Shown: one piece after another, positions 1-64,000 of the stretch
Numbering within the stretch: position 1 is the first letter of the stretch
How the letters are laid out: each line of letters begins with the position of its first letter
From: Erysipelatoclostridium sp. An173
Lineage (GTDB): Bacteria; Bacillota_I; Bacilli_A; Erysipelotrichales; Coprobacillaceae
DNA: 64,000 bases
Direction of reading: 5' to 3'
Assembly (NCBI RefSeq): GCF_002160495.1
Contig: NZ_NFKR01000016.1
Span: 1 to 64,000 of the forward strand
Made by a program: the position numbers and the translations under genes
Notes under the pieces: generated by a model
Told to the model about the DNA's origin: nothing
Databases searched by the model: none
Seen by the model: the letters and a program-made list of their open reading frames with translations, nothing else

Positions 1-2
1 CA

Positions 3-44
3 CAGGGATTTGATGTATCATCTATTCAAGAAATTCCTAAATAA
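3..44 (+). CDS. C-terminal tail of a gene cut by the window edge
   Basis: The window opens inside a plus-strand frame that reads GFDVSSIQEIPK and stops at TAA (42-44). A strong terminator lies 25 bases downstream at 69-97, which supports a real gene end. Thirteen residues are too few to name a family. Confidence 0.4.
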   Translation, partial: QGFDVSSIQEIPK

Positions 45-68
45 TATTCTGTTTTTTCTAAATGAAAC

Positions 69-97
69 CGAACTTGTTTTTAAGTTCGTCTTTTTTT
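69..97 (+). terminator. Rho-independent terminator
   Basis: The stem CGAACTT (69-75) pairs with AAGTTCG (82-88) around a T-rich loop and is followed by TC and seven T. It ends the gene truncated at the left edge. Confidence 0.8.
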
Positions 98-182
98 GTG
101 TTTTTACTCGCGATTGGGTCAAATTATTTTTCACACTTTCCTCCTCTTGTATCTATGTTTTAACATGCTTTAAAACAAAAAA

Positions 183-267
183 ATAGAGCACCTGTTCTTT
201 TAAAAACATCGCTCTAAAATTTATTTTAATAATTATCTAAAAAATAGAACAGTGCTCTATTTTTTAG
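183..267 (-). terminator. Alternative hairpins / terminator region downstream of RpiR gene
   Basis: Three mutually exclusive pairings are visible. An 11-bp perfect hairpin is formed by CTAAAAAATAG (237-247) and its complement (257-267). A 15-bp helix with one bulge is formed by 183-198 and 246-260. A small hairpin is formed by TAGAGC (184-189) and GCTCTA (211-216). The region follows the stop of the minus-strand RpiR gene, so a terminator is the simplest reading. Confidence 0.55.
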
Positions 268-275
268 ATAAAATA

Positions 276-1163
276 CTAATTTTTATCTTCTTCCATTATA
301 ATTTGGTTAGATGAAAAATGTTCTACTTCAACTTTTTTTGAATGCTTTATTTTGTAATCTAAATTATTTTCATAATTGAGTCGAAAATAGCATGAATATA
401 AAATATTAAACAATAAAGATACTGAATGTTCAGAAGTAAAATTAGCAATCTTAGAAAATAACTTTTCTCTAGTAGCAATATATAAAATACATTCACTAAA
501 ACAACTTAATGTATTTTCTCCAAAACTCGTCATAATGATAATCGGAATATTTTTCTCTTTTAATAACGAAGCCACCCTAATTAAACTATGATTTTCTCCT
601 GAATAAGATACAATAATAGCACAATCATTAACATCTAACATATCCGCCTGATATTTTTCTTCACCAACATGATTTTGAACAATAACATGCTTTTTTATCC
701 TCGACATTTTTTGTTGAAAAACTGTAGCTAGTGGTACATAAGCCCCAAAGCCAAAAACATAAATATGCTGGGCCTTATCAATTATCCTAATTGCACGTTG
801 CAATGAATCATGATGAATTAACGATACTGTATCTTTTGTAGCTTCGTTAATAACTTCTTTAATACTGCCAACAACACTCATCATATTATCATCTTTACTA
901 AAAGGCAAATTAGCATCAATATTATCGAAATGTGAATCCAAATATTTTTGTTCCTTAATTAATTGTTCTTTTAACTGATTATAGCCTTGATATCCTAATT
1001 TATGAGCTAATCTAATTACAGCTGAAGATGAACAATATACTTCTTTTGCAATATCTCGAGTTGACAAATTACTTAAAGAAACTCGGTGTTCCAATAAATA
1101 ATTCGCAATATCTCGTTCTACTTTGGTTAATTTCTCATTAGCTATTTTGTCAATTAATAACAT
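276..1163 (-). CDS. RpiR/MurR-family transcriptional regulator
   Basis: This 295-residue protein has an N-terminal RpiR helix-turn-helix (about 1-77, with a STRDIAKEVYCSSSAVIRLA core) and a C-terminal SIS sugar-phosphate isomerase-like domain (about 115-250, with IIVSYSGENHSL as the sugar-phosphate loop). In this family the SIS domain senses a phosphorylated sugar and changes DNA binding. No sugar operon adjoins it, so the ligand is unknown. The start has a GGTG ribosome site. It is a paralogue of the broken gene at 11056-11930; both share a CYFxxNYxNN motif near the C-terminus. The upstream gap (1164-1328) shows no obvious partner. Confidence 0.88.
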   Translation of the reverse strand: MLLIDKIANEKLTKVERDIANYLLEHRVSLSNLSTRDIAKEVYCSSSAVIRLAHKLGYQGYNQLKEQLIKEQKYLDSHFDNIDANLPFSKDDNMMSVVGSIKEVINEATKDTVSLIHHDSLQRAIRIIDKAQHIYVFGFGAYVPLATVFQQKMSRIKKHVIVQNHVGEEKYQADMLDVNDCAIIVSYSGENHSLIRVASLLKEKNIPIIIMTSFGENTLSCFSECILYIATREKLFSKIANFTSEHSVSLLFNILYSCYFRLNYENNLDYKIKHSKKVEVEHFSSNQIIMEEDKN

Positions 1164-1328
1164 CTCTATTCACCACCCTAAAATTAAGTATATAATATTT
1201 TAATATTATATAACCATATCTAAGTAAATTTATAAAACTTTTTAGTAACTCTTTTGATCCTAAATTAATATTCTATAAAATTGTAGTTAATAACTATTAT
1301 CATAAATATTCTAAAAATATAATATTTG

Positions 1329-1356
1329 TTGACTATTTTTCTAACTTCAGTATAAT
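1329..1356 (+). promoter_or_regulatory. Sigma-A type promoter
   Basis: TTGACT (1329-1334) and TATAAT (1351-1356) are separated by 16 bp. Transcription would begin near 1363, which rules out the longer frame starting at TTG 1362 and supports the ATG at 1392. A small GTTAG/CTAAC hairpin (1365-1380) lies in the leader. Confidence 0.75.
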
Positions 1357-1391
1357 ACGAATTGTTAGTTTGTTCTAACTTTGTAGGTATT

Positions 1392-1742
1392 ATGTTGTTA
1401 AATAAAATTATTGTTTTAATTTGTTGTATTCTATTAATTCTATGTATTTTACCATTATGGAAAAATAAGTTTGCGGGTAATAAAGTTCTTTTAAAAATCA
1501 CTTCATTCCACCAGATTTATGCTTTTTTATTACTTGTTTTAGCTTTAATCCATGGGATATTAGCCGGTAATAATCCAGCGATGTTTAGTGGTAAAATTGC
1601 CTGGATGATTTTATTATTAATTATTTTATTTGCATATATAATTAAACAAAACAAGCCTAAATGGAAAAAAATCCATATGGCATTATCTATTATTTTTGTA
1701 GGATTAGTAATTTTACATATTATTCATGCAATTATAGTATAA
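1392..1742 (+). CDS. Small four-helix membrane protein, cytochrome b-like
   Basis: This 116-residue protein has four predicted membrane helices (about 4-24, 38-60, 68-88, 93-116). Histidines sit at helix ends and faces in FHQIYAF, LIHGILA, KKIHMAL and LHIIHAI. That pattern is what one expects of a b-type haem four-helix bundle (cytochrome b561 / ferric reductase-like), but haem binding is an inference. The start is the ATG after GTAGGT, downstream of the promoter at 1329-1356; the longer TTG start is unlikely. It converges on the oxidoreductase at 1753, and a shared terminator lies between them. Confidence 0.6.
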   Translation: MLLNKIIVLICCILLILCILPLWKNKFAGNKVLLKITSFHQIYAFLLLVLALIHGILAGNNPAMFSGKIAWMILLLIILFAYIIKQNKPKWKKIHMALSIIFVGLVILHIIHAIIV

Positions 1743-1747
1743 AAAAA

Positions 1748-1784
1748 GAGGATTATTTTAAGAAAGTCTTATAATCCTCATAGT
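1748..1784. terminator. Bidirectional terminator
   Basis: GAGGATTAT (1748-1756) pairs with ATAATCCTC (1771-1779), with T-runs after it on the plus strand and A-runs before it (T on minus). The right arm lies inside the 3' end of the minus-strand oxidoreductase gene. Confidence 0.7.
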
Positions 1785-2763
1785 TTTTCTTTAATAATTC
1801 AGGTGTATTTAAATCATATGGACAATGAGCTTTACATTTACCACAATTTATACATGTCTCAATTTTTTTCATTTCCTCTTGCCAATGTGGTGAAAGCCAA
1901 TTAGCACTTGGAGATCTTCTAAGCATTAAAGACATTCTAGCACATTGATTTATTTCAATTCCCATTGGACAAGGCATACAATAACCACAGCCACGACAGA
2001 ATTCACCAGCTAATTCTTGACGATCATGTTCTATTATTGCTTTAATTTCATCATTTAAAACTGGTGGATTATCATTGTAACTAATAAACTCATCTAGTTC
2101 TTTTTCTTTTTGAATTCCCCAAATTGGTAAAGTATTATCAAATTGAGCTAGATAAGCATAAGCTACATCAGAACGAGTAATTAAACCACCTGATAAAGCT
2201 TTCATGCAAATAAAACCGACATCTTTTTCCTTACATAATCTTACTAGTTCTTCTTCTTTATCAGATGCTAAATAACTAAATGGGAATTGTAACGTATCAT
2301 ACAAACCAGATTCTACGGCTTCTTTTGCAACATGTAGACGATGATTAGTTATTCCAATATGTTTTATTTTTCCTTGTTCTTTAGCTTCCAACATTGCTTC
2401 ATACAATCCTGTTCCATCATTTGGTTTAGGACAAAATGATGGATTATGGAATTGATAAATATCAATATAATCAGTTTTCAATAATTCCAAACTTGTATTT
2501 AAATCGCGCCAAAAATCTTCTACTGTTGTAGCCATTGTTTTTGTAGCAATATAAATATCTTTACGTACATCACTTAAAGATAATCCTATTTTTTCTTCAC
2601 TATCACTATAAGCCCGAGCTGAATCAAAGAAATTAATTCCATTTGCATAGGCCTTTTTTAAAATCACTTTGGCTTCTTCTTTGCCCACTCTTTGTATTGG
2701 TAAAGCACCAAAGCCATTACGATTAACAACAATATTAGTTCTTCCTAATCTTACTTTTTCCAT
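1753..2763 (-). CDS. Aldo/keto reductase with C-terminal 4Fe-4S domain
   Basis: This 336-residue protein has an AKR TIM barrel (about 1-270) with the catalytic region FFDSARAYSDSEEKIG (Asp and Tyr) and the substrate-side motif DIYQFHNP. Two cysteine clusters follow: CRGCGYCMPCP (about residue 257) and CINCGKCKAHCP (about 309), typical of ferredoxin-type 4Fe-4S binding. Such AKR-ferredoxin proteins occur in anaerobes and probably couple NAD(P)H to low-potential carriers; the substrate is unknown. The start has a strong AGGAGGGG site. A second member of this family lies at 53054-54172. Confidence 0.88.
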   Translation of the reverse strand: MEKVRLGRTNIVVNRNGFGALPIQRVGKEEAKVILKKAYANGINFFDSARAYSDSEEKIGLSLSDVRKDIYIATKTMATTVEDFWRDLNTSLELLKTDYIDIYQFHNPSFCPKPNDGTGLYEAMLEAKEQGKIKHIGITNHRLHVAKEAVESGLYDTLQFPFSYLASDKEEELVRLCKEKDVGFICMKALSGGLITRSDVAYAYLAQFDNTLPIWGIQKEKELDEFISYNDNPPVLNDEIKAIIEHDRQELAGEFCRGCGYCMPCPMGIEINQCARMSLMLRRSPSANWLSPHWQEEMKKIETCINCGKCKAHCPYDLNTPELLKKNYEDYKTFLK

Positions 2764-2810
2764 AATACCCCTCCTACATCGATTGACATTAACTATTATA
2801 ACATTAAAAA

Positions 2811-2830
2811 AACGAGAATTTAATCTCGTT
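2811..2830 (-). terminator. Rho-independent terminator of the phosphatase gene
   Basis: AACGAGA (2811-2817) pairs with TCTCGTT (2824-2830). On the minus strand the hairpin is followed by seven T, directly after the stop of the gene at 2834. Confidence 0.75.
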
Positions 2831-2833
2831 TAC

Positions 2834-3403
2834 TTAAAAATCATGATTAATTATTTCAACTAAAGAAAACTCATCATTTTCAAATTCAAATTTCAAAATA
2901 CAACAATTACGAATTCTAGTTGTTTGATCAACTTGACTATTTTTTGACCAGTAACGCATGAACCCACGACATGAAGCCCCATGACTAACAGCTAGAACTG
3001 TCTGATGATCTTCTTTTTTCATAACTTCTAATAAAGTATCTGCCATTCGCTGACGCATTTCTAATTCACCTTCGCCACCATAAGTTACAAAGAAATCTCC
3101 ATATGGAAGAGGTGGATTTAAATCTTCACTTTCTCCTTCAAAAACACCAAAATTCCACTCTTTTAAACCCTTAAGACGTGTATATGGCATATCTGTTACT
3201 AATTCTAAAGTATCGCAAGCACGCTCTGAAGTTGAAGAATAAGCATGATCAAATGTAATATTATGATCTTTAAAATATTTTCCCGCAACTTTAGCTTGTT
3301 TAATTCCTAATTCTGTTAAAGGCGCATCACACCAGCCTTGAATTTTCTTTCGAACATTAAATAATGTTTCTCCATGACGCATTAAATATAATGTCTTTTT
3401 CAT
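2834..3403 (-). CDS. Histidine phosphatase family protein (phosphoglycerate mutase-like)
   Basis: This 189-residue cytosolic enzyme has the phosphohistidine motif LMRHGET near the N-terminus, an acid-base region (about 77-83) and the second catalytic histidine in LAVSHGASCRG (about 135-145). The length fits small broad-specificity phosphatases rather than true glycolytic mutase. The ATG at 3403 is chosen over the upstream TTG (3409) because GGAGG lies ten bases before it. The gene stands alone, with its own terminator. Confidence 0.85.
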   Translation of the reverse strand: MKKTLYLMRHGETLFNVRKKIQGWCDAPLTELGIKQAKVAGKYFKDHNITFDHAYSSTSERACDTLELVTDMPYTRLKGLKEWNFGVFEGESEDLNPPLPYGDFFVTYGGEGELEMRQRMADTLLEVMKKEDHQTVLAVSHGASCRGFMRYWSKNSQVDQTTRIRNCCILKFEFENDEFSLVEIINHDF

Positions 3404-3653
3404 TTCCAATCAACCTCCATAAAAAACAAACCAGCCTCAAAATCAAGCATACTATAACACAATTTAAAAAAATGCGCACCATATTTATTATTTTTAACTA
3501 TTAACCCCCTAGAAAAAACATTATCTTCTGTATTTACAACTTAAAATAAGGTAGAATAAAAAAAGAGCTATATATCATAATTTATTCATTTACTAATAAT
3601 AATTTCGTTTGTTTTGTATGAAAATCATACACTAACATATAAAAAATATTAAG
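3404..3653. other. Gene-free stretch between divergent genes, with a palindrome
   Basis: This AT-rich region lies between the phosphatase gene and the pckA leader. The one clear element is the inverted repeat GTATGA-AAA-TCATAC (3616-3630), shortly upstream of the pckA leader. It lies where a promoter spacer would be expected, so it may be an operator, although no convincing -35/-10 pair can be fixed. Confidence 0.35.
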
Positions 3654-3731
3654 AAAGGAGATGTGAAGGACTTTTAAATATAAAAATTAGGTAACAAACA
3701 ATTTAATAAAAGTCACTTCATAAAAAAATTT
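3654..3731 (+). promoter_or_regulatory. pckA leader: ribosome site separated from the start codon by a hairpin
   Basis: The only good Shine-Dalgarno sequence (AAAGGAG, 3654-3660) is 71 bases before the pckA ATG. Between them a 13-bp stem with one bulge forms: TGAAG and GACTTTTA (3664-3676) pair with TAAAAGTC and CTTCA (3707-3720), leaving a 30-base loop. Folding would leave about 14 unpaired bases between ribosome site and ATG. No ribosome site lies next to the ATG itself. Alternatively, AAAGGAG could serve a four-codon leader starting at GTG 3663. Confidence 0.5.
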
Positions 3732-5315
3732 ATGGAAACATATGGAATTGAAAAATATGGGCTTTCAACTACTGGAACAATTTATCGAAACATTCCCGCT
3801 GGATCTTTAGTCGAAAAAGCCCTATTAAAAAAAGAAGGACGCCTTAGTAGAGCTGGCTGTTTATGTATTGAAACTGGTGAAAGAACGGGTCGTTCACCAA
3901 ACGATAAATATATTGTCGACCACCCTTCAATCCATGATAAAATTGCTTGGGGTAAAGTTAACCGTCCGGTTTCACCAGAAAAATTTGATTTAGTTTATAA
4001 ACAAATTATCGATCACTTATCAGATAAAGACTTATACATTTTTGATGGTTACGCTGGTGCTAATCCAAAATATTCATATGCTTTTAGAATCATTAATGAA
4101 AAAGCTAGTCAAAATCTTTTTATTTCTAATCTTTTAATTAAACCTACTCCTCGTGAATTACAGCACTTTCAAGAAGATTATTTAATTTTAGCAGCACCTG
4201 ATTGCAAAATTGATAAAAGCGTTGGTTTAAATAGCGATGTTGCTGTAATGATTGACTACGCTAGACAAATAGTTTTAATCGCTGGAACTGGTTATTCCGG
4301 TGAAATCAAAAAAAGTATTTTTTGTGTCATGAATTATGTTTTACCGCAACGAAATGTCTTTACTATGCACTGTTCTGCAAATATTGGTGATGAAGGCGAT
4401 ACTGCGTTATTCTTCGGACTTTCAGGAACTGGAAAGACAACTTTATCCGCTGATCCTAAACGTAAATTAATTGGTGATGATGAACATGGCTGGTCACATA
4501 CTTCAGTATTTAATTTTGAGGGCGGCTGCTATGCAAAATGTATTAATTTATCTAAAGAAAACGAACCTGAAATCTGGGATGCAGTAAGATTTGGTGCTGT
4601 TGCTGAAAATGTCTGCTTATTTGAAGATACTAGAATAATTGATTTTAATGATAATTCAATTACTGAAAATACCCGTGTTGGTTATCCACTAAATTTTATC
4701 GCTAATATTGCACCTGAAGGGGTAGCTCCAATTCCAAAAACAATTTTCTTTTTAGCCGCTGATGCTTTCGGGGTTTTACCACCGATTTCTAAATTAGATA
4801 AAAACTCAGCAGCATATCATTTCGTATCTGGCTATACAAGCAAACTAGCTGGTACTGAAGATGGGGTTACCGAACCCGAAGCAACTTTTTCTACCTGTTT
4901 TGGAGAACCATTTTTACCATTAGACCCTTTGCTTTATGCACAACAATTCCAGCGTCGAGTTAAAAAAGCTGGTGCCAATGTCTTTTTGATTAATACTGGA
5001 TGGGTTGGCGGATCTTATGGAACTGGTAAACGTATCCCGATTAAATTTACTCGTGCTATGATCAATGCCGCAATTGATGGCGAACTAGATTTTGTCAGCT
5101 ATGAAAGAGATCCTTACTTCAATTTAAATATTCCTAAATTCTGTCCTGGTGTTCCTCAGGAATTATTGAATCCAAAATCTACTTGGATCGATAAAGATGC
5201 TTATGACCAGACTGCTCAAAAATTAGTAAAAATGTTCCAAAACAACTTTAAGCAATATTCTAATTTTCCAGAAGCAGTTATCAACGCTGGACCTGGCGGA
5301 ACTTACAGCCAGTAA
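3732..5315 (+). CDS. pckA: Phosphoenolpyruvate carboxykinase (ATP)
   Basis: This 527-residue cytosolic enzyme interconverts oxaloacetate plus ATP with PEP, CO2 and ADP. In fermenting gut anaerobes it often runs in the carboxylating direction towards succinate. Visible signatures are the substrate region ETGERTGRSPNDKYIV (about 45-60), the P-loop GLSGTGKTTLS (about 230) and the PEPCK-specific Mg/kinase-2 region IGDDEHGWS (about 248). The length is normal. The start fits family N-termini even though no ribosome site adjoins it; see the leader hairpin at 3654-3731. It is transcribed alone with its own terminator. Confidence 0.97.
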   Translation: METYGIEKYGLSTTGTIYRNIPAGSLVEKALLKKEGRLSRAGCLCIETGERTGRSPNDKYIVDHPSIHDKIAWGKVNRPVSPEKFDLVYKQIIDHLSDKDLYIFDGYAGANPKYSYAFRIINEKASQNLFISNLLIKPTPRELQHFQEDYLILAAPDCKIDKSVGLNSDVAVMIDYARQIVLIAGTGYSGEIKKSIFCVMNYVLPQRNVFTMHCSANIGDEGDTALFFGLSGTGKTTLSADPKRKLIGDDEHGWSHTSVFNFEGGCYAKCINLSKENEPEIWDAVRFGAVAENVCLFEDTRIIDFNDNSITENTRVGYPLNFIANIAPEGVAPIPKTIFFLAADAFGVLPPISKLDKNSAAYHFVSGYTSKLAGTEDGVTEPEATFSTCFGEPFLPLDPLLYAQQFQRRVKKAGANVFLINTGWVGGSYGTGKRIPIKFTRAMINAAIDGELDFVSYERDPYFNLNIPKFCPGVPQELLNPKSTWIDKDAYDQTAQKLVKMFQNNFKQYSNFPEAVINAGPGGTYSQ

Positions 5316-5341
5316 TTTCAAAATAGTATTTATAAAAACTT

Positions 5342-5372
5342 GGGGTTCTCACTTTAAACAAGAACCCCTTTT
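5342..5372 (+). terminator. Rho-independent terminator of pckA
   Basis: GGGGTTCT (5342-5349) pairs with AGAACCCC (5361-5368), followed by TTTT. Confidence 0.85.
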
Positions 5373-5394
5373 CATCTCTATACAAATCATATTA

Positions 5395-5979
5395 CTATAA
5401 TCTTAAATCATTCATTTCTAATACTTCTATCAATAATCCAACTCCACCAGCTAATAAAAAACCTGCAAGAATATAATTTATGATAACCGTCATAACCATT
5501 GGCGCTATTAATAAAATTACTGCCATAATAATACTAATAATACCAATAGCCCTTACCCAGCTAACATCAACAATTCCAAATAAACTTAAACGATACGAAA
5601 AAGTTAACTTATTAATACCATAGATAAGTAACACAATTGCTAAAACACATGTAATAGTACTAACTGTCAGTTCTAACGGTGAACTTAAAAACAATAATCC
5701 AATTAATAGATTACAAACAACTATAACTAAATTACCGGTATATCTTACGAAAGATGGTGTTGCTAAATAATCTATAAAACGATATATAGCTAGTATTAAA
5801 AAAACTAACCCGATAAACTTGCCTACTAAACTTAATGATTCAATCGGAAAAATAATTGCTAAGATAGCAAGAATAATCATCAAAACACCAATGATGCCAC
5901 CGATAATCCTTAATAACCGCACCTTTTTATTCCATTTATCAATAATCTGATTTTCAAATTCATAATTAAATCTAAACAT
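5395..5979 (-). CDS. DUF308 (HdeD-like) membrane protein
   Basis: This 194-residue protein has a short charged cytoplasmic N-terminus and six predicted membrane helices arranged as three hairpins, the organisation of the DUF308/HdeD family. The family is linked to acid resistance in E. coli, but the role in Firmicutes is not established. The start has GGTGATATT before ATG. It may share a transcript with the upstream minus-strand EamA gene (64 bp gap). Confidence 0.75.
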   Translation of the reverse strand: MFRFNYEFENQIIDKWNKKVRLLRIIGGIIGVLMIILAILAIIFPIESLSLVGKFIGLVFLILAIYRFIDYLATPSFVRYTGNLVIVVCNLLIGLLFLSSPLELTVSTITCVLAIVLLIYGINKLTFSYRLSLFGIVDVSWVRAIGIISIIMAVILLIAPMVMTVIINYILAGFLLAGGVGLLIEVLEMNDLRL

Positions 5980-6043
5980 AATATCACCTTCTCATTTATA
6001 TTATAGTCCTGTTGATTTAAACATTTATGAACAAATCATCCTA

Positions 6044-6880
6044 TTAATTATTAAAAGACAAGTAAATAGCTACACCAATAATAATCAAACCACCTAATAA
6101 TTCTTTAAAAGCCATCATTTCATTTAATAATAAAAACGCAAATATAATACTATATACACTTTCCATACTAGAAATAATACTAGCTGTTTGGACTTTTATC
6201 TTTTTCAAACTATTTACATAGATACTATGGGCTATTGCTGTACAAACAATTCCTAAAAATATTATTGCTCCTAAGTCTAATGAATTAATTGTCGTTGTAA
6301 CAAAAAATATTGTCGGAAATAAAATAATTGTTGCTACACCTTGTTCATAAAGACATATTATTGTTCCTGAATAATTTAGTGATAAATAGCGATTAAATAA
6401 ACATAAAATAGCATAACTAAAGGCACTGATCATCCCTACAACGATTCCAAGCGTCATTTGATTAGCCAATGAAAATTCTGGAACAGTAATTAATACTCCT
6501 GCAAACATAATAATTGCCATTGTCACATTTTTTATTTCTAATTTTTCATGATATATTAATGGTTCTAAAAATGTTACAAATATTGGAAAAGTTGCAAATG
6601 TAATGGTTCCAATCGCAACCGTTGCTATTTGGATTGCCTGCAAAAAAGTAAACCAATGAATTGCAAGTATTATCCCTGCTACAATAACATAACTATAATC
6701 ACGTTTCTTTAATTTCCAATTGTCCTTTTTTATTAATATAATAATTAATAAAAATATTGATGAAAAAAACACTCTTCCAAAGGTGACTAAAATAGCTGGT
6801 ACACTAACAAACTTACCAATGACCCCCGCTAACCCAAATAACATTACCGCAATATGTAAAGAAATAATTTCCCGTTTCAT
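6044..6880 (-). CDS. EamA/DMT-family permease
   Basis: This 278-residue protein has ten predicted membrane helices in two homologous EamA halves (about 1-130 and 140-278), with the usual glycine/proline-rich loop FATFPIFVTFLEPLI in the first half. DMT permeases export or exchange small metabolites; the substrate cannot be read from the sequence. The start follows GAGGTAGTT. The DUF308 gene is downstream on the same strand. Confidence 0.85.
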   Translation of the reverse strand: MKREIISLHIAVMLFGLAGVIGKFVSVPAILVTFGRVFFSSIFLLIIILIKKDNWKLKKRDYSYVIVAGIILAIHWFTFLQAIQIATVAIGTITFATFPIFVTFLEPLIYHEKLEIKNVTMAIIMFAGVLITVPEFSLANQMTLGIVVGMISAFSYAILCLFNRYLSLNYSGTIICLYEQGVATIILFPTIFFVTTTINSLDLGAIIFLGIVCTAIAHSIYVNSLKKIKVQTASIISSMESVYSIIFAFLLLNEMMAFKELLGGLIIIGVAIYLSFNN

Positions 6881-7014
6881 AACTACCTCACTAAATATAA
6901 TCTTAACGACAATGATTAATATTTACAAGGCTAATAACAAAAAAGAAATGATAATATTAATTTGACATGGTATAATCATTAAAAAATAATATTTTTATAA
7001 AAGGATAAATAAAA

Positions 7015-7281
7015 ATGAATGTAACTAATGAACTATTAACAAATTTAGCTAAATTACACACAACTGATTTAGGTGTAATTAGAATAAAAAGAAATCTATC
7101 TTTAGACAGCGATGATGTTGTTGAATGGTGTAAATCTAAAATTAAATTGCCAAACGCCATCATTATCCAAAAAGGGAAAAACTGGTATGTAAGTATCGAT
7201 AATTGTATCATAACGATAAATGCTAATAGTTATACAATTATTACAGCTCATAAAGAAAAGAAAAACCGTCAGTCTCTATAA
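7015..7281 (+). CDS. DUF3781 family protein
   Basis: This 88-residue soluble protein matches the small DUF3781 family: an N-terminal helix NELLTNLAKLHTTDLG, a middle segment of the DDVVEWCKSKI type, and the conserved C-terminal IQKGKNWYV...ITINANSYTIITA strand pair. Function is unknown. AAAAGGATA is the ribosome site. The antisense frame over it is a shadow. Its 3' end forms the left arm of a terminator. Confidence 0.7.
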   Translation: MNVTNELLTNLAKLHTTDLGVIRIKRNLSLDSDDVVEWCKSKIKLPNAIIIQKGKNWYVSIDNCIITINANSYTIITAHKEKKNRQSL

Positions 7282-7300
7282 ATAAGATGACGGTTTCAAT
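7263..7300. terminator. Bidirectional terminator
   Basis: AAACCGTCA (7263-7271) pairs with TGACGGTTT (7288-7296), flanked by A-runs and T-rich sequence. It separates the convergent DUF3781 and hemolysin III genes. Confidence 0.75.
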
Positions 7301-7310
7301 TTATATTCAA

Positions 7311-7985
7311 TTAAATAACATATAAAATTATACATAAAAAATGTAAAGCACTTCCAAGCAGTATCCATAAATGCCAGATACTATGCATATAACGATGTTT
7401 ATTTTGTAAACCATAGAATATCGTTCCAATTGTATACGCTAAACCACCGGCTACTAATAAATAAATACCACTCATCCCAACTGCTTCTGGTAATAGATTA
7501 AATCTAAAAACTATTCCCCAGCCCATCGCTAAATATAAAACCATCGATAAAGTTGAATATTTTTTTATATCTATCGCATTTAAAATAATACCTATAATTG
7601 TACAGCCCCATTCTATTGCTAAAATGACCCAAGCCCAAAAAGGATCGATTGGTCTGATTGAACATAGTAATACTGGTGTATATGTTCCAGCAATCAAAAC
7701 AAAAATAGTACAGTGATCCATAATCTGGAATACTTTTTTACTTTTTCGATTAGCTGGCAAACCATGATAAATACTGCTCATAGTATATAATAAAATCATT
7801 GAAACACCATATATTATCCCTGAGGCAATTCCATAACCATTATGATGAATAGCAGCAAAAACGATACAAAGAACTAATACCGCTATTCCAAAAGCACCAC
7901 CGACTATATGAGTAACCATATTAAAGATTTCTTCACCGCGGGTATATTCTGGTAATATTCGATCATCTAGTTTTGTCCTTTTCAT
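7311..7985 (-). CDS. Hemolysin III / PAQR family membrane protein
   Basis: This 224-residue protein has seven predicted membrane helices. The family motifs are present: EIFNMVTHIVGG with the first His/Glu, YTMSSIYHGL with SxxxH, and the C-terminal HSIWHLWILLGSALHF with HxxxH. In PAQR proteins these histidines bind zinc. Bacterial members are proposed to affect membrane energetics rather than to be true hemolysins. ATG 7985, with GGAGG six bases upstream, is preferred to the TTG one codon earlier. Confidence 0.9.
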   Translation of the reverse strand: MKRTKLDDRILPEYTRGEEIFNMVTHIVGGAFGIAVLVLCIVFAAIHHNGYGIASGIIYGVSMILLYTMSSIYHGLPANRKSKKVFQIMDHCTIFVLIAGTYTPVLLCSIRPIDPFWAWVILAIEWGCTIIGIILNAIDIKKYSTLSMVLYLAMGWGIVFRFNLLPEAVGMSGIYLLVAGGLAYTIGTIFYGLQNKHRYMHSIWHLWILLGSALHFLCIILYVI

Positions 7986-8121
7986 CAAATTCCTCCATTC
8001 TTTGACTATAAAAATAATACGATACTATATTTAATTCCAGTTGTTTAATCATCTTAAAACATTAATATATCTTTTATATTAACTTATTAAATAAATTAGG
8101 ATTAATTACCTCATTAGAAAA

Positions 8122-8141
8122 CAGCATGTCTTTACATGCTG
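8122..8141 (-). terminator. Terminator of the diguanylate cyclase gene
   Basis: CAGCATGT pairs with ACATGCTG around CTTT. On the minus strand a TTTTCT tail follows. It lies just after the stop at 8143. Confidence 0.65.
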
Positions 8142-8142
8142 C

Positions 8143-9303
8143 TTACTTACAAATACATTTACTTTTTCCTTTTTTCTTAGCCATATATAAAGCTTCATCA
8201 GCAGTATTTAATACTTCTAACCATGACTCTTCATCTTTAATAATACCAGTTGTTCCCCCAACACTTACTGTCACACATTTTCTAGCTACATTTGGTGGTA
8301 CGGTTAAATCTAGCTGTTCGATTGCTTGACATAATTCATCACCAATTACTTGCAATCTTTCTAGCGTAATATTTTCATTAATATAGACAAACTCTTCACC
8401 GCCATATCTAATCAATACCCCTTCGCTTAAACAAAGTGTTAAGGCATTCGCTACTCTTTCTAAACAACGATCTCCCTTTACATGACCAAAGTAATCATTA
8501 TATTTTTTAAAATCATCAATATCAATTATCAAAACTCCCGTTTTCTGAGGTAGATTACTATTTTTTTGATAAATAGTTTCTAAATATTTAGTTAGATAAC
8601 GACGATTTAATAATTTTGTAAGAGAATCATGATGGGCAACAAAATCTAACCGAGCACTATTTTCAACAATAGTTTTATTTTTAGCTCTAATAATATAATT
8701 ATTTAAAAATGCCTGGCGTGTTGATTGATAACGATAATAACTAATAAATAGTGCCATAAGCGTTAATGATACACTATTAAGATATAAACTATAATGAATC
8801 GTATAATCACCAGGATAAAAATATGAAATCGAATAAATCAAAGCAATATTAGCAATTACATACAACGGTACAAAAAACTTAGGTGGAATGTATGTTAAAA
8901 TAGCAATTCCTAATAAACTAATAATATAAACATTAATATTATTAGAAACCCGGTTATCATAAACAGTAATTATCAATGACCATAGTATTAAAAATAATAC
9001 AAAGAAATATTGAAGGCCAGTTATCTTGCCACCTTTTCTTTTTTTAAAAGCTATGATAAGTAAAGTCAAAATACAAACAGCCATCATTACAGCATACATT
9101 GCCATATAAACTTTACTAGCCACTGAAGCAAAAGTAAAATCAGTATAAATGCCTACATAAAACATATTATATATTTGAAAAAGTAAAATCAAAACAACTA
9201 TAATCCATAAATTCTGCTTAATTTCATTTTCAATAGTTAGCTTATACTCATCTTCTTGAGCTTTATTTAACTTTATCTTTTTAAATAATGGTATAAGTTT
9301 CAT
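8143..9303 (-). CDS. Membrane-bound diguanylate cyclase (GGDEF domain)
   Basis: This 386-residue protein has a cytoplasmic N-terminus, about six membrane helices (about 33-195), a short linker helix and a C-terminal GGDEF domain (about 222-385). The active-site loop is RYGGEEF, a catalytically competent variant; DIDDFKKYND carries the metal-binding Asp. It would make cyclic-di-GMP from two GTP. The RxxD inhibitory site usually five residues before the motif is absent, so product inhibition by the standard site is unlikely. No EAL, HD-GYP or PilZ partner is in the window. GGGAGATAATA is the ribosome site. Confidence 0.92.
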   Translation of the reverse strand: MKLIPLFKKIKLNKAQEDEYKLTIENEIKQNLWIIVVLILLFQIYNMFYVGIYTDFTFASVASKVYMAMYAVMMAVCILTLLIIAFKKRKGGKITGLQYFFVLFLILWSLIITVYDNRVSNNINVYIISLLGIAILTYIPPKFFVPLYVIANIALIYSISYFYPGDYTIHYSLYLNSVSLTLMALFISYYRYQSTRQAFLNNYIIRAKNKTIVENSARLDFVAHHDSLTKLLNRRYLTKYLETIYQKNSNLPQKTGVLIIDIDDFKKYNDYFGHVKGDRCLERVANALTLCLSEGVLIRYGGEEFVYINENITLERLQVIGDELCQAIEQLDLTVPPNVARKCVTVSVGGTTGIIKDEESWLEVLNTADEALYMAKKKGKSKCICK

Positions 9304-9447
9304 TATTATCTCCCTTCAATAACTGTTTTTATAATAAAACTTCGTTGAATCTATCAGTTATTTTTACATTTTATTACAAGATTATGATACCATTAAATGA
9401 TTCAAGATAAAATAACTATAATTTAAATATACTTACTTTTATAAAAA

Positions 9448-9475
9448 ATCTCATTTTTAAATTAATTAAAATGAG
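9448..9475 (-). terminator. Terminator of the EFR1 gene
   Basis: CTCATTTT (9450-9457) pairs with AAAATGAG (9468-9475). A six-T tract follows on the minus strand. Confidence 0.7.
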
Positions 9476-9484
9476 GTGACTGAA

Positions 9485-10252
9485 TTAATCGGTTTTCTTT
9501 TGGGCAATAATATCTTGCAAAGTAACATCAGGATGATGATACTTAAAGCGCCGTTCAATATCTTTTTCTTTACTCATATAAATTGCTTCTTTAGGACACC
9601 AGTGAAAACAAGCTAAACAAGTAATACAATTATCACCAATTATTGCATGGTTGTTTTCTACTTTAATATTATCCATTGGACAAACACGCGTACAAATACC
9701 ACAACCTATACATTTATCATCAGCTTTTATACCACGCATATTATATGCTTTTAAACCAACTACTGATGGTTCAACGCTAGCTAATTTTGAAAAATCTTCT
9801 TTTTCTTGATTAACAATTTTACTAATCAATCCTTGAATATTCTTTCTTTGATTATGTAATGCTTCATCCATTTCTTCTTTAGTACTTAAATAACTATTAC
9901 CAGGCATTGAAACACCAACATTTAATGATAAAGCCGCCTTTCTTGTTTTTAATAAATCATCTAAGCGTTTGCCAATATCGCCAGGATGCCCTCGATATGT
10001 CGCCACTAAAAATACATATGGATTATTATTAAAATTCATTTTTTCAATCACTTGGCGAACCAAATACGGCATATCTCCATAATAAATTGGAAAAATAAAA
10101 CCAATCTGTTGATAATCAACATTAATTTGATCTTTATTTTTTAATGAAGCAAAAGATATAATATCACAATCATTTGGTAATTCTTCTGCTAATATTTTCG
10201 CTGTTGTAAGACAATTACCAGTTGCCGAAAAATAATATAATCCAGTTTTCAT
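9485..10252 (-). CDS. EFR1-family flavodoxin-ferredoxin fusion protein
   Basis: This 255-residue protein has an N-terminal flavodoxin-like domain (about 1-155; FMN phosphate loop FSATGNCL) and a C-terminal two-cluster ferredoxin domain (CIGCGICTRVCP at about 181, CITCLACFHWCP at about 209). The EFR1 family is widespread in anaerobes and is presumed to shuttle electrons between flavin and 4Fe-4S clusters; the partner is unknown. It lies 28 bp downstream of the DUF6198 gene on the same strand and probably shares its transcript. Confidence 0.9.
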   Translation of the reverse strand: MKTGLYYFSATGNCLTTAKILAEELPNDCDIISFASLKNKDQINVDYQQIGFIFPIYYGDMPYLVRQVIEKMNFNNNPYVFLVATYRGHPGDIGKRLDDLLKTRKAALSLNVGVSMPGNSYLSTKEEMDEALHNQRKNIQGLISKIVNQEKEDFSKLASVEPSVVGLKAYNMRGIKADDKCIGCGICTRVCPMDNIKVENNHAIIGDNCITCLACFHWCPKEAIYMSKEKDIERRFKYHHPDVTLQDIIAQKKTD

Positions 10253-10280
10253 AAATAGCTGCCTCCTTATTATAATTTTA

Positions 10281-10901
10281 TTATATCTTACTTTCTTGCA
10301 AATGATTATAGATATTTTGATAAAGTGCTACAAAACGACCAATAAAAATCGCTGAAACAACGGTTCCAATTCCAATTCCTAAAATATATCCTTTAGTAAC
10401 CAAACAAATAACTACTGTTAACACAATAAAAACTAAATCAGCGATATTTTTAACAAAACCAAAATCTTTATTTGTCACTTTGCCAATTGTATGTACTAAA
10501 CCATCAGCCGGATTTAACACAATATCACCAAGTACCATTAAAAAAGCGCCTAATGCTGTTAACACTATCGCAATTATTAAAATAACAATTTGCATATAAA
10601 AAGCAGTTGGTTCATAACTAAAAAAAAGATCATAAAAATCTATTAAATAACCAAAAATAAAAGAAAATGGTAATTGGATAATTACTTGTAAATCAAATCT
10701 TTTTAGCAATATTAATTGAATTATAATAAAAACAAGATAAACCATTGTTGTCATTGTCCCTAAACTTACTGATAAAATATTAGCTAAAGCATAAGGCAAC
10801 GTATTAATCGATCCTACACCAAGTAAAGATTTAGTATTTAAAATAATACCGATTGCTAAGACATTCATTCCTACAACAAAAACAATAAATCGCTTAATCA
10901 T
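10281..10901 (-). CDS. YczE/YitT-like DUF6198 membrane protein
   Basis: This 206-residue protein has five predicted membrane helices. The YczE/YyaS-type signature is visible: an N-terminal GMNVLAIGIILNTKSLLGVG and a middle LNPADGLVHTI motif. Function is not established. It is first in a likely two-gene transcript with the EFR1 protein and is divergent from the broken RpiR gene at 11056. GGAGATGAGAAA precedes the ATG. Confidence 0.75.
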   Translation of the reverse strand: MIKRFIVFVVGMNVLAIGIILNTKSLLGVGSINTLPYALANILSVSLGTMTTMVYLVFIIIQLILLKRFDLQVIIQLPFSFIFGYLIDFYDLFFSYEPTAFYMQIVILIIAIVLTALGAFLMVLGDIVLNPADGLVHTIGKVTNKDFGFVKNIADLVFIVLTVVICLVTKGYILGIGIGTVVSAIFIGRFVALYQNIYNHLQESKI

Positions 10902-11055
10902 TTTCTCATCTCCATATCAATTGGTATTATATAAAGAATCAAGATATCATTCTATTTGATAACAACAAATTTAAACAAGATTTAAAAAATAATCCAAAAA
11001 TATTTCTTACTTATTAAACATTGTTCATAAGATATAATTAAATCAGGTGATAAAC

Positions 11056-11930
11056 ATGTTAATTATTCAAAAAATGGAAGTAATAAAACTTAGTTCTAAT
11101 GAAGAAATAATCAAAAATTTTATTTTAGAAAACAAAGAACAATTAAAAAATCTAACCCTTAAACAAATTGCTGCTAAAATCTATGTATCTCCTGCGGCAT
11201 TAGTTGTTTTCGCTAAAAAAATAGGTTATTCAGGCTGGAATCAATTTAAAGAAGATTTTATTTTAGAATTACAATATTTAAATAGCCATTTTCAACAAAT
11301 CGATGCAATACTCCTTTTAATAGCCAGGATAATATCATGAAAATCGCTAATAAAATTGGTACTTTACAAAAAGAAACAATCGACGATACCCTTACTTTAT
11401 TAGACCATGACAGTTTACAGCAAGCGCTGACATTAATAAAAAACTGTTCTGCTATTTATCTTTTTGGTACTAGTATGTCTTATATTGCCGCTCAAGAGTT
11501 TTCATATGCTATGAAACGTTTAGGCATGCCAGTTGAATTTTGTCTTGATCCAATTGAACAAGTTTTTCAAACCCATACTTTACCTAGCGATGCTTTAGCA
11601 ATCATTATTTCCTATACTGGCGAAACTGCTCCAATAGTTAATGCTTGTCAGATTCTGCAAAAACGTAAAATTGCAACGATTACAATAACCAGTATCGGCG
11701 ATAATACGATCAATAAATATAGTGATGTTAGTTTATATTTATGTACTAGAGAAAATGTTCATAGTAAAATCAGTTCATTTTCAAGTCGCCAAAGCATTCA
11801 TACTATATTAGATATTTTATATAGCTGTTATTTTGCATTTAATTACCAAAATAATTATCAAAAAACAATTACTATGAACAAAACAATTGAATTGAAACGT
11901 TATTCATCAAATACTAAAATCAACCAATAA
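11056..11930 (+). pseudogene. RpiR-family regulator broken by a one-base deletion
   Basis: The first part (11056-11339) encodes the RpiR helix-turn-helix (KQIAAKIYVSPAALVVFAKK) and stops at TGA 11337-11339. The second part (11337-11930) encodes the SIS domain (IIISYTGETAP). Adding one A near 11308, within GATGCAATACT, restores a continuous 291-residue protein reading DANTPFNSQDNIMK across the joint. This aligns with DANLPFSKDDNMM in the intact paralogue at 276-1163. The repaired length (876 bases) fits. ATG 11056 follows AGGTGATAA. The cause may be real decay or a homopolymer error in the assembly. Confidence 0.85.
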
Positions 11931-11932
11931 AA

Positions 11933-11959
11933 AACCAGGTTTCATTATGATTCCTGGTT
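11933..11959. terminator. Bidirectional terminator
   Basis: AACCAGG (11933-11939) pairs with CCTGGTT (11953-11959). It lies between the convergent RpiR and lipoprotein genes. Confidence 0.65.
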
Positions 11960-12619
11960 ATAATAATTATCAAATTTATTTTCAAAGTCATAGCCATAAT
12001 AAAGATACTGACCATCTTCATCATCTCTTAAAAACCAAATATACTCATTATCAACATTGCCATAATGTGAATACTCATAATTAGATGGAAATGTATAAAC
12101 TTTCGCTAAATTTTCATAAACATCTTGATCAAATTCCAATAATAAATCATGAACTTTAGGACTGATTTTTTCAACAGCATCACTAATGTCTTTTTCTGAT
12201 AATTCATTAGTAGTGATATCATATCGATAAAACTCAAAATCACGTTCAATCACATTTGAATCAGGATATTCATTATACCCTAATGTAATAGATGTATAAT
12301 CATATTGGAAATTTAAAACAATAATATAATTTTCATCGCCTTCCCAATACATCTCGACATCTTTTAATGTCCCTACTAATTTATCATCATCATAAATATT
12401 GTAACTGTGACAAATAGTATCATCATTTTCTACATCAGTCTGATCTTCTTCTTTTTCATCATCACTAATTGCCTGTTTAGTATTATCTTCAAGACGCAAA
12501 TCCTGGTTTTCTATTAGATAACAGTAATAATCAAAATTATTGTTTATTTTATTTTCACTACTACAACCTGTATTTATTAATAATGTTAGTAATAGTATAC
12601 TACTAAATACTTTGTTCAT
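11945..12619 (-). CDS. Lipoprotein of unknown function
   Basis: This 224-residue protein has a lipoprotein signal peptide ending LLINTGC-SS, so the cysteine at about 19 would be lipidated and the protein anchored outside the membrane. The mature part is acidic and rich in Asp, Glu and Tyr, with no family I recognise; a second cysteine lies in DDTICHSYN. It starts 21 bp after the SNF2 helicase gene and is probably co-transcribed, though a functional link is not evident. AGGGAAAGAAT is the ribosome site. Confidence 0.7.
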   Translation of the reverse strand: MNKVFSSILLLTLLINTGCSSENKINNNFDYYCYLIENQDLRLEDNTKQAISDDEKEEDQTDVENDDTICHSYNIYDDDKLVGTLKDVEMYWEGDENYIIVLNFQYDYTSITLGYNEYPDSNVIERDFEFYRYDITTNELSEKDISDAVEKISPKVHDLLLEFDQDVYENLAKVYTFPSNYEYSHYGNVDNEYIWFLRDDEDGQYLYYGYDFENKFDNYYNQES

Positions 12620-12640
12620 ATTCTTTCCCTTCAGTCCTAA

Positions 12641-15600
12641 TTAAATTGAAAATAAATTAATTATTTCTTCAGTCGACATACTTGTGATATTACCTTCATT
12701 ATTTTCTACAAAAGTATCGGCTAAATTTTTCTTTTTGTTTTGTAATTCCAAAATCTTTTCTTCTACACTATTTTTCATGACCAGTTTATAAACAGTCACA
12801 ACATTTTTTTGACCAATACGATAAGCTCGGTCAGTAGCCTGATTTTGTGCTGACATATTCCACCATGGATCAAAGTGAATAACTGCTTCGGCTGCGGTTA
12901 AATTTAAGCCGGTACCACCTGCTTTTAATGATATTAAAAAGACTGTAGTATCGTCATTTTGAAATTGCTCAACTAACTGATGGCGTTTTTCTTTAGATGT
13001 TGCCCCTGTTAATTTATAATAGCTAATCTGCTGTTTTTCTAATTCGTCACTAATTAAATCCAGCATCGATGTAAAAGATGAAAATAATAGCACTTTTTGA
13101 TTATTTCCCTGGAAATTTCTTATTAATTCTAGACATCCCTCTAATTTAGAAGAAATATGTAAAATATTATCGTACAACAACCGTGGTTCACAGCATATTT
13201 GACGCAAACGGGTCAACATCGCTAGAACGACTATTCGATCAACCTTTTCATAATGCATTTTTTCTTGTAATTCTTTATTTACCTGCATTAAATTAGCTAA
13301 ATATAATTTACTTTCTTCTTCACTAAATTCCAGTAACATTGTTTTTTCAATTTTATCTGGTAATTCTTTTAAAACATCTCGTTTATTTCTTCTTAAAATA
13401 AATGGACTAATTAATTTTTTTAATTCTAACTGTTTATCTTCATCTTGATTTTTTACAATCGGTGTTTCATAAGTACCTTGAAAATAATGATAGTTAAATA
13501 AATAATCCGGCATCAAAAAGTCAAAAATCGACCATAATTCTGCCAATGAATTTTCTATTGGTGTTCCGGTTAAAGCGAAACGATGTTTAGAATTTAACGA
13601 TTTAACTGCACTAGCATTTTTAGTTTTAGGATTTTTAATATACTGGGCTTCATCTAAAATAACAAATTCAAATTCATAATCTTCATATAATTTATAATCA
13701 CGGCGCATATAATCATAAGTAGTAATTAAAACATCAGCTTCATCAAAAGCACTAATTGCCTTCTTTCGTTTCGTTAAATTGCCATGAACACACTTGCACT
13801 TTAAGTTAGGCGAAAAGCGACAGATTTCATCATGCCAGTTCAACAATAACGATGAAGGACAAACTACTAAACTTGTTTTATTAACATCACGACATTCATC
13901 TAATAAAGCGATAATCTGTAAAGTTTTACCAAGTCCCATATCATCAGCTAAAACTCCCCCAAAACCGTAACTTGTAATCAACCTTAACCACTGGTAACCA
14001 AATTTCTGGTAATCACGCAAGATTTTTTGATAATGATTAGATAAAGCAAAGGTTTGTTTTTTGGTATTTTTAAAATTATCAATTACATTTTTAAAAACAT
14101 CACTACGATTAAAAACTAAATGATTACTATTATCAGCTTTATTATCAATGCTAAAAGCACGATAAACATTCATATCTAAATGGCCATCTTCTATCATATT
14201 AGCACTTAAATGATAGTCATTCATTAAATTATCTAATTCTTCTAATTCATCTGATTCTAAATATAACAATTTCCCACTTTTTAAACGATGAAATTTCTTC
14301 TTGCGCCGATAAGCATTTAAAACATCAGTTAGTTCCTGACTTGGAATATCGATACTATCAATATCAATTGCTAGTAAATCATTTTCAATACTTACCCCAA
14401 CAGTAATTGAAAACTGTGATTTTTGACCAATCTTTCTTAAAGCATCACTAACCATAATTTCACAATAGTTAGCTAAAAAAGGTAATCCCTGGTTTAAAAA
14501 TTGATAAGTTTTTTCATTATCTAAATTTAGATAAACACAATGTTCATTATAATCAATAACATCACTCATTTCTTTTAAATAATTTTCAATCAAATCAAAG
14601 TCCATTGATGTATTAAAACCATCATGGTCAAAACTATAAAATGTTTGTCCATTTTGTTTACATTCTAAATAAAATTTGACTTGTTCATACTCATCAATAT
14701 CACCATATAGTGTTAATACTTCAGCTTCAGTTTTCGAATCACTAAAGTTCACACCATTTATATCAAAATATTTTTTAATATCATTAAAAAGATATTTATT
14801 AAAATCATTTAGATCTTTTTTAGAAAGTAACAATTCATCTTTATTTAAACAGTTTTTTATAAACTGTAAAGCTTTACTATCATTATCTAATTTTATTAAT
14901 TCAATAGTATTATCTTCGATCAAATAAATATCTTTTTTACCACAAATACCATTAAAATCTTCTAACTCTATTTGATAATAATCATCTTGTTCTATTATAT
15001 TAAGTGCAATTAACCGATCAATTTCATAAAGATCTAACTGTTTATTAGTGTTTTTAAGTTGACTTAATGTTTCGTAAATATAATCAATATTAGTAGAATC
15101 TATTTCTATTTCATTTTTAAAACCACCAAAGTAGGGATAAAATTCATAATATTTTTGGTTATTTAAACAATATTTCATTAACTCTATAATTTTTAAAGCA
15201 TCTTCACTAAATGCATTTAGGGTATGAACAAATTCTAATTGTTTTCCATATTTGACTAGTTTATTATCTTCTATTGCCTCAATAAACTTAGTGATATTTT
15301 TGATTGCATATTTCTTTTCATTGCCAACTCTAAATTTTAAAGCATAATAATCAGAAGTAATAATTTGAACTTCGATGTCTTTTTTGGATTGACTAATTAA
15401 ACTAAATTGATTAATTTTATCTTCTTTATAATTATTAATCAAATTTCTAGTTAATGATAACTCACTGTTGATTCTAGCTTGTTTTTGTTTTTCCTGAAAT
15501 AACATCAATTGTTGTAAAAATGCATTTTCATCATTGGTCTTTTCTTCAAAAATAAACGGAAAATAATCGGGTGACAATTCTTGAACTTTAAATAGCACCG

Positions 15601-15865
15601 CTGCAATATGACCGCAAGCTGATATATCATCACACCAGAAACAATCACATTGATAATCAATAATTTTATTATTTTCATCAACTGTTATTTGACAATCATT
15701 TTGATAACTATCATTATCAACAACGCCTTTAATTAAATAATGATTGTTTCGATCGGCAGTTATTTTGATTTTTTTTACATATCCACTCTGCCAGTAATTA
15801 CGGCCAATATTTAAATTACGAGTATCACTAACAATGGATTTTAACTCTTTATCGGTTACTAGCAT
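12641..15865 (-). CDS. SWIM zinc-finger SNF2-family helicase (RapA/HepA-like)
   Basis: This 1074-residue protein starts with a SWIM zinc finger (CDCFWC...CGH, about 70-90). A long middle region follows, then a SNF2 ATPase core: Walker A DDMGLGKT (about 638), box II LDEAQ (about 740), motif III ALTGTPIENS (about 765) and C-terminal helicase motifs GGTGLNLT and QATDRAYRIGQ (about 1012). It is expected to be a DNA-translocating ATPase acting on nucleic-acid complexes. Close bacterial homologues are common housekeeping or accessory genes of unclear role. No nuclease, methylase or other defence partner adjoins it. AAAGGAGAAAAAC precedes the ATG. Confidence 0.92.
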   Translation of the reverse strand: MLVTDKELKSIVSDTRNLNIGRNYWQSGYVKKIKITADRNNHYLIKGVVDNDSYQNDCQITVDENNKIIDYQCDCFWCDDISACGHIAAVLFKVQELSPDYFPFIFEEKTNDENAFLQQLMLFQEKQKQARINSELSLTRNLINNYKEDKINQFSLISQSKKDIEVQIITSDYYALKFRVGNEKKYAIKNITKFIEAIEDNKLVKYGKQLEFVHTLNAFSEDALKIIELMKYCLNNQKYYEFYPYFGGFKNEIEIDSTNIDYIYETLSQLKNTNKQLDLYEIDRLIALNIIEQDDYYQIELEDFNGICGKKDIYLIEDNTIELIKLDNDSKALQFIKNCLNKDELLLSKKDLNDFNKYLFNDIKKYFDINGVNFSDSKTEAEVLTLYGDIDEYEQVKFYLECKQNGQTFYSFDHDGFNTSMDFDLIENYLKEMSDVIDYNEHCVYLNLDNEKTYQFLNQGLPFLANYCEIMVSDALRKIGQKSQFSITVGVSIENDLLAIDIDSIDIPSQELTDVLNAYRRKKKFHRLKSGKLLYLESDELEELDNLMNDYHLSANMIEDGHLDMNVYRAFSIDNKADNSNHLVFNRSDVFKNVIDNFKNTKKQTFALSNHYQKILRDYQKFGYQWLRLITSYGFGGVLADDMGLGKTLQIIALLDECRDVNKTSLVVCPSSLLLNWHDEICRFSPNLKCKCVHGNLTKRKKAISAFDEADVLITTYDYMRRDYKLYEDYEFEFVILDEAQYIKNPKTKNASAVKSLNSKHRFALTGTPIENSLAELWSIFDFLMPDYLFNYHYFQGTYETPIVKNQDEDKQLELKKLISPFILRRNKRDVLKELPDKIEKTMLLEFSEEESKLYLANLMQVNKELQEKMHYEKVDRIVVLAMLTRLRQICCEPRLLYDNILHISSKLEGCLELIRNFQGNNQKVLLFSSFTSMLDLISDELEKQQISYYKLTGATSKEKRHQLVEQFQNDDTTVFLISLKAGGTGLNLTAAEAVIHFDPWWNMSAQNQATDRAYRIGQKNVVTVYKLVMKNSVEEKILELQNKKKNLADTFVENNEGNITSMSTEEIINLFSI

Positions 15866-15967
15866 GTTTTTCTCCTTTATTAAACAAAATATTTGATTCT
15901 TAGTTTAATAATTTTACCATTTTAATTTGATTTTTGCCATTAATATTTAAAAGCTATTAATTCATTT

Positions 15968-16693
15968 CTATTTTTCAAATTCATCTTGTTGTAAAATCTG
16001 ATCTAAATAAATATTATTCTCATTTCTAATAAATTTCCAATACTCAACAAAAACATCATTATTACTTTCAATAATCTGATTTTCCTGATCAAGCATCTTA
16101 TCATTCATTTTACCTTCTATATAAACCCAAAAGTAATCCTCATTATTATCAGTACTATCATAAAGATTGACCACATCATGTTTTAATAACTTAATATTGC
16201 TTAATACATTTCTCTGACCTTGAAATTGTTGCCAATTAAGTTTAATTTGCCAGCTTTCATATAAGGATGGACTTAAATATTGCTTTAAAACTTCTAGATT
16301 TTGATTTGACCATGCTTCCTGAATTGCATAATAGCATTTTTCAACCTGTTGTTTTATTCTCTTTTCATTCCAAAAAATATCTTGATCATCTAATATATCT
16401 AAAGTCTCACTAACTTCACGATGCATTATTATAGCTCTTTGTCTTCTTTTGTAAACTGTAAACCCAGCTATTGAGACCATTACTAAACTAAAACCAGCCA
16501 TACTAGCTAATCGTTCAATCGGACTTTGGTTATAGGTACTTCGACCTCTTGTTGTATGGGATGATCTACCTGTTCCACCGCCAGAACTACCTCCAGAGCC
16601 ACCACTTGAGCCACCTCCAGCTCGTGCTAAAACTGGTACTGGGGTAAATATTAATAAAACTAATAAAATTATTATAATTACTTTTTTCTTCAT
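15968..16693 (-). CDS. Secreted or membrane-anchored TIM44-like domain protein
   Basis: This 241-residue protein has a signal peptide (1-23, LIFTPVPVLARA), a Gly/Ser-rich stretch (about 26-45), a transmembrane helix (about 62-82) and a C-terminal TIM44-like (NTF2-fold) domain (about 105-235). That domain is marked by CYYAIQEAWSNQNLEVLKQYLSP and the FWVYIEGKMND strand. Such proteins are often annotated as putative inner-membrane transporters; no activity is shown. It lies downstream of the RNA A module (16741-16862), whose terminator would block read-through, so read-through or a separate promoter is needed. GTGGTGATTAT precedes the ATG. Confidence 0.75.
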   Translation of the reverse strand: MKKKVIIIILLVLLIFTPVPVLARAGGGSSGGSGGSSGGGTGRSSHTTRGRSTYNQSPIERLASMAGFSLVMVSIAGFTVYKRRQRAIIMHREVSETLDILDDQDIFWNEKRIKQQVEKCYYAIQEAWSNQNLEVLKQYLSPSLYESWQIKLNWQQFQGQRNVLSNIKLLKHDVVNLYDSTDNNEDYFWVYIEGKMNDKMLDQENQIIESNNDVFVEYWKFIRNENNIYLDQILQQDEFEK

Positions 16694-16740
16694 ATAATCA
16701 CCACATTTATTTTACTATAATCTTTATCATTATTAAATAA

Positions 16741-16826
16741 AAAAGGTAGTGTTACCTACCTTGATGTAGCCAAATAACTATTTTGGGCTGATTGGGTATA
16801 ATAATTGGTATCATTATCTGGCTACA
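16741..16826 (-). ncRNA. Candidate structured small RNA or attenuated leader (module A)
   Basis: Starting at the expected transcription start near 16826, TGTAGCCA pairs with TGGCTACA and the helix extends to about 14 bp (16813-16826 with 16765-16778). A terminator follows (GGTAG/CTACC, 16745-16760, then six T on the minus strand). The transcript would be about 85 nt with no credible ORF. Promoter, 5' hairpin and terminator all resemble module B at 17484-17597. It could be a free small RNA or a terminator-controlled leader for the TIM44-like gene. Confidence 0.5.
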
Positions 16827-16831
16827 AAATG

Positions 16832-16862
16832 ATTATACAAGTTGAAGTTACCTTTAAGGCAA
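16832..16862 (-). promoter_or_regulatory. MerR-type promoter A (19-bp spacer with dyad)
   Basis: On the minus strand TTGCCT (16857-16862) and TATAAT (16832-16837) are exactly 19 bp apart. The spacer holds the imperfect dyad CTTAAAG-GTAA-CTTCAAC. Long spacers with a central dyad are the hallmark of promoters activated by MerR-family proteins, which untwist the DNA. It begins just beyond the stop of the flavodoxin-like gene. Confidence 0.65.
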
Positions 16863-16869
16863 GAACTTT

Positions 16870-17391
16870 TTAATATATCGAAGTCAACCAGCCATCGATA
16901 AACTGATTCATTATTTCTAAATTATTAACATCTTCACTAGTTAACCCTAGTCCTGGTAAGATATTTGCGTTATTAATATACGTACTAGCCTGACTTTCTA
17001 ATAAACTAATTTCATCACTTCCGACAAACAACAATGATACATCTTTATTTTTAAAATCAAATGATTTTAAAGTCTCTTGGATTGTATTGTCAATATTATT
17101 ATTTAAAACTACTATTGTAATAATTATTAAATCATAATCATTTATATCAAGATTATTAATTTCACTTATCAAATGATGATCACTAAGCATTTTTTCATTA
17201 ATAGTTGTTGCTAGTAACTTGGCTGTATCATTATTATCTTCTTGTAAAATTAATATCTGACGATCAAAAGCAGAATCTTCATTTTCGGTTTTTTCTACGA
17301 CTTCTTTTTGATTATCTTGATTATCGTTATTAATATTTATAACTACTCCTACTAATAATAGTAAAATAAGAATTCCTATTAGCTTTTTCAT
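16870..17391 (-). CDS. Exported flavodoxin-like protein
   Basis: This 173-residue protein has one N-terminal membrane helix (1-20), an acidic linker (about 21-42) and a flavodoxin-like alpha/beta domain: strand QILILQEDNNDTAKLLA, then NDYDLIIITIVVLNN, KDVSLLFVGSD and a closing helix. The phosphate loop is not the canonical TxTGxT, so FMN binding is doubtful. There is no lipobox cysteine. It has its own MerR-type promoter at 17411-17441 and a strong AGGAGG site, and lies between RNA modules A and B. Redox or stress function is an inference from this setting. Confidence 0.6.
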   Translation of the reverse strand: MKKLIGILILLLLVGVVININNDNQDNQKEVVEKTENEDSAFDRQILILQEDNNDTAKLLATTINEKMLSDHHLISEINNLDINDYDLIIITIVVLNNNIDNTIQETLKSFDFKNKDVSLLFVGSDEISLLESQASTYINNANILPGLGLTSEDVNNLEIMNQFIDGWLTSIY

Positions 17392-17410
17392 TTTTCTTCC
17401 TCCTATTTTT

Positions 17411-17441
17411 ACTATATTGGTTAAACCATAGTTTAGAGCAA
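17411..17441 (-). promoter_or_regulatory. MerR-type promoter of the flavodoxin-like gene
   Basis: On the minus strand TTGCTC (17436-17441) and TATAGT (17411-17416) are 19 bp apart. The spacer contains the perfect dyad TAAAC-TATG-GTTTA. The gene start is 20 bp downstream of the -10 element, so this is almost certainly its promoter. Confidence 0.65.
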
Positions 17442-17483
17442 GAAATTTTAATATTTTACAAAATTACCCATTTTAATATAAAA

Positions 17484-17597
17484 AAGAAGGAAGTATTACT
17501 TCCTTGAAAATCTATATCTAATAGTAAAGCACCAAAATGACAGATTGATATTTTTATAAGAAAGGAAAAGCGCTACATTTTAGCTATTTTACTACAC
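17484..17597 (-). ncRNA. Candidate structured small RNA or attenuated leader (module B)
   Basis: From the expected start near 17597, TAGTAAA pairs with TTTACTA, and after a small internal loop CTAAAATG pairs with CATTTTGG, leaving a loop of about 36 bases. Downstream, AAGGAAGTA pairs with ACTTCCTT and a T-rich tail follows (17515 to 17480). It parallels module A in promoter, 5' hairpin and terminator (shared TCAAGGxAGGTAA-type start). The length is about 114 nt, with no ORF carrying a ribosome site. Confidence 0.5.
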
Positions 17598-17603
17598 AGC
17601 CAT

Positions 17604-17634
17604 ACTATATAACTTAAAGTAAACTTTAAGTCAA
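17604..17634 (-). promoter_or_regulatory. MerR-type promoter B (19-bp spacer, perfect dyad)
   Basis: On the minus strand TTGACT (17629-17634) and TATAGT (17604-17609) are 19 bp apart. The spacer carries the perfect inverted repeat CTTAAAG-TTTA-CTTTAAG. As I recall it, this matches the CTTAAAG-N4-CTTTAAG operator described for the AdhR/NmlR branch of MerR regulators. The -35 element overlaps the stop codon of the HAD gene. Confidence 0.75.
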
Positions 17635-18218
17635 GAAATTATTTTTAAAATTTTTAAAGCCTCAAAATAATTACTTTGGCTAAAATAGAAATCATCTTTT
17701 TGATCAACAAATGTCCTAACAAAATGATCAGGAAAAAAGTTTGAAAGATCAATATCATCTATTATTACAAATTTACTCACTTCATGACTATTTAAATACT
17801 CATTAATCTCCAGCACTCTATTTCTAATAAAAATGCCATATTTTTCAATCTCTTTATATTTAGCAACAATTTTTTCATCAAACTGCTGATAATCCATTGT
17901 CATTTCTAATAAATATTTATCTAATCCATGAATCTTAAATAATCTTTTCAAATAATCAAAACCTAAATAACGCCAATTTGAAGTTATAACAATCTTCGCT
18001 TTACTTTCATCTAGTAACTTTTTTAAATTACTAATTGCTTCTTGATGCCAATCTAAATAAACCGCTGCAATATTATAGCCATCATCATCTAGATAACTGT
18101 TATCATTTAGCTTTTTAGCGACCTCTTTTTTTACTGCTTGTAAATTACAATCAAATCTTTTTAAATTAGTAAAAGGCTGTAATACACCATCAATATCTAA
18201 AAATACTATTCGATTCAT
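17631..18218 (-). CDS. HAD-domain protein of the Swiss-army-knife RNA repair type
   Basis: This 195-residue protein has HAD motif I FLDIDGVL at the N-terminus (nucleophile Asp8), motif II IVITSNWR (about 77), and a C-terminal acidic motif VIIDDIDL (about 152). This architecture, with the TSNWR signature, matches the HAD family found as a domain in Swiss-army-knife RNA repair proteins and often as a stand-alone phosphatase-like protein. The substrate is unknown. It starts 2 bp after the MATE gene with only a weak ribosome site, so translational coupling is likely. Confidence 0.75.
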   Translation of the reverse strand: MNRIVFLDIDGVLQPFTNLKRFDCNLQAVKKEVAKKLNDNSYLDDDGYNIAAVYLDWHQEAISNLKKLLDESKAKIVITSNWRYLGFDYLKRLFKIHGLDKYLLEMTMDYQQFDEKIVAKYKEIEKYGIFIRNRVLEINEYLNSHEVSKFVIIDDIDLSNFFPDHFVRTFVDQKDDFYFSQSNYFEALKILKIIS

Positions 18219-18220
18219 GA

Positions 18221-19549
18221 TTAAACTAACTGCCTATTCATCCACTTACCACTAAAATAACGCCAGATAAAGAAGACGCAGCGAACTATCCAGTCAACAA
18301 ACATCGCTAACCAGACCCCAATTAAACCTAATCCTAAATGTTGTCCTAAAACATAGCTTAAACAAAATCTAAAAATCCACATTGAAGATGCTGAAACAAT
18401 CATTGTAAACTTAGCATCATTGCTAGCCCGTAAAGCATTAGGGAAAGTAAATGAAGCTGGCCAGATCGTTGCAGCAAAGAAACCATGTAAAAAAATACAT
18501 TGATAAGCAAGATCGATCGTTTGTTCAGACAAAGAATATAATTTTAAAATTGTCGGTGTCGCTAATAATACTAAAATTACAGCAGAAATAGTCGCTAAAT
18601 AAGTGATTTTCAATAATTTTTTGATATAATACTTAGCCTGTTTATAATCATTAGCACCGACACACTGTCCTACTACAGTAACCATCGCTAATGACATCGC
18701 CATTCCAGGAATAATTTGCATTTGTGCTAAATTATTAGAAACGGCATTAGCAGCAATTGCATAAGTTCCAAATGTTGCTACTAAACTTTGAACTAATATT
18801 TTACCAAATTGGAACATCCCGTTTTCTAAACCAGATGGAATCCCAATAGTTAAGATTTTCTTGATATAAACTAAATCGAACTTCCAATGACGATAATCAT
18901 CGACATAAAGATTATTATCTTTATTTGTAAGACATTTCAAAATTACAATACAACAGACCATTCTAGCGATCAATGTCGCTAACCCAGAACCTAAAACTCC
19001 TAATTTTAAACCAAAGATGAAAATTGTATTAAAGATAATATTGATAACATTCATGATTGCACTAGTAATCATTGAAATCTTAGAATTACCAATTGCTCTA
19101 AATAAAGCGGCCCCAGAATTATATAAAGCAATAAATGGATATGATAGTGCTGAAACTAGAAAGAAAGTTTCGGCATTATTCATAACGCCACTATCTACAT
19201 TACCAAAAGCCAAATGTAATATTGAAGTATTAAACAACAATATTACCCCCATAATGATCAAGGATAGAATTGCTGTTATTAATAATAACTGTTTAGCTGA
19301 AAAACGCGCTTTTTCAAGTGAACCTTGCCCAATAAACTGTGCCGCAACTACAGCACCCCCAGTACCTAAAGCGGCAAAGATATTAATTAATAAAACATTG
19401 ATTGAATCAACTAGTGAAACTGCAGAAACAGCTGCTTCCCCAACACTAGAGACCATGATCGTATCACAAAAGCCAACTAGAATTACTAATAATTGTTCAA
19501 TCACTAGTGGTATGATCAGCTTTTTTAATGCCTGATTTGAAAACATCAT
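18221..19549 (-). CDS. MATE-family efflux transporter
   Basis: This 442-residue protein has twelve predicted membrane helices in two six-helix halves, each starting with the family pattern (IPLVIEQLLVILVGFCDTIMVS, and the second half after about residue 225). MATE proteins export cationic drugs or metabolites against Na+ or H+. Two ATGs (19549, 19546) follow GGGGG; either could be used. It is the first gene of a pair with the HAD protein. An antisense frame over 19017-19535 is a shadow. Confidence 0.92.
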   Translation of the reverse strand: MMFSNQALKKLIIPLVIEQLLVILVGFCDTIMVSSVGEAAVSAVSLVDSINVLLINIFAALGTGGAVVAAQFIGQGSLEKARFSAKQLLLITAILSLIIMGVILLFNTSILHLAFGNVDSGVMNNAETFFLVSALSYPFIALYNSGAALFRAIGNSKISMITSAIMNVINIIFNTIFIFGLKLGVLGSGLATLIARMVCCIVILKCLTNKDNNLYVDDYRHWKFDLVYIKKILTIGIPSGLENGMFQFGKILVQSLVATFGTYAIAANAVSNNLAQMQIIPGMAMSLAMVTVVGQCVGANDYKQAKYYIKKLLKITYLATISAVILVLLATPTILKLYSLSEQTIDLAYQCIFLHGFFAATIWPASFTFPNALRASNDAKFTMIVSASSMWIFRFCLSYVLGQHLGLGLIGVWLAMFVDWIVRCVFFIWRYFSGKWMNRQLV

Positions 19550-19737
19550 CTTTATAACCCCCTTTGAATAAATATTATACGCTTAGTCAAGGACATTAAA
19601 ATGATTTTTCATTTTTAGAAACTAATTGATTAACCAAATCTTTACATTTCTTTATCATAAATATCTTCTTAATTATTTTTAATTATTTTAAAATAAAATA
19701 TGTTATAATCTTGATGAATATTTTATAGAGGTGACTT

Positions 19738-20472
19738 ATGATTATATTAGCTAGTGATTTAGATGGTACTTTGTTATTTAATGATGTACCAGGACAAGTA
19801 AAAAAGGAAGATATTGAGGCAATTAAAAAGTTTCAAAATAATGGTAATCTATTTGGTGTCTGTACTGGTCGACCAATTGGAGATGTAAAAATTGATGCAA
19901 TTGATATTGATTTTTATGTTGTTAGTAGTGGAGCTGTAGTTTTAGATAAAAACCGCCAGGTAATTAGCGAAGAACTAATTGATGAAGATATTGTTTTTGC
20001 AATCTACAACAAATATATTGATCAAGTTTATGTTTGTGTTCATGGTGATGGAAAATTATATAATACTAAAGATGGTCGTTTTAATTTGAATACGACTCGT
20101 ATTAATGCTGTTGAACAATTAAAGGGACATCATCTTTATGGTTTATCTATTGATGCTTTAGATGAAAAACGAGCTAAAGAAATTACTGATGAAATAAATG
20201 AACAATTTGGTAACTATGTTGATGCATATCAAAATATTGATTGTGTTGATATCGCTAAAAAAGGTTGTTCAAAAGGATCTGGTTTAAAGATCATAAAAGA
20301 AAAAATGAATCTTAATGAAATTTGTGGTATTGGTGATTCTTTTAATGATTTACCAATGTTAAAATATGTTGATAAAGCTTTTACATTTAATTCTTCTAAT
20401 CAACAAGTTAAAGATCACGCTGATTATTTAGTTGATAGCCTTAATGAAGCGATTAATTTATTAATGAAATAG
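19738..20472 (+). CDS. Cof-type HAD-IIB phosphatase
   Basis: This 244-residue protein has motif I LASDLDGTLLF (nucleophile Asp7), motif II CTGRP, motif III Lys region KKGCSKGSGL (about 180) and motif IV GIGDSFNDLPML (about 198). The HAD-IIB cap lies between. Such enzymes dephosphorylate sugar phosphates or flavin/pyridoxal phosphates. GAGGTGACTT precedes the ATG. It is similar in length and sequence to the gene at 58473-59222, and a third, longer relative is at 44489-45292. Confidence 0.9.
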   Translation: MIILASDLDGTLLFNDVPGQVKKEDIEAIKKFQNNGNLFGVCTGRPIGDVKIDAIDIDFYVVSSGAVVLDKNRQVISEELIDEDIVFAIYNKYIDQVYVCVHGDGKLYNTKDGRFNLNTTRINAVEQLKGHHLYGLSIDALDEKRAKEITDEINEQFGNYVDAYQNIDCVDIAKKGCSKGSGLKIIKEKMNLNEICGIGDSFNDLPMLKYVDKAFTFNSSNQQVKDHADYLVDSLNEAINLLMK

Positions 20473-20500
20473 ACCATCAAAATTATGATGATCTATTTTT
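20471..20500. terminator. Bidirectional terminator
   Basis: TAGACCATCA pairs with TGATGATCTA (one mismatch) around AAATTA, followed by eight T. It separates the convergent HAD and PucR genes. Confidence 0.7.
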
Positions 20501-21661
20501 TTTAGCATTCATTATTTTTTTAATATAAAACGCCAATAAATATTCCATTTTTTCATCAATACTTTCAAATTCACAATTAAGCAATTCCTTAATTTTATTC
20601 ATACGATAATTGATTGTATTACGATGCATGTATAGGTTTTTAGCCATTGCCTGCATTGAACCATCATAAACCAGATAATAATACAGTGTTTTTTCTAACT
20701 CGCTATGATGCTTTTGATCATAATTGATCAATGGCCGTAATAAACGATAATACATACTAATCAAAATTTGTTTATCTTCGATTGAAAATAAAATCTGATA
20801 AACACCCATTTCTTCAAAATTAATAATTGGATAATCAAATTTCATAGCCATATTAACTGCTGCCAATGCTCTTTTATAACTTAAAATAAGCTGGCTCAAA
20901 TCACTCATCTGACTACCAATTCCTACATATAAAGAGTTAGTTAACATTCTTTTTTTAGAACGTTTATACATTTTATCAATTACCTTTTCTAATATCGTTT
21001 CTTCTAAGTTATTAACAATCAATACAAAATGACTATCAAACCAGAAAAAAGTATAGGGACTATCGATTTTTTCTAAACACAGTTGTAATTGAAAACTAAT
21101 TCTTCTTCGTTCAATGGCATCAAACTGATCTGAATTTTCAATTGCAATTAATACAACCTGGAATAGTCCATCTACATCAAAAGATCCCATTAATGACTGT
21201 CTAATCTCTTCAACTAAATGGGGTTCGACAAATAGTTTTTGAAACATAATAGAAATCTGCTGATCTTCACGTTCTGAATGTAAACAGCGCATACTTAAAT
21301 CTTTAATCAAATCAGCCATCGACACTTCCCAAGGCATTACTAACAAAGGGAAATCCTGGTCATTACAATAATCGATTATATCTTGAGGAACTTCAAAAAT
21401 ATATTTACCAGTATTAATAATCAAACCAACAATGTGATATTTAACTAATGATTTAACAAAATCAAATAAAGCATCATGACTTTGAAACCCCATACCGGTA
21501 GTAACTGCTAATTCTTTTCCCCATAATTGTTTAATAATTGTAGTATCTTCAATCATGTGGACCCAGCTAATTGCATTACTGCAACCATTTTTACCAGCTA
21601 ATAACTCTAAATGATATATATCTTGTGTTTGTACCAGTGCATCTTCAATTGTAAATCCCAT
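20483..21661 (-). CDS. PucR-family transcriptional regulator
   Basis: This 392-residue protein has an N-terminal PucR sensor domain (about 5-120), a degenerate GGDEF-like middle domain (about 150-290) and a C-terminal PucR-type helix-turn-helix (about 325-385: AKNLYMHRNTINYRMNKI). PucR proteins control purine, amino-acid or related catabolic genes. No target operon adjoins, so the ligand is unknown. AAGGGGTGATACT precedes the ATG. Confidence 0.88.
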   Translation of the reverse strand: MGFTIEDALVQTQDIYHLELLAGKNGCSNAISWVHMIEDTTIIKQLWGKELAVTTGMGFQSHDALFDFVKSLVKYHIVGLIINTGKYIFEVPQDIIDYCNDQDFPLLVMPWEVSMADLIKDLSMRCLHSEREDQQISIMFQKLFVEPHLVEEIRQSLMGSFDVDGLFQVVLIAIENSDQFDAIERRRISFQLQLCLEKIDSPYTFFWFDSHFVLIVNNLEETILEKVIDKMYKRSKKRMLTNSLYVGIGSQMSDLSQLILSYKRALAAVNMAMKFDYPIINFEEMGVYQILFSIEDKQILISMYYRLLRPLINYDQKHHSELEKTLYYYLVYDGSMQAMAKNLYMHRNTINYRMNKIKELLNCEFESIDEKMEYLLAFYIKKIMNAKKNRSS

Positions 21662-21819
21662 AGTATCACCCCTTTATTTCTCTTTGTGCATATTGCACAA
21701 TTTTGCTTCTTATTTTCATTAGATTTGTCCCTACTAATCTACAAACATTGATATATAATAATATTGTATTAAAAATAAAACATTTAATCATTGTTATCAT
21801 TTCTAGGAGGGACCATTTT

Positions 21820-21951
21820 ATGAACTTATATTATGAATATTATGCTGCAACAAAAAATTATAATTCTTATCCTGCATGGGTAAAAAGCGAAAGTTATTTC
21901 AATTGTGAACATTTTTCAAGAATCATCAGTTTATTTAGAAACAGATTTTAA
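21820..21951 (+). CDS. Small Tyr-rich protein of unknown function (43 aa)
   Basis: A consensus AGGAGGG site eight bases before ATG 21820 and a strong terminator after the stop support a real gene. The longer frame from 21703 lacks a ribosome site. The peptide is aromatic (MNLYYEYYAATKNYNSYPAW start, 7 Tyr) and ends FRNRF. It has no membrane helix, one Cys, and no family I know. It lies between the divergent PucR gene and the convergent rho. Confidence 0.6.
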   Translation: MNLYYEYYAATKNYNSYPAWVKSESYFNCEHFSRIISLFRNRF

Positions 21952-21970
21952 GCAACACCAATAATAATTA

Positions 21971-21997
21971 GACAAGCACATCACGTGCTTGTCTTTA
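21971..21997. terminator. Bidirectional terminator
   Basis: GACAAGCAC (21971-21979) pairs with GTGCTTGTC (21985-21993), followed by TTTATTTT. It sits between the small ORF and the end of rho. Confidence 0.85.
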
Positions 21998-21999
21998 TT

Positions 22000-23202
22000 T
22001 TAAAATTTCTTTTTCTTTATTATCATTTCAACTAATTCATCATTATTCTTAGTTTTTTCAAACATATATAATAAAGAATCTGCAGCCTGTTCGGCCCTTA
22101 AATCATTAAATCCTCTTCGAATTATTGTCATTGCCTCTTGTTCTTTAGAACTTAACAATAAATCATCTCGTCTTGTTCCCGATTTTAAAATATCAATAGC
22201 TGGGAAAATTCGTCTTTCTTGCAATTGACGACTTAAAACAACTTCCATATTTCCAGTACCCTTGAACTCTTCGTAAACAACATCATCCATTTTACTTCCC
22301 GTATCTACTAATGCTGTTGCTAAGATTGTTAAACTACCACTTTCTCGAGTATTTCTAGCAGCCCCAAAAAAGCGTTTTGGCATATATAATGAAGCTGGAT
22401 CTAGACCACCCGATAAAGTACGGCCTGATGGAGTACATGTTAAATTATAAGCCCGAACCAAACGAGTAATACTATCTAAAAGAATCATTACATCTTTACC
22501 ATGTTCTACTAAACGTTTAGCGCGTTCAATTGTCATTTCAGACACTTTTTTATGACGTTCAGACATTTCATCAAAAGTTGAATAGATGACTTCAACATTT
22601 TCACCTTGAATTGCTTCTTTTATATCTGTTACTTCTTCTGGTCGTTCATCAATCAATAAAATCAATAAATGCATATCAGGATAGCTTTCATGAATTGATA
22701 AAGCAATATTTTTTAACAACGTAGTTTTACCAGCTTTTGGTGGTGAAACAATAATTCCTCTTTGCCCTTTACCTATTGGAGATAATAAATCAATAATTCG
22801 CATTGATATACTATTATTTGTTTGATCCAATTTTAATCGTTTATCAGGGAAAATAGGTGTCAGTTTTTCAAAATTTTGTCTACTTCTAGCTGCGCTAGGA
22901 TCTTCTCCATTTATTAAAGTAGTATACATTAAAGCTTTATATTTTTCAGTCGCTTTTGGTTGTCTAATATAACCTGTAATAAAATCCCCTGTCTTTAAAT
23001 TAAAACGATGAATTTGAGTTTGAGAAACATATACATCATCACGACTCGCTAAATAATTAGAGTTTCTAATAAAACCATAGCCATCAGGTAGTGTTTCAAG
23101 AATCCCAGTTACAATTTCACCTTTACTAACTGAACTTTCAATTTCTTCACGTTTTTCTTTAGGTGTTCTTTCATCTAAAAAAATACTGTCACTTGTTTTC
23201 AT
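22000..23202 (-). CDS. rho: Transcription termination factor Rho
   Basis: This 400-residue protein forms a hexameric RNA-dependent ATPase that ends transcription. A cold-shock-like primary RNA-binding domain (GILETLPDGYGFIR..., about 32-105) is followed by the RecA-type core: Walker A PPKAGKTTLLKN (about 165), Walker B DVMILLDSITRL (about 250), and Q/R-loop motifs. The N-terminal helix-bundle (Rho_N) seen in E. coli is missing; only about 30 charged residues precede the RNA-binding fold. ATG 23202 follows GAAAGGA by eight bases; the upstream ATG 23226 has no ribosome site. Confidence 0.96.
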   Translation of the reverse strand: MKTSDSIFLDERTPKEKREEIESSVSKGEIVTGILETLPDGYGFIRNSNYLASRDDVYVSQTQIHRFNLKTGDFITGYIRQPKATEKYKALMYTTLINGEDPSAARSRQNFEKLTPIFPDKRLKLDQTNNSISMRIIDLLSPIGKGQRGIIVSPPKAGKTTLLKNIALSIHESYPDMHLLILLIDERPEEVTDIKEAIQGENVEVIYSTFDEMSERHKKVSEMTIERAKRLVEHGKDVMILLDSITRLVRAYNLTCTPSGRTLSGGLDPASLYMPKRFFGAARNTRESGSLTILATALVDTGSKMDDVVYEEFKGTGNMEVVLSRQLQERRIFPAIDILKSGTRRDDLLLSSKEQEAMTIIRRGFNDLRAEQAADSLLYMFEKTKNNDELVEMIIKKKKF

Positions 23203-23561
23203 TAAAATATTCCTTTCATTATTCATACTTTTATAAGTAAGTTACAGCTTTAGGTAAATCTTTCTACAACAAAAAACCTTAATGACATTTATTTATAAAT
23301 ATCAATAAGTACGATAAATATTAAGATAATAATTTTAATTGATTGATAAAATTTAAGAATTGTAGAAATTGAGGTATGATATTAATTTATAATTTTATAT
23401 TTATTACCTAAAGAAACTTTTTGCTTACTTGTTGACGAAATAATTATAGTTTATAGATAGAATATTTGTCAAATTAAACTAGAAAAATTAGATAATTCAA
23501 TATAATTTTTTCTACAATGTAAAAGAGCTATGATTAATTAGTATTCATAGCTCCTTTATGA
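23203..23561. other. Gene-free stretch upstream of rho
   Basis: This is very AT-rich sequence between the rho start and the end of the GH5 gene. Apart from the GH5 terminator (23525-23553) and the rho ribosome site (23211-23217) I see no ORF with a ribosome site and no recognisable RNA element. A long rho 5' leader, which could allow autoregulation, is possible but not shown. Confidence 0.4.
23525..23553 (-). terminator. Terminator of the GH5 surface-protein gene
   Basis: GAGCTATGA (23525-23533) pairs with TCATAGCTC (23545-23553). On the minus strand TTTTACATTG follows. Confidence 0.75.
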
Positions 23562-26500
23562 TTAAAACTTATATTTCTTTTTTAAACAGAAGATACCTAG
23601 CATTGACAAACTTGACAATAATACCATTGGTACTAGATTTAAATCATCTCCCGTTTTTGCTGCTTGACTAGATGACAACGAAACTCCCTGATCAGTATCA
23701 GAAGTATTATTTTGATTATTTGAAGGAATTTGTATTGGTTGATCAGTATTATTACTATCTCCTGAATCTACTGGTTGATTTGGATCTTCAGGTATCTCGG
23801 TGTTTTCTAATACTTCGATCGTATAATTAGCTTCGCTAGTATTACCCGCTTGATCACTAGCAACAATCTTAACACTATATACTCCAGCTTTATCAGCATT
23901 AAAATCACTGGTAATTGAAAGTGCATCATTTTTTATAACACCATCATGATCATCTTTGACAAATAAATTAATGATAGTTTGAATATCATTATTTGTGCCA
24001 ATTTGAACTTTAGCATCATTTCCTTCAATTACTGGTGCTGTTTCATCAGCTGTTGTTTCTTTCATATATTTCGATAATTTATCGGCATATTTATCGTTTC
24101 GAGTAAAATTGAATGATGACCATTTAGCTTTGATTGTTTCAAAACTATCATTATAAATATCAACTTTTGTACTTGAATTATCTGGCATAGTATACATACC
24201 CCAGCTACTATTATCACCAGATACTTTATAAGTCCAGCTAGTATATGACCAACCTTGTTCATTAAAGATTTCTAATCCATAATCCCAGCTTACTTCATTT
24301 GAGAAGAATGTAAATTCCCCAACAAAAACTGGTACATTATAATTAGTATCTTCTAAATATTTTACTTTACTTTCAATAAATGCTTTCTGTCCATCTGCAT
24401 TCTTTTCAACATCCCATCCATAGAAATGATATTGATAAACTACATTTTCCCAACCATACAATTCTGGATTTGGTAAATGAGTTGGTTCCCAAATTGCCTG
24501 CATTTGAATAATATGATCTTGATCGATTGCTCTAACCGCATTATAAAGACGGTCATAAACTTCAAATTGTTCGGTACCTACAGCACCACCAGGTTCATTT
24601 AATAAATCATAACCAGCAACCCAAGCGTTATCTTTATATCTTTTAGCAATTGCTTCCCATAGTTTGATAGTTTTAGTAATATTCTCTTCGTTATCAAAGA
24701 AATTACCAACATCAGGATTAGAAGTATCTCCTGAGTGATCTTTACCATTTTGAGAACCAAAAGCTCCATGCATATCAATTAAAGTATAAATATTATATTT
24801 AGCAGCATTTTCAATAAACCAGTCTAAACGATCAAATGCTGTTTCTTTTAAAGAACCATCTTCATCACACATTTCAAAATAAGTTATCGGTAATCTTAAA
24901 CAATTTACGCCTTCTTCTTTTAAGATTGCAAAATCATCTTCAGTAAACCAATTATCTTGATAAATATTAATTAATTCCCAGGCTTTTTCTTCACCAAAAC
25001 GCTCGCTGAGAACGGCCAAAGTAGTTTTTTGATCCGGAGAATTAACTGGACATTGCCAATTTTCCATTACCAGCCAGCCACCAATATTAGTTCCTTTTAA
25101 TTGCACCACTTCTCCAGCACCATAATTATTTCTAATTACTTTACCATCCGTTTTCAAAAATACTGATTGTTCATCGGTAATAGTGATTTCACTAACAGCA
25201 ATATCACTAACTTTACCGTTTTTAATAGTTACTGCTTTAATTACCGTATCTTTAGTTACATAGAAAGCATCAGTAAATTGGAAACTATTTTCATCAGGAT
25301 TGGTTCCATCTAGCGTATAATAAATTTCACCACCATCAGTAGCTGTTGTCATCGAAACTAATTGTCTTTGTCCAAATTTACCACTGTCAGGTGTAATTTC
25401 CGGTTTAACAACATCTTCAATTGGATTAATTACATATTCATGGGTAGCAACTTCACTTAAGCTATCACTGTTTTTATAAGTAGCGGCGACTTTAAACACT
25501 GTGTTTTCACTAACTAATAATGGTTGTGTATAATGCGTAGATTCAATCGTTGGATTACTTCCATCAGTTGTATAATAAATTTCTACTTGATCAGTATCCG
25601 GAACTCTAAATTCTACTACTACTGAACTATCATAGGTTCCCGCTGCTTTATCAGCGGCAACTTTGTTAGGTGCGATTACATAATCAAGCGTTGTAATGTC
25701 ACTTTGTTTACCATCACGAATGGCAACTGCTTTAATTGTCATCGTTTTATCAATCGTTATATATCCTTGGGCTACATTAGAATCAACAGTTGGATCACTT
25801 CCATCAGTTGTATAGTAAATCGTCGCATCAGGATCTGATAATAATTCCACTGCAGAAGCACTATTAAATAACAATTGATCAGTACTTGGATATACTTGTT
25901 GTGGTGCTGTTGGGAATTTGTATTCAAAAGTCATCACATTTCCAAGCTGGTTACCATCATAAGAAACAGCTTTAATTACTGTTGTTTGTTTAACGGTAAT
26001 TGCTTCTGTATACTTAGCACTTGATAAAGTTGGTGATGAACCATCAAGGGTATAGTAAATATCTAAACCATCAGCCTGTAAAGCAACACTCATTTCTTTA
26101 GAATATTTTCCTGAAACTTTGCTGGCAACAACATCATTAATGATATTACTATCTTGATAGTAATCTAATGTTACTACTTCACTATATTCACCATTATCAT
26201 AACTTACAGCTTTGATTGTTGCAGTATCATTTAACGTAATCTTACCATCATATTTAGTACTATTAACTGTTGGTTGACTACCATCTAATGTATAATACAT
26301 TGATGCATTCATATCATTAGTTAAACTTACCTCAATTGAATCCTTAAAAATATATCCAGATTCAATATTAGCTTTTGGTTGACTAGGAGCTATATCTGGA
26401 ACTCCAGTTGATAAATAATTATCAAAATATAAATCATCAATATAATAAGTTCCTGCATTCCATTGTCCCATTCGAACACCAGTTACTTTTGTCTTATCAA

Positions 26501-27674
26501 TACCACTAATATCTGATAATTTAATATAATATTGACTCCAATTATTTTTAGAAGTTGATGGTGACCGCCAGTCATAACTCGATTCATTACCATCAGCGTC
26601 AATCAAAGATAACTGCATAGTATTGCTTCCTTGAGTATCTTTAATATGAAAGATAAAGTATTTTAAATCAGTGACATTAACTGGATGGTTAAAATCAATT
26701 TTAACATTCCCATCTGTCTTAGAGGTTCCATTGCTTACTTCTTTGACATATTTTAAACTTTGCTTACCATTATGCTTTTCATCACTTACAAGTTGACAAG
26801 ATGCATTGCTGGCAGCAACTGCATTAATACCGTCTTCAAAAGTTTGGACAACTACCGGAGTATAATTTGAATTATCACTATGATCAATTTTATAATCAAA
26901 TTCATACACATCACTAATATTACCATTTTGATATGCGATTGCTTTAATTAGCATATCATCATCGACTTCAATTGCCTCTCGATATGATGTACTTTGATTA
27001 GTAGGCTGGCTACCATCAGTTGTATAATAAATTGTCTGGCCGGCCTGAGCACTTAAACTTACCTCAAAAGTGTCATTGTAAGTCCCTGAAGGCATGCTGG
27101 CACTAACTGCTAAATCTTTAGCCGTAATATCACTAAATTGAATATCATCAATTAAATATGTCCCTACATTCCATTCCCCAACATAAATACCAGTAATTTG
27201 TGTTAAATCTAAAGCACTAAAGAGATCAAGACTGATTGATACCTGAGTCCACTTTCCAGCTGTTACATTTCCAGTCCATTCTCCTTCAATACTTTGACCT
27301 TGACTATCAATTAAAGATAAACGAACACTGTTTGCTCCAGCATCTTTTACCCATAGAGTAACATACTTATAAGAAGATACATCTACTGGTTGTTCTTTCT
27401 TGACGATCATACTGCGATAAGTTAAGCTAGGCCAATCACTGCTGGTTACTTCAAGACTGGCAACCTTATTACCGCTACCAGTAGCTGATCCAGCGACAAT
27501 CCCAACCTTAGCATCATTTGTTGCATGAATATTGCTATCTGCATCTTCAAAATTTTCAAACATCAAAGGTTCCCTTGGTTCACTTTCTAAAGCAAAAACA
27601 TTTACCGGACCACTACCAAAGAGCATCGCTATTAATACAATTACTTTTAATATTTTTCCTACTATTTTTTTCAT
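23562..27674 (-). CDS. Large cell-wall-anchored GH5-family glycoside hydrolase
   Basis: This is a 1370-residue secreted protein. In order it has a signal peptide (to about 30, ending FGSGPVNVFA), a CBM-like jelly-roll domain (about 35-190), a chitobiase-C-type repeat (YYTTDGSQPT, about 215), a second CBM-like domain (about 275-430) and five further YYTxDGSxPT repeats (about 460, 540, 620, 700, 785). The GH5 catalytic domain (about 835-1190) has acid/base Glu in LLNEP (about 1025) and nucleophile Glu in VFVGEFTF (about 1119). An Ig-like domain (about 1215-1290), a polar linker and a KTGD sorting signal with membrane helix and Lys tail follow. It likely hydrolyses a beta-glucan or beta-mannan at the cell surface. 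ATG 27674 after GGGAGG replaces a longer upstream frame. Confidence 0.9.
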   Translation of the reverse strand: MKKIVGKILKVIVLIAMLFGSGPVNVFALESEPREPLMFENFEDADSNIHATNDAKVGIVAGSATGSGNKVASLEVTSSDWPSLTYRSMIVKKEQPVDVSSYKYVTLWVKDAGANSVRLSLIDSQGQSIEGEWTGNVTAGKWTQVSISLDLFSALDLTQITGIYVGEWNVGTYLIDDIQFSDITAKDLAVSASMPSGTYNDTFEVSLSAQAGQTIYYTTDGSQPTNQSTSYREAIEVDDDMLIKAIAYQNGNISDVYEFDYKIDHSDNSNYTPVVVQTFEDGINAVAASNASCQLVSDEKHNGKQSLKYVKEVSNGTSKTDGNVKIDFNHPVNVTDLKYFIFHIKDTQGSNTMQLSLIDADGNESSYDWRSPSTSKNNWSQYYIKLSDISGIDKTKVTGVRMGQWNAGTYYIDDLYFDNYLSTGVPDIAPSQPKANIESGYIFKDSIEVSLTNDMNASMYYTLDGSQPTVNSTKYDGKITLNDTATIKAVSYDNGEYSEVVTLDYYQDSNIINDVVASKVSGKYSKEMSVALQADGLDIYYTLDGSSPTLSSAKYTEAITVKQTTVIKAVSYDGNQLGNVMTFEYKFPTAPQQVYPSTDQLLFNSASAVELLSDPDATIYYTTDGSDPTVDSNVAQGYITIDKTMTIKAVAIRDGKQSDITTLDYVIAPNKVAADKAAGTYDSSVVVEFRVPDTDQVEIYYTTDGSNPTIESTHYTQPLLVSENTVFKVAATYKNSDSLSEVATHEYVINPIEDVVKPEITPDSGKFGQRQLVSMTTATDGGEIYYTLDGTNPDENSFQFTDAFYVTKDTVIKAVTIKNGKVSDIAVSEITITDEQSVFLKTDGKVIRNNYGAGEVVQLKGTNIGGWLVMENWQCPVNSPDQKTTLAVLSERFGEEKAWELINIYQDNWFTEDDFAILKEEGVNCLRLPITYFEMCDEDGSLKETAFDRLDWFIENAAKYNIYTLIDMHGAFGSQNGKDHSGDTSNPDVGNFFDNEENITKTIKLWEAIAKRYKDNAWVAGYDLLNEPGGAVGTEQFEVYDRLYNAVRAIDQDHIIQMQAIWEPTHLPNPELYGWENVVYQYHFYGWDVEKNADGQKAFIESKVKYLEDTNYNVPVFVGEFTFFSNEVSWDYGLEIFNEQGWSYTSWTYKVSGDNSSWGMYTMPDNSSTKVDIYNDSFETIKAKWSSFNFTRNDKYADKLSKYMKETTADETAPVIEGNDAKVQIGTNNDIQTIINLFVKDDHDGVIKNDALSITSDFNADKAGVYSVKIVASDQAGNTSEANYTIEVLENTEIPEDPNQPVDSGDSNNTDQPIQIPSNNQNNTSDTDQGVSLSSSQAAKTGDDLNLVPMVLLSSLSMLGIFCLKKKYKF

Positions 27675-27727
27675 TTTAACCTCCCATTCATTAGTATTAT
27701 TTAAATTTATTGGTATCAACATATAAC

Positions 27728-27764
27728 ATTATAATGGATTTTTTAGAATTGTAAAGCGTTTTCA
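27728..27764 (-). promoter_or_regulatory. Promoter of the GH5 gene with overlapping cre site
   Basis: On the minus strand TTTACA (27750-27755) and TATAAT (27728-27733) are 16 bp apart. The sequence TGAAAACGCTTTAC (27751-27764) overlaps the -35 and matches 12 of 14 positions of the CcpA cre consensus. Glucose-type catabolite repression of the GH5 gene is therefore likely. Confidence 0.7.
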
Positions 27765-27828
27765 TAAAATTTATACCTATAAATTTTATTTATTAGAAAA
27801 AATAAAAGATGTCAAGCGACTTGACACC

Positions 27829-28530
27829 TTAACGTATTGAAGCAGCATAAAAGTTTGCATACTTATAATTATATATTACTTGTGAAACATTAAATAATAA
27901 ACCATTATCTAAATATACTGTATCTGATATAACTAAACCGGGATCACCAGGATTTAGATCCAACAAATCGGCTTGTTGCTCATCTAGTTTTATAGCACAA
28001 ATATGTTTATCGGCAAAACCAAATTTTAGTTTTAAATCGTTTTGTAAATAACTATAAATTGATTTTTCAGCAATTTCTTTACCTAAATATGGAACTATTT
28101 TTTTATTATAGTAGCTTAATTCTAAAGCAAATTTTTTATCATCAATAATTCTTAATCGTTTACAAAAATAAATCAAATCACCAATTTCACATAACATTTT
28201 TTTAGCTAACTGTTCATCAGCCGATAATAATTCAACCGCTATAACTTGATTAGAAAAAGCACTATTAGGAAAATCATGGGTTAAACCATTAGTCCCAGTA
28301 ATTGGTATACTATTATCGTTATTTCTTTGACGAATATAAAAACCACTTCCCTGTCTTGAATAAATGATTCCTTGACTAGTAAGCATCTTTAAAGCTGAAC
28401 GAATTGTATTACGAGATACTTGATAATATTCAATCATTTCATCTTCCGTTGGTAATTTAAAAGTATTTTCAAATTCTTTTTGTTTAATTCTTGCAATTAT
28501 ATCATTTGCAACTGTCTCATATTTTGCCAT
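27829..28530 (-). CDS. GntR/HutC-family regulator with UTRA domain
   Basis: This 233-residue protein has an N-terminal winged helix (about 1-72; LPTEDEMIEYYQVSRNTIRS, SQGIIYSRQGSGFYI) and a C-terminal UTRA effector domain (about 90-230), as in regulators of PTS sugar and trehalose genes that sense a sugar phosphate. ATG 28530 (MAKYETVANDII) is chosen because GntR N-termini start here; the longer frame adds an unrelated segment. It sits next to the GH5 gene and the PTS IIB remnant, so control of a glycan-use locus is plausible. Confidence 0.88.
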   Translation of the reverse strand: MAKYETVANDIIARIKQKEFENTFKLPTEDEMIEYYQVSRNTIRSALKMLTSQGIIYSRQGSGFYIRQRNNDNSIPITGTNGLTHDFPNSAFSNQVIAVELLSADEQLAKKMLCEIGDLIYFCKRLRIIDDKKFALELSYYNKKIVPYLGKEIAEKSIYSYLQNDLKLKFGFADKHICAIKLDEQQADLLDLNPGDPGLVISDTVYLDNGLLFNVSQVIYNYKYANFYAASIR

Positions 28531-28651
28531 CAATATCCCCGCTTTCTTATTCAAGAATATCATACCAAAATCAAGATGGCAAATATTTATAGGAATAAAT
28601 TAAATTTATTATTAACTTTAATACTAAAAATCTCTATTACCATCTTTTATC

Positions 28652-28983
28652 TTATTCATCAACTCGTTCTATTTTAAAAATCACTGGTCGTGTACCATCA
28701 TTACAACAAGCAATCATCTCATTTTCTTCTTTCATCCAGCCTTCCATGATTGAACCACCCTGTAATCCAGCATAAATATAACGACTTACACAATCCCAGG
28801 CCTCAGAACAAAATTTACCATCTAACATATGCCAAAAATCATCTTTACCATTACCTTTTTCAATAATAAATTCTTGACCAACTTCAAACATCGGACAAGG
28901 TCCCGATTAGGATCAGCACAATATTTTTCCAGTAATTCAGGATAACATTTTTTATCAATAACTATAACTTTTACTTTTGCCAT
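28652..28983 (-). pseudogene. TIGR04076-family protein, frameshifted
   Basis: The N-terminal 30 codons (ATG 28983, after AAGGAG) read MAKVKVIVIDKKCYPELLEK and then YCADPN. The C-terminal 79 codons (from 28891) read MFEVGQEFIIEKGNGKDDFW onward. A one-base deletion in the run CCC at 28902-28904 breaks the frame: restoring a fourth base gives PNRGPCPMFEVGQEF, the usual joint in this family, and a 110-residue protein. Function of the family is unknown. The lesion is in a G homopolymer of the coding strand, so an assembly error is possible. Confidence 0.75.
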
Positions 28984-29414
28984 TTTCATTTTCTCCTTTA
29001 TAACTCTTCACCATTTGATTTAATTACTTTTTGATATCAATAAAAACTCTTTTCAAAATTCCTTTCCCACTTCAATTATATCAATTACTCTTAGTCCATT
29101 TGTTAGTGTTTTTTATGATACCTTATAAAAAATAATCTTCCAATCCTTAACATAACAATCAATCTAACATTCAAATTTATTGATTATATACAATAATATT
29201 TCAAAATAATTAGTTATTAGTTCTAGTTCAATTATTCTACACTTAAGTTCCATTTTTGTCATTAAAGTAATATCTTCTTGGTAATGGCAATGAAAACAAA
29301 GCCATCAAAAATATCCTTATAAAAAAAGCAACTAGTTGTTGATAATCGTCTATCAGCTTCATTGTAAGCTCATTTAAATGATAAACAATCAAAATCATTA
29401 ACTAAAACTCAGAG
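28984..29414. other. Gene-free, probably decayed stretch
   Basis: About 430 AT-rich bases lie between the TIGR04076 gene and the PTS IIB remnant. Short minus-strand open stretches exist, but none has a ribosome site or a match I recognise. The position, where PTS IIC/IIA or glycosidase genes would normally follow IIB, suggests deletion of the rest of an operon. Confidence 0.4.
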
Positions 29415-29741
29415 TTACTTGTCTGCTTTTCCATAAAAATCATTATATAATTTTAATGCCTAGTCTAAAACATTAGCACCATTCATAGTTCCATAATCAC
29501 GCATATCTACTACATCAAAAGGAACTTTTCCAGTACAAATCTGTTCAACATTTTTTAAAACATAACGAACTTGTGGTCCTAAAAGCAAGACATCAAAAGA
29601 ACCCATGCGATCTTCAATCCCTTTTTCAGGACCTGCATCGATTGATACCTCTATCCCTCGTTTATCAGCCTCAGCTTTCATTTTATTCATTAATAAACTT
29701 GTAGACATTCCACCTGCACACGCTAATAAAATTCTGATCAT
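29415..29741 (-). pseudogene. PTS lactose/cellobiose-type IIB protein with premature TAG
   Basis: The gene opens with a strong AGGAGG site and reads MIRILLACAGGMSTSLLMNK, with phospho-acceptor Cys8 and the phosphate loop, and the family C-terminus VVDMRDYGTMNGANVLD. TAG (29460-29462) then interrupts it at codon 94. The same frame continues ALKLYNDFYGKADK to TAA at 29415-29417, which is the normal IIB tail, so the full gene was 108 codons. The 93-residue product keeps the active site but lacks the last helix. No IIA or IIC gene is adjacent. The upstream RpiR gene (29896) may have controlled it. Confidence 0.8.
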
Positions 29742-29895
29742 TTTCTTTTCCTCCTTATTTTTCTAAATAAAATATATGATTTTTTGTTGATTTTATCAAT
29801 ATTATCGTTATCAATAGGAACACTGTAACTTTATTTAATCACTATTAACAAATATTTAAGTTACACGGTAACAAAAAATAGGAATGCAAGCATTC

Positions 29896-30726
29896 CTATA
29901 ACTTCTTGAAAAAAATTTGATTATAAAGATTTTCCATTTTTTTACTTTTATCAAAATTTCGAGCAACTAATATACTATAGATTAAATCAAAAATATATTT
30001 ACACGCTGTAAAATAAACAAGTTCTCCAATTCGATCCATCTTTTCATCAAAAGGAGTATGGATCGTATAACTACAATAATCAGATAATTTATTATTATGA
30101 TTACTAGTAATCGCAACACTAGTAATTCTTCTTCGCTTTAAAGTTAAAGCCATTTCTAATAAATATGTATTTAAGGAAAATTTACTTAGAATAATTACTA
30201 AATGATCATTAGAGACACTAAAAGTAAAATTTAATTGTTTATCAATTTCATGATAAACCGTCACAATTTTACCTACATTACTAAAACAATGAGCAGTATA
30301 CTTAGCAATCATTGCATTAGTATCATTAGCAATTATATCTAAATAATTGGTTGTTTCTAATAATTCAATTATTTTATTTAACGTTGTAATTGAAAGCATC
30401 TCTTTCATTTGATTAATAGCGTTAATTTCTAACTGTGCTGTTTTATTGATCAATGAAATATTATCTTCGCCTAAATTTATCGCATAATTATTAATACTAA
30501 GATTTTTTAAAACATTACCAATATTATATTTAAATTCATTATAGTTACTATAGCCTAATTTTTTTATAAAACGAATAATTGAAGTAGCACTAGTATAAGT
30601 TCTTTTAGCAAATTCACGTGAAGATAACTTAGGTATTTCTTCACTGTGTTCAATCATATATGTAGCAATAACGATCTCATTTTCACTTAAATCAAAATGC
30701 TTTTGTAATTCTTTTAAAATATCCAT
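29896..30726 (-). CDS. RpiR/MurR-family transcriptional regulator
   Basis: This 276-residue protein has an N-terminal helix-turn-helix (about 1-75; SSREFAKRTYTSATSIIRFIKKLG) and a C-terminal SIS-like domain (about 105-245). The sugar-binding loop (LVIILSKFSLNTYLL) departs from the usual SYSGxT pattern, so ligand binding may be altered. It starts 3 bp after the HD-domain gene and is probably co-transcribed with it. Downstream lies the damaged PTS IIB gene, the likely former target. Confidence 0.85.
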   Translation of the reverse strand: MDILKELQKHFDLSENEIVIATYMIEHSEEIPKLSSREFAKRTYTSATSIIRFIKKLGYSNYNEFKYNIGNVLKNLSINNYAINLGEDNISLINKTAQLEINAINQMKEMLSITTLNKIIELLETTNYLDIIANDTNAMIAKYTAHCFSNVGKIVTVYHEIDKQLNFTFSVSNDHLVIILSKFSLNTYLLEMALTLKRRRITSVAITSNHNNKLSDYCSYTIHTPFDEKMDRIGELVYFTACKYIFDLIYSILVARNFDKSKKMENLYNQIFFKKL

Positions 30727-30729
30727 TTG

Positions 30730-31494
30730 TTATTCCTCAATATACTTTAATGATAATTGTTTTAATTCCTGATATTTTTTAGCTGTTAACTCATCAACAG
30801 GTGTAATACGATCAAATAAACGATTAATATAATTATTCTCTTTAATATATTTTTTACTAACATCAAAATGCAAATCAAAGATAAAAGCAATATAAGAGAG
30901 CCATTTATCTAAATTTGTTTGTCGACTAGGACTATAAATCAACTGACAATTTAAATATTGTTCATAGACAACATCACTAATTTTTTCCAATTCCAGCTGT
31001 TCTTTTGAAACATTTAATAACGTTTCCAAAGTTTCAGTTTCTTTTACCCTGAAATTATCTAACTTATCACTATCACGAATCAAATAAATAAACAATAATT
31101 CCCGTTCATTAAAATTTCCAGTTACTTGATATTTATTATGTTGTTCAATAGCAACTTTAATTAGACGATCATATTTTCTTGTTGTCACAAATTCTTTAAT
31201 TAAACCCTGTTCAAATAATAATTTACTAGAAAACATGGCATGGTCAATTGTTCGATAATCTTCAAAACTTTGATAAATACGATACTGCTCAAAACGACCG
31301 ATATCATGAAGCAAAGCAATAATTAACGCAATTTGACTATCTTCTTGATTTAGATTTAATTTTTGACACAAGTACTGCATATTATTTACAACTTTATAAC
31401 TATGAACAATTTTCAATTTAATTGCTCCGATATTAGTGTCATAATTAGCAACATATTTTGCAAATCGCTTTTTGGCGTGAGTAAATTCGCTCAT
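30730..31494 (-). CDS. HD-domain phosphohydrolase
   Basis: This 254-residue cytosolic protein has an HD metal site: His in KIVHSYKVV (about 30), His-Asp in LLHDIGRFEQY (about 63) and a later Asp in RDSDKLDNF (about 157). HD proteins hydrolyse phosphate esters of nucleotides or related compounds; the substrate is unknown. It is followed 3 bp later by the RpiR gene. GAGGAGATAGAA precedes the ATG. Confidence 0.82.
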   Translation of the reverse strand: MSEFTHAKKRFAKYVANYDTNIGAIKLKIVHSYKVVNNMQYLCQKLNLNQEDSQIALIIALLHDIGRFEQYRIYQSFEDYRTIDHAMFSSKLLFEQGLIKEFVTTRKYDRLIKVAIEQHNKYQVTGNFNERELLFIYLIRDSDKLDNFRVKETETLETLLNVSKEQLELEKISDVVYEQYLNCQLIYSPSRQTNLDKWLSYIAFIFDLHFDVSKKYIKENNYINRLFDRITPVDELTAKKYQELKQLSLKYIEE

Positions 31495-31566
31495 TTCTAT
31501 CTCCTCAATAAATATTAAATGATTTAAGTTACTTTTTATTATACTAGCAAATTATAAATAATAAAA

Positions 31567-31600
31567 GATTTCCCAATGATTTACATATCATCAAGAAATC
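31567..31600 (-). terminator. Probable terminator of the RibD-like gene
   Basis: GATTTC...GAAATC and ATGAT...ATCAT pair in an imperfect hairpin, with T-rich sequence on the minus strand, just after the stop at 31611. Confidence 0.5.
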
Positions 31601-31610
31601 ATAAAACAAA

Positions 31611-32330
31611 TTATTTTCTTTTATGATAATTTAAATAAATACCCGAATCAGTTAGAATTTCACTTTTAGTCAAACTATATTTCACTGGTGAAATTTCTGC
31701 TTTTAAATATGCGCCATTACCAAATAATGTAGCGCTTTGATCGCCACCAACAATCGGTGCAATAATTAAACTAATTTCATCAATTAAATCAGCACTTAAA
31801 AATGTTCCATTAACAACTCCGCCACCTTGCAATATAATTTTTTCAATACCAAAAATATCTCTTAATTTTTTTACAATCTCTTTTAAATTAAAATTATTAG
31901 CTTGGCCACCAATTAAATAAGAAACATTCAAACTTTGCAAATAAGCTAAATAATCAGCACTTACACTATCACTTACTACAGTTATTACTCCCTTATTTTT
32001 CAAACGACTATCTTTTAAAACCTCGCTGCTCCATCCAATCTCACCATGAGGATCAATAGCAATTACCCATGATTTTTCTAATCCATGATGGATAAAATCT
32101 TTTTTTTCAACTATTTCTTTAGAAAATGACGTTAAATCCAGCGTCTTACTATCACCATATCTTTCCACTAATGTCACACTACCATAAACAATAGCATCCC
32201 CATTATACTCTTTGGCCATCTGTTGATAAATCAGCGCTAGATTTAGCGTTGATTCAAAATTAAAAAAATTACCAGAAATCTTGCCATCAATCGATTGAAG
32301 CATATGACAAACTATATACGGTCTTTCCAT
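31611..32330 (-). CDS. RibD C-terminal / dihydrofolate-reductase-fold oxidoreductase
   Basis: This 239-residue protein matches the RibD reductase domain: MLQSIDGKISG at the N-terminus (substrate site), GDAIVYGSVTL, an NADPH-binding LQGGGVVNGTFL segment (about 165) and IIAPIVGGDQ. It is a stand-alone reductase, without the deaminase half needed for riboflavin synthesis, and no other rib gene is present, so a different pyrimidine- or pterin-like substrate is probable. AGGAGGAACATAGAGT precedes the ATG. Confidence 0.82.
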   Translation of the reverse strand: MERPYIVCHMLQSIDGKISGNFFNFESTLNLALIYQQMAKEYNGDAIVYGSVTLVERYGDSKTLDLTSFSKEIVEKKDFIHHGLEKSWVIAIDPHGEIGWSSEVLKDSRLKNKGVITVVSDSVSADYLAYLQSLNVSYLIGGQANNFNLKEIVKKLRDIFGIEKIILQGGGVVNGTFLSADLIDEISLIIAPIVGGDQSATLFGNGAYLKAEISPVKYSLTKSEILTDSGIYLNYHKRK

Positions 32331-32396
32331 ACTCTATGTTCCTCCTTTTGGTTCATTATATATATTCAAGCAAACTCTAAGTCAACTCTTATTTTA

Positions 32397-32879
32397 TTAT
32401 TCATAAATATATTCTAGTAATTTAATGCCAGTAGCTGTTTTAAATACTTTATTTTTCATTGCAGCAATAGTTTTATTATCCGCATTCATTTCATCACCAT
32501 TAACTAAAAAATCAGCTTCCAATAAGATTTGATAATCCAAACCATCAATATTTTCATAAGTATGATGATGCCCTACCAAATAGGCAATACGATTAATTTC
32601 CAAATCAGTTAATGAAAAAGGTTTTAAAAAATCATAAACTAAGTCCGGCCCTTCAATTTCCTGAAATTTACCATTGCTATTACCATACTTTTTTCGACAT
32701 AAAGGACACGCAATGTCATGAACAATTGCCGCAATCTCTAAAATCTTTTGTGTTTTTTCATCCAACTGCTCTAACTTACCTATTAATCTAGCATAACTAT
32801 GAACTTTTAAAAAATGCGCAATATCTTTTTTATTTCCATTAGCATAAATGATCATTTCCTTTAAAATCTCTTCAACCAT
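32397..32879 (-). CDS. Small HD-domain protein
   Basis: This 160-residue protein has the HD residues in KVHSYARL (about 25), VHDIACPLC (about 53) and the His-rich VGHHHTYE (about 103). Catalytic substrate is unknown; relatives are annotated as phosphohydrolases. ATG 32879 follows AGGAGGGG; the frame five codons longer starts inside the ribosome site and is rejected. It lies just upstream of the RibD-like gene on the same strand. Confidence 0.8.
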   Translation of the reverse strand: MVEEILKEMIIYANGNKKDIAHFLKVHSYARLIGKLEQLDEKTQKILEIAAIVHDIACPLCRKKYGNSNGKFQEIEGPDLVYDFLKPFSLTDLEINRIAYLVGHHHTYENIDGLDYQILLEADFLVNGDEMNADNKTIAAMKNKVFKTATGIKLLEYIYE

Positions 32880-33049
32880 ACAACCCCTCCTCATATAATA
32901 TTTTAGTACTTTTATAAATATTAAGCTAATATTACTTATAAATATACTAAGTTTTATGAGAAAATTCTTATTTAATTATTATCTAACTTTAAGGTATTCC
33001 AGCTAAAATTACAGTATTATATAGATGAAAAGAAAGAGAGGTAATCGAT

Positions 33050-33622
33050 ATGAAAAAATTAAGTTTATTAATGTTATTAGCAATAGTATTAGCAGGATGT
33101 GGCAATAATAATAAAGTAAATGCTTTAACTTTAGAAGAGGCACAAGAAATTGCTGTAGCTGAAGTAGAAGGAAAAAAAGTTTTAAAAGCTAAACAAGATT
33201 ATGATGACGGTATTACTTATTATGATTTTACAGTAGTTACTGATAATGAAAAATATGAAATTGAAGTTGATGCAAATGATGGTACGATTTTGAAAAAAGA
33301 AAGAGATAAAGATTATGTTAGTAATACTAATGAAGGTACTGTAACGCCTGTTGATAATGGTAATACTACAACTAACAATAATAATACTACTAATAATGGA
33401 ACTTCTAACCAGACTACTACTAATATCATCAGTAATGAAGAAGCACAAAATATTGCTTTAAATAAAACTGGTGGTGGCTATCTTGTAAAATGTGAATTAG
33501 ATCATGATGATAATATGATGGTTTATGAAATTGAAGTAAAGAATGGTAATTATGAATATGACATTGATGTTAATGCTAGTAATGGTGAAATTTTAAAATA
33601 CGAACAAGATTATGATGATTAA
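33050..33622 (+). CDS. Lipoprotein with two PepSY domains
   Basis: This 190-residue protein has a lipobox signal peptide ending VLAGC-GN (Cys17). Two PepSY-type repeats follow (about 25-88, LTLEEAQEIA...EIEVDANDGTILK; and about 125-188, ISNEEAQNIA...DIDVNASNGEILK), joined by an Asn/Thr-rich linker (about 95-122). PepSY domains often inhibit or fold extracytoplasmic proteases or sense calcium; the target here is unknown. GAGAGGTAATCGAT precedes the ATG. Confidence 0.88.
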   Translation: MKKLSLLMLLAIVLAGCGNNNKVNALTLEEAQEIAVAEVEGKKVLKAKQDYDDGITYYDFTVVTDNEKYEIEVDANDGTILKKERDKDYVSNTNEGTVTPVDNGNTTTNNNNTTNNGTSNQTTTNIISNEEAQNIALNKTGGGYLVKCELDHDDNMMVYEIEVKNGNYEYDIDVNASNGEILKYEQDYDD

Positions 33623-33629
33623 TTTTTTT

Positions 33630-33661
33630 AAGCTAATGACTCCTCCTTCATTAGCTTTTTT
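33630..33661 (+). terminator. Terminator of the PepSY lipoprotein gene
   Basis: AAGCTAATGA (33630-33639) pairs with TCATTAGCTT (33648-33657), followed by TTTT. Confidence 0.85.
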
Positions 33662-33702
33662 CAATCAATGCTCAAATTTATGATCATGAATTTTAATTTT
33701 TC

Positions 33703-33731
33703 TTTACATTTTTTAATAAATTTTTTATAAT
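33703..33731 (+). promoter_or_regulatory. Promoter of the fluoride-riboswitch transcript
   Basis: TTTACA (33703-33708) and TATAAT (33726-33731) are 17 bp apart. Transcription would start near 33738, at the first base of the riboswitch. Confidence 0.75.
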
Positions 33732-33737
33732 ATCATC

Positions 33738-33833
33738 TGGGAATGAGGTTCTCCCGAGGTATAAACCTAAACCGCTTATTAAAGCTGATGACTTCTACGA
33801 CTTTTTCGTCGTGGAGGAAATCAGCTTTTTTTA
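33738..33833 (+). ncRNA. Fluoride (crcB-class) riboswitch with overlapping terminator
   Basis: The aptamer (33738-33799) shows the crcB signature: GGGAATGAGGTTCTCCC, then AAACCGCT, then AGCTGATGACTTCTAC. GAGGT can pair with ACTTC to form the family pseudoknot. An extra AGGT-ATAA-ACCT hairpin is inserted after the first stem. The expression platform is a terminator: GCTGAT and CTTCTACGAC (33784-33802) pair with GTCGTGGAGG and ATCAGC (33809-33825), followed by seven T. Fluoride binding would hold the aptamer and let transcription reach the antiporter gene. Confidence 0.92.
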
Positions 33834-33850
33834 ATTCAAGGAGGGAAAAA

Positions 33851-35056
33851 ATGTTAACATCACTTGCACTAATTTTTTTAGTTGGCTTATCATTAGCCGG
33901 AATCTTTCAATTATTAAAACTACCACGAATAATTGGTATGTTATTAACGGGGATAATTTTAGGTCCGTATGCTTTGAATCTACTTGATGATTCAATCTTA
34001 TCAATCTCTAGCGATTTAAGACAAATGGCATTAATTATTATATTACTTAAAGCTGGATTATCTTTAAATCTTACCGATTTAAAAAAAGTAGGGCGACCAG
34101 CCATTATGATGTCCTTTGTACCGGCCAGTTTTGAAATTCTAGCATTTATATTATTTGCACCAGCAATATTAAATATTACAAGAATTGAAGCGGCTGTTAT
34201 GGGAGCAGTATTAGGAGCCGTATCACCAGCGGTAGTAATTCCACGAATGGTCCAATTAATGGATAGTAAATATGGCACTAATAAAAGTATTCCTCAATTA
34301 ATTTTAGCAGGGGCTTCTTGTGATGATATTTTTGTAATTGTGCTATTTACTACTTTTGCTTCAATGGCTCAAGGTGGCAAAGCTAATTTAATTGATTTTT
34401 TTAATATTCCAATTTCAATAATTTTAGGAATTATTCTTGGTGCGATTACTGGTTATATTATTAGTACATTTTTTGAAAAAGCTTATAATTTAAACCATTA
34501 TGTTCGTAATAGTACTAAAGTACTTGTTATTTTAGGAATTTCTTTTATTTTAATGGCAATTGAAACCTGGTTAAAAGATATAATATCGATTTCAGGATTA
34601 TTAGCAGTAGTAAGCATGGCTTGTGTAATTAAAATAAAAAGCCCTGATGCAGTTTCTGATCGTTTATCGGAAAAATTTGGTAAGTTATGGATCGGCGCTG
34701 AAGTATTGTTATTTGTTTTAGTAGGTGCTGCTGTTGATATTCGTTATACAATGGATGCTGGAGTGGCCGCTATATTAATGATTTTCATTGCTTTATGCTT
34801 TAGAGCGATTGGGGTTAGTTTATGTCTTTTAAAAACACAATTGAATTTCAAAGAACGCTGCTTTTGTATCATTGCCTACATCCCGAAAGCTACAGTACAA
34901 GCAGCTATCGGTTCAGTTCCTTTAGCAATGGGACTAGCCTGTGGTCAAATTGTTCTTTCTGTTGCTGTTCTAGCAATCTTAATTACTGCGCCACTAGGGG
35001 CAATTGGAATGGATATTAGTTATCAAAAATTACTTACTCAACAAAAAGACGGCTAA
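33851..35056 (+). CDS. Cation/proton antiporter (CPA family) under fluoride riboswitch control
   Basis: This 401-residue protein has about twelve membrane helices. The family pattern is seen in LPRIIGMLLTGIILGPYAL at the N-terminus and in GASCDDIFVIVLFTTF (about residue 155), whose paired Asp residues are the likely ion site. CPA antiporters are a known fluoride-riboswitch regulon member, so a role in fluoride tolerance is likely; the transported ion is not certain. ATG 33851 follows GGAGGG. A longer frame from 33743 runs through the riboswitch and is not translated. Confidence 0.9.
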   Translation: MLTSLALIFLVGLSLAGIFQLLKLPRIIGMLLTGIILGPYALNLLDDSILSISSDLRQMALIIILLKAGLSLNLTDLKKVGRPAIMMSFVPASFEILAFILFAPAILNITRIEAAVMGAVLGAVSPAVVIPRMVQLMDSKYGTNKSIPQLILAGASCDDIFVIVLFTTFASMAQGGKANLIDFFNIPISIILGIILGAITGYIISTFFEKAYNLNHYVRNSTKVLVILGISFILMAIETWLKDIISISGLLAVVSMACVIKIKSPDAVSDRLSEKFGKLWIGAEVLLFVLVGAAVDIRYTMDAGVAAILMIFIALCFRAIGVSLCLLKTQLNFKERCFCIIAYIPKATVQAAIGSVPLAMGLACGQIVLSVAVLAILITAPLGAIGMDISYQKLLTQQKDG

Positions 35057-35068
35057 GACCGTCTTTAT
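35044..35068. terminator. Bidirectional terminator
   Basis: AAAGACGG pairs with CCGTCTTT around CTAAGA, followed by ATTTAT. It overlaps the stops of both the antiporter and the LysR genes. Confidence 0.75.
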
Positions 35069-35967
35069 TTATATTGTAAATGATATACTTCCTTGATTGC
35101 TTTTAAAAACAATTGCACTTTAGCACTAGGTTCTTTTGAATATAAAATACCAAGAGGCACTTTATAATCCCATTTTATAGGTACTATTTTTAATAACGGG
35201 TGAATATTAGCCCATTCTTTAATTGTCAGTAAAAACATTTTTTCATTTTCACATCTATTAAAAACATCAACGTTAAAAAATGGAATATCAACAATATTAA
35301 TATCATGATAATTGGTAACAATGTCTTTACGAATTGTATCAAAATCTTTTAAATAACCTTGACGAATCATCATTACATTTTGATTAAATAAATCTGTAAT
35401 TTCTAATTCATCCTTACTAGCTAAAGGGTGATTTTTAGACATGGCACAATAAATTGGTGCATCATATAACTTTAAAGCCTGACATTGTCTTTCTTTTAAT
35501 AAATTTTCACTATAAATCCCAGCGACAAAATCAATATTACTACCAAAATTACGCATGATTTCTCTAGCGTTTTCTGGCGTATTTTCAAATGAAACTAACT
35601 CAAATTTTAATGACGGTGCAAATGTTAAAATTTGTGGCCATAAATCTACTAAAAACTGGACTGGTGTTGTTAAAGAAGTTCCAATTCTAAGTAATTCATT
35701 GGCCGGATTTATCTGGGCTTTAGCTCTAATTATTGCATAACGGCTATATTCAATTATATATTTAGCATCTTTGTATAATGATTTACCCGCTGCTGTTAAT
35801 TTGATTCCTCGATGAGTCCGCTTAAAAAGTTCAAAACCCAGATTATCTTCTAATAAATTAATCTGTTTCATAATTGCATTAGGAGAAATAAAAAGTTCTT
35901 CTGCTGCTTTATTAAAACTACCAACATCAGCCACTTTAATAAATGTATCTAATAAATGATTATACAT
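35065..35967 (-). CDS. LysR-family transcriptional regulator
   Basis: This 300-residue protein has an N-terminal winged helix (about 1-60; GSFNKAAEELFISPNAIMKQ, FKRTHRGIKLT) and a C-terminal type-2 periplasmic-binding-like effector domain (about 90-295). ATG 35967 follows AAGGAGTGATCGCT; the longer frame is rejected. No divergent target gene is adjacent. A LysR-type box (44314-44332) upstream of the flavodoxin operon in this window is a possible remote target, but that link is inference. Confidence 0.9.
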   Translation of the reverse strand: MYNHLLDTFIKVADVGSFNKAAEELFISPNAIMKQINLLEDNLGFELFKRTHRGIKLTAAGKSLYKDAKYIIEYSRYAIIRAKAQINPANELLRIGTSLTTPVQFLVDLWPQILTFAPSLKFELVSFENTPENAREIMRNFGSNIDFVAGIYSENLLKERQCQALKLYDAPIYCAMSKNHPLASKDELEITDLFNQNVMMIRQGYLKDFDTIRKDIVTNYHDINIVDIPFFNVDVFNRCENEKMFLLTIKEWANIHPLLKIVPIKWDYKVPLGILYSKEPSAKVQLFLKAIKEVYHLQYK

Positions 35968-36140
35968 AGCGATCACTCCTTTTATATAATATGGTTTAAT
36001 ATATATTGTCTTATTTCCAATTATAAATGAAGTACAATAATAATACAAAAAATGGCTTATCATTTAGCTATTTTATAACGATATTAACTTGTTTTTAATA
36101 TTCATACTATTTTTCTAGTCTTAATGATGATAATAAAATA

Positions 36141-36162
36141 CCTAGAAAATAATCTTTCTAGG
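36141..36162 (-). terminator. Terminator of the large surface-protein gene
   Basis: CCTAGAAA (36141-36148) pairs with TTTCTAGG (36155-36162). A TATTTTATTA tail follows on the minus strand. Confidence 0.75.
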
Positions 36163-36192
36163 CATTTTAACTTAATTTGAAAATTAATATTA

Positions 36193-39100
36193 TTAATGAT
36201 TATTTTTTAAATCTTTTAAATATTTTTTAATCATTAGAATAAAAGTCATCAAGCTAGCAATTGCTAATGTTAAATAATTACTATTTACTAGATCACCTGT
36301 AAATGGTGTATTGACAGATGCACTAGTAGTTCCATTAGTACCTGTAGTTCCATTTGGATTACTATCGTCTCCTGGTTGAACATTGATATCTTGATCATCA
36401 TCATTTTCAACAACTTCTACTACTCTAGTTACAATAGTAACATTATTAAAGCTATCAGTTACTTGATATGTCAACTCGTATCTACCAGCTTTATCAACAT
36501 CGACACTGCCTAAGACAACAATTTGACTAGTCAAATCATTACCTTGACTATCATATGCTTTAACATCTTTCAATGGATCAAAATCTGTTCCTACAGCAAT
36601 CTTATTAAATTCATCATCAGGTAATACTATTGTTGGTTTAATATTGTGCTTATCAATATTAACATAATTAACATTTGATCTTGTTAAACCACCATTAGCA
36701 TCACTAATTTCAACATACCAGCCAAATAATCCATGAGGAGCATTTTCTAATGTATAGCTGATTTCTTGATTACTTCTTACATCATTAACTATACCAAAAG
36801 TATCATCATTATAAATATTAACATCTAAATTTGTTGTTTCAATTTGTTTTTGAACTGGTGTAATTCCTAAATCACTGTAATTAATTACAAATTCTTCCTC
36901 ACCATTAATATTAGCTACATCACCAATATTACTTTCATCTTTAGCATTATAATCATCTAAAGAAGGTGAATATGTTCTAATAATTATTTGGCCATTTGTA
37001 TTATCAAAATGCATCAAACGCATATAACCCATACCACCTTGAGCTAAACCTTGATAATCAAATAACATTTGATAAACATTACGATCATTAACACCATCGT
37101 GATTATCATCAAATTGTGACACTACTGTTTGAGCATTATGGTAATGACCAGATAGAACCATACAAACATTAGGGTTAACAGCTACGACCTCATTATAAAT
37201 TCGTTGTGGTTCTTCACCTAAACCACCACTAGCTAATAGGTATTCATGGAAATTCAAAATTGCTTTTCTTTCTGGATATCTTGCTAAAACATCATTCATC
37301 CATTGAATTTCTTGATCACCAATACCCCAACCCATATATATCATGATAAAATCAATACCATCAACAGTAATTAAATCATAATGCCCGCGATTATCTTGAT
37401 AACTTTCACCATACCATGGATTTTGATTATAACGATCTTCACCAAAATATTTAGAGAAAGAAGTATAATCGCCACTTAGATGCCCAACATCATGATTACC
37501 AGCTAAAACACCATAAGGTATATTAGCATCATCAAGCATTTTATAAGCATTATCAGCATTGATCCATTCTTGTCCTTGATCTTCGTCATCAATAATATCA
37601 CCATCATGGAATAAATACTGAATATTCATTCGTTCACGATTAGCTATCAACCAATTATGAATATCTAATTGATATTGATAGTTTCCATCAACATCTTGAA
37701 CCGGATTACCATCAAAGTCTTCATTATAATATTGAGTATCACTTTCAATTGCAAATGTAAAATCATAGTTTTCTCTTGGAGTATCTGCTGGATTAGACAT
37801 TGTACCAGTAACATCTTCTCCATATTGATCAGGAGTATACCCTTCACCATTTTGAACCATAATTTTAATTGTTTGATCAAATAAGTGATCTTTCAATATT
37901 ACTTCACCGGTTAATTTCATGATTTCACCATCAATTTCCATAACCGTATCTAATTTATCAAAAGTATTAGTTGCATAATTATAAGCATACATAAAAGTCT
38001 TTTGATTATTAGATTTACCTTCCCAATCAATCTTAACCGTTGCCTCATCACTAATATTACCACTTACTTTAACATCAAACTGTTGATAAGGGAAACCATC
38101 ACCAGAATCACCACTGAAATCTTGAGTATTATTACCAGAAATCTGACTAACACCACTAGACAAAGTAATATTAGCATCACCTAATAGGTAACGTTCACCC
38201 CTTTTGAAAGCAACCTGCATCAAATCATCAGTACTATCACTTACAGTAACTTTAAATGTTGGATCACCATTAATAGTTGTCCCACTTACTGGTGTTATTT
38301 CCCCATTAATTGCTGCATTCTCTTCTGGAGTTACAAAGTTTATTACCTTGCTAGTAACATTTCCAATCATATCTGAAGCAGTTAATACTAATTGATGATT
38401 ACCAGGAGTCATTTCTAATGAACGAAAATCATAAGGCAATTCAATTCCTTGTCCATCAAGGGTAGCAATTAAAGTACTTGTATCACAAATAGCATCTTGT
38501 GCACTAGCTTCAACAGTTCCATTATGATAAATTTGACCTTCAACCATATTAGTTTCAATAACAGGGGCCGTATTATCACTAACAAATGATACTGTCTTAC
38601 TACCACTTGTTACACTATGAGTACCATCTTCTAATTTAGTTGTATCAAGATCATAACGTAAAGCGTTAAAGTTTTGTTCATCTAATGTAAACGTAGCATA
38701 TAAAATTTCAACTTTGCTTGTACCATCACCCATACTAATTTCTTTTTCAGGAGTAATATCATTTACTTCAACCGGGCTATCTGGTTTCCAGTTATCTTCA
38801 GTATGTTCAACTGCTCCTAAGCCATAAACTGCGCTATATTGACTAGCTCTTAAAGTTGTGCCATCTGGTAATGTTAATCTAATATTTTTTAAAGTAAAGT
38901 CATCATTATTTTCAACATTATGTTCTAAAGCATTAGCTTTATTACCAGCATGGAAAGCAATCGTTATTGTTTTTGTTTCACTATCAAAGTAGCTGGCATT
39001 TATATCATAAGCATATGTTCGCCAATCACTATAAGTACCTTCATTGAAAACACCAATCACATCATTTCCAATAGCAACTGCATTTTTAAAGAAAACATCA

Positions 39101-42006
39101 GTTTGTGTAGTATCAAACACAATTCTTGCGTTTCCATTAATTGATTTAACTGCTTTATTAGTTACATCCTGATCATCAATTATTAAATTATTACCAGTAC
39201 CTATAATTTGTTCAGTCTGGTTAATAATCGCACCTTCGCTAATATTGATTTGATCACCAGCAGATACCGGATTTTCATTATTAACTGTGTTAACAGGTGT
39301 TGTTATTTGTCGATAACCATCGCTAATAACAAAATAATATGTATATGATAATTTATTATACAAATCTACTGCTGGTAATGTTTTTGCAAAATTATCGCCA
39401 GAATTACGTAATAAATTATAAACTTCATAATCTTCACTATTATTATCTTTTAAATACAAATAAACACTTTTAATTGTTGTTTCGTTAGATTTAACATCAA
39501 GTGAAAAAGTTAAATCATTATCTTCATTAAATGTAGCTGGTGTTTGATCTTGATATACCGGCAAAGAAACAGTTTCTGGTAAAACAGCTTCGTACATTGG
39601 TTTTTCAGTTACTGTTCCAGGTGATGGCTCAGCACTATTATCAACTATTACACTAGTAAAAGTTGAACCATCATATCTATTTTGATATACAATTGATTTA
39701 TCAGCTGTAGTATCATCAACACCATCCATATTATATAAAACATAATCTAAAACATCTTTAATGTTAGAAGTTATTTTCAACCCACGAGCTGAACCATTAG
39801 CCATTCCAGCATTTTCAATTGAAATTAAATGATCACTGTCTAAATTAGTATTAAATTTATTATTAAAATCACTAATTTGCAAATCATTATTAGCACCATT
39901 TTTAATCCAGAAAACTAATGTATCATGTGATTTAATAATTTTATCTTCATTAGTTTCATACCAGATAACATCACCATCACTACCTTGATCAGGATAATTA
40001 TAATATAATTTATAATCTTTTAAATTAATATCTAAATTTGAATTATTATAAATTTCAATAAATTCATAACCATCACTACCACCAACATTAGAACTATCTG
40101 GCATAATTTCACTAATAACCAAAGGAGCAACCTTACTTTGATCAATCATTCCAGGCTGTTCAATTACTACCGTGTTCTTAGCAGAAGTTACCGTATTAAG
40201 ACCATCAGTAATAGTAACATCATATGTTAAATTTGAATAACCTGTTAAATCTTGAGCTGGTACATCTACCTTCAAAATTCCATCAGTATATAATAAATCA
40301 TAGCTAGCTACTACGTTTTCATCTTGATATAGATTTAATTTAGCGTCAATAATCATATTAGTAAGATTAGTATTTTCTACCCTTACAGTAAAATTAGCAT
40401 TTGCACTTACAAAACTATCTGCTTCAATTTCAACTTCAGGGTTTTCGACAATTGCTGGTGTTATATAACTACCAGTAATTAATTGTTGACTATTTAACTT
40501 TCCTAATGTTACTTCATTATCATAAACTGGCACTCCAGAATCAGAAGTGTAATTATAATAAATAGCTTCATCAGTATCGATTTTACCATTATTAGAATCA
40601 CTAGCACTATAATTAACAGCTGTTAATTCTTGATTAGTATTAGTAATAATTTTAAATCCTCGCGTACCACTATTACTCATTCCATCACTATGAATAGTTG
40701 TAAAATTATCACCAGTGAAAAAATTAGTGCCATAATTATTATTAAAATCTGCAACTGTTAAGCCTGCTTGTTCTACAGCATCATTGACAATCCAAACAGT
40801 TAATACTTCTTTAGCATCTAAAACAATATCATCATCTAATTGCCAGAGTGTTTCTTTATCACCATTAACATAAACAAGCTGATAATTATTTACAGCTACA
40901 CTTTGATCGCTAACATTAAAAATTTGTAAATACTCATAGGCATCACTACCAGAAACATTAGCACTGTTTGGTGACAATTCACTAATTAATAGCGGTGAAG
41001 CAAATTCAACTGCTCCTTTATTAACAGTGACTGTTTGCGTTGCACTAGTAATTTCATTGATACCATCATTAAAAGTAGCAGTAATATTTAAAAGCTCCTC
41101 ATTACTAATCTCACTAGCAGGGACACTATAAACATAATTACCGTCATTATCATATGTCATATCATATTCTTTATCATTTACCTTTAAAGTTGCTTTTAAA
41201 ATAACTCCTGGTAAATTAGTCGTAGCTTTTACAACCAAAGCTTCGCCAGCATTGATTTCTTGAGCAGTATTAATGGTAACAATTCCATCACTTACTGTTA
41301 CAAATTGATACTTGCTTTCTAATTTTTGTTGTTCAATCAAACTACCTGGGGTAGGATCTAAGTCATAACTATAAGTACTTTCTTGAATTCTACCAGAATT
41401 GTAAATAAAATTAATTCCTTTTTTTGTTTGTGCTTTAACATCTTCATCATTATAAATAACTGAACTTAAAATTTGTTTAGTATTTTTTACGGTAACTCGT
41501 AGTTCTCTTTGACCACTATTAGAAAAACCACTAACAATATTTTCAGTTTTAACAATTTGTCCTTCATCAGCTGACAAATTATAATATTCTCTAAACAATG
41601 CTAAATCCAAATCTTTACTTTCTTCATTTTGAATCCAAACAATCAAAGCTTCATTAGCTGGTAAAATTGTATTAGCCGGTAAATCCCACTCACTAATAGT
41701 ACTACCATTATTGTATAATACTTGATAATCATCTAAATTAATACTTTGATTACTAGTATTATATAATTCAAAATACTCAAATGCATCACTACCACTTGTA
41801 GTTGTCAGATCACTTTGGTGGCTATCAGCAACTATTTCACTAATAATAATTGGTGATGTAACACTATTTTCATCTAAGATGGCTGTGTCACTATTATCAT
41901 TATTAATTGCTTGTAATGAAACAATACTATTGCCACCTACTGCAACAGTTGTCGCCAAGGTTGCCATCGTGACTTTAATTACTTTACTTGATTTTTTCTT
42001 CGTCAT
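36193..42006 (-). CDS. Giant cell-wall protein: three lamin-tail domains plus metallophosphoesterase
   Basis: This is a 1937-residue secreted protein. A signal peptide (to about 32) is followed by three lamin-tail-domain repeats starting IIISEIVADS (about 52), LLISELSPNS (about 334) and LVISEIMPDS (about 627), each followed by a short Ig-like segment. Further beta-rich regions lead to a calcineurin-like phosphoesterase (about 1412-1690) with metal motifs ESDTQ, HDGDIIDDED, LAGNHDVG, NFHEY and SGHYHNAQ. After an Ig-like DUF5011 domain (about 1790-1865) a TPFTGD sorting signal, membrane helix and basic tail end the protein. The catalytic residues look intact; an exposed phosphodiesterase or nuclease-like role is inferred. 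AGGGGGAAAAAAG precedes the ATG. Confidence 0.88.
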   Translation of the reverse strand: MTKKKSSKVIKVTMATLATTVAVGGNSIVSLQAINNDNSDTAILDENSVTSPIIISEIVADSHQSDLTTTSGSDAFEYFELYNTSNQSINLDDYQVLYNNGSTISEWDLPANTILPANEALIVWIQNEESKDLDLALFREYYNLSADEGQIVKTENIVSGFSNSGQRELRVTVKNTKQILSSVIYNDEDVKAQTKKGINFIYNSGRIQESTYSYDLDPTPGSLIEQQKLESKYQFVTVSDGIVTINTAQEINAGEALVVKATTNLPGVILKATLKVNDKEYDMTYDNDGNYVYSVPASEISNEELLNITATFNDGINEITSATQTVTVNKGAVEFASPLLISELSPNSANVSGSDAYEYLQIFNVSDQSVAVNNYQLVYVNGDKETLWQLDDDIVLDAKEVLTVWIVNDAVEQAGLTVADFNNNYGTNFFTGDNFTTIHSDGMSNSGTRGFKIITNTNQELTAVNYSASDSNNGKIDTDEAIYYNYTSDSGVPVYDNEVTLGKLNSQQLITGSYITPAIVENPEVEIEADSFVSANANFTVRVENTNLTNMIIDAKLNLYQDENVVASYDLLYTDGILKVDVPAQDLTGYSNLTYDVTITDGLNTVTSAKNTVVIEQPGMIDQSKVAPLVISEIMPDSSNVGGSDGYEFIEIYNNSNLDINLKDYKLYYNYPDQGSDGDVIWYETNEDKIIKSHDTLVFWIKNGANNDLQISDFNNKFNTNLDSDHLISIENAGMANGSARGLKITSNIKDVLDYVLYNMDGVDDTTADKSIVYQNRYDGSTFTSVIVDNSAEPSPGTVTEKPMYEAVLPETVSLPVYQDQTPATFNEDNDLTFSLDVKSNETTIKSVYLYLKDNNSEDYEVYNLLRNSGDNFAKTLPAVDLYNKLSYTYYFVISDGYRQITTPVNTVNNENPVSAGDQINISEGAIINQTEQIIGTGNNLIIDDQDVTNKAVKSINGNARIVFDTTQTDVFFKNAVAIGNDVIGVFNEGTYSDWRTYAYDINASYFDSETKTITIAFHAGNKANALEHNVENNDDFTLKNIRLTLPDGTTLRASQYSAVYGLGAVEHTEDNWKPDSPVEVNDITPEKEISMGDGTSKVEILYATFTLDEQNFNALRYDLDTTKLEDGTHSVTSGSKTVSFVSDNTAPVIETNMVEGQIYHNGTVEASAQDAICDTSTLIATLDGQGIELPYDFRSLEMTPGNHQLVLTASDMIGNVTSKVINFVTPEENAAINGEITPVSGTTINGDPTFKVTVSDSTDDLMQVAFKRGERYLLGDANITLSSGVSQISGNNTQDFSGDSGDGFPYQQFDVKVSGNISDEATVKIDWEGKSNNQKTFMYAYNYATNTFDKLDTVMEIDGEIMKLTGEVILKDHLFDQTIKIMVQNGEGYTPDQYGEDVTGTMSNPADTPRENYDFTFAIESDTQYYNEDFDGNPVQDVDGNYQYQLDIHNWLIANRERMNIQYLFHDGDIIDDEDQGQEWINADNAYKMLDDANIPYGVLAGNHDVGHLSGDYTSFSKYFGEDRYNQNPWYGESYQDNRGHYDLITVDGIDFIMIYMGWGIGDQEIQWMNDVLARYPERKAILNFHEYLLASGGLGEEPQRIYNEVVAVNPNVCMVLSGHYHNAQTVVSQFDDNHDGVNDRNVYQMLFDYQGLAQGGMGYMRLMHFDNTNGQIIIRTYSPSLDDYNAKDESNIGDVANINGEEEFVINYSDLGITPVQKQIETTNLDVNIYNDDTFGIVNDVRSNQEISYTLENAPHGLFGWYVEISDANGGLTRSNVNYVNIDKHNIKPTIVLPDDEFNKIAVGTDFDPLKDVKAYDSQGNDLTSQIVVLGSVDVDKAGRYELTYQVTDSFNNVTIVTRVVEVVENDDDQDINVQPGDDSNPNGTTGTNGTTSASVNTPFTGDLVNSNYLTLAIASLMTFILMIKKYLKDLKNNH

Positions 42007-42128
42007 CTTTTTTCCCCCTTGATACTACAAGGGTATTTTAACAAAATTATCTTTAAAACATGTTAACGTCAAGTAATATTTGGGTAAATTGTATTTTACA
42101 AAATTTTTACTAAATTTTTACAATTATC

Positions 42129-42956
42129 TCATTCCGGCTTTAATGGTCCATAAAAATATGAAGCAGTAGCACCACCATCAATCAAGAAATCAGAACCAGT
42201 AATAAAAGCCCCTTTATTACTCATCAACAGTTCAGCAACATTAGCTACTTCATCAGCAGTCCCTGGTCGACCAGCTGGACAATTAGCAAACATATTTTTA
42301 TAAAAGTCACCACGCGGTCCATTAAATTCATCTATTGCCAGCGGAGTAACAATAATACCTGGTGAAATAGAATTTATTCGAGCCCCTCTTTGTCCCCATT
42401 TTACAGCTTCAGCCATAACTCTTTTTTCATTACATCTTTTAGCAAGCTGATAAGCATGTAAAGTATCTTTAATGTTTTCTTCTTGCAACATTTCTAAATC
42501 TAATAATTTTTCAACTGGTGTTGTTGCTAGTAATTCATCTTCTTTACTGCTAAGAGCTGGCATTCGATGTCCAGATTGACTAGAAATAGTTACTCCAACA
42601 CCACCTTTTTTAATCATCTTACCAACCTCTTCTAATAAAACAGCTGTTCCATATAAATCAACTTTCAAAATAGCTTCGATTGGAGCCTGGCTAGGTGATA
42701 CCCCAGCTCCATTAACTAACATCGAAATTTCACCATATTTTTTAGCTTCCTCAATCATCGCTAATATTGATTCCTTTGAAGAAAGATCCATTTCAAAAGG
42801 CACACAATCATATCCAGCATTATTCATGATTTGACAAATGTTATTGGCATTTTCAATTTTTTTATCACCAACAATAATTTTCATCCCATAACCCATTCTT
42901 CGAGCAATAGCCATACTAATTTGACCACCTCCAGTTACAATCATTACATCTTTCAT
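42129..42956 (-). CDS. Short-chain dehydrogenase/reductase
   Basis: This 275-residue protein has a Rossmann nucleotide site TGGGQISMA, NGAGVS (the NNAG-equivalent), catalytic Ser in TISSQSG (about 125) and YQLAK with catalytic Tyr and Lys (about 168). The C-terminus (FLIDGGATASYFYG) is typical of SDRs. An insertion before the YxxxK motif lengthens the substrate loop. It is last in an operon with a flavodoxin and a CMD protein. ATG 42956, eight bases after GGAGG, is preferred to ATG 42962. Confidence 0.9.
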   Translation of the reverse strand: MKDVMIVTGGGQISMAIARRMGYGMKIIVGDKKIENANNICQIMNNAGYDCVPFEMDLSSKESILAMIEEAKKYGEISMLVNGAGVSPSQAPIEAILKVDLYGTAVLLEEVGKMIKKGGVGVTISSQSGHRMPALSSKEDELLATTPVEKLLDLEMLQEENIKDTLHAYQLAKRCNEKRVMAEAVKWGQRGARINSISPGIIVTPLAIDEFNGPRGDFYKNMFANCPAGRPGTADEVANVAELLMSNKGAFITGSDFLIDGGATASYFYGPLKPE

Positions 42957-42971
42957 TTTCATTACCTCCTT

Positions 42972-43721
42972 TTATTTTACTGCTTTATTAATACAGTTTA
43001 GAGCATTTAAACTTCTTGGATAACCAATATATGGTAAACACTGTGAAACAACCTTGATCAAAAATTCTTTATCATTGCCCACTTTAATATTAGCTTGGAC
43101 GTGTGATACTAATTGAGGTTCACAGCCACCTTGTGCTGCCAAAAAACAAAAAGTAATCATTTCTCTTTGTCGATAGTCTAAACCATTTCTTGTATAATAA
43201 TCGCCAAAACAATTATCTGTTAACCAATGATTAATATGCTTTGATTCCTCTGATCCTGAACAATGAAAATCTCGCATATTTTCACCAAAAATAGCAACTT
43301 GAGCTTCAATGCCTTTTTGTAAACGATTAGCTGTTGTAGTTGTCCCTTGAGACTTTAATGGCAAATCAACTCCATTAGCTAAACAAAAATCATTAACAGC
43401 ATGGATGAATGGGAAAACTCGTCCTATTCCTAGATAAGCAACCGCCTGATAAATAATTTCTTTCATTTCAACTGGTGTTACATCAAAGTTATAAGCAGCT
43501 GTTAACATAGCTTTAAATTCATCAATAGCTTGACTTCCAAGCAATGTCGCTAAAATGGCAATTAAACGCGTATGATCATCTAAATCATCATTATTTACTA
43601 CTTCATCAAAAGCAAAATTATCAAACAACTCTATAAATTCAGGATCTGTTTTTAATAATTGTGACTCATATCCAGGAAACATTTTTTCATGATATGCTTT
43701 TGCCTCTTTACTAATCGCCAT
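42972..43721 (-). CDS. Carboxymuconolactone decarboxylase (CMD) family protein, two domains
   Basis: This 249-residue protein has two CMD/AhpD-like helical domains (about 30-115 and 150-240); the second carries REMITFCFLAAQGGCEPQL. The redox CxxC of AhpD is not present, so it is more like the gamma-CMD-type proteins found beside flavodoxins and oxidoreductases in anaerobes. Function is not proven. It begins one base after the stop of the flavodoxin gene, and the SDR follows in 10-15 bp, so the three form one operon. Confidence 0.85.
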   Translation of the reverse strand: MAISKEAKAYHEKMFPGYESQLLKTDPEFIELFDNFAFDEVVNNDDLDDHTRLIAILATLLGSQAIDEFKAMLTAAYNFDVTPVEMKEIIYQAVAYLGIGRVFPFIHAVNDFCLANGVDLPLKSQGTTTTANRLQKGIEAQVAIFGENMRDFHCSGSEESKHINHWLTDNCFGDYYTRNGLDYRQREMITFCFLAAQGGCEPQLVSHVQANIKVGNDKEFLIKVVSQCLPYIGYPRSLNALNCINKAVK

Positions 43722-44237
43722 TTATAAAACCTCCTCTAACCATTTTTTTATTGCATCATCACTATTAACTACTTGACTTCCTCTGATTGCTAAAGCATCG
43801 TGGATGATACTTTGCGGACATAGTTTTTTAATATCAGCAACACTTTGCCCTAAGCCACTTCCTTCATGCGTGCAAAAAGGATAGATATGTTTAGACTTAA
43901 AGTCATAGCTTTCTAAAAATGTCCACATACACATTGGCATTGTTGACCACCAGTTAGGATAACCAATAAAAATATTATCATAATCTTCAAAATGAGAAAC
44001 AATATTTAATATTTTTGGTCGCTCATTATTTTCTAACTCCTTTTTTGCTACTTCAGTACAACGATGATATTCAAAAGGATATTCATGTAATGGTAATATT
44101 TCAAAAGTATCACCACCTATTATTGATTGAATCTTTTTAGCAACTACTTTTGTATTACCAATATCTAATTTTACAATCTTTCCAGCGACATAATTTTCTT
44201 TATCATGGGAAAAATACACAACCAAATTTTTACTCAT
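43722..44237 (-). CDS. Flavodoxin
   Basis: This 171-residue protein is a flavodoxin of the long-insert kind found with CMD and AKR genes: LVVYFSHDKENYV replaces the usual phosphate loop, NIFIGYPNWWSTMPM carries the aromatic flavin-stacking region, and PFCTHEGSGLGQS is the third flavin loop. It is first in the operon flavodoxin-CMD-SDR. AAGAGGTAAGGTAA precedes the ATG. A LysR-type box and a weak promoter lie upstream. Confidence 0.88.
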   Translation of the reverse strand: MSKNLVVYFSHDKENYVAGKIVKLDIGNTKVVAKKIQSIIGGDTFEILPLHEYPFEYHRCTEVAKKELENNERPKILNIVSHFEDYDNIFIGYPNWWSTMPMCMWTFLESYDFKSKHIYPFCTHEGSGLGQSVADIKKLCPQSIIHDALAIRGSQVVNSDDAIKKWLEEVL

Positions 44238-44313
44238 TTACCTTACCTCTTTTCTTTACACCAATATTTTATTATCTATTGATAAGATAAACAATTTCAA
44301 TTACTAATCGCAT

Positions 44314-44332
44314 TTATAAGTAAAACTTATAA
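44314..44332 (-). promoter_or_regulatory. LysR-type operator upstream of the flavodoxin operon
   Basis: TTATAAGT-AAA-ACTTATAA is a perfect 8-3-8 palindrome containing the T-N11-A pattern of LysR boxes. It lies 77 bp before the start codon. On the minus strand a promoter-like TTGAAA with GATAAT 18 bp further follows it, the arrangement expected for an activator site. Confidence 0.5.
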
Positions 44333-44448
44333 AAATAATCTTTACTACTTCCAATAATTAACAATATTAAAAAGTCTAATTAATATATCCAAATCTATTT
44401 ATAATTATCATAGTAACTTTATCAAAGTAAAATTTGTTATTTATAAAA

Positions 44449-44489
44449 AATAAACAAGAAGTTTATTATTAAATTACTCCTTGTTTATT
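44449..44489 (-). terminator. Terminator of the Cof-type HAD gene
   Basis: AATAAACAAG (44449-44458) pairs with CTTGTTTATT (44480-44489). On the minus strand a T-run follows. Confidence 0.7.
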
Positions 44490-45292
44490 TAAATAATTTT
44501 ATATTTAATCAAAAAATCAGCAATTCCATCTTCATTATTACTTTTAGTAATATAATTTGCAATTTCTTTGATAGCTGGATTTGCGTTTTCCATAGCTACA
44601 CCAATATAATCTCTAATCATTTCATAATCATTTAATTCATCCCCAAATACAATAATATTGGCTGTATCAATTTTGATATCTTCACACATTTTTCTAATTC
44701 CCAAAGATTTAGATAATTGTGGATTTAAGCATTCGATAATTATTGGTGTTGAACGAACAAGCCGATAATCTCGATCAACTAAAGTTTGATAATATTGATC
44801 TATTTTATCAAGTTCTTCAGTATCAGCCATAAATAATATTTTTTCAATCTGACGATTATAGTATTGTCTCAAATCATCAATAATCAATGGCAATTTATTA
44901 CGTTTTGCAATAGCTTTAGCAATTTTTTCATCTTCTAAAACATGTAAAGATTCTTTATCATAAATTCCCACATTAAAATTAAATCTATTAAACTCATTCA
45001 ATATCTCTGGTATAAGCTTTCCATCTAATAAATAATGCGATTTTGTCCGATTATTTTTCAAATCCAAATAACAACCACCATTAAATCCCATGATCAAATC
45101 TACATATTTATCAATTTGCCAATCTTTGATCAAATGTTTAACAGCATAAGGAGTTCTACCAGTCGCTATTCCAAACATAATATTTTTTTCCTTTATTCTA
45201 GCAATAGCTTCTTTTGTTTTTGGGGTTATTATTCCATCGTCATTTAATAAAGTACCATCAATATCTACTAATATTAATTTAATATCTTCCAT
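44489..45292 (-). CDS. Cof-type HAD-IIB phosphatase
   Basis: This 267-residue protein has motif I LVDIDGTLLND, motif II IATGRTP, the Lys region QLSKSLGIRKM (about 208) and motif IV VFGDELNDYEMI (about 228). The central cap is of HAD-IIB type. It is likely a sugar-phosphate phosphatase. It follows the RpiR gene 46 bp downstream on the same strand and may be co-transcribed, linking it to the divergent PTS gene. Confidence 0.9.
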   Translation of the reverse strand: MEDIKLILVDIDGTLLNDDGIITPKTKEAIARIKEKNIMFGIATGRTPYAVKHLIKDWQIDKYVDLIMGFNGGCYLDLKNNRTKSHYLLDGKLIPEILNEFNRFNFNVGIYDKESLHVLEDEKIAKAIAKRNKLPLIIDDLRQYYNRQIEKILFMADTEELDKIDQYYQTLVDRDYRLVRSTPIIIECLNPQLSKSLGIRKMCEDIKIDTANIIVFGDELNDYEMIRDYIGVAMENANPAIKEIANYITKSNNEDGIADFLIKYKII

Positions 45293-45338
45293 TATTACAC
45301 TCCTATTTCTATTATCTTTAATATTTTATCATAATACC

Positions 45339-46148
45339 CTATTTTTTTAATAATCGATTCTGATATTTTTTGTATAACAACGAATAAATAATACTTAAAA
45401 CATATTGAAAAGATAACTGTGAATAAAATGTAGCAATTTTTTCATTACTCTCTTTTTGAGAAACTAAAATATGATAATTACTATATTTATATAAAATACC
45501 GGTAGATAATGATGTAATTGTAATAATTGGACAATGATTATGTAATAAAATTCGTAAACAATCTTTATAAAGATAATGCTTAGAATAAGCAATAAACAAT
45601 GCAACATCATTTTCAGTTGCCCCCATTGAAAAAGCTGCCTCTTCCCTATTATCAGTTACAATATAAAAAAACTTTCCAATTTTTATTAACTTATCTGTAA
45701 AACCCATGGCTGAAATTCGTGAATCACCGCTTGCATAAACAAAAACCCGATTACTTCTATCCAGCAAATTAACAATTTTTTCTAATTCATCAATATCCAA
45801 TTCTCCATTTATTAAATCAATACTTTCTTTATACATACTAGATAAACTATTAATTATCTGCCATGTAGGTTCATCACTATTAAAAGGAAAAGAAAAATCA
45901 ATGTCATTATTTACATATTTTAATGACTCCATTTCTCTTAAATAATCCATCTTAAAGTCACGAAATCCTTTATAACCTAGTTTTTTACATATTCTAATAA
46001 TACTTGCATTAGATGAATATGTTTCTTTAGCCAACTCTCCAATTGACATATAAACTAATGCACTAGAATTATCTTTAATATAATTTATAATTTCTAATTC
46101 AGTTTTTGTGAATTTTTCAATTTGTTCAAATTGCTTCATTATACTCAT
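45339..46148 (-). CDS. RpiR/MurR-family regulator, divergent from a PTS gene
   Basis: This 269-residue protein has an N-terminal helix-turn-helix (about 1-77; IGELAKETYSSNASIIRICKKLG) and a SIS domain (about 110-240) with FIAYSKHYLY as the sugar loop. Divergent placement from the PTS IIC gene at 46381 strongly suggests it controls that transporter in response to its phosphorylated sugar. AGGAAGTGTTAAA precedes the ATG. Confidence 0.88.
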   Translation of the reverse strand: MSIMKQFEQIEKFTKTELEIINYIKDNSSALVYMSIGELAKETYSSNASIIRICKKLGYKGFRDFKMDYLREMESLKYVNNDIDFSFPFNSDEPTWQIINSLSSMYKESIDLINGELDIDELEKIVNLLDRSNRVFVYASGDSRISAMGFTDKLIKIGKFFYIVTDNREEAAFSMGATENDVALFIAYSKHYLYKDCLRILLHNHCPIITITSLSTGILYKYSNYHILVSQKESNEKIATFYSQLSFQYVLSIIYSLLYKKYQNRLLKK

Positions 46149-46380
46149 TTTAACACTTCCTTAGTACCTCACAGTATAACACCTAATATTATTCCACTAT
46201 TTCGTCTGCTAATAAAAAAGCACCAAAAATTCAAAAAAATTTATGATTATCAACAATAATTTGAACTTTTATTCCACAATCCTATCAAAAAAGCAATTAA
46301 AACAATTATTTTGTTAAAATGAAGCCACCAAAGAAAGGGGTTACACTTATTCTTTGAAAAATTAAATGGAGGAAAATAAA

Positions 46381-47682
46381 ATGGAAACTTTTCAAAATGT
46401 TTTAATGAAAATTGGTATTATTGCAGGGGAAAATAAATACCTATCATCTATTAAAAACGCTTTTCAAACTTTTATGCCATTTATTATTATTGGCGCTGTT
46501 GGCGTTTTATGGTCTAATGTTATTTGTAATGATCAAACTGGTTTAGGGGCTATAGTTCCAGGCATTATGAATTTATCATTTTTAAATCCAGCTTTTAACG
46601 CCCTTAACTTTGCTACAATAGGTTGTATCACAATTTCTATTACTTTTTTAATTGGTGCTGAACTTGGTGCCAAAGAAAATGATAATATTATGTTTATTGG
46701 TTTATTAGCTGTAGTAGCATTATTGACAGTGACTCAATCATCAATGGATATTTTTAAAGATGGCAAATTAGTAGAATCAGTCAGCGGGATTTTTAGTACT
46801 TCATTAGGAAGTCAAGGATTATTTACTGGAATGGTTGTTGGAATTATTACTGTTGAATTATTCTTTGTCTTATTTAAATTTGATCGTTTAAAAATCAAAT
46901 TACCAGAACAAGTACCACCTCAAATTGCAAAATCATTTGAATATTTAATTCCTGCTTTTATTACAATTTTAATCATATCTTTAATTGGTTTAGCTATTAA
47001 TATATGGACTGGTGCTTATTTAAATGATTTAATCTTTAATATAGTTCAACAGCCATTATTACATATTGGTGGCTCTTTACCTGGAGTTTTAACTCTAATG
47101 TTCATTAGTTTAGTTTTTTGGGCTATTGGTCTTCATGGTGATAATATGATCGGTGGTGTTTTTAATCCAATTCTTACAACATTAGGAGTTCAAAATCTTG
47201 AAGCAGTCCAAGCTGGACTAGAACCAACAAATATTGTTAATAACACTTTCCACCGAGCATTTTTTGCTACTGGTGGTACTGGATGTATGTTAGGTCTTAC
47301 AATTGCAATGTTACTTATTTGTAAACGTCCTGAAAATCAATCTATCGCGAAATTAGCATTAGTTCCTGAATTATTTAATATTGGTGAAGTTAGTATGTTT
47401 GGTGTTCCGATCGTCCTTAATCCTACCCTTGTAATACCATTTATTATCGCACCATTAGTGACTGTAATTTTTGGTTATGTTCTAACTATGCTTCATATTT
47501 GTCCAATAATCTATGTTGATTTACCATGGACCATGCCACCATTAATCATTACTTTCTTAGGTTCAGGCGGTAATATTATGGGACCAGTTTGTCAATTACT
47601 AGGAATAATATTATCTGCTTTAGTATATCTACCATTTGTTAAAATTTACGAAAAACAACAAGCCCAGCTAGCAAGTGAGTAA
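46381..47682 (+). CDS. PTS cellobiose/lactose-type IIC permease
   Basis: This 433-residue protein has about ten membrane helices and the EIIC-Lac signature GLHGDNMIGGVFNPI (about 256) plus PELFNIGEVSMFG (about 338), which binds sugar. It would import a disaccharide or beta-glucoside while phosphorylating it. No IIA or IIB gene is adjacent, so these must come from elsewhere. ATG 46381 is preceded by GGAGG at eight bases; the earlier ATG (46366) is part of that ribosome site. Regulated probably by the divergent RpiR gene. Confidence 0.9.
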   Translation: METFQNVLMKIGIIAGENKYLSSIKNAFQTFMPFIIIGAVGVLWSNVICNDQTGLGAIVPGIMNLSFLNPAFNALNFATIGCITISITFLIGAELGAKENDNIMFIGLLAVVALLTVTQSSMDIFKDGKLVESVSGIFSTSLGSQGLFTGMVVGIITVELFFVLFKFDRLKIKLPEQVPPQIAKSFEYLIPAFITILIISLIGLAINIWTGAYLNDLIFNIVQQPLLHIGGSLPGVLTLMFISLVFWAIGLHGDNMIGGVFNPILTTLGVQNLEAVQAGLEPTNIVNNTFHRAFFATGGTGCMLGLTIAMLLICKRPENQSIAKLALVPELFNIGEVSMFGVPIVLNPTLVIPFIIAPLVTVIFGYVLTMLHICPIIYVDLPWTMPPLIITFLGSGGNIMGPVCQLLGIILSALVYLPFVKIYEKQQAQLASE

Positions 47683-47689
47683 TAGTTTA

Positions 47690-47721
47690 TAAATGCAAGA
47701 TAACTAAATATCTTGCATTTA
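47690..47721 (+). terminator. Terminator of the PTS IIC gene
   Basis: A 13-bp perfect stem, TAAATGCAAGATA (47690-47702) with its complement (47709-47721), is followed by TCCTGTTTT. Confidence 0.8.
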
Positions 47722-47807
47722 TCCTGTTTTAACAAATCATAACTTTGTTTTTTTATCAAATAGAACTATAATTAAATTAGGTTTTATTATTAATTGGAGG
47801 ATTAAAT

Positions 47808-48749
47808 ATGAGATTTGGTATTATTGGTTTTGGTAATATTGCTAGAAAATTTGTTAAAAGTATTGAAAATACCAGTGACGGTTCGATTTATGCTATTGGC
47901 TCTTTTAGTATTAATAATGATGATGAGTATTTAATAAAACATCCCGAAGTTAAAGTTTATCATGACTATGATATGTTATTAAGTGATGAAAATATTGATG
48001 CTGTCTATATTGCTTTACCACATTATTATCATTTAGAATGGATTATCAAGGCTTTAAATAATCATAAAGCTGTCCTATCTGAAAAACCAATTGTTTTAAA
48101 CAGTCAAGATATCGATCAAATCAAAGATGCTGTATATTGTAATAATGGATACTGTCTAGAAGCCTTTAAAACTAAATTTAATGATGGTTTTCAAGCATTA
48201 AAAAAGGATTTATCACTAATCGGTGAAATCAAATCAATTGAAGCTAATTTTTGTTTTGATGCAATGAATGGCAGAAAGGATTCTTATCTCTTTGATCCTA
48301 AACAAGGCGGGGCTTTAAATGATGTTGGAAGTTATGTAATTGGTTTTATTTTAGGTCTTGTTAATAGTTCAATTGATAAAATTGAAACAAAGATGAAAAT
48401 TGAAAATGAAATTGAATTAGAATTTAAAACACATCTTTATTTTAAAAATGGGATTATTGGTATTGGTGAAGGTTCTATTGATTATAATAAAGAGCGTTAT
48501 GCTTTAATTAAAGGAACTAATGGTGAAATCTATATTCCAAATTATAATCGAATAATTGATTATACTATTAAAACTAATGATTCAACAATTAATCGCCATT
48601 ATCCTATCACTGGTGATGATATGACAATGGAAATCCAAGCACTAATTGATGATGTTAAAAATAATAAAAATGAAAATGAGATTCATTCATTAAATGATTC
48701 AAAATATTTAATTGAAACAATTGAAAAAATAAGAAAAAGTATTAAATAG
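47808..48749 (+). CDS. Gfo/Idh/MocA-family oxidoreductase
   Basis: This 313-residue protein has an N-terminal Rossmann fold (GFGNIARKF, about 8) with the family EKP motif in AVLSEKPIVL (about 93) and a C-terminal alpha/beta substrate domain. These enzymes oxidise or reduce sugar or inositol hydroxyls with NAD(P). It begins 12 bp before the VOC gene on the same strand, so they form a pair. GGAGGATTAAAT precedes the ATG. Confidence 0.9.
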   Translation: MRFGIIGFGNIARKFVKSIENTSDGSIYAIGSFSINNDDEYLIKHPEVKVYHDYDMLLSDENIDAVYIALPHYYHLEWIIKALNNHKAVLSEKPIVLNSQDIDQIKDAVYCNNGYCLEAFKTKFNDGFQALKKDLSLIGEIKSIEANFCFDAMNGRKDSYLFDPKQGGALNDVGSYVIGFILGLVNSSIDKIETKMKIENEIELEFKTHLYFKNGIIGIGEGSIDYNKERYALIKGTNGEIYIPNYNRIIDYTIKTNDSTINRHYPITGDDMTMEIQALIDDVKNNKNENEIHSLNDSKYLIETIEKIRKSIK

Positions 48750-48761
48750 GAGGCTATTATT

Positions 48762-49271
48762 ATGAAATTTAATAATATAATGCACGTTTCTTTCTTTACT
48801 GATCAAATGGATGCAATGCGCGATTTTTATGAAAATAAACTTGGTTTAAAAGCTAAGATGATTGTCCGTTATGAAGCTTATAAAGATAAAGAAGGACATC
48901 CATGGGCTAAAGTTGCTAAAGAAAGACCATTAGATATCTGTTTAATTTATATTGAAATTGCAAATGGGCAATTTATCGAATTATTTCCAAAAGCTGATGG
49001 TCAAAAAGAGCATCCTGAATATAACCAGCATTTAGGATATAGTCATTTTTCATTAACTGTTGATGATATTTTCAAAGCACGTGATGAATTAATTGCAGCG
49101 GGTATTGACATTGATATCGAACCTAAAATCGGAAATTCTCATACTTGGCAAATGTGGATCCATGACCCTGATGGAAATCGTATTGAAATGATGCAATATA
49201 CTGATGAGTCTTTCCAAATTACAGGTAATATTGAAGATGATGAAAAATTATTAAAAAGCTTAGGTAAATAA
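48762..49271 (+). CDS. VOC-family (glyoxalase-like) metalloprotein
   Basis: This 169-residue protein has two beta-alpha-beta-beta-beta modules. Visible metal or fold residues are His8 in IMHVSFF, Glu in GQFIELFP, His in GYSHFSLTV and Glu in NRIEMMQY, the usual facial set of VOC enzymes. The substrate is unknown; pairing with the Gfo/Idh gene suggests a sugar or keto-sugar isomerase role. AGGAGGCTATTATT precedes the ATG. Confidence 0.85.
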   Translation: MKFNNIMHVSFFTDQMDAMRDFYENKLGLKAKMIVRYEAYKDKEGHPWAKVAKERPLDICLIYIEIANGQFIELFPKADGQKEHPEYNQHLGYSHFSLTVDDIFKARDELIAAGIDIDIEPKIGNSHTWQMWIHDPDGNRIEMMQYTDESFQITGNIEDDEKLLKSLGK

Positions 49272-49283
49272 TAAAAATAGTTA

Positions 49284-49316
49284 AGTGATAGTTTGTAATG
49301 AACTATCACTTTTCAT
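49284..49316 (+). terminator. Terminator after the VOC gene
   Basis: AGTGATAGTT (49284-49293) pairs with AACTATCACT (49301-49310), followed by TTTTCATTT. Confidence 0.8.
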
Positions 49317-49376
49317 TTGATAATATTTAAATCAATGATTTATAAATTAAAAAAAATGATACTGGATTTACCAATA

Positions 49377-50474
49377 TCACTTCTTAGAATTCAAATGAAA
49401 ATGATCTTCAAAAAAATCAAACAGTTTACCATCTTGTTTCAAAGCTTCAACAACAATATCATCACTAATAATTTTTACATCTTTTTGTTTTAATATTTGA
49501 TATGCCAATTTCAAATCCTCACCGAAATATTGACCAGAATCAGTTATAAATTCAAAATCATCCTGAAAATGAAAAACAAATTGTAAAATATATGTTCGCC
49601 AAATTCCAGTACGACCAGCTGATGTCGTTGAAAAAATCAAATTTATCTTTACATAATCAAGATCACTATATTGATAATTGCGATTATATCGCTTTGAATC
49701 TTTAAGTATCATTCCTTTTAAAATCGATAACCGACTTTGAGTTTGCAAAGAACAAATTGACAATTGATTATCTGTTAATTCAATATATTTTTGTTTACCA
49801 CAATGAAACGTAATCAAGATTGAAAATATTATTAAAGAAATAATCATTATAACTGCAACCGTCATGACCGTAGTTTCAAAATTTGGTAATGGATCTAAAT
49901 TACTAGCTACCAATTGTTGATTTAAGTAATCAATTGCCTTAGGCAATCCAACTGCAATTCCTAAACTAGCTAAAAATGAAGCAAATAAAACCAAAGGAAA
50001 AGCTGAGAAAAAATTATTTGGATCAACCCGGTATCCTAATACTACTGTTTTAATTGGTTTAAAATAATCAAATATTTTTTTTATATCTGTTTTTAATTCT
50101 GTTTGATTAATATTTTCATTAATTAATGTATTTTCATTAGTTATTACATCTAATAAAGGAAGATCTTTTTCTTTTAAATCGTTGCATACTTCCTGAATAT
50201 ATTTTAATGATTTTATCTGGTAATCTAATTTTTTCAAATGACTTTCTAAGACATTTTGAAAATCTTTTTCATTATTTAAGATAGCTTTTATTTCCTCAAT
50301 TGGTATTTCTAACTCCCTTAAGTAGATGATTTTTTTAATTTTCCGGATATCATTATCATCATAATTACGATAACCATTTTGATTACGCTCAGGTTTTATT
50401 AAACCCATTTTTTCATAATAACGTAATGTATGACTACTTATATGCAATTGCTCTTGAACTTCTTTAACTAACAT
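49377..50474 (-). CDS. Membrane-anchored MerR-family regulator
   Basis: This 365-residue protein has an N-terminal MerR winged helix (about 1-70; ISSHTLRYYEKMGLIKPERN) and a coiled-coil helix (about 75-110), then an unusual extension: two predicted membrane helices (about 155-180 and 200-222) and a C-terminal soluble domain (about 230-365) I do not recognise. ATG 50474 follows GAGAGG; the longer frame would start inside its own promoter. The promoter at 50500-50530 is of MerR type, suggesting autoregulation. It lies downstream of an ABC exporter on the same strand, which it may also control. Confidence 0.8.
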   Translation of the reverse strand: MLVKEVQEQLHISSHTLRYYEKMGLIKPERNQNGYRNYDDNDIRKIKKIIYLRELEIPIEEIKAILNNEKDFQNVLESHLKKLDYQIKSLKYIQEVCNDLKEKDLPLLDVITNENTLINENINQTELKTDIKKIFDYFKPIKTVVLGYRVDPNNFFSAFPLVLFASFLASLGIAVGLPKAIDYLNQQLVASNLDPLPNFETTVMTVAVIMIISLIIFSILITFHCGKQKYIELTDNQLSICSLQTQSRLSILKGMILKDSKRYNRNYQYSDLDYVKINLIFSTTSAGRTGIWRTYILQFVFHFQDDFEFITDSGQYFGEDLKLAYQILKQKDVKIISDDIVVEALKQDGKLFDFFEDHFHLNSKK

Positions 50475-50499
50475 GGTAAATACCTCTCTTTCTAAATCC

Positions 50500-50530
50500 A
50501 ATATAAGCTTTAGACTAGCTCTAAGGTCAA
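50500..50530 (-). promoter_or_regulatory. MerR-type autoregulated promoter
   Basis: On the minus strand TTGACC (50525-50530) and TATATT (50500-50505) are exactly 19 bp apart. The spacer carries a near-perfect dyad, CCTTAGA then TCTAAAG. It directly precedes the MerR gene and fixes its start at 50474. Confidence 0.75.
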
Positions 50531-50604
50531 TAAAATATTAGAAAAAACATAAATATTTCAACAATTTGTTCATAGAGCAATATTTTTTTATCTCCTGTCT
50601 AAAA

Positions 50605-51402
50605 TTATAAAGATAGATCACGTTTTTTAAATATATTTACTGCTACAATAATAAAAACAAATGCTAATAAATATAACACCCCAGCAAACATGATTGCCTG
50701 TAAATCCAATTCAATCAATCCATTAGTATCAAATAAAGTTAATGGTGTTAAATACTTTAAAAAATCAAACTTATCACTAACTTGAGATAACATTTGTATT
50801 AAAATAAAAATCATTCCTAATCCACCACCTAGTCCCATTGACCATTTGGTTTCATTAAAACTACAAGCTGTTAAATATACTAAAGTGCTAAAAAAACAAT
50901 GCAATCCAAAAAGACCACAATTTAAAACTAAGAATTCCTTAATTGGTACTAACTCATTAAACATAACTTTACCACAAACAATTACTAGTACCGTTTCATA
51001 AACAATTAATAATAAAACCCCTAATAACACTGTTAATAACTGTGTCAATATTATTTGGCTTCGATTTCGTGGGGTTGCCAATAAATAAGCAAAAGACCCT
51101 TTATCAATATATCTGCAAATTAAACGACTAATCATTATCAACATAAAAACAAAAGGAATAATAATCATAATAAATCCAAATAAATAGTTAGTAACAAATT
51201 CTATCAACGACGAACCAGCATTGGTCATTGAAAAAGCCGCAAATAACTCTGGCATACTTTCAGCCATCATTTCCAAACTTTTTCCTAATTCAGGATCATA
51301 CATAGCTACAATTATTCCAGCATATAAACTAATAATCAAAATAAAAATAATAAATATTTTATAATTAGCTTTTATTTCTTTTTTAAATAAAGGTAGTATC
51401 AT
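50605..51402 (-). CDS. ABC-2 type transporter permease
   Basis: This 265-residue protein has six predicted membrane helices, with a large external loop after helix 1 (about 40-70) and the cytoplasmic segment MISRLICRYIDKGSFAYLLATPRNRSQI cut by helix boundaries, as in ABC-2 exporters with a separate ATPase. The substrate is unknown. It starts 2 bp after the ATPase gene, so the two form one unit. Confidence 0.85.
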   Translation of the reverse strand: MILPLFKKEIKANYKIFIIFILIISLYAGIIVAMYDPELGKSLEMMAESMPELFAAFSMTNAGSSLIEFVTNYLFGFIMIIIPFVFMLIMISRLICRYIDKGSFAYLLATPRNRSQIILTQLLTVLLGVLLLIVYETVLVIVCGKVMFNELVPIKEFLVLNCGLFGLHCFFSTLVYLTACSFNETKWSMGLGGGLGMIFILIQMLSQVSDKFDFLKYLTPLTLFDTNGLIELDLQAIMFAGVLYLLAFVFIIVAVNIFKKRDLSL

Positions 51403-51404
51403 TG

Positions 51405-52286
51405 TTAATTACCCCCACCATAATAATGTAAAAATAATTCTTCTAAAGACTGCGCTCGAATACTAATATCATCAATTGAATACTGTGTTAAACTTTTTAA
51501 AATATCATTGATTTGCCCTTGCATGATCAAAGTAACTGTTTTGTCTTTTAACTTTCCATTTGGAAAAAGCTGATTAAAAGAAATCGCATCTTCTAAGTTA
51601 TTAAAACTAATTTCATAACATTTATGCCGATCTTTTTTTAACAGCGCCATTTCTTTACTGGCAACAATCTTACCATCTTTTATCATAACTACTCGATCAC
51701 AAGTATTTTCAATTTCTTCAAATATGTGCGATGACATTAAAACTGTTTTCCCTTCAGCCTTAGCACGTTTTATTAATTCAACAAATTTATTTTGCATTAA
51801 CGGATCTAAACCACTAGTCGGTTCATCTAATATTAAAATTGGACAATCTTGCATAAAAGCTATCACTAATCCTATTTTTTGCTTCATCCCTTTAGACATC
51901 CGTTTAATTTTATTAGTTGGATCCAATTCTAAAAAATCTATCAACTCTTTAGCCCGTGTTAAATCTTTGATTTTTTTCATTTCAGCAATAAATTTAATAA
52001 AATCAATTCCTCGCATCTCATCCATAAACGCAATTTCACCAGGTAAATAAGCTACCATTTCTTGTATCTTTGGACTTTGAGCAAAGCAATCTAGATTCAT
52101 AACTGATACACTTCCCTGATCTGGTTTAATAAAACCCATTAGATGTCTAATTAACGTTGTTTTTCCACTGCCATTAGGACCCAAAAAACCTAATATTTCT
52201 CCCTTTTCGATTGTAAAACTAACATCAAATAATCCTTTTTGATTACCATAATCTTTCGTTAAGCCATTTATTTCAATAACACTCAT
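51405..52286 (-). CDS. ABC transporter ATP-binding protein
   Basis: This 293-residue ATPase has Walker A GPNGSGKTT (about 36), Q-loop, signature MSKGMKQK (a variant of LSGGQ), Walker B ILILDEPTSGLD (about 147) and the His switch SSHIFEE. A C-terminal extension of about 80 residues is usual for this exporter class. ATG 52286 follows GGAGGG by six bases; the frame eight codons longer starts upstream of that site. Its partner permease is directly downstream. An imperfect palindrome around GATATC at about 52329 may be an operator. Confidence 0.92.
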   Translation of the reverse strand: MSVIEINGLTKDYGNQKGLFDVSFTIEKGEILGFLGPNGSGKTTLIRHLMGFIKPDQGSVSVMNLDCFAQSPKIQEMVAYLPGEIAFMDEMRGIDFIKFIAEMKKIKDLTRAKELIDFLELDPTNKIKRMSKGMKQKIGLVIAFMQDCPILILDEPTSGLDPLMQNKFVELIKRAKAEGKTVLMSSHIFEEIENTCDRVVMIKDGKIVASKEMALLKKDRHKCYEISFNNLEDAISFNQLFPNGKLKDKTVTLIMQGQINDILKSLTQYSIDDISIRAQSLEELFLHYYGGGN

Positions 52287-52551
52287 CGAAATCCCTCCAC
52301 TAACATTCACTTACTATTATTGTAATTTAGATATCTTAATTTTACTACAAAAACAATTAATTATATGTATATATTTACTTGCTTAAAATAAGTTTATTTT
52401 GTATTTACTAACATTCTAGTAAAACTTCTATCATTTCTATTTCAAAAAAATTACTTTTTTGCTAATACTTTTTAATTATAATACTGTCTCATAATTTACG
52501 ATTTTCTAATAATTTGATAGAATATAAAATGAATAGTGAGGTAATATAAAT

Positions 52552-52935
52552 ATGGACATTACAAAAGAAATATTAGAGAGTATTTTGGATGCTTATGCTT
52601 ATGAAATTGTTTTTGTTGATCGTAATCATATCGTTCAGTATATGAATAAGACCGCAAAACAACGATATGGTAATCGTGTTGTCATCGGTAATAGTTTATT
52701 TAACTGTCACAATGAAAATTCTAAGCATAAAATTGAAGAATTTTTAAAAAGAGCTGATAATGGTGAAGACGAAATGTTTGAAACTTATAATAAGAAAACT
52801 GGTGAACGTGAATTCTTTGTTCCTGTAAGAAACAAACAAGGAGAAGTTATTGGGTATTTTGAAAGACATGAAATGCCTTGGGATAAAGATGCTCCAGAAA
52901 TTTCAGTATTTGAATATTGGAAACATCGTATTTAA
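52552..52935 (+). CDS. Stand-alone PAS-domain protein (DUF438 C-terminal type)
   Basis: This 127-residue protein consists of a single PAS fold: EIVFVDRNHIVQYMNKTAKQ, then GNSLFNCHNENSKHKIEEF and FFVPVRNKQGEVIGYFERHE. The NCHxxxS motif resembles the PAS domain at the end of DUF438 proteins. There is no output domain, so it may sense a ligand or haem and act on a partner. GAGGTAATATAAAT precedes the ATG. Confidence 0.75.
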   Translation: MDITKEILESILDAYAYEIVFVDRNHIVQYMNKTAKQRYGNRVVIGNSLFNCHNENSKHKIEEFLKRADNGEDEMFETYNKKTGEREFFVPVRNKQGEVIGYFERHEMPWDKDAPEISVFEYWKHRI

Positions 52936-52953
52936 TCTTCTATAAAACTATGA

Positions 52954-52985
52954 TGATACTCAATAATTGAGTATCATTTAGTATT
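52954..52985 (+). terminator. Terminator of the PAS gene
   Basis: TGATACTCAA (52954-52963) pairs with TTGAGTATCA (52967-52976), loop TAA, followed by TTTAGTATTTT. Confidence 0.75.
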
Positions 52986-53012
52986 TTAGTACTTTTTACA
53001 TTAAAATATAAA

Positions 53013-53046
53013 AGGTTAAAGTATATCATTAAATATCCTTTAACCT
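53013..53046 (-). terminator. Terminator of the aldo/keto reductase gene
   Basis: AGGTTAAAG (53013-53021) pairs with CTTTAACCT (53038-53046), followed by TTTTA on the minus strand. Confidence 0.75.
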
Positions 53047-53053
53047 CATAATT

Positions 53054-54172
53054 TTATTCAAAATGTTTAGCTACATCTTGTAAATACTCAATAATTGATA
53101 AATGTTGTGGACATACTTGTTCACATTGACCACAAGCAATACAATCACTAGCTTTACCAAATGTTTTAGTTAAGTTGTCGTAATATTCACCTTGTGGTGT
53201 CCAGCCTTTTTCTTCAACTTCTTGTAAATCAGCATTATACAATGAAAAATACTTAGGAATTGCAATCTTCATTGGACAACCATCTACACAATAAGCACAA
53301 CCAGTACAAGGAATTGCAATATTGGCATTAATTGCATCAACTGCTTTATCAATTAATTGATATTCTTCTTCATTTAATGGTTTGAAATCCATCATATAGC
53401 TAGTATTATCAAGTAATTGTTCCATGTTTGACATACCACTTAAAACCATCATGACATTATCTAAACTAGCTGCAAATCTTATTGCCCAAGATGGAACTGA
53501 CATATCAGGATGATATTCTTTAAACATTGTTTCCACTTTTTCTGGTACTTGAGCTAATGTCCCACCTTTAACAGGTTCCATTACAATAACTGGTTTATTA
53601 TGTTTAGTTGCTACTTCATAACATTTTCTTGATTGGACTCCAGCACTATCCCAATCTAAATAATTGATTTGTAATTGAACTAATTCAAATTCTGGATGTT
53701 CTGTTAATACTTGATCTAATAATTCAGGACCATCATGGAAAGAAAAACCAATATGTTTAACTAAACCTTGTTTTTTCTTTTCAATAATCCAATTAAAGCA
53801 ATCTAATTTATTATAAACTTCAATACTATGAGTATTGATATCATGTAATAAATAATAATCAAAATAACTTACACCAGTTTTCTTTAATTGTTCATTGAAG
53901 ACTTTATCACGATCTTCTTTTGTTTTAATAAAATTAGAATGTAATTTAGTTGTTAAAGTAAAGCTATCACGAGGATGACGATCTACTAGTGCTGCCTTAG
54001 TTGCATTTTCACTATTAAATCCACAATACATCCAAGCTGTATCAAAATACGTAAATCCTCTTTCTAAAAAAGTATCTACCATTTTTTTAGTTTCCTCAAG
54101 ATCAATTTTTGAAGGATCATCAGGGTCTAAAGAAGGTAGTCTCATTAATCCAAAACCTAATTTTTTAGCCAT
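53054..54172 (-). CDS. Aldo/keto reductase with C-terminal 4Fe-4S domain
   Basis: This 372-residue protein has an AKR barrel (about 1-280; [14 protein letters not shown] with catalytic Asp/Tyr, [15 protein letters not shown]) and a two-cluster ferredoxin tail ([12 protein letters not shown] about 287, [12 protein letters not shown] about 345). It is a relative of the gene at 1753-2763. It lies downstream of an MFS gene but has its own promoter and operators at 54190-54245, so it is probably induced separately. Confidence 0.9.
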
Positions 54173-54189
54173 TATATCTTACTTCCTTT

Positions 54190-54245
54190 CTAGACATATT
54201 TTGTCATCTAAATTTTATCTTGTCTACAAAATTTTGTCTAGTTAA
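54190..54245 (-). promoter_or_regulatory. Promoter with twin operators before the aldo/keto reductase
   Basis: On the minus strand TAGACA (near 54240) and TAAAAT are 17 bp apart. The perfect palindrome ACAAAATTTTGT (54226-54237) overlaps the promoter. A related site, GACA-N5-TGTC (54193-54205), lies downstream within the leader. Both share TAGACA and TTTTGTC, as expected for a dimeric repressor binding two sites. Confidence 0.55.
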
Positions 54246-54256
54246 GATTTAAAATA

Positions 54257-55462
54257 TTAATTATCAGCTAACTCCATTGAAACATAATTAACTTCTTTAT
54301 TAGTAAAAATATTATTTAATACTAACATTACAACTGCTAAACAAATAAAACCTCCACTTAAAACCATAAATAAACTATTAAGACTATCACTTAATGCGAT
54401 ATTTTGCATAAAAATACTACTATATGGTGAAATAAAAGCACCTAAATTAAAACCTACTAATAATAATGAAGTTGCTAGTGGTGTATTTTTTATTTGTGAA
54501 TTATTAATACGATCGATTAAGTATGGCATAAAAATTTTAAATCCAAATCCGGTTAAAAAACTACCAGCAAATGTAATTATCATTGAATTAGAAATTCCTA
54601 TTAAAAACATTGCTAATGCTAAAATCAACAAACCAATAATTGGTGTTAGCTGCTTAAAGATTTTAATTATCTTACTAAATAATGTTCCAGCTGTAATTGC
54701 TCCTAGTGATAATAATATAATTACTAAACTAGCATCACTAGCATTTCCATATCCAGCCGTTGTAATTAATGTTGATACTTTAATACCCATTGTCATATAT
54801 AAAGATGCTGCTACAAATAACAATGCGATAAAACTAATTAACATTATATTATCTTTTTTAAACCCATTTTCTTTTACAATTACATTTTTATCAACCGAAA
54901 TATCATTTGCTGTAGCTACCTTAGGAATAAACTTGATAAAAACAATACATACCGGAATTGCTATAGCATAGGCTAAAAATGGTGCCTGCCAACCAATTTT
55001 CAACAATTGACCAGCAATAAATGTTATAAAGATACCACCTGCACCTTCAAAAGTACTTTGTAATCCATACATTTTAGCTCGATCTTTCCCTTGATAAAAA
55101 CTATTTACTAAAGCTACTGTTAAAGAATTGAATAAACCAATCCCAAATCCAAGCATTGCTCGACTAATTAAAATTAAATAAAAATTAGAAACAAATACTG
55201 GCAGTATCCCTGAAACAGCGACAATTAACAACCCTAATGAAGCTGTTTGTTTATAACCAATCTTTTTCGCGATAAAACTACTAATTAATACTGAAATCAT
55301 TAAAAATAATGATGGTACAGTTGTCAACATTTCAATCATTGCTAATGGAATTGTATCAAAAGCTCTTGCCATAGCTGGAATATTAGCATTGATTGCTGGT
55401 GCACTACCAACTAATAAAGATGCTGACAATAACGAATATTTTAATACTTGTTCTTTTTTCAT
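54257..55462 (-). CDS. Major facilitator superfamily transporter
   Basis: This 401-residue protein has twelve predicted membrane helices. The MFS loop-2 motif is present as SSFIAKKIGYKQTASLG, and GFGIGLFNSLTVALVNSFY is the helix-5-type motif. It is likely a drug or small-molecule exporter; the substrate is unknown. ATG 55462, eight bases after GGGAGA, is preferred to the ATG two codons earlier. A palindrome TTTTAC-CTA-GTAAAA (55492-55506) lies 30 bp upstream and may be an operator. Confidence 0.88.
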   Translation of the reverse strand: MKKEQVLKYSLLSASLLVGSAPAINANIPAMARAFDTIPLAMIEMLTTVPSLFLMISVLISSFIAKKIGYKQTASLGLLIVAVSGILPVFVSNFYLILISRAMLGFGIGLFNSLTVALVNSFYQGKDRAKMYGLQSTFEGAGGIFITFIAGQLLKIGWQAPFLAYAIAIPVCIVFIKFIPKVATANDISVDKNVIVKENGFKKDNIMLISFIALLFVAASLYMTMGIKVSTLITTAGYGNASDASLVIILLSLGAITAGTLFSKIIKIFKQLTPIIGLLILALAMFLIGISNSMIITFAGSFLTGFGFKIFMPYLIDRINNSQIKNTPLATSLLLVGFNLGAFISPYSSIFMQNIALSDSLNSLFMVLSGGFICLAVVMLVLNNIFTNKEVNYVSMELADN

Positions 55463-55669
55463 AATCATTCTCCCTTCTATTTACAGCTATATTTTACCTA
55501 GTAAAACACTAGTTGAGAATTCTTAAAAAGTTCACATAGTATCACCTATTAGTTAATACTAAAACATACAAAATATTAATATATGCAGATTTAGACTATA
55601 AATTTAAACCTATAGGTCATAGTTAATATTGTTTGAATAAATATTGCTAACTTTCTTTTAACGAACAAA

Positions 55670-55698
55670 TTGTTTAATAACTCTAAAATGGCTATAAT
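55670..55698 (+). promoter_or_regulatory. Promoter of the DUF885 lipoprotein gene
   Basis: TTGTTT (55670-55675) and TATAAT (55693-55698) are 17 bp apart, 25 bp before ATG 55723. The start of a longer frame at 55702 lies at about the transcription start and is rejected. Confidence 0.75.
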
Positions 55699-55722
55699 AT
55701 ATTGTATTGGAAGGAGTTTTTT

Positions 55723-57519
55723 ATGAATAAAATAAAACAATTGACCACTATTTTATTAGCCCTAATTTTGACGATTTCTATTAGCGGCTGCAACAATCAA
55801 AATTCTGGTGATGCTGATAAAATGCAAACCGAATTTGATCAATTTATTGAACAGGAATTTATTGATACAATGGAAAGTGATTATACATCATTACATTCAT
55901 TTATTGAAAATCCTGAAAATTTTGGAATTGACTTAAATAATGTTGAAATCGGCTTTGGTTCTGGTTATAGCGAAGAAGAACTTGAAGAAGCTAAAAAAAC
56001 AACCGAAGAAACTGCTGAAAGATTTGCTGAATTTGACCGAGATCTATTAACTGCTAAACAACAGGAAACTTACGATATTTATCAAAACACATTAGAATTA
56101 GCACTAGAGTCAAATGATGATAAATATGATTATATCGCCCCAGCTTTTGAAACTGCAACTGGTGCTTATTGTCAAATTCCAACAATGTTAACCGATTGGA
56201 CAGTAAGAAATGAACAGGATGTTAAGGATTTAATTACATTAGTTGATGATACTGATCGATATATTCAAAGTCTATTAGATTATTTAAAGGTTCAAGAAGA
56301 AAAAGATACCCTTTCTATCAATGTTAATGATGTTGTTGAATATTGCCAAGGGATAATTGATGCTAAAGATAATAGTCCTATCTTACAAGCCTTGAATGAA
56401 AAAATTGATGCTTTGAATCTTGATGAAAATCAAAAAAATACTTATAAACAACAGCTTTCTACTACCTTTAATGATTCATTTATTACAGCTTATCAAAATA
56501 TCATTGATACCGTAAATGGACTTGATAAAAATAAAATAAATGATGGTGGTCTAGCGAATATCGAAAATGGTAAAGAATATTATCAGTTATTATTACAAAA
56601 TGCTACTGCAAGTTCTAAAACAGTTACAGAAATTCAATCAGAATTTGAAGATGCGATGGATGATTGTTTAAAAGAAATGCAATCTTTAATAATTTCCAAT
56701 CCAAGTATCTCATCTGTTGTTCAAAATAACTTTGGTTCCATTAAAACCAATTACAACAGTTATGAAGAAATGATGCAAGATTTAGCAACTGAAATACAAG
56801 AAGATTTTCCAGACATTGGAACTATTGATTATCAAATAGCTCAAATTGATCCTTCTTTAGCTAATAACAGTGTTGCTGCTTATTATAATTTACCAGCATT
56901 AGATAGCAAAGCAGCAAATCAAATTCGTGTTAATTCTGATAATAATGAAATTGATATAAGTGCTGTTGATACTTTTCAAACTATTGCTCATGAAGGTTTA
57001 CCTGGTCATATGTATCAGGTTAATTACAGTTATTTAAACCTTGATAATAATTATCGTAAAGTTTTAGCATCAAATCCATCATATCAAGAAGGCTGGGCTG
57101 TTTATGTGCAATATTATTGTAACAAATATTTATCTCAACAAGTTAATTCAGATATTTTAGAATTAATGAAATATAATAACATTTATTCTTATTATGCAAT
57201 GATTTTATGTGATATTGGTATTCACTATGAGGGCTGGGATTTAGATGAATTTAAAGATAACTTAGCAGATTTAGGTTTTGTCATTAATGATGATGATTCG
57301 CTAGAATTACAATACAATCAGTTAAAAGACAATCCGACAATCTTTGTTCCTTATTATTATGGTTATCTTCAATTTAGTAATTTAGAAACTACTGCTAAAG
57401 AAGAGCTAGGAAATAAATTTAATGATATTGAATTTCACGAAGCTTTATTAACTAGTGGTTGTGCTCCATTTACAATTGTTGAAAAGAATGTTGAAAATTA
57501 CATTGAAACAAACAAGTAA
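55723..57519 (+). CDS. DUF885-family zinc-dependent lipoprotein (putative peptidase)
   Basis: This 598-residue lipoprotein has a signal peptide ending SISGC-NN. The DUF885 body is mostly helical. It ends with a zinc-type motif HEGLPGHMYQ (about 418) and a downstream Glu in YQEGWAVYVQYY (about 455), the pattern of a metallopeptidase related to the M3/M32 fold. It probably acts on peptides outside the membrane. GGAAGGAGT precedes ATG 55723. It has its own promoter and terminator, so it is a single-gene unit. Confidence 0.88.
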   Translation: MNKIKQLTTILLALILTISISGCNNQNSGDADKMQTEFDQFIEQEFIDTMESDYTSLHSFIENPENFGIDLNNVEIGFGSGYSEEELEEAKKTTEETAERFAEFDRDLLTAKQQETYDIYQNTLELALESNDDKYDYIAPAFETATGAYCQIPTMLTDWTVRNEQDVKDLITLVDDTDRYIQSLLDYLKVQEEKDTLSINVNDVVEYCQGIIDAKDNSPILQALNEKIDALNLDENQKNTYKQQLSTTFNDSFITAYQNIIDTVNGLDKNKINDGGLANIENGKEYYQLLLQNATASSKTVTEIQSEFEDAMDDCLKEMQSLIISNPSISSVVQNNFGSIKTNYNSYEEMMQDLATEIQEDFPDIGTIDYQIAQIDPSLANNSVAAYYNLPALDSKAANQIRVNSDNNEIDISAVDTFQTIAHEGLPGHMYQVNYSYLNLDNNYRKVLASNPSYQEGWAVYVQYYCNKYLSQQVNSDILELMKYNNIYSYYAMILCDIGIHYEGWDLDEFKDNLADLGFVINDDDSLELQYNQLKDNPTIFVPYYYGYLQFSNLETTAKEELGNKFNDIEFHEALLTSGCAPFTIVEKNVENYIETNK

Positions 57520-57549
57520 AAACGATTCATTTAATTGAATCGTTTTTAC
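57518..57549. terminator. Bidirectional terminator
   Basis: AAAAACGATTCA (57518-57529) pairs with TGAATCGTTTTT (57536-57547), loop of six. It separates convergent genes. Confidence 0.85.
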
Positions 57550-57557
57550 TTACTGTT

Positions 57558-58463
57558 TTAAAGACACGATTTTATAAAATCATCATACAAATCAATTACT
57601 TCTTCTTTCCAAAAAACTGCCCCACCATGATCACTGCCACGAACTAAATACAGTTTAACACTTTTACCGGCATTTTTTATCGCCTGATATAATTCCACGC
57701 TTTGTTTACAAAATACTGTTTTATCTTTAGTACCATGTAAAATAAGCATCGCTGGATAATCTAAATCAACATAACTTTTAACATTAGCTACCTTTGCTTC
57801 CTCAATATTTTCACGAATATTATATCCCATTAACATTCCTTCAGGACTATCAGGAAGCTGATGATTTAAAGTTGAAGGAAAACCATCAGGCATTGTAATA
57901 TCAACAGCACCATATAAATCAATAATCCCTTTAACAAAACAATCATATTGATTAATTGGCTGATCAAACAAATCTGTTTTAGCAGTCATCCCAATCATCG
58001 CACTAGTATGACCACCTGAAGAATCACCCATGATAATAATATTATCACTATCTAAATGATATTGATCATGATGAGCTTTTAAATAACGAATTGCATTTTT
58101 ACCATCAATGATCTGAGCTGGAAAATGAGCGATGCCACTATGACGATATTCAACAATAGCACAAACATAGCCTCTTTTTGCCAATGCTCCAATATTCGCA
58201 ACATTACGATAAATATTTTGTTTTTTCCAAGCAGATCCTTGAATAAATACTACCCCAGGAAACTTTTTATCAGGGTGATTAAACATTGAAGGTACTAACA
58301 GTTGTAAATGCAAATCAACACCATCTTTTCGATCATAGACAATATCTGGAAGATAATCAACACCAATTTCTTCTCCAGTCATTTTTATTTCAGGTATATT
58401 ATCTAGATTACAAATGTAGTCTGGCATGGTTTCATAAGTATATTCTTTAACCTCTATTTTCAT
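57558..58463 (-). CDS. Alpha/beta-hydrolase (BD-FAE / esterase-lipase type)
   Basis: This 301-residue enzyme has an oxyanion region VFIQGSAWKK, nucleophile Ser in IMGDSSGGHTS (about 148), Asp in LHGTKDKTV (about 247) and His in GSDHGGAVF (about 281). It resembles acyl- or feruloyl-type esterases acting on small acylated sugars. No signal peptide is seen, so it is cytosolic. It begins 9 bp after the HAD gene and is probably in the same operon. AGGAGGTTATC precedes the ATG. Confidence 0.88.
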   Translation of the reverse strand: MKIEVKEYTYETMPDYICNLDNIPEIKMTGEEIGVDYLPDIVYDRKDGVDLHLQLLVPSMFNHPDKKFPGVVFIQGSAWKKQNIYRNVANIGALAKRGYVCAIVEYRHSGIAHFPAQIIDGKNAIRYLKAHHDQYHLDSDNIIIMGDSSGGHTSAMIGMTAKTDLFDQPINQYDCFVKGIIDLYGAVDITMPDGFPSTLNHQLPDSPEGMLMGYNIRENIEEAKVANVKSYVDLDYPAMLILHGTKDKTVFCKQSVELYQAIKNAGKSVKLYLVRGSDHGGAVFWKEEVIDLYDDFIKSCL

Positions 58464-58472
58464 GATAACCTC

Positions 58473-59222
58473 CTAATCCTTTTGTAATAATTGTTCAATA
58501 CATTGATCTAAATGACTAACAACATTGTTTGCTACTTGTTGTACTTCTAAAGGACTATAATCAAATGTAAAACTATTATCAACAAATTCAAGCATGGAAA
58601 TATCGTTATAAGAATCTCCAATGCAAGCTAAATCGTTTTTATCTAACTGATAGTAATTGGCAATTGCTTCAAGACCGCTTTTTTTAGAACAGTCTTTAGC
58701 GACAACATCTAATGCTGTTTTATTTTGAAAGATTTCAATATCTACGTATTGTTGTAAATCCTGTTTAGCACTAAACGCTTCCTTTTCAGTTTTGAACATT
58801 AAAGAAAAACTAATAATTGTTTTGTCTAACAGTTGTTTTTTGGAAGTTAGATTAATAATAAAATCTGATGAAAAATCATTCTTACTATTTACAAAATAAA
58901 TTTCATTTTCAGTAGCAATTAACATTTCAACATCATTATAACTATCCATAACTTTTTCAACTGTTGTTAAAGTTATCTCTTTTTTACTAATTAATTTAAA
59001 ATCTCGATCTAAAACAATAGCTCCACTATTTACAATATAAAAATCAAATTTAAAATCAGGTGAAGCAAAATCAGTAACCCCAATTAATGGTCTACCCGTA
59101 CAAACTCCAAATTTATGTCCTAAAGACTGGAATTTTTGAATTGCTTTAATATCATCTCTTCGATAATTTTCTAATTGATATTCAAAAAATAATGTTCCAT
59201 CAAAATCACTAGCTAATAACAA
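58473..59222 (-). CDS. Cof-type HAD-IIB phosphatase (TTG start)
   Basis: This 249-residue protein has motif I LLASDFDGTLFF, motif II CTGRP, the Lys region KDCSKKSGLEAI (about 180) and motif IV CIGDSYNDISML (about 200). It is paralogous to the gene at 19738-20472. The start is TTG 59222 with a strong AAGGAGG site and no nearby ATG, which may reduce expression. It is first in a pair with the alpha/beta hydrolase, so a sugar-phosphate role next to an esterase is plausible. Confidence 0.88.
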   Translation of the reverse strand: MLLASDFDGTLFFEYQLENYRRDDIKAIQKFQSLGHKFGVCTGRPLIGVTDFASPDFKFDFYIVNSGAIVLDRDFKLISKKEITLTTVEKVMDSYNDVEMLIATENEIYFVNSKNDFSSDFIINLTSKKQLLDKTIISFSLMFKTEKEAFSAKQDLQQYVDIEIFQNKTALDVVAKDCSKKSGLEAIANYYQLDKNDLACIGDSYNDISMLEFVDNSFTFDYSPLEVQQVANNVVSHLDQCIEQLLQKD

Positions 59223-59269
59223 ATTCTTTTCCTCCTTTTTTATGAATTTTTAATATTATTTATCAAAAA

Positions 59270-59292
59270 AGAGCTAACATTTGTTAACCCTA
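59270..59292 (-). terminator. Probable terminator of the FakA-like gene
   Basis: Minus-strand GTTAACAAATGTTAGC forms a short hairpin followed by TCTTTTTTG, right after the stop at 59295. Confidence 0.55.
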
Positions 59293-59294
59293 GT

Positions 59295-59546
59295 CTAACC
59301 TTTTAATCCTCTTGATTGGCGATCCATATCTTCAACAACAATATCGTAAATTTCTCCTAAAGAAGCACAATACTCTAATACCTTCCAAGGCTCATTAGTA
59401 TGGAAATGAATTTTGATTAAATCTTCATCACCTACAGCCAATAAACAATCCCCTTTAAAATTATTTGTAAAATATTCATTGATAGCATCTTCATCAAGGT
59501 TTTTACCCTCTATTAATAACTGGGTATCATATCGAAATTCAAGCAT
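59295..59546 (-). CDS. Stand-alone FakA/YloV middle-domain-like protein (83 aa)
   Basis: The whole 83-residue protein aligns by eye with the central domain of fatty-acid kinase FakA (YloV): EFRYDTQLLIEG, then DCLLAVGDEDLIKIHFHTNEPWKVLEYC and the closing IVVEDM. The conserved LIKxHxHT motif is intact. The DhaL kinase domain and C-terminal part of FakA are absent. A ribosome site (AAGGAGG) shows it is an independent gene rather than a broken end. It may modulate lipid phosphorylation with DegV-like proteins, but that is inference. Confidence 0.75.
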   Translation of the reverse strand: MLEFRYDTQLLIEGKNLDEDAINEYFTNNFKGDCLLAVGDEDLIKIHFHTNEPWKVLEYCASLGEIYDIVVEDMDRQSRGLKG

Positions 59547-59578
59547 AATATACCTCCTTTTTTCTATTATATCACAAT

Positions 59579-60262
59579 TTATAATAAGCTTAAGATTTCT
59601 TGATTAGTTAGATCTCGAAACTCGCCCTCTTTTAATCGTTCATCTAATTTTAAAGATCCAAATTCAATTCGTTTTAAATTTACAACTTCATTATCTAGAC
59701 TTTTAAACATCTTTTTAATTTGATGATATTTACCCTCACTAATCGATAAATAACAATGAAAATCATCGATCATTTCAAATTCTGCTGGTAAACATTTGAT
59801 ATTATGATCAATAATAATTCCTTGTAAAAATACTTCCTTTAAATTATTAGTAATTTTCTTTTGGATTTCCACCAAATATTTTTTAATAACATGATTACTA
59901 GGTAAAAGCAGCTTTTTTGATAAACTATGATCATCGGTTAAAATCAATAAACCAGTGGTATCTTTGTCTAAACGTCCTAAACAATAACAATCTTTATTAG
60001 TTATCAAATCAATTACACAAGGATATTTTAGATCATGATTAGCACATATATAACCTTTGGGCTTATTTAACATAATATAAGTAAAAGGCTGGGCTTTTAA
60101 AATAGTTTGTTGATAAATAATCTGGTCACTAAATTTAACAGGATATTTATGATCTTTTATAACTTCACCATTAACTGTTATCTTACCTTGTTTTATCAGT
60201 TTACGACAAGTCGAGGCATTTCCTAAATTATTTTTCATTAAAACATAATATAAATCTTTCAT
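59579..60262 (-). CDS. RsuA/RluB/E/F-family pseudouridine synthase
   Basis: This 227-residue enzyme has an N-terminal S4 RNA-binding domain (about 1-55; STCRKLIKQGKITVNGEVI) and a catalytic domain with motif GRLDKDTTGLLILT (about 96, catalytic Asp) and KGYICANHD. It modifies a uridine in ribosomal RNA. The small size fits the RsuA group (16S). It is upstream of the FakA-like gene on the same strand, gap 32 bp. AAAGGAAATTTTAAA precedes the ATG. Confidence 0.9.
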   Translation of the reverse strand: MKDLYYVLMKNNLGNASTCRKLIKQGKITVNGEVIKDHKYPVKFSDQIIYQQTILKAQPFTYIMLNKPKGYICANHDLKYPCVIDLITNKDCYCLGRLDKDTTGLLILTDDHSLSKKLLLPSNHVIKKYLVEIQKKITNNLKEVFLQGIIIDHNIKCLPAEFEMIDDFHCYLSISEGKYHQIKKMFKSLDNEVVNLKRIEFGSLKLDERLKEGEFRDLTNQEILSLL

Positions 60263-60546
60263 TTTAAAATTTCCTTTATAAAATTAGTTAATTTTATGAT
60301 ACATCAATTATTAAAAATAAGCGATAAAAAACTAAAGCATTCTACAGTTATAAAATATTCGATATTACACTGCCAAATCCACAATTTTAATATATTTCCC
60401 CTTATTTAGCTACTTTGCATAACATTTATAGCATAAACACAAACGTATACCAAAAATATTCTCACACATCAATTTATCTTGACCAACCATACCCAAACCT
60501 TGCATAGCCAAAAGATAATTCTTTGTAAACTTCAAGACATAAAGAT
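60263..60546. other. Gene-free stretch downstream of the surface-protein gene
   Basis: Between the RsuA-type gene and the surface-protein terminator I see no ORF with a ribosome site and no repeat or known RNA. The sequence is less AT-skewed from about 60360 on, which may mark the edge of the inserted patch. Confidence 0.4.
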
Positions 60547-60577
60547 TGCGCACTGTAATTTTGATTTACAGTGCGCA
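60547..60577 (-). terminator. Strong terminator of the surface-protein gene
   Basis: TGCGCACTGTAA (60547-60558) pairs with TTACAGTGCGCA (60566-60577), a 12-bp perfect stem, followed by ATCTTTATG on the minus strand. Confidence 0.7.
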
Positions 60578-60587
60578 TAGTTATAAT

Positions 60588-62141
60588 TTATCTACAATGT
60601 TTTCTGTTATATTTGTAAAAACCAATGCTAGTTATAGTAGTACCCATAGCCAATATAATTGCCACCCATAACTCAATATTGTTGTCATCGCCAGTCGGTA
60701 CCGAAGTGGCATTACCTGGTTGTGAAGATTCAGACGTTTCTTTGATCGTACCTAACGCTGGGATTGCTACTGCCGCTTTTTCATAGCCACAGACCGTGCA
60801 TTTTTCATGCTTAGAGCCTGCTTCTGTAGCAGTTGCTTCCTTGTCTGTTACCCATGTAAACTTATGTCCAAGAGCAGCAATCTCTTTTACTTGTTTATCA
60901 CCACAAAGCTCACAAACACTTTCCTCATAACCTGCTTCAATGCAAGTAGCAGGTTTTTCAACTATCACTTTGTATTCATGCTGGTGCTCCGCTGGATAAG
61001 TAACATGATCACTTGCGGGTAATTTTACATCTGTAAGTACATAAGCAGAACAATGTGTCAGATTCATTGTAACCTGATTATAAGCAGTACTAAGTTCACC
61101 GACATACTCCAGCTTATTTTCACTTTCATTGTGATGATATAAATATGAGATTTCCCCAAATTTTCCTTTTGGAAGTTCTGTCATAAAGCTGGTTCCACTT
61201 GGAAGCGTACCGCTGTGTGAGAATTCAAAAATCTGTGTAGCTGTGTTCTCTGGTATTAAATTAGAAATTCCTTCTACAGTTTCACTTATTGTAACCCCTA
61301 AATTGACATTTGCATCTACATCTGTAATCGCACTTCCATTAAAACTCCATTGGGCATCATACATACTTGAATAACTTACAACCAGTGTTTTTTGGTTTTC
61401 TTTTAATTTATTAAGCACAGTTCGTGACAAAATATTCTCAGCCAAAATCCCGTTTGTCATATGCACTTTTATTGTATTTGCCTGATTAGTTGTTATTGCT
61501 TGAAGAATATCATCTTCAGCTACTTGCATGCCATTAAAATATCCAATATCATATGGCCATGATTCGTCAATTGTCAAAGGAGATATTTTAACCTCACAGT
61601 AGACCAGCAAATTACTAACAGAAGCATCATTCAAATTTTTTAAAGAAAACTGTATTTGTGCCATTCCCCCCTCTAAATGACGTATAAAAAATTCTCTAAG
61701 TCCAGATTCTGTTAATGTAACAGTCTTATTTGTATTAGAAATCATGATCCCATTTACAATTACTGGATCATATCCCCATGCTAACATAGCACTATCAACG
61801 ATTACATAATCAGGACATTCAATATCAACAACGATATCTCCGTTTCCGTCCCATGTATCACTTCTCGGTATAGTGCGGATCTGATTGATGATACTATCCC
61901 AACTACCATTTCCAGCTTTAGAAACAATCTGATTCGTTGCAGTTTGTGTTTGTAAGACAGTGTTGTCTTCAACATTTAGTACACATTCCCCATTATGACC
62001 TGATTCTAATATGCAGTCTTCTGTTACTTCACAAGCAACTGACGGTATTCCCTCTTGCGCAGCTAATACCACGCTAGGAAGCAAAGTTACCGACATAACC
62101 ATTGAAACTAGTAATGCCTGTATTTTTTTTCTTTTTTTCAT
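60588..62141 (-). CDS. Cell-wall-anchored surface protein, probably horizontally acquired
   Basis: This 517-residue protein has a signal peptide ending LLPSVVLAA-QE, a beta-rich body without a named fold, and near the C-terminus two Cys-rich repeats (ATCIEAGYEESVCELCGDKQ and EKCTVCGYEK), the kind common in gut Firmicute surface proteins. A VPTGDD sorting signal, membrane helix and basic tail finish it, so it is a sortase substrate. Codon and base use are visibly richer in G and C than neighbouring genes, and an IS66 remnant lies upstream, so transfer is likely. GAAAGGAAATG precedes the start by nine bases. Confidence 0.8.
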   Translation of the reverse strand: MKKRKKIQALLVSMVMSVTLLPSVVLAAQEGIPSVACEVTEDCILESGHNGECVLNVEDNTVLQTQTATNQIVSKAGNGSWDSIINQIRTIPRSDTWDGNGDIVVDIECPDYVIVDSAMLAWGYDPVIVNGIMISNTNKTVTLTESGLREFFIRHLEGGMAQIQFSLKNLNDASVSNLLVYCEVKISPLTIDESWPYDIGYFNGMQVAEDDILQAITTNQANTIKVHMTNGILAENILSRTVLNKLKENQKTLVVSYSSMYDAQWSFNGSAITDVDANVNLGVTISETVEGISNLIPENTATQIFEFSHSGTLPSGTSFMTELPKGKFGEISYLYHHNESENKLEYVGELSTAYNQVTMNLTHCSAYVLTDVKLPASDHVTYPAEHQHEYKVIVEKPATCIEAGYEESVCELCGDKQVKEIAALGHKFTWVTDKEATATEAGSKHEKCTVCGYEKAAVAIPALGTIKETSESSQPGNATSVPTGDDNNIELWVAIILAMGTTITSIGFYKYNRKHCR

Positions 62142-62184
62142 TTTTTCATTTCCTTTCTCTAATATTTATTCAGATATTATGGTG

Positions 62185-62364
<180 letters not shown>

Positions 62365-62399
62365 TTTTGTCAAGCCCCTTTCTGAATATAATTTATATA

Positions 62400-62426
62400 A
62401 TTATACTACCAAAAAAAGCGCTTACA
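62400..62426 (-). promoter_or_regulatory. Probable promoter -10 with cre-like site
   Basis: On the minus strand TGTAAGCGCTTTTT (62413-62426) matches 12 of 14 positions of the CcpA cre consensus and lies 7 bp before TATAAT (62400-62405). The -35 is poor (TTGAAT at a 20-bp spacing). This would be the promoter of the repeat-bearing leader and surface-protein gene. Confidence 0.45.
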
Positions 62427-62464
62427 TTCAACATTTTTAAAAAAAATTAATTATAGCTTCTTTA

Positions 62465-62909
62465 TTAAATTGCTACTATTCACAGTCTAAATAATTTAAG
62501 TAACTGGAAAAACACGATGTAGATATCAGTCTTCTGACTGCACATCGTATGTTTTCATTTCTGATATTGTTATATATTTTCCTTCCAGTGCTCTTTTTAT
62601 CAGCTCGCTTACGTTATATCCATTTCGTTTCCCTGTTTCCAGATATGATTTGATATTGGCATAATATCTTGCATTTGTTATGTTTTCAAACTGCCCCGAT
62701 ATCTTCATCTTTGTCTTGCCGCTTCGTAACAATCTTTCGTTGATGTTGTTTGAAAATGATCATTAGGAAGCTTGTTTGTAAATGACATGACAAGTTTTAT
62801 ATCCCAGGTATAAACTCATCTATATAAGCTTTTAAAGTGCCATAAAAAATTTCAACTTCTTTAGTTATTCACTTGACAAGTTTTAAGTGACTGTGAATAG
62901 TAACATTAA
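62465..62909. repeat. Inverted-repeat pair flanking a transposase remnant
   Basis: The sequence at 62465-62487 (ending TACTATTCACAGTC) recurs inverted at 62889-62909 (GACTGTGAATAGTAACATTA) with about 20 of 22 matching bases. The 445-bp interval holds the IS66-type fragment, so these look like the ends of a shrunken insertion element or nonautonomous derivative. Confidence 0.6.
62526..62759 (-). pseudogene. IS66-type transposase, C-terminal remnant
   Basis: The frame reads FSNNINERLLRSGKTKMKIS, then GQFENITNARYYANIKSYLE and GKRNGYNVSELIKRALEGK. This is the typical end of IS66-family TnpC: NNxxER with the catalytic Glu, then KxKISGxF and the RSYLSTxRKNG-type helix. It is cut off upstream by TGA at 62760-62762 and the rest of the gene is gone. 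It cannot be active. Confidence 0.75.
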
Positions 62910-63060
62910 ATTTTTATGATGTGATATAACTATCTACATGATTTAAAATTTCAAATATATATAAGTATTCTTGCTTTATAAAACAAATTAATAATTCTTA
63001 ATAATTTATTAAATGTTTTCTTAATAATTTTCTGTTATGATAATATTGTAAAAAATGGAG
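62766..63060. other. Gene-free stretch between the transposase remnant and a small ORF
   Basis: About 300 AT-rich bases hold the right inverted repeat (62889-62909) and a TTGACA (62873-62878) whose downstream -10 is weak. I see no ORF with a ribosome site before 63069. Confidence 0.4.
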
Positions 63061-63068
63061 GGGTTAAA

Positions 63069-63155
63069 ATGAATCCAGCAGTAGCAATTGTAATTATTTC
63101 TATTATCGAAGTCATTGGCATTAATATCTTTTTACGTCATCGCCATAATGATTAA
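63069..63155 (+). CDS. Single-helix small membrane protein (28 aa)
   Basis: ATG 63069 follows a strong GGAGGGG site by six bases. The peptide reads MNPAVAIVIISIIEVIGINI and then FLRHRHND: one membrane helix (about 4-22) with a basic His/Arg tail inside. A terminator follows immediately. It is too short for most gene callers. Function is unknown; size and layout resemble small regulatory or stress membrane peptides, or a type I toxin, but there is no sign of an antisense RNA. Confidence 0.6.
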   Translation: MNPAVAIVIISIIEVIGINIFLRHRHND

Positions 63156-63172
63156 AAATTGACGACAAAAAG

Positions 63173-63199
63173 CATCTAGATAATACCTAGATGTTTTTT
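63173..63199. terminator. Bidirectional terminator
   Basis: CATCTAG (63173-63179) pairs with CTAGATG (63187-63193), followed by six T on the plus strand and five T on the minus strand. It ends both the small ORF and the SDR gene. Confidence 0.8.
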
Positions 63200-63956
63200 A
63201 TTGTTTTTTCTTTTGTTGAAATGATGCAATTATAATATATAAATAATTAGGTAAATAACGGCCTGAAGTCATCGCTAATTTCATTTTTATAGTTGGAATA
63301 ATAACAACTTTACGCTTTTTCATTTTAGACAAAGCATACTTAGCACAATAATCAGCTCTAATTCCCTTTAAAGCAAACTTCACTTGAGCTACATCATTAA
63401 ACTCAGTATCAACAGGTCCCGGACATAAACAGCCCACATATACATTACTATTTTTTTCCTTTAACTCTCGAGCAATTCCTTGTGTTAAACTTGTTACATA
63501 TGATTTAGTGGCGTAATACGTACTCATATGTGGTCCTGCTGGCATTAATCCAGCACAAGAAGCCACATTTAAAATATAACCATTATCATTATGTTCCATT
63601 TTTTCCAACATTAGTTTTGTTAAGATGTGTAAAGCTACACAGTTAACTTCAATCATCTCTATTTCTTTTAATAAAGCAATTTCATCGAAATTCCCACTAA
63701 TACCAAAACCAGCATTATTAATTAAAATTTCAACATTTAAATCTTTAACTTTTTCAAACAACTGATAACAATCATTTTCATTCTTTAAATCCGCTTCAAT
63801 TATCAAACAATCAGTATCTAATTCTTTTGCCAATTGCTCTAATCTAGCCACCCTTCTAGCGACCAATACTAAATAATAACCTTGCCTAGCTAATAATTTT
63901 GCAAACTCCTTACCAATACCAGAACTAGCTCCTGTTATCACTGCATATTTTTCCAT
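63198..63956 (-). CDS. Short-chain dehydrogenase/reductase (DltE-like)
   Basis: This 252-residue protein has TGASSGIG (about 8), NNAG (about 79), catalytic Ser in VASCAG (about 131) and YYATK with catalytic Tyr/Lys (about 146). The Arg-rich ARRVARLEQL segment suggests NADPH preference. A hydrophobic C-terminal segment (YLPNYLYIIIASF) may bind the membrane, as in DltE-type members. The substrate is unknown. Its promoter lies at or beyond the window edge; a TATAAT-like element is at the last bases. Confidence 0.9.
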   Translation of the reverse strand: MEKYAVITGASSGIGKEFAKLLARQGYYLVLVARRVARLEQLAKELDTDCLIIEADLKNENDCYQLFEKVKDLNVEILINNAGFGISGNFDEIALLKEIEMIEVNCVALHILTKLMLEKMEHNDNGYILNVASCAGLMPAGPHMSTYYATKSYVTSLTQGIARELKEKNSNVYVGCLCPGPVDTEFNDVAQVKFALKGIRADYCAKYALSKMKKRKVVIIPTIKMKLAMTSGRYLPNYLYIIIASFQQKKKQ

Positions 63957-64000
63957 TAGTAATCACTTCCTAAAAAATATTTTACACTATAAATTATACG

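Follow-up and report, generated by a model that had tools for sequence, protein, structure and literature searches.

Stress regulators such as Fur and the sigma factors often have small-RNA (sRNA) arms. In low-GC Gram-positive bacteria the usual pairing part of an sRNA is a C-rich single-stranded region that meets the G-rich Shine-Dalgarno sequence, as in IsrR and FsrA (PMC9410917). FsrA of Bacillus and IsrR of Staphylococcus are stress-regulated short RNA genes with an intrinsic terminator and a C-rich single strand presumed to base-pair with Shine-Dalgarno sequences (PMC9410917), and both are Fur-controlled. MerR promoters require a spacer of 19-20 bp (PMC9909328), and in the NmlR/AdhR and SoxR regulons a spacer of this length holds a dyad and the promoters serve oxidoreductase and detoxification genes (PMC9909328). 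In a limited search of the open-access literature no sRNA under a MerR-type promoter was found described. Rli51 of Listeria is described as a terminated 5' leader with a second role as an sRNA in trans (PMC11394854).

Two minus-strand modules, A (16741-16862) and B (17484-17634), were analysed within the window, i.e., the whole stretch of 64,000 nucleotides under study. Like FsrA and IsrR they appear as short, stress-regulated RNA genes with an intrinsic terminator and a C-rich single strand; unlike them they have a MerR-type promoter, consist of one main hairpin plus the terminator only, and match no Rfam family, both modules giving chance-level matches only at gathering as well as at loose thresholds. 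Their regulon resembles those of NmlR/AdhR and SoxR in its spacer, dyad and gene content but differs in that the promoter type here also precedes two predicted non-coding transcripts. For RNA A, Rli51 may serve as a model, although promoter, host and sequence all differ. Judging from the sequence, we consider it fairly probable that A and B are sRNA genes (~85 and ~114 nt) induced through a redox or electrophile regulator of the MerR family that resembles NmlR/AdhR, and that the RNAs pair through their loops. Most likely they are a small pair of sRNAs, restricted to this lineage and not listed before, within a MerR regulon. Should this be borne out, the MerR redox/electrophile response of Thomasclavelia, common bacteria of the human gut, would gain an RNA arm; sRNA biology in these bacteria seems, to our knowledge, almost unstudied.

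MerR-type promoters and the genes they precede

Promoter A (16832..16862, minus strand) consists of TTGCCT and TATAAT separated by a 19-bp spacer with the imperfect dyad CTTAAAG..CTTCAA, and is kept in the Thomasclavelia genomes G007 and G005. Promoter B (17604..17634, minus strand) combines TTGACT and TATAGT with a 19-bp spacer holding the perfect dyad CTTAAAG..CTTTAAG, and is identical to its G007 counterpart at 26/31 positions. The spacer is likewise 19 bp at an additional MerR-like promoter that the first-pass annotation had overlooked (17411..17441, minus strand; TTGCTC-19-TATAGT, four mismatches to the pattern) immediately 5' of a 173-aa ORF and ~20 nt ahead of its ribosome-binding site, so that all three sites follow the MerR rule of 19-20 bp. 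At the four-mismatch level the reversed control of the window held no dyad-promoter site; with at most three mismatches the pattern returned only A and B in the whole window, and none in 100 shuffles. The minus-strand promoters with a 19-bp spacer and CTTAAAG-type dyad reported by the first-pass annotation are thus present in both modules, and their assignment to the MerR type is supported by the spacer length and by a dyad common to other regulon sites. The same regulon has a further dyad promoter of MerR type in the window, at 32355-32385 (minus strand), where it precedes an ORF that resembles a RibD/DHFR-type reductase.

In the window's genome the first dyad-promoter pattern gave nine sites against none in the reversed control, and a slightly relaxed pattern gave 71 sites in nine Thomasclavelia genomes against five in the reversed control, the palindromic operator within the spacer being common to the modules and the other regulon members. 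The genes located 3' of the sites in the window's genome, named by Pfam, encode aldo/keto reductase, MerR, DUF362, DUF3842, flavodoxin, MATE and endonuclease/exonuclease/phosphatase proteins. Sites of other species precede short-chain dehydrogenase-like and alcohol dehydrogenase-like ORFs (named by sequence inspection), and in several cases across the genus a MerR gene itself lies 3' of such a site; about ten MerR-type genes are present in the window's genome. Control of the regulon (aldo/keto reductases, SDR, flavodoxin, Fe-ADH, DUF362, DUF3842, MATE) by a redox or electrophile signal, as in the NmlR/AdhR and SoxR group, is likely because this gene set fits such a signal. Of the redox or metal induction proposed earlier the redox part is accordingly favoured by the regulon genes, while the set contains no hint of metals.

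Nearly all dyad-promoter sites are followed by an ORF start after ~15-60 nt. A hairpin and terminator in place of the ORF were found only in RNA modules A and B and their relatives; the nearest exceptions come from G007 and G005, where one or two leaders of aldo/keto reductase genes have a terminator-like hairpin ahead of the start codon. These hairpins lie between the MerR promoter and the reductase gene (L130, G007:C74:37621-37720; L129, G005:C20:11788-11856), and the L130 leader also opens with a GTAG stem; the window's genome has a comparable reductase (L166) that is not preceded by such a hairpin. An aldo/keto reductase gene ahead of a MerR gene (L090, 1910-2913) looks frameshifted after 68 codons, which may be a real lesion or an assembly error.

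Structure and conservation of the two modules

The hairpin of RNA A (16766..16825, minus strand) begins with GUAGCCA six bases past the -10 element, has a 14-bp stem with the closing arm UGGCUAC, and carries the C-rich loop CCCAAUCAGCCC; its terminator (16743..16762, minus strand) reads AAGGTAG-loop-CTACCTT and is followed by a T tract. The folding z-score of A is -5.06, and the expected 5' end at ~16825/6 coincides with the hairpin base, which gives an RNA of ~85 nt. Compared with G007, the window's hairpin is identical at 57/60 positions, the promoter at 26/37 and the TIM44-like protein encoded nearby at 66%. In the terminator, one A-U pair of the window reads U-A in both G007 and G005, and in the G005 hairpin a basal C-G pair is replaced by U-A and the upper stem is divergent. 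Across species the loop is predicted to be single-stranded and C-rich (CCCAAUCAGCCC / UCCAAUCAUCC). Module A lies 5' of a TIM44-like exported protein gene (15968..16693, minus strand) in three Thomasclavelia species, ~45 nt ahead of it in the window and close ahead also in G007 and G005; the TIM44-like identity of this gene, recognized by the first reading, agrees with a Pfam Tim44 match. The module is absent before the TIM44-like genes of Faecalibacillus and of one related MAG, and when 43 family genomes were searched with covariance model R1, nearly all matches apart from A were MerR promoters that belong to protein genes.

The hairpin of RNA B (17521..17595, minus strand) runs from GUAGUAAA, which starts eight bases past the -10 element of promoter B, to UUUACUAU and encloses the pyrimidine-rich loop UUUUCCUUUC; the G007 and G002 copies keep this register and span and contain covarying pairs. 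The terminator (17487..17505, minus strand) is AAGGAAG-loop-CTTCCTT followed by a T tract, the folding z-score is -2.10, and the expected 5' end at ~17595/7 again falls on the hairpin base (length ~114 nt). Since the expected 5' ends of both RNAs coincide with their hairpin bases, the lengths of ~85 and ~114 nt predicted before appear right. B was recovered in G007 with an E-value of 5e-9, and because the G007 contigs carrying A and B share an exact overlap of 120 bases the two modules are neighbours there, with an Rpn/YhgA-like gene between them. The G002 copy of B was returned by a second model (E=0.0019) with a score derived mostly from the promoter; independent support comes from its position directly after the MATE ortholog, the same 61-nt span inside the stem, a terminator, and a fold z-score of -6.94. 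Its loop is pyrimidine-rich (UCUCUCCCAAU), and the predicted single-stranded loop of B is pyrimidine- or C-rich across species (UUUUCCUUUC / UUUUCCUACCC / UCUCUCCC). The stems, whose loss in relatives was to have counted against structured RNAs, are therefore kept for A in G007 and G005 and for B in G007 and G002. As the folds are kept in close relatives, the modules probably constitute a small, previously undescribed regulatory RNA family.

The interval between B and A is a turnover spot. In the window it holds the 173-aa ORF (16870..17391, minus strand), which has a signal-anchor start and is predicted to be exported, and in G007 the Rpn/YhgA-like transposase-family gene stands there instead. 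The ORF gave no Pfam match at E<=0.1 and no convincing PDB sequence match, which leaves its former description as flavodoxin-like unsupported. On the other side of B lies a MATE transporter gene (18221..19549, minus strand), whose ortholog has a MerR-promoter RNA module 3' of it in four species: immediately in G005 and G002, past a HAD gene in the window, and farther away in G007. The MATE site is without a module in five of the nine Thomasclavelia genomes, and in the rest of the family no post-MATE module was found beyond G000, G005, G002 and G007, several stretches ending too early to judge. Elsewhere in the window a fluoride riboswitch (crcB motif) was detected at 33730-33804 (plus strand) with 51.7 bits, well over the gathering score.

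Modules A and B share, as had been described, the order of promoter, hairpin from the expected start, and terminator. The GUAG stem begins 6-8 nt past the -10 element in all six modules, and at 4-9 nt past it GTAG is present in 6/6 modules and in 3/85 of the remaining sites. When the basal stem was compared across A and B, all sequences kept 7/7 pairs, and pairs 5 and 6 were changed on both sides; with the arms joined via an artificial linker, the covariation score from four distinct sequences was reached by 16/500 shuffles, the covariation being slight because only four species are represented. The pyrimidine-rich loop is often followed by AAAAU. Paralogy at the level of primary sequence was rejected, the RNA bodies being at shuffle level in most comparisons. 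The terminators of A and B are similar in the window (p 0.008), and the comparison A_G000-B_G007 is marginal (p 0.048); the orthologs show neither similarity. The family reading therefore draws on a stem that starts with GUAG and covaries, on the type of loop and on the common locus, not on the sequence of the RNA bodies. The earlier description of the modules as paralogous stands to that extent, and that of related terminator stems holds for the window but not for the orthologs. A relation between A and B is weakly indicated, and we grade it as likely, not as proven, because the shared features were picked after the data were seen.

Proposed function and alternative readings

That A and B encode free-standing inducible sRNAs draws on the promoter class and regulon, the hairpins and terminators, their conservation, the lack of a conserved ORF, and the G002 copy, which has no gene to lead. 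The first-pass annotation had also considered terminator-controlled leaders. In such a case the gene further along would be transcribed from the MerR promoter, with read-through limited or timed at the terminator and a short RNA possibly released. That A, and perhaps B, are leaders of this kind we regard as rather unlikely. The proposal would agree with the position of A, which in three species lies close ahead of the TIM44-like gene as expected of a leader, and with the G007 and G005 reductase hairpins described above, yet no alternative antiterminator pairing is apparent, Faecalibacillus TIM44-like genes lack A, and a downstream gene in the same transcript does not accompany all occurrences. 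The ORF 3' of B differs in G007, and in the window the MerR-like promoter at 17411-17441 separates B from the next ORF. In G002 a convergent gene faces the end of the B copy, which therefore cannot be a leader there. Because of this convergent gene and the intervening promoter in the window, B is better read as a free-standing RNA gene, and the leader proposal is unlikely for B. Since the TIM44-like gene is always found 3' of A, A could also act as a terminated leader.

It is very unlikely that the modules are remnants, i.e., once MerR-regulated genes worn down to promoter and terminator with no present function; the patchy distribution (the MATE-linked module occurs in 4/9 species of the genus) would fit such decay, but a hairpin identical at 57/60 positions next to a protein of 66% identity, together with the compensatory changes, speaks against it. 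Even less credible is that they encode very short stress peptides. Module A of the window contains a 20-codon ATG ORF (MIPIIIPNQPKIVIWLHQGR) whose first 17 codons are similar in G007, but it has no Shine-Dalgarno sequence, extends across the terminator in G007 and lacks an ATG in G005, the substitutions agree with the helix, and B in the window is without any ORF of at least 8 residues. The view that neither module holds a convincing ORF was borne out, as the peptides are not conserved.

The reading as inducible sRNAs, with MerR-type promoters and structured non-coding RNAs, is thus the one that we favour. We infer that both modules are transcribed and act in trans on target mRNAs: a redox or electrophile signal would be sensed by an NmlR/AdhR-like MerR activator, which would turn on RNA A and RNA B alongside the reductase, flavodoxin and efflux genes of the same promoter type. 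The GUAG stem would lock the 5' end of each sRNA and the intrinsic terminator its 3' end, leaving the apical pyrimidine/C-rich loop exposed. Because C-rich single-stranded regions pair with G-rich Shine-Dalgarno sites in IsrR and FsrA, the most likely partners of the exposed loop are the Shine-Dalgarno regions of target mRNAs, whose translation would be blocked as in FsrA or IsrR. It is quite possible, and we suggest it tentatively, that the GUAG-stem RNAs are an undescribed sRNA family forming the post-transcriptional arm of the MerR redox regulon, in which a single regulator would raise reductases and efflux via the promoters of their mRNAs and simultaneously silence other mRNAs by way of two C-loop sRNAs. 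Precise predicted 5' ends, lengths and loops are now given for testing.

In searches for targets, sequences exactly complementary to the A loop lay inside genes and at no ribosome-binding site, and no target site near start codons was conserved. Loop duplexes with 47 start regions paired better than with coding segments, composition-shuffled loops performing nearly equally, and mean loop pairing was within composition expectation in four of five loops. Third best of the 47 starts for the RNA A loop core, a rank that chance may also produce, is a start region, GGAGGTTGATTGGAAATG, that belongs to a histidine-phosphatase-like gene (minus strand, near 3418) and is nearly complementary to the conserved core CCAAUCA.
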